Shown piece after piece: positions 1 through 8,396 of a stretch of 8,396 nt of DNA (positions are counted from its first letter, which is position 1; each line of letters opens with the position of its first letter). The translations under genes were made by a program, and so were the position numbers. Under the pieces are notes generated by a model. The model made no database searches and was not told where the DNA came from. It worked only from the letters and a program-made list of their open reading frames with translations. The DNA comes from Bacillota bacterium (lineage in GTDB: Bacteria; Bacillota_E; RBS10-35; JAJYVN01): NCBI GenBank assembly GCA_021846605.1, contig JAJZWQ010000141.1, positions 1 to 8,396 on the forward strand. The letters are read 5' to 3'.

Positions 1-872
1 GTCGGCTCCATCGCGGCGTCCGGGCGGGGCCCGCTTCCCTGCGGCCACTCCAAGGGGGTATCCGCCGCGGTGCTGGCGTCGGCGGTACCATGCCGGACCT
101 TCATGGCCTCGGCCGCTTCCGGGCCGATACCGAGGGCGGCGCCGACATCCCGGCTGACATGCGCCCCCCCCAGCGGGATCACTGCGGAACCGACGGGCTC
201 GCCGGCGACAAAGACGGTGACCTGTGTGGCCTCGGCACCCAAGTCCGCGACGACGACCCCCACCTGCCGCTCGGCGTCACTCAGCACGGCCTCGGCAGCG
301 GCCAGCCCGCTCAGCGCGAACTCCTCGACCGGGACCCCGGCCGCGCCCGCGGCCTTCCAGAGGTTGCTCAGCACCGTCTCCTGGCACGCCACCAGGTGCG
401 CGCTGACGGCGACGTGTTCGGCGGTGATCCCCAGGGGCTGGCTACATCCCTCATAACCGTCGACCTGGTAATCCAAGGGGATGCTGTGGACCACCTGGTA
501 ATTTCCCGGCAACTCCGCGTCGCGTACCTCGCGCATCAGGCGAGCAACATGGACCTCCTCCACCTCCTGCGGTCCGTCGAGGCGGATCTCCGCCTGGCGG
601 GTGCAGGACCATACCTCGCCCCCGGCCGATCCGAGCGTGAGGCCCGATACCGTGAGCCGGGCAGCACGCCGGGCTCTGGCCACAGCAGCTGCCATCGCCG
701 CGGCCGCCTGGGGGATGTCCACCACCGCGCCGCGACGGATCCCCGCGGCAGGTGCGCGGCCCACTCCCAGCACCCGCAGCCCGGACTCCTCCGGCTGGGC
801 CACGGCGGCGACGATCTTACTGCTGCCCACATCCAGGACAGCCACCGCATGGGTCTCCCGTTGCCCTCGCAT
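1..872 (-). CDS. ftsA: Cell division protein FtsA, C-terminus cut off by the window edge
   Basis: FtsA is the actin-like ATPase that ties the FtsZ ring to the inner face of the membrane and recruits later divisome proteins. The visible 290 residues start at ATG 872, with GGGAGG nine bases upstream. They begin with the actin phosphate-1 loop (LDVGSSK, residues 13-19). A 1C/SHS2-like region follows at about 84-160, including the typical PGNYQVVHSIPLDYQVDG stretch. Next come the phosphate-2 region (ADLGAEATQVTVF, 209-221) and the GGAHVSRDV block (235-243). The usual family length is 400-420 residues, so about 120 are missing, including the C-terminal amphipathic membrane helix. The gene lies 132 bases downstream of ftsQ in the same direction, the standard division cluster order. 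The phosphate-2 loop is less glycine-rich than usual. Identification rests on motif order and neighbour. PilM-type relatives are possible but unlikely next to ftsQ. Confidence 0.9.
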   Translation of the reverse strand, partial: MRGQRETHAVAVLDVGSSKIVAAVAQPEESGLRVLGVGRAPAAGIRRGAVVDIPQAAAAMAAAVARARRAARLTVSGLTLGSAGGEVWSCTRQAEIRLDGPQEVEEVHVARLMREVRDAELPGNYQVVHSIPLDYQVDGYEGCSQPLGITAEHVAVSAHLVACQETVLSNLWKAAGAAGVPVEEFALSGLAAAEAVLSDAERQVGVVVADLGAEATQVTVFVAGEPVGSAVIPLGGAHVSRDVGAALGIGPEAAEAMKVRHGTADASTAADTPLEWPQGSGPRPDAAMEP

Positions 873-1004
873 ACCCTCGGCCCTCCCGCCAAAGCCGCTC
901 GGGCCGAGTGTTCTGGGCGGCGCCGGGGTCCTGCCCGGCCTGCGCCCGTACATTCACCCCGCCCCGCGCAGTTCCTTTCGAGTTGTCCCATTGCCCGAAC
1001 GCAC

Positions 1005-1898
1005 TCACCCTGAAGTAACGACACCGTTCACGTGCAGCGGCGGGCTACCGGGTTTCAGGGTCAGCGCGGGCGTCGCCACCGCCGCGAGGTCGATCGACGC
1101 CACATCGGACTGCTGGGCGCCCAGGGACTGGAGGATGCCCAGCAGGATCGCGGTCTTGTGGCGCGCGTCCAGGCCGTCGCCGTAGTTGACGGGGATGCCG
1201 CCGCTGGTCAGCACCGTCACCTGACCGGTCCCGTTCAGGCTGATCGTGCCAGCCGTGCTGGCCACGGCCCCCCCCAGGGACTGCGCCACATGCACCCCCA
1301 GTTGGACCGCCGCCGAGCGCAGCGTATCTCCCGGGGCCACCGTTCCCAACTGATCCCCGACGACCGCGGCGATCGGGATGCCCAGCCCCGGTACGGTCAC
1401 GGGCCCCTTGCCACCGGGATCCGGCAGCGCCCGCAGCACCACGCCCGCGCGATCCAGTTCCCAGAGGGTGGTTCCCTGCAGCACGCCGACCACCGGCACG
1501 TGCTCGCGAATGGTGATCGAGAGCGTGCCGGTGCCCAGATAGCGGACGCGGGCGCTGGCGATCAGGGGATCGCGCACCAACCGTCGCGCCAACGTCCAGG
1601 GCCGCAGTTGCCAGGTGTAGACCCCGGCGGGGAGCTGCAGGTCGGCGCGCACCTCGGCCGCCGAGGCCTGCTCCAGCCCACTGATCACCAGGTGGCGCAA
1701 CTGGAACGGCCGCGAATGCAACACCACAGTGGCGAGCGCCACGGCCGCCGCCACCACCACGAGGCCCAGTAGGCGCCGCCGCGTTCGCCCGGGCGGCGCG
1801 GCGCGGTCCGCGGCCGCTGGGGCACGCCGCGACCAAGCCCGCTCCGCACGGCGTCGCGCCGCTCCCCGCCTTGCCGGGATGCCGCTGTCCACGATCAC
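1005..1898 (-). CDS. ftsQ: Cell division protein FtsQ/DivIB
   Basis: FtsQ/DivIB is a bitopic membrane protein that bridges the cytoplasmic divisome to the septal peptidoglycan synthases through FtsB/FtsL. The 297-residue protein has an Arg/Ala-rich cytoplasmic tail (1-42) and one transmembrane segment (about 43-60, LLGLVVVAAAVALATVVL). A POTRA domain follows (about 65-133), opening with FQLRHLVISGLEQASAAEV and closing on a TLSITIREHVPVV strand typical of the family. The C-terminal FtsQ domain contains the usual LWELDRAGVVL stretch (145-155). The start is GTG at 1898, with GAGG six bases upstream. A nearby ATG at 1912 is out of frame. Length is normal. ftsA follows on the same strand, while the gene on the other side is divergent. 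In this window, therefore, ftsQ is the first gene of its cluster and no murB/murC/murG precedes it directly. Confidence 0.92.
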   Translation of the reverse strand: MIVDSGIPARRGAARRRAERAWSRRAPAAADRAAPPGRTRRRLLGLVVVAAAVALATVVLHSRPFQLRHLVISGLEQASAAEVRADLQLPAGVYTWQLRPWTLARRLVRDPLIASARVRYLGTGTLSITIREHVPVVGVLQGTTLWELDRAGVVLRALPDPGGKGPVTVPGLGIPIAAVVGDQLGTVAPGDTLRSAAVQLGVHVAQSLGGAVASTAGTISLNGTGQVTVLTSGGIPVNYGDGLDARHKTAILLGILQSLGAQQSDVASIDLAAVATPALTLKPGSPPLHVNGVVTSG

Positions 1899-1972
1899 CT
1901 CTCGCCTCGCATAGCTCTGGCCCCTGCGGGACCACCCTAGGATGACGGCTCGATGTTGGAGGGAACCGGCCG
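1899..1972. promoter_or_regulatory. Divergent ftsQ / transporter intergenic spacer
   Basis: The 74 bases between two divergent starts must hold the 5' signals of both genes, unless a promoter lies inside a coding region. On the plus strand a GGAGGG ribosome binding site sits at 1958-1963, nine bases before ATG 1973. The only -10-like hexamer is TAGGAT at 1938-1943 (four of six matches), with no recognisable -35, so the promoters are not resolved. On the minus strand GAGG precedes the ftsQ GTG by six bases. Confidence 0.35.
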
Positions 1973-3265
1973 ATGAACGCTCAGGCTCGGGTCAACTTCG
2001 TCGCACTGGCGAGCGTCCCCTTCGTCATGGTGCTCTCCAACTCCATGATCATCCCAGTGCTCCCGGCCATCCAGACCGCGCTGCACCGGTCGCTCTTCCA
2101 GGTCGGGCTGCTCATCACCGCCTTCTCCCTGGCCGCGGGGTTGGTCATCCCGGTCGGCGGGTACCTGTCGGATCGATACGGCCGCAAGCTGGTCATCGTG
2201 CCCAGCCTGATCGTCTTCGGTCTTGGCGGCCTGCTGTGCGGCGTTGCGCCCCTCTGGTTCCCCCACTCGACGTACACCGTGCTGATGGTGGGACGGGTCA
2301 TCCAGGGCGTGGGCGCCGGCGGCACCTACCAAGTCGCGATGGCGCTGGCCGGTGACATCTTCAAGTCCCGGGTGCGCAGCAAGGTCCTGGGAATGCTGGA
2401 GGCCAGCAACGGCCTGGGCAAGGTGGTCAGCCCGATCATGGGGGCCGCGGCCATGATGCTGATCTGGTTCGCCCCCTTCTACATCTACCCCGTCATCGCC
2501 GCGGCGGCGGCGGTCCTGGTCTGGCGCCTGGTCCGTGAGCCGGAGGGCTCCAGAACGGACCGGCCGCTGGGGGGCTTCATCCGGGGGCTGGGCAAGGTGT
2601 TCCGCACGCGCGGCCTCTCGCTGGCGGCCTGCTTCTTGGCGGGCGCCCTGGCGCTGTTCTTCCTGTTCGGTATCCTGAGCTACTACTCGGACGTGCTGGA
2701 ACAACGCCAGCACATCCAGGGGGTCACCCGCGGACTGGTGATCGCCATCCCCGTCGCCGTGATGGCCCTCACCTCGTACCTGTCCGGGCTGTTCCTGGTG
2801 CAGCGCCTGCAGCGCCTGGCCAAGTTGACCGTGGTCGTGGGTTTGTGCTGCGTGGCCGGATCCTTTGTCGTCATGTTCTTTGTGCATCGGGCCGTCGTAC
2901 CCTTCACGGCCGCCATCAGCCTGATGGGGTTCGGCAACGGCGCACTGCTGCCCTCGCTGAATACCATGATCACGTCCGCCACCGCCAGCCGGGAGCGGGG
3001 GACCGTGACCGCGCTGTACGGAACGGTGCGGTTCATGGGGGCCGCCTTCGGCCCGCCCGCCTTCGACAAGGCGGTCAAGGTCGGCCCGTGGCTCACCTAC
3101 CTGGGAGCAGCCGCTCTGGCCCTGGCGGCGGTGGTGGTCGCCTGGGTCTGGATCCGCCAGGACCAGATGCTGCAATCGCTGGGTCAGGACACTCCGCAGA
3201 AGTCCAAGCGGTCCCCCAGCCTCCGACTGGATCCCCAACCAGACCGCGAGGGCGGTCTGCGCTGA
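1973..3265 (+). CDS. Major facilitator superfamily transporter, drug-efflux-like (ACDE/DHA1 type)
   Basis: This is a predicted proton-coupled inner membrane exporter. The substrate cannot be read from the sequence; the closest recognised type is the ACDE/DHA1 multidrug efflux group. The 430 residues hold about 12 hydrophobic segments. TM1 is at about 8-31, ending in IIPVLPAI. MFS motif A in the loop between TM2 and TM3 is GGYLSDRYGRKL (62-73). A motif B-like GRVIQGVGAGG lies at 107-117, and NGLGKVVSPIMG (146-157) stands where the antiporter motif C lies. A central cytoplasmic loop spans about 187-214. A basic hydrophilic tail follows the last helix (about 396-430). GGAGGG nine bases upstream supports ATG 1973. 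No regulator sits next to it. It is divergent from ftsQ and convergent with icd, so it is probably a single-gene transcript. It could also be a sugar or metabolite exporter. Confidence 0.85.
   Translation: MNAQARVNFVALASVPFVMVLSNSMIIPVLPAIQTALHRSLFQVGLLITAFSLAAGLVIPVGGYLSDRYGRKLVIVPSLIVFGLGGLLCGVAPLWFPHSTYTVLMVGRVIQGVGAGGTYQVAMALAGDIFKSRVRSKVLGMLEASNGLGKVVSPIMGAAAMMLIWFAPFYIYPVIAAAAAVLVWRLVREPEGSRTDRPLGGFIRGLGKVFRTRGLSLAACFLAGALALFFLFGILSYYSDVLEQRQHIQGVTRGLVIAIPVAVMALTSYLSGLFLVQRLQRLAKLTVVVGLCCVAGSFVVMFFVHRAVVPFTAAISLMGFGNGALLPSLNTMITSATASRERGTVTALYGTVRFMGAAFGPPAFDKAVKVGPWLTYLGAAALALAAVVVAWVWIRQDQMLQSLGQDTPQKSKRSPSLRLDPQPDREGGLR
3242..3257 (+). terminator. Small hairpin at the end of the transporter gene
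   Basis: GACCGC-GAGG-GCGGTC forms a perfect 6-bp stem with a 4-base loop inside the last codons of the transporter, directly abutting the larger palindrome at 3257-3284. It could assist termination, but it lies within coding sequence and has no T-run, so a role is uncertain. Confidence 0.35.
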
Positions 3266-3284
3266 GGCGGGCGCCTCAGCGCAG
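3257..3284. terminator. Perfect 12-bp palindrome shared by two convergent gene ends, probable bidirectional terminator
   Basis: CTGCGCTGAGGC (3257-3268), loop GGGC, GCCTCAGCGCAG (3273-3284) is a perfect inverted repeat. The transporter TGA (3263-3265) is in the left arm and the isocitrate dehydrogenase TGA (3276-3278, minus strand) is in the right arm. Because of the symmetry both proteins end in Leu-Arg-stop. The strong GC stem between convergent genes suggests a two-way transcription stop, although no T-tract follows on either strand, so rho-independent termination in the classical form is not shown. Confidence 0.65.
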
Positions 3285-4520
3285 GTGTGCCACGATGGCC
3301 TCGGCAAACGCCGACGTCGGTACGACCTCGGCCTGGGGGTTTCCCCGCGCCAGGTCGTACGTCACCCGCCCCGCCGCGATCGCCGCCTCCAGGCCGACCA
3401 CGATGGCGTCGGCCGCCTCCTGCCATCCCAGATACTCGAGCATCATGACGCCGGACAGCAGCACGGACCCCGGGTTGACCCGATCCAGGTTCGCATACTT
3501 GGGCGCCGTCCCGTGGGTGGCCTCGAAGACCGCGTAGCCGTCCCCGATGTTGGCTCCGGGCGCCATACCGATCCCGCCCACGATGGCTGCGGCGGCGTCG
3601 GACAGGTAGTCCCCGTTCAGATTGGGCGCCGCCAGTACCGAGTGTTCGCGCGGCCGCAGCAGCAGATGCTGGAACATGATGTCGGCGATGGAGTCCTGGA
3701 TCAGGAGCTTGCCCTCGGGGACGTGCCCCCCGTGCTGCTCCAGCACCTCCGCCCAGGTCACCACCTGGTCGCGGAACTCCGTGACGGCCAGCCGGTACCC
3801 CCAGTCGCGGAACGCGCCCTCGGTGTATTTCATGATGTTGCCCTTGTGCACCAGGGTGACGCTGGGCCGATGATGCGACAGCGCGTACTCGATGGCCTTG
3901 CGCACCAGGCGCTCCGTGCCGAAGCGGCTGATGGGTTTGACCCCCAGGCCCGAGTCCTCGCGCACCTTGACGCCCAAGCGCTCCCGCAGGAAAGCCCGCA
4001 CGGCCGCGGCATCCTCGCTGTCTGCGGGCCACTCGATGCCGGCGTAGATGTCCTCCACGTTCTCGCGGAAGATGACGATGTCCAGGTCCTGGGGCCGCAG
4101 GCACGGGCTGGGTACACCCTGGAAATACCGCACCGGACGAACGCAGGCGTACAGGTCCATCAGTTGGCGCAGGGTGACGTTCAGGCTGCGGAAGCCGCCG
4201 CCGATCGGCGTGGTCAGCGGGCCCTTGATCGCCACACGATGCTGGCGGATGGTCTCGACCGTCTCCTCGGGGAGGAGTTTGCCCGTGGCCGCCAGCGCCT
4301 TCTCCCCGGCCAGCACCTCCAGCCAGGCGATGCGCCGCCGACCGCCGTAGGCGCGGGCCACCGCGGCGTTGAGCACGCGCACGGCGCCGCGCCAGATGTC
4401 GGGGCCGGTGCCGTCGCCCTCGATAAAGGGAATGATGGGCACATCGGGAACCTGCAGCCGTCCGTGCTCGAAGCGAATGCGCTCCGGCTGGCCCTGGGCC
4501 GCCGGGTCCTCACTGGGCAA
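3276..4520 (-). CDS. icd: Isocitrate dehydrogenase, NADP-dependent
   Basis: The enzyme oxidatively decarboxylates isocitrate to 2-oxoglutarate in the TCA cycle, in the cytoplasm as a homodimer. The 414 residues closely follow E. coli Icd (416). Visible blocks are [11 protein letters not shown] (31-41), [17 protein letters not shown] (99-115), the [15 protein letters not shown] block (150-164), the [19 protein letters not shown] block (224-242) with its catalytic lysine, the metal-binding LNGDYLSD (301-308), and GTAPKYA (337-343). K341 and Y342, with Y388 and R392 in VTYDLAR, match the four residues that read the NADP 2'-phosphate, so NADP use is inferred. Ser112 matches the serine that AceK phosphorylates in E. 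coli; no aceK is visible here. The start is TTG 4520, placed by GGAGAGGAG seven bases upstream. The open frame continues to 4958 but that extension has no family homology. The gene is divergent from the HTH gene. Confidence 0.95.
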
Positions 4521-4527
4521 TGGGATG

Positions 4528-4536
4528 CTCCTCTCC
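4528..4536 (-). promoter_or_regulatory. Ribosome binding site that fixes the TTG start of icd
   Basis: On the minus strand GGAGAGGAG lies seven bases before TTG 4520-4518. It is the best Shine-Dalgarno match near the gene and selects this start over the much longer in-frame extension reaching 4958. Confidence 0.75.
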
Positions 4537-4574
4537 GCGCGGGCTGTGGCCGCGTCGACGCGCGACCGTGGGTA

Positions 4575-4583
4575 AGCATACCA
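4575..4583 (-). promoter_or_regulatory. Candidate extended -10 promoter for icd
   Basis: The minus strand reads TGGTATGCT: a TGn extension followed by TATGCT, four of six matches to the -10 consensus, 54 bases upstream of the start codon. No -35 hexamer is evident at the usual spacing, which fits an extended -10 promoter. Single short motif only. Confidence 0.35.
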
Positions 4584-4607
4584 CCGGGCACGGCCCAGCG
4601 GGTACGC

Positions 4608-4631
4608 GTGGCGGCGAATCCGGCCCGCCAC
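4608..4631. repeat. 7-bp inverted repeat in the icd / HTH gene divergent spacer, possible operator
   Basis: GTGGCGG (4608-4614) and CCGCCAC (4625-4631) form an inverted repeat with a 10-base spacer. It lies just upstream of the candidate icd -10 and within the 208-base spacer between icd and the divergent HTH gene, a suitable place for a dimeric regulator. In such GC-rich DNA, chance repeats of this size are common. Confidence 0.3.
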
Positions 4632-4728
4632 CCCCAGGCACCAGCAAGCCCATGTCCGCCAGGCCGCAGGGGCCTTTCGGCCAGGGGCGAAGCTCTCCGC
4701 CGGAGGGTGTGGAGGGGGGTTCGACCCA

Positions 4729-5169
4729 ATGGGGCAGGCACCATGGGGCGATTCCGCCACGGAGGGCTTGCTGGCACTCGCCGCGGAGTTAATCTCCGGC
4801 GAGGACCCTCGCGGACTGCCGCTGCTGCGGCTCGTGCTGACCCGGGAGTGCGGGCCCGCTTTCGCCGAGACCGTGGTCCGGGCGCTCGCGGCCGGCACGC
4901 CCCCCACGGAATTCCAGTTCTTACCCTCTGCGGGCGCCGGGCCACCGCGCCGCACCACACCGACGCCGGTCCACCCTCCGTCGCACCGCCCCGATTTCCA
5001 GAGCGCCGAGGCGCTGCCGAACGAGGGCTATGCCAGCGTCGCCCAGGTCGCGGCCCACTTTGGCGTGAGTGTCAAGGCGGTGTATCGCTGGATGGACAGT
5101 GGCCGGATCCAGGCGGAGCGCCGTCCGGGCGGGAGCTATCGGATCCCTGTGGCGCAGTTCCGCCCGTAG
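4729..5169 (+). CDS. Small DNA-binding protein with C-terminal MerR/excisionase-type HTH domain
   Basis: The 146-residue protein ends in a helix-turn-helix domain of the excisionase/MerR-like (HTH_17) kind at about 101-146. [20 protein letters not shown] gives the two HTH helices, [14 protein letters not shown] the wing turn, and SYRIPVAQF the closing strand. A helical, leucine-rich N-terminal part (about 9-56) is not recognised. A proline/arginine-rich linker (about 60-90) joins the two. The domain binds DNA in BldC and Xis-like proteins. Here it may act as a transcription regulator, perhaps of itself and of divergent icd, which is inference from position. The start is ATG 4729, with GGAGGGG eleven bases upstream (spacing slightly long). 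No integrase or phage gene is nearby, so an excisionase role is unlikely. The stop lies six bases from the end of a convergent disrupted gene. Confidence 0.75.
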
Positions 5170-5175
5170 CTGGCG

Positions 5176-5653
5176 TCAACGAGCGGCCAGCGGCTCGCCC
5201 ACCGGCTGCCGGGCCCGGAATCCCGCGGCGGTGGTGAACCCCGCGCGGCAGAGGAGCGCGCCGGCGCCCAGCGTGACCGACACGCCGGAACGGTGGCACC
5301 CGGACACCAGATTGCCGTGCCATGCGGGGGGCCAGACCAGGTCGGGCGCCGCCGATGCGATGCACCGTCCCCAGAACGAAGTCCCACCCCGGCCCCAGGC
5401 GGACGCGCAATCCCGGGGCGCCGGCAAAGCGGACCTGCGCCCGATAGTCCTCCAGCGCGCAGGGTGCATCCCCCACCATCGCCGCAACCGCAACCGGCGT
5501 TCCGCCGCCATGGGCGGGTGGAGCAGCATCCGGGACAAGGGGGCTCTCGGGGGCACCGGCCATCCGGGGGGAAGGGACGCATCTCTGCGGTACGCCCGCT
5601 TGGGCCAAGGGGAGGCGGATCAGCGTGCCCGCCTGCGCCCGTGTCTGGGGCAC
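5176..5653 (-). pseudogene. Unrecognised protein gene interrupted by an apparent one-base frameshift
   Basis: No single frame covers this stretch, but two minus-strand frames join into one protein-like reading of about 155-160 residues. The first part (about 5653 to 5345) contains VAVAAMVGDAPCALEDYRAQ and LRVRLGPGWDFVLGTVHRIGG. The second part (about 5340 to the TGA at 5178-5176) contains PAWHGNLVSGCHRSGVSVTL, LGAGALLCRAGFTTAAGF and RARQPVGEPLAAR. Each part has high third-position GC and a lower second-position GC, as in the neighbouring genes. Removing one C from the six-C run (plus 5326-5331) or from the CCC at 5344-5346 joins them. The end lies six bases from the HTH gene stop, which supports a true gene end. 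GTG 5653 is the most plausible start but has only a weak G-rich upstream region. Function is not recognised. It may be a decayed gene or an intact gene with a sequence error. Confidence 0.45.
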
Positions 5654-5673
5654 ACCCCGCCACCGGAACCAGC

Positions 5674-5679
5674 TAGAAT
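5674..5679 (+). promoter_or_regulatory. Candidate -10 box of pabB, placing the transcript start at the start codon
   Basis: TAGAAT matches the -10 consensus at five of six positions and lies 9 bases before ATG 5689. A transcript would start at about 5685-5688, leaving almost no leader. No -35 hexamer is clear at 16-18 bases upstream, where a GGGG-CACA-CCCC inverted repeat (5647-5658) lies instead. Confidence 0.4.
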
Positions 5680-5688
5680 CCAGTGGAC

Positions 5689-6963
5689 ATGTGGAGCACA
5701 GGCAGCAACGCAATCACCGTGTTGGACCTCGGGACGGCGCCAGACGCCGAGTGGTGTCTCTGCCTCCTCCGGGAGGCGGAGATCGGCTGCTGGTTCGACC
5801 GGCGGGCAAGGACAGGGATCTCCCTGTTGCTGCTGGATCCGGACCGCGTCATCCGGTCTCCGGATCATCTCTGGCGCACCCTCGATGCTGCAGCAGGCAC
5901 GGCCAGCCCGGGCCCGTTCGGGTTCGCTGGCGGATGGGCGGGCGTTGTTCCCTATGAGGCCGCGCTGACGGCATTGGACCTCCCTACGTCCGCCCCCGGC
6001 AGCGCGATGGCGCATTACCCTGGCGCCCTGGCCATCGATCATGCGCAGGGGAGGGCCTTTGCGGTCGGCCGAGGAGCGGCGGGACATGCGGCCGCGCACG
6101 CGTGGGCCGCCCGCCTCCTGACGCATCGTTCCTGCACGCCACCCCAGTTGTCCCTCCCGCCTCCGCGAGTGGTGGACCCGGGCCCCGGCCCGACCACGTT
6201 TGCCCAGCAGGTCTGCGCTGTGCAGGAGTGGATCGCCGCGGGGCAGGTCTATGTGGCGAATCTGACCTACCGCATGCGCTTGGACGGATTGGCCAATCCG
6301 GCGGCGGCCTACGGGCGGTTATCCGCCAGCCACCCCGCCCCATACGCGGCGTTCCTGCGGGACGGGGACCACTGGATCCTGTCGTCGTCCCCCGAGTTGC
6401 TCGTTCGACGGGCCGGTGTGCATGCGTGGACGCGGCCGATCAAGGGAACGCAGCGGGCGGGGGAAGCGACCGCGCTGTCCGCCGATGCCAAGGAGCGGGC
6501 GGAACTGACCATGGTCGTGGATATGGAGCGCAATGATCTCGGCCGGGTTGCCCGCGTCGGCACGGTGCACGTCAGCGCACTCTTCGCCGTTGAACCACAC
6601 CCCGGTTTGGAGCACCTGGTGGCGACAGTGGAGGGCGACGTCCCCGGCGCCGCCGGGGGGTTGTTGCGCGCCATGCTTCCCGGCGGATCGGTGACCGGCG
6701 CGCCGAAGCGGCGCGCGGTAGAGCTTCTGGGCACGTTGGAGGCCGATCCGCGGGGCGTGTACACCGGTACCGTCGGCTACTGCGACGACGGCGGTGACAT
6801 GGAATGGAACGTGGCGATCCGCACGCTGGAGGTCCTCCGCGGGCGAGGCCGCTACGGCACCGGCGGTGGCATCACCATCGATTCGCATCCCCTGCGCGAG
6901 TACACGGAAACACGCCTCAAGGCAGCGGGGCCACTGCGGGCCCTGGGTGTGCCGTGGGAGTGA
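5689..6963 (+). CDS. pabB: Aminodeoxychorismate synthase component I
   Basis: PabB converts chorismate and ammonia to 4-amino-4-deoxychorismate, the first step to 4-aminobenzoate and folate. It normally receives ammonia from the glutamine amidotransferase PabA, for which no gene is visible here. The 424 residues (from ATG) show an N-terminal FGFAGGWAGVVPYEAA block (about 77-92) and GQVYVANLTYR (185-195), where most PabB proteins have YQVNL. The chorismate-binding domain carries SSPELLVRR (232-240), PIKGTQR (250-256) with the active-site lysine, MVVDMERNDLGR (275-286), PGGSVTGAPKRR (331-342) and GGGITIDSHP (392-401) with the following Y-E-T. The PIKGT lysine favours PabB over TrpE. No Shine-Dalgarno precedes ATG 5689 or the in-frame GTG 5683, which agrees with leaderless translation. 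The stop overlaps the pabC start. Confidence 0.93.
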   Translation: MWSTGSNAITVLDLGTAPDAEWCLCLLREAEIGCWFDRRARTGISLLLLDPDRVIRSPDHLWRTLDAAAGTASPGPFGFAGGWAGVVPYEAALTALDLPTSAPGSAMAHYPGALAIDHAQGRAFAVGRGAAGHAAAHAWAARLLTHRSCTPPQLSLPPPRVVDPGPGPTTFAQQVCAVQEWIAAGQVYVANLTYRMRLDGLANPAAAYGRLSASHPAPYAAFLRDGDHWILSSSPELLVRRAGVHAWTRPIKGTQRAGEATALSADAKERAELTMVVDMERNDLGRVARVGTVHVSALFAVEPHPGLEHLVATVEGDVPGAAGGLLRAMLPGGSVTGAPKRRAVELLGTLEADPRGVYTGTVGYCDDGGDMEWNVAIRTLEVLRGRGRYGTGGGITIDSHPLREYTETRLKAAGPLRALGVPWE

Positions 6964-7655
6964 GCCTTGGCCTGATGGAAACCGCCCGCGTGGACGCCGG
7001 GCACGTCCCGCTCTGGCCCTTCCACCAACTGCGGTTGGCGGCCTCGGCGCGAGACCTGGGACTGCCCCTGCCCGCCACGCTCCCTACCGCCGAGGAGGTC
7101 GCGGCAAGCGCTGTCGCCATCGCCGGCATCGCGGCCGTCCGGCTCACCGCGACGGCCACCGAGATCCGGCTGGAGGCCCGGGCCGTGCCCCCCTCCGGAG
7201 AGGGGTGGCGCGCATGCAGCATCCCGCAGCTGCGGGACCCAAACCCCCGATGGGCACACAAGACCACCCTGCGTGCCGATCACGCATCCGCCGGCGCATT
7301 CGCCCAGGCCCACGGGTGCCAGGAGGCAATCTGGTCCGCCGCCCAGGGCCGACTGACCGAGGGGACGATCACCAACCTCTTCGTCGCCATCGGCGGCCAT
7401 CTCTACACACCGCGTGCCACCGGGTCCAATCTCCTTCCCGGGATCGCCCGCGGGCGCCTCCTCGCGGCCGGTGCCGTCGCCGGGCACCCGGTGGAAGAAG
7501 CGAATTTGACGATCGCGGACCTCGTCACCGCAGATGAGGCATTCCTCACCAACGCCGTGCGCGGCGCCATCCCGCTCGTGTCGTTGGACGGTAAGCGACT
7601 TCGGCGCGGCGGGCTCTGGCTGGCAGCCATGGCGAGTATCTTCTCGGGGACGTGA
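6960..7655 (+). CDS. pabC: Aminodeoxychorismate lyase, class IV aminotransferase fold
   Basis: PabC is a PLP enzyme that splits 4-amino-4-deoxychorismate into 4-aminobenzoate and pyruvate, completing the step begun by PabB. The 231 residues show HKTTLRADHA (100-109), whose Lys101 is the expected Schiff-base lysine. They also have the GRLTEGTITNLFV block (130-142) with the glutamate that contacts the cofactor ring nitrogen, TGSNLLPGIARG (154-165) and DEAFLTNAVRGAIPLVSLDG (192-211). The N-terminus begins at GLMETARVDAGHVPLW, so about 25 residues present in stand-alone PabC (including the first strand and the GDGxFET lead-in) are absent. This shape is usual for the lyase half of fused PabBC proteins. 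GTG 6960 overlaps the pabB TGA as GTGA, pointing to translational coupling. ATG 6975 is an alternative, with GGGAG too far upstream. The frame is open back to 6804 but overlaps pabB. Confidence 0.88.
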   Translation: MSLGLMETARVDAGHVPLWPFHQLRLAASARDLGLPLPATLPTAEEVAASAVAIAGIAAVRLTATATEIRLEARAVPPSGEGWRACSIPQLRDPNPRWAHKTTLRADHASAGAFAQAHGCQEAIWSAAQGRLTEGTITNLFVAIGGHLYTPRATGSNLLPGIARGRLLAAGAVAGHPVEEANLTIADLVTADEAFLTNAVRGAIPLVSLDGKRLRRGGLWLAAMASIFSGT

Positions 7656-7724
7656 GGCGTGCACCTCCGCCGCCGCGCGGCCTTCCGGAGAGGTCCTACG
7701 GGTCCCCCTCAAGGAGGCAGGGGA

Positions 7725-7976
7725 TCAGCACCCCCGCCCCCCGAACAGCCCTCGCCCGTTCGCAGCCCGCTCCGGCAGCACCTCCGCCAACACATCCCGG
7801 ACCACAACATCCACCGCCGGCGCCGTCTTGCGGTCCACAGGCGGCAGGGCGTGGGGCTCGGCCAGATACGCGAAGACTCGCACCGCCCCCCGCTCCCGCC
7901 GGGACCGCTCGCACACGTCGTCAATCAGCCCAGCCGCCTCCGCCCGCGTCCACCGGTGCGCCTCGCAAACGAGCAT
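7725..7976 (-). CDS. Small hypothetical protein beside the group II intron
   Basis: This 83-residue frame has high third-position GC and a balanced, soluble-protein-like composition, so it is probably coding. I do not recognise it. An amphipathic helix with WTRAEAAGLIDDVCERSRRE (9-28) is followed by AVRVFAYLAEPHALPPVDRK (31-50) and APAVDVVVRDVLAEVLPER (52-70). The end is glycine-rich. It has no membrane segment or signal peptide. ATG 7976 is the only start in frame, because the frame stays open upstream to a TGA near 8062 without another ATG, GTG or TTG. The upstream GGAA is a poor ribosome binding site. It converges with pabC, 69 bases away. It may be the 3' part of a gene broken by the intron to its right, or a genuine small gene. 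Confidence 0.5.
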   Translation of the reverse strand: MLVCEAHRWTRAEAAGLIDDVCERSRRERGAVRVFAYLAEPHALPPVDRKTAPAVDVVVRDVLAEVLPERAANGRGLFGGRGC

Positions 7977-8122
7977 TTCCGGCGGCCCCCGAGGCGGGAC
8001 CTCTCCAACACCGTCTGGGACTGGCCAAACCTTGGCAGCACCCCCTTGGGGCTCACGCCGGTGTCAACGTCGCTGCGGTGAGGGGCACGTACGTGTACGG
8101 AGATATCGTCGTGTTGCAGGCT

Positions 8123-8256
8123 GGTAGGTAGGAGGTGGCCTCGTGCCGCGGCCTCATCGCTTGAGTCCCTGTCCGACCGATATCCGGTCGCTCCGTTTTG
8201 GTCCGGTGCCCTCTCTGGGTCGCGGTGCACTTGTGCCACCTCCCCCTTCAGAACCC
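8123..8256 (-). repeat. Second, diverged tandem copy of the intron domain VI region with its own 3'-end motif
   Basis: This unit repeats the layout of 8259-8380. On the minus strand the shared blocks, in order, are GGGTTCTGA-GGGGGAGG, GGCACAAGTGC, GAGGGCACCGG, GCACGAGGCC and CCTCCTACCTACC. The middle differs in sequence but again holds hairpins, for example CGACCG-loop-CGGTCG (8174-8190). The outer helix is a perfect 9-bp pairing of 8131-8139 with 8235-8243. Compared with the other copy, one pair of this helix is T-A here and G-C there, a compensating change that supports a conserved RNA fold. No second domain V is present: only its last bases (CGGGTTC) are repeated. The 3'-end motifs of the two copies are 136 bases apart. 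Confidence 0.7.
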
Positions 8257-8258
8257 GG

Positions 8259-8396
8259 GGTAGGTAGGAGGGGGCCTCGTGCTTTAGCCTTTGTGGAGCC
8301 TCACCGTTTGCCGGTCCTTTCGGGCCGGTGCCCTCACCAAGCCGGCATGGCACTTGTGCCGCCCTCCCCCCTCAGAACCGGACGTGCAGATTTACC
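8259..8396 (-). mobile_element. 3' end of a group II intron (right half of domain V plus domain VI), cut by the window edge
   Basis: Read on the minus strand from 8396, the sequence shows GCACGTCCGGTTC (8387-8375), the 3' strand of the catalytic domain V hairpin of bacterial group II introns. The common TGAGGGGGGAGGG linker and domain VI entry follow. About 110 bases later it closes with CCCTCCTACCTAC (to about 8260), which has the CTA of a branch-point region and the terminal AY of a group II 3' splice site. The outer domain VI helix pairs 8362-8367 with 8267-8272. An inner hairpin with a GAAA loop lies at 8311-8328, and a small GGCA-CAAG-TGCC hairpin at 8349-8360. This domain VI is much longer than the usual 40-50 bases. 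The 5' strand of domain V, the intron body and any reverse transcriptase lie beyond 8396, so the family class cannot be assigned. The minus-strand orientation rests on domain V and the GNRA loop. Confidence 0.65.

Follow-up and report, generated by a model that had tools for sequence, protein, structure and literature searches.

Two putative group II intron 3' ends lie directly joined on the minus strand at the edge of the stretch of DNA analysed here (the window, 8,396 nucleotides), and the explanation that we consider best, and somewhat probable, is that one intron, A, is nested in domain V of another, B, forming a twintron. As judged from sequence, copies A and B are the tails of two different self-splicing mobile introns that belong to different subtypes. 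The arrangement is most likely of a known but uncommon nesting kind and not a doubled domain built for alternative splicing.

An earlier note on this DNA had read the region as a single intron with a tandemly duplicated domain VI and two potential 3' splice sites. Its observation of two diverged units, at 8396-8259 and 8258-8123 on the minus strand, stands in outline, but its account of how domain V is shared between them, of a small hairpin and of a duplication does not.

Structure of the joined intron ends

Copy A (8259..8396, minus strand) is the 3' end of a group II intron and comprises the 3' part of domain V, a linker and a long domain VI, as recognized from an alignment to the Rfam model Intron_gpII (RF00029) and from its likeness to a related intron, L015. 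The covariance search for domains V and VI that the earlier note had proposed does align RF00029 to 8396-8259, but the score of 18.9 bits (E 0.2) is below the cut-off of 40 bits, the 5' side being cut by the window end; when the entire window was scanned against Rfam, no match was reported at E up to 1. The complete 659-nt L015 intron has a 3' end to which copy A is 87% identical over 139 positions, and by this homology copy A has domains V and VI at its 3' end and an unpaired A in domain VI. The loop and 3' strand of its domain V (GGTAAATCTGCACGTCCGGTTC) lie at 8375..8396 (minus strand), as placed by alignment with the complete domain V of L014, L017 and L022, and the 5' strand is outside the window. 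A TGA linker separates domain V from a type 1 domain VI of ~113 nt (8259..8371, minus strand; fold, alignment and trees), in whose helix predicted folds leave an A unpaired at 8265 (minus strand), the candidate branch point. The terminal sequence is CTACCTACC, the 3' splice site follows 8259, and the intron runs on past the window edge.

Copy B (8123..8258, minus strand) is taken as the 3' end of a second group II intron from its 82.6% identity to L075 over 138 positions and from the trees described below. It starts CCGGGTTCTGAA and closes with the same sequence as copy A. Although it had been described as a domain VI alone, it also has the last strand of a domain V (CCGGGTTCTGA); guided by the domain V folds of L022 and L075, we place the 3' strand of the lower domain V stem (CCGGGTTC) at 8251..8258 (minus strand), and copy B lacks everything 5' of this strand. 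Its domain VI is of type 2 and ~124 nt long (8123..8246, minus strand; fold and trees), with a candidate branch point, again an A left unpaired in the helix of predicted folds, at 8129 (minus strand). The sequence 3' of copy B, on the 3' exon side, begins at 8100..8122 (minus strand), as read from the sequence, and is unlike either of the 3' flanks found in the related genome G007. Between the copies there is zero gap: the junction is 8259/8258 and lies beside the two-base bulge of domain V, which in the domain V folds of L022 and L075 is on the 3' strand, one base before CCGGG.

Aligned over 135 positions, the two structured units show 69.6% identity (E 2.5e-7 in a small comparison set), and a repeat search of the window returns them as repeat families D2-D4. 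Several details noted earlier are borne out. Each unit finishes CCTCCTACCTACC; predicted folds keep the outer helix in both and leave an A unpaired six positions upstream of the final base; and a T-A pair of this helix in one unit (8136/8238) is indeed G-C in the other (8272/8362). The GCAC-AA-GTGC hairpin reported for both units, in contrast, is absent from the predicted folds, in which GTGC pairs with GCAC near the 3' end. Compared with shuffled sequences, the fold of copy B is better (z -2.86 for 8123-8258; z -3.99 for the shorter piece 8123-8245, whose predicted fold is without the last three helix pairs) and that of copy A is no better (z 0.19 for 8259-8396; z -1.55 for 8259-8377).

The intron family in related genomes

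A pattern common to both units was matched in 14 stretches of genome contigs, eight of them in the Bacillota MAGs TL1-5.bin93, UBA5389 and DX1.bin42, where the motif is the end of an intron (in L019, of a fragment). Two more of the 14, L021 and L023, were read and found to be unrelated, and L024-L027 were outside the reading; L005 was also read and judged unrelated. An earlier viral scan with the motif common to A and B gave no match. The search of relatives scored at most eight candidates per genome in 101 genomes, and further copies are possible.

Among the relatives are complete ORF-less introns (L022, 696 nt; L015, 659 nt) and a 1953-nt intron carrying reverse transcriptase sequence (L034); many further copies are partial. 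The domain I model RF02005 matches L022, L106 and L015, and RF00029 scores 42.9 bits in L022, above its cut-off, and 39.9 and 34.9 bits in L106 and L015, below it. The intron-encoded protein of L106 (genome G051; 428 aa) matches solved group II intron reverse transcriptases, with a best E of 2.3e-41. Since relatives match these models, and since L034 and L106 carry a reverse transcriptase, the assignment of copies A and B as group II intron 3' ends is supported by homology. In at least 10 family copies, EBS1 is complementary to the last 5' exon bases, as read by eye. Several of the introns use as their target a repeated sequence and insert between AATCTCG and CAGTGTCAGGCG; unoccupied copies of it lie near 656 (+) in L022 and near 6904 (+) in L018, and comparison of empty with occupied copies places the last intron base at the end of CTACCTACC.

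PabB encoded in the window is 60-68% identical to PabB of genomes G001, G005 and G007 (at E 1e-60, matches were obtained in 5 of 101 genomes), which makes the host of the window a relative of these three. A search for an empty target of the window copy (query 7640-8122) matched one of 101 genomes, G007, at four places, which covered at most query bases 84-344 and never reached B. Positions 7723-7983 of the window are ~70-73% like four G007 places and look like a repeated or decayed gene fragment beside introns.

Some further features of the family were seen in passing. The inner 75 nt of the copy A domain VI (8279-8353, minus strand) resemble domain VI of Planctomycetes/Proteobacteria plasmid introns (L001, L006, L007, L009) and also a stretch outside recognized domain VI in G005, G012 and G015 (L073 152-228 (+), L077, L090, L091). 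The best such likeness, to L073, reaches up to 94% over 71 positions, and in L073 this stretch is followed by what by eye looks like reverse transcriptase sequence. Perhaps, at a guess, the inner 75 nt are an RNA module that changed domain. In G008, GTAGGTAGGAGG and similar upstream sequence precede both copies of domain VI (L074 ~1500-1620 (-), L155 ~1490-1635 (+)); GTAGGTAGGAGG is the reverse complement of the intron end CCTCCTACCTAC, and the L074 and L155 copies look like small elements with inverted ends. A 37-nt domain VI arm is found twice in one domain VI of L018 (1831-1867 and 1903-1939, minus strand; 95% identical), and at L048 164-286 (plus strand) an insertion of ~120 nt splits a domain VI, with ~10 nt of the query matched on both sides. 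L015, from UBA5389, has an Rfam SECIS_4 match of 61.6 bits at 5767-5804 (minus strand).

Recurrence of the junction in a second genome

The same junction is present at two loci of G007. On contig C95 an intron end, A', runs directly into CCGGGTTCTGAGG and a different domain VI, and on contig C179 the same A' runs directly into CCGGGTTCTGGGG and another domain VI. The two A' sequences are identical in 117 of 117 bases, which is all of A' that the contigs contain. The two G007 B ends, B' and B'', have 84 of 117 aligned bases equal, with different 3' flanks beyond, and share 84 of 120 and 101 of 133 aligned bases with copy B of the window. Both begin at CCGGGTTCTG, beside the two-base bulge of domain V, and the three B ends (window, C95 and C179) consequently share one starting position in this domain, two of them behind one inner end. 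An inner 3' end that continues directly into the rest of an outer intron, as a twintron would have, is found at 8259/8258, on C95 and on C179.

Contigs C95 and C179 (16949 and 38403 long) both break off 117 bases past the junction, where A' reaches the contig edge, which is expected if A' is repeated; five G001 contigs likewise begin or end 118-127 bases into this intron end. A strict pattern for the 3' junction had a match in 1 of 399 related genomes and in 0 viral contigs, and it missed the second G007 locus, where a different base follows TTCTG. Because the same junction is seen at two G007 loci as well as in the window, an assembly artefact arising from a chance chimera is unlikely.

Relationship of the two ends

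In a tree of 19 intron ends, a branch supported at 99/99 splits seven rows including A from 12 rows including B; the nearest rows to A are L015, L070 and L074, and those to B are L075, L095 and A'. Forcing A and B into one clade makes this tree 34 log units worse and is rejected (p-AU 0.0037). Including the second G007 end raises the number of rows to 20; support for the branch that sets off the seven rows of A is then 95/94, and the A+B clade is again rejected (p-AU 0.0065). Most other forks are weak in these short alignments (12 of 16 and 11 of 17 are open). Ends of each kind also occur singly, like A in L015 and L070 and like B in L075.

These results bear on the proposal that domain VI was duplicated within a single intron, leaving it two usable 3' splice sites, which, because the A+B clade is rejected, we regard as very improbable. 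Both units do keep the helix, the unpaired A and the end sequence, which speaks for such an intron. For the G007 pairs, moreover, AU tests do not reject one clade (A'+B', p 0.277 with 19 rows and 0.236 with 20; A'+B'', p 0.299; B'+B'', p 0.206), so that a duplication in G007 is compatible with the sequences. Yet one G007 A' precedes two different B ends, which argues against it there, and in the window A and B are not sisters, their kinds of end are found apart elsewhere and B is without a full domain V.

Origin of the junction

We propose that a type 1 intron, A, would have retrohomed into domain V of a type 2 intron, B, beside the two-base bulge; the insertion site, as read in relatives, would fall between CCGCACG and CCGGGTTC. 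Past base 8396 one would then meet the 5' part of A and, further upstream, that of B. Provided that B is intact there, A would have to splice out first, the domain V of B would be rebuilt and B could then splice at 8123. We infer the 5' half of B, a matching EBS1 in A and any splicing. Nesting of this kind would explain why B is missing its 5' part and starts at a fixed base, why the 3' end of A is exact and why identical A' precede different outer introns, since identical inner and diverged outer introns are the trace that repeated site-specific insertion into other introns would leave. A and A' are of different subtypes, however, and two lineages would need the same target, which counts against nesting.

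The 5' side of such an insertion was sought in several ways. A first pattern for the 5' junction (the 5' half of domain V followed by GTGCG) gave 63 matches in 13 genomes, all with 2-3 mismatches, compared with 18 for the control, and three of its four G007 matches (C191, C70 and C184, with C47 left out) were inspected and showed no intron. A second pattern gave 12 matches in 8 of 21 genomes, none of them in G007, against 13 for a backward control. The 22 loci obtained from both patterns had no match to three intron 5' ends at E 1e-3. In 101 genomes nothing matched exactly an EBS1 reading YGTGYGG within the expected hairpin, a search that would overlook introns whose hairpin frame differs. Among the 28 distinct intron 5' ends that were read, one was recognized inside another intron (L103) and none at the domain V site.

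A complete twintron is present in the family. On contig C88 of DX1.bin42 (G003), a 1953-nt family intron separates domain V from domain VI in an intron that belongs to another class. Upstream of the inner intron are the outer reverse transcriptase, which contains a run of N, and the outer domain V; downstream is the outer domain VI. In L033, also from DX1.bin42, the outer sequence is uninterrupted. The inner intron contains CACACCA, complementary to TGGTGTG, the last seven bases of its 5' exon. On at least one occasion, therefore, a member of the family has inserted into another intron in the region of domain V.

The earlier note offered a second reading, a truncated remnant beside a later intron, which comes close to a rival explanation that we retain as unlikely. 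Here copy B would be a 5'-truncated remnant, left by reverse transcription that halted in domain V or by a later deletion, and A would have inserted later at the same 5' exon, abutting it. Partial copies are common in the family: L014, L017, L018 and L046 consist only of ORF-region pieces and domains V/VI, L071 and L081 begin inside domain VI, and L019, which is also without its 3' end, begins at GTCCGGTTCTGA, within a base or two of the start of B. In G001, type 1 (L018) and type 2 (L020, L048, L051) copies share one repeated 3' flank (AG(T/C)GTCAGGCG, or GGTGTCAGGCG in L051), and two subtypes can therefore share a target. What this explanation requires, however, is that copy B of the window and two different G007 B ends were all truncated at one base, with A' before two of them, and the AATCTCG exon end is, by eye, absent at the 5' boundary of L018.

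The fixed start of B could also come from one chimeric insertion, in which a reverse transcriptase, having copied B RNA up to the bulge in domain V, switched to an A RNA at its 3' end and copied through it. End-to-end template switching is a property of group II intron reverse transcriptases, and template switching by MarathonRT has reportedly been treated in a published study. Such an event would account for the exact 3' end of A and for one A' with two B ends as well, but it needs a preferred stop or break at the bulge, and we think it quite improbable.

Returning to nesting in domain V, a broader claim seems to us evenly poised: that in this Bacillota lineage the catalytic domain V of introns has been a repeated homing site, beside its two-base bulge, for introns of the same kind, the active inner intron silencing the outer ribozyme until the inner one is spliced out. 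This would involve at least two inner subtypes (A and A') and three loci, and DX1.bin42 would add a second site, immediately past domain V. Should this hold, other group II introns would be using the most conserved portion of the group II ribozyme as a homing site, and one would have a bacterial system for studying whether a ribozyme core is silenced by an inserted intron and later restored, and in what ways introns restrain or exploit one another. Were B no more than a remnant, the junction would be ordinary intron debris.

Relation to known systems

The parallel drawn earlier with Clostridium tetani C.te.I1 does not carry over beyond the presence of more than one domain VI in a row. C.te.I1 has four nearly identical D5/6 motifs in 5.1 kb, with an ORF after each (PMC3919590), whereas the window has two unlike, abutting units, the second without a full domain V. 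Repeated complete and near-same D5/6 units are not found in it, since B is without the 5' strand and loop of domain V and A and B do not form one clade; nor, as judged between A and B only, does an ORF follow each unit, because the two abut. Extra RNA past domain VI is also found in those bacterial class B introns that carry a 3' extension (domain VII), but their splice site is shifted by ~50-70 nt and there is no second intron end (PMC4424553).

Nested introns offer closer comparisons. Those of Methanosarcina acetivorans are described, in the same paper, as the result of repeated site-specific homing into other group II introns, like the process proposed here, although up to five introns are nested there (PMC4424553). 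The Euglena psbF twintron, as described in PMC8393795, has a group II intron within domain V of another; nesting in domain V is thus known, and we do not claim a first bacterial report. The psbF case is in a chloroplast gene, whereas the present one is bacterial, with the same junction at three places (PMC8393795). In Thermosynechococcus elongatus, an intron has a fixed homing site within its relatives (TeI3 in TeI4), inner copies are identical while outer ones are diverged, and the family has ORF-less and ORF-bearing members, all as here; identical inner and diverged outer introns were taken there as recent independent insertions (PMC2882425). The site differs, lying between the first two ATGs of the intron ORF in T. 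elongatus and in domain V here (PMC2882425).
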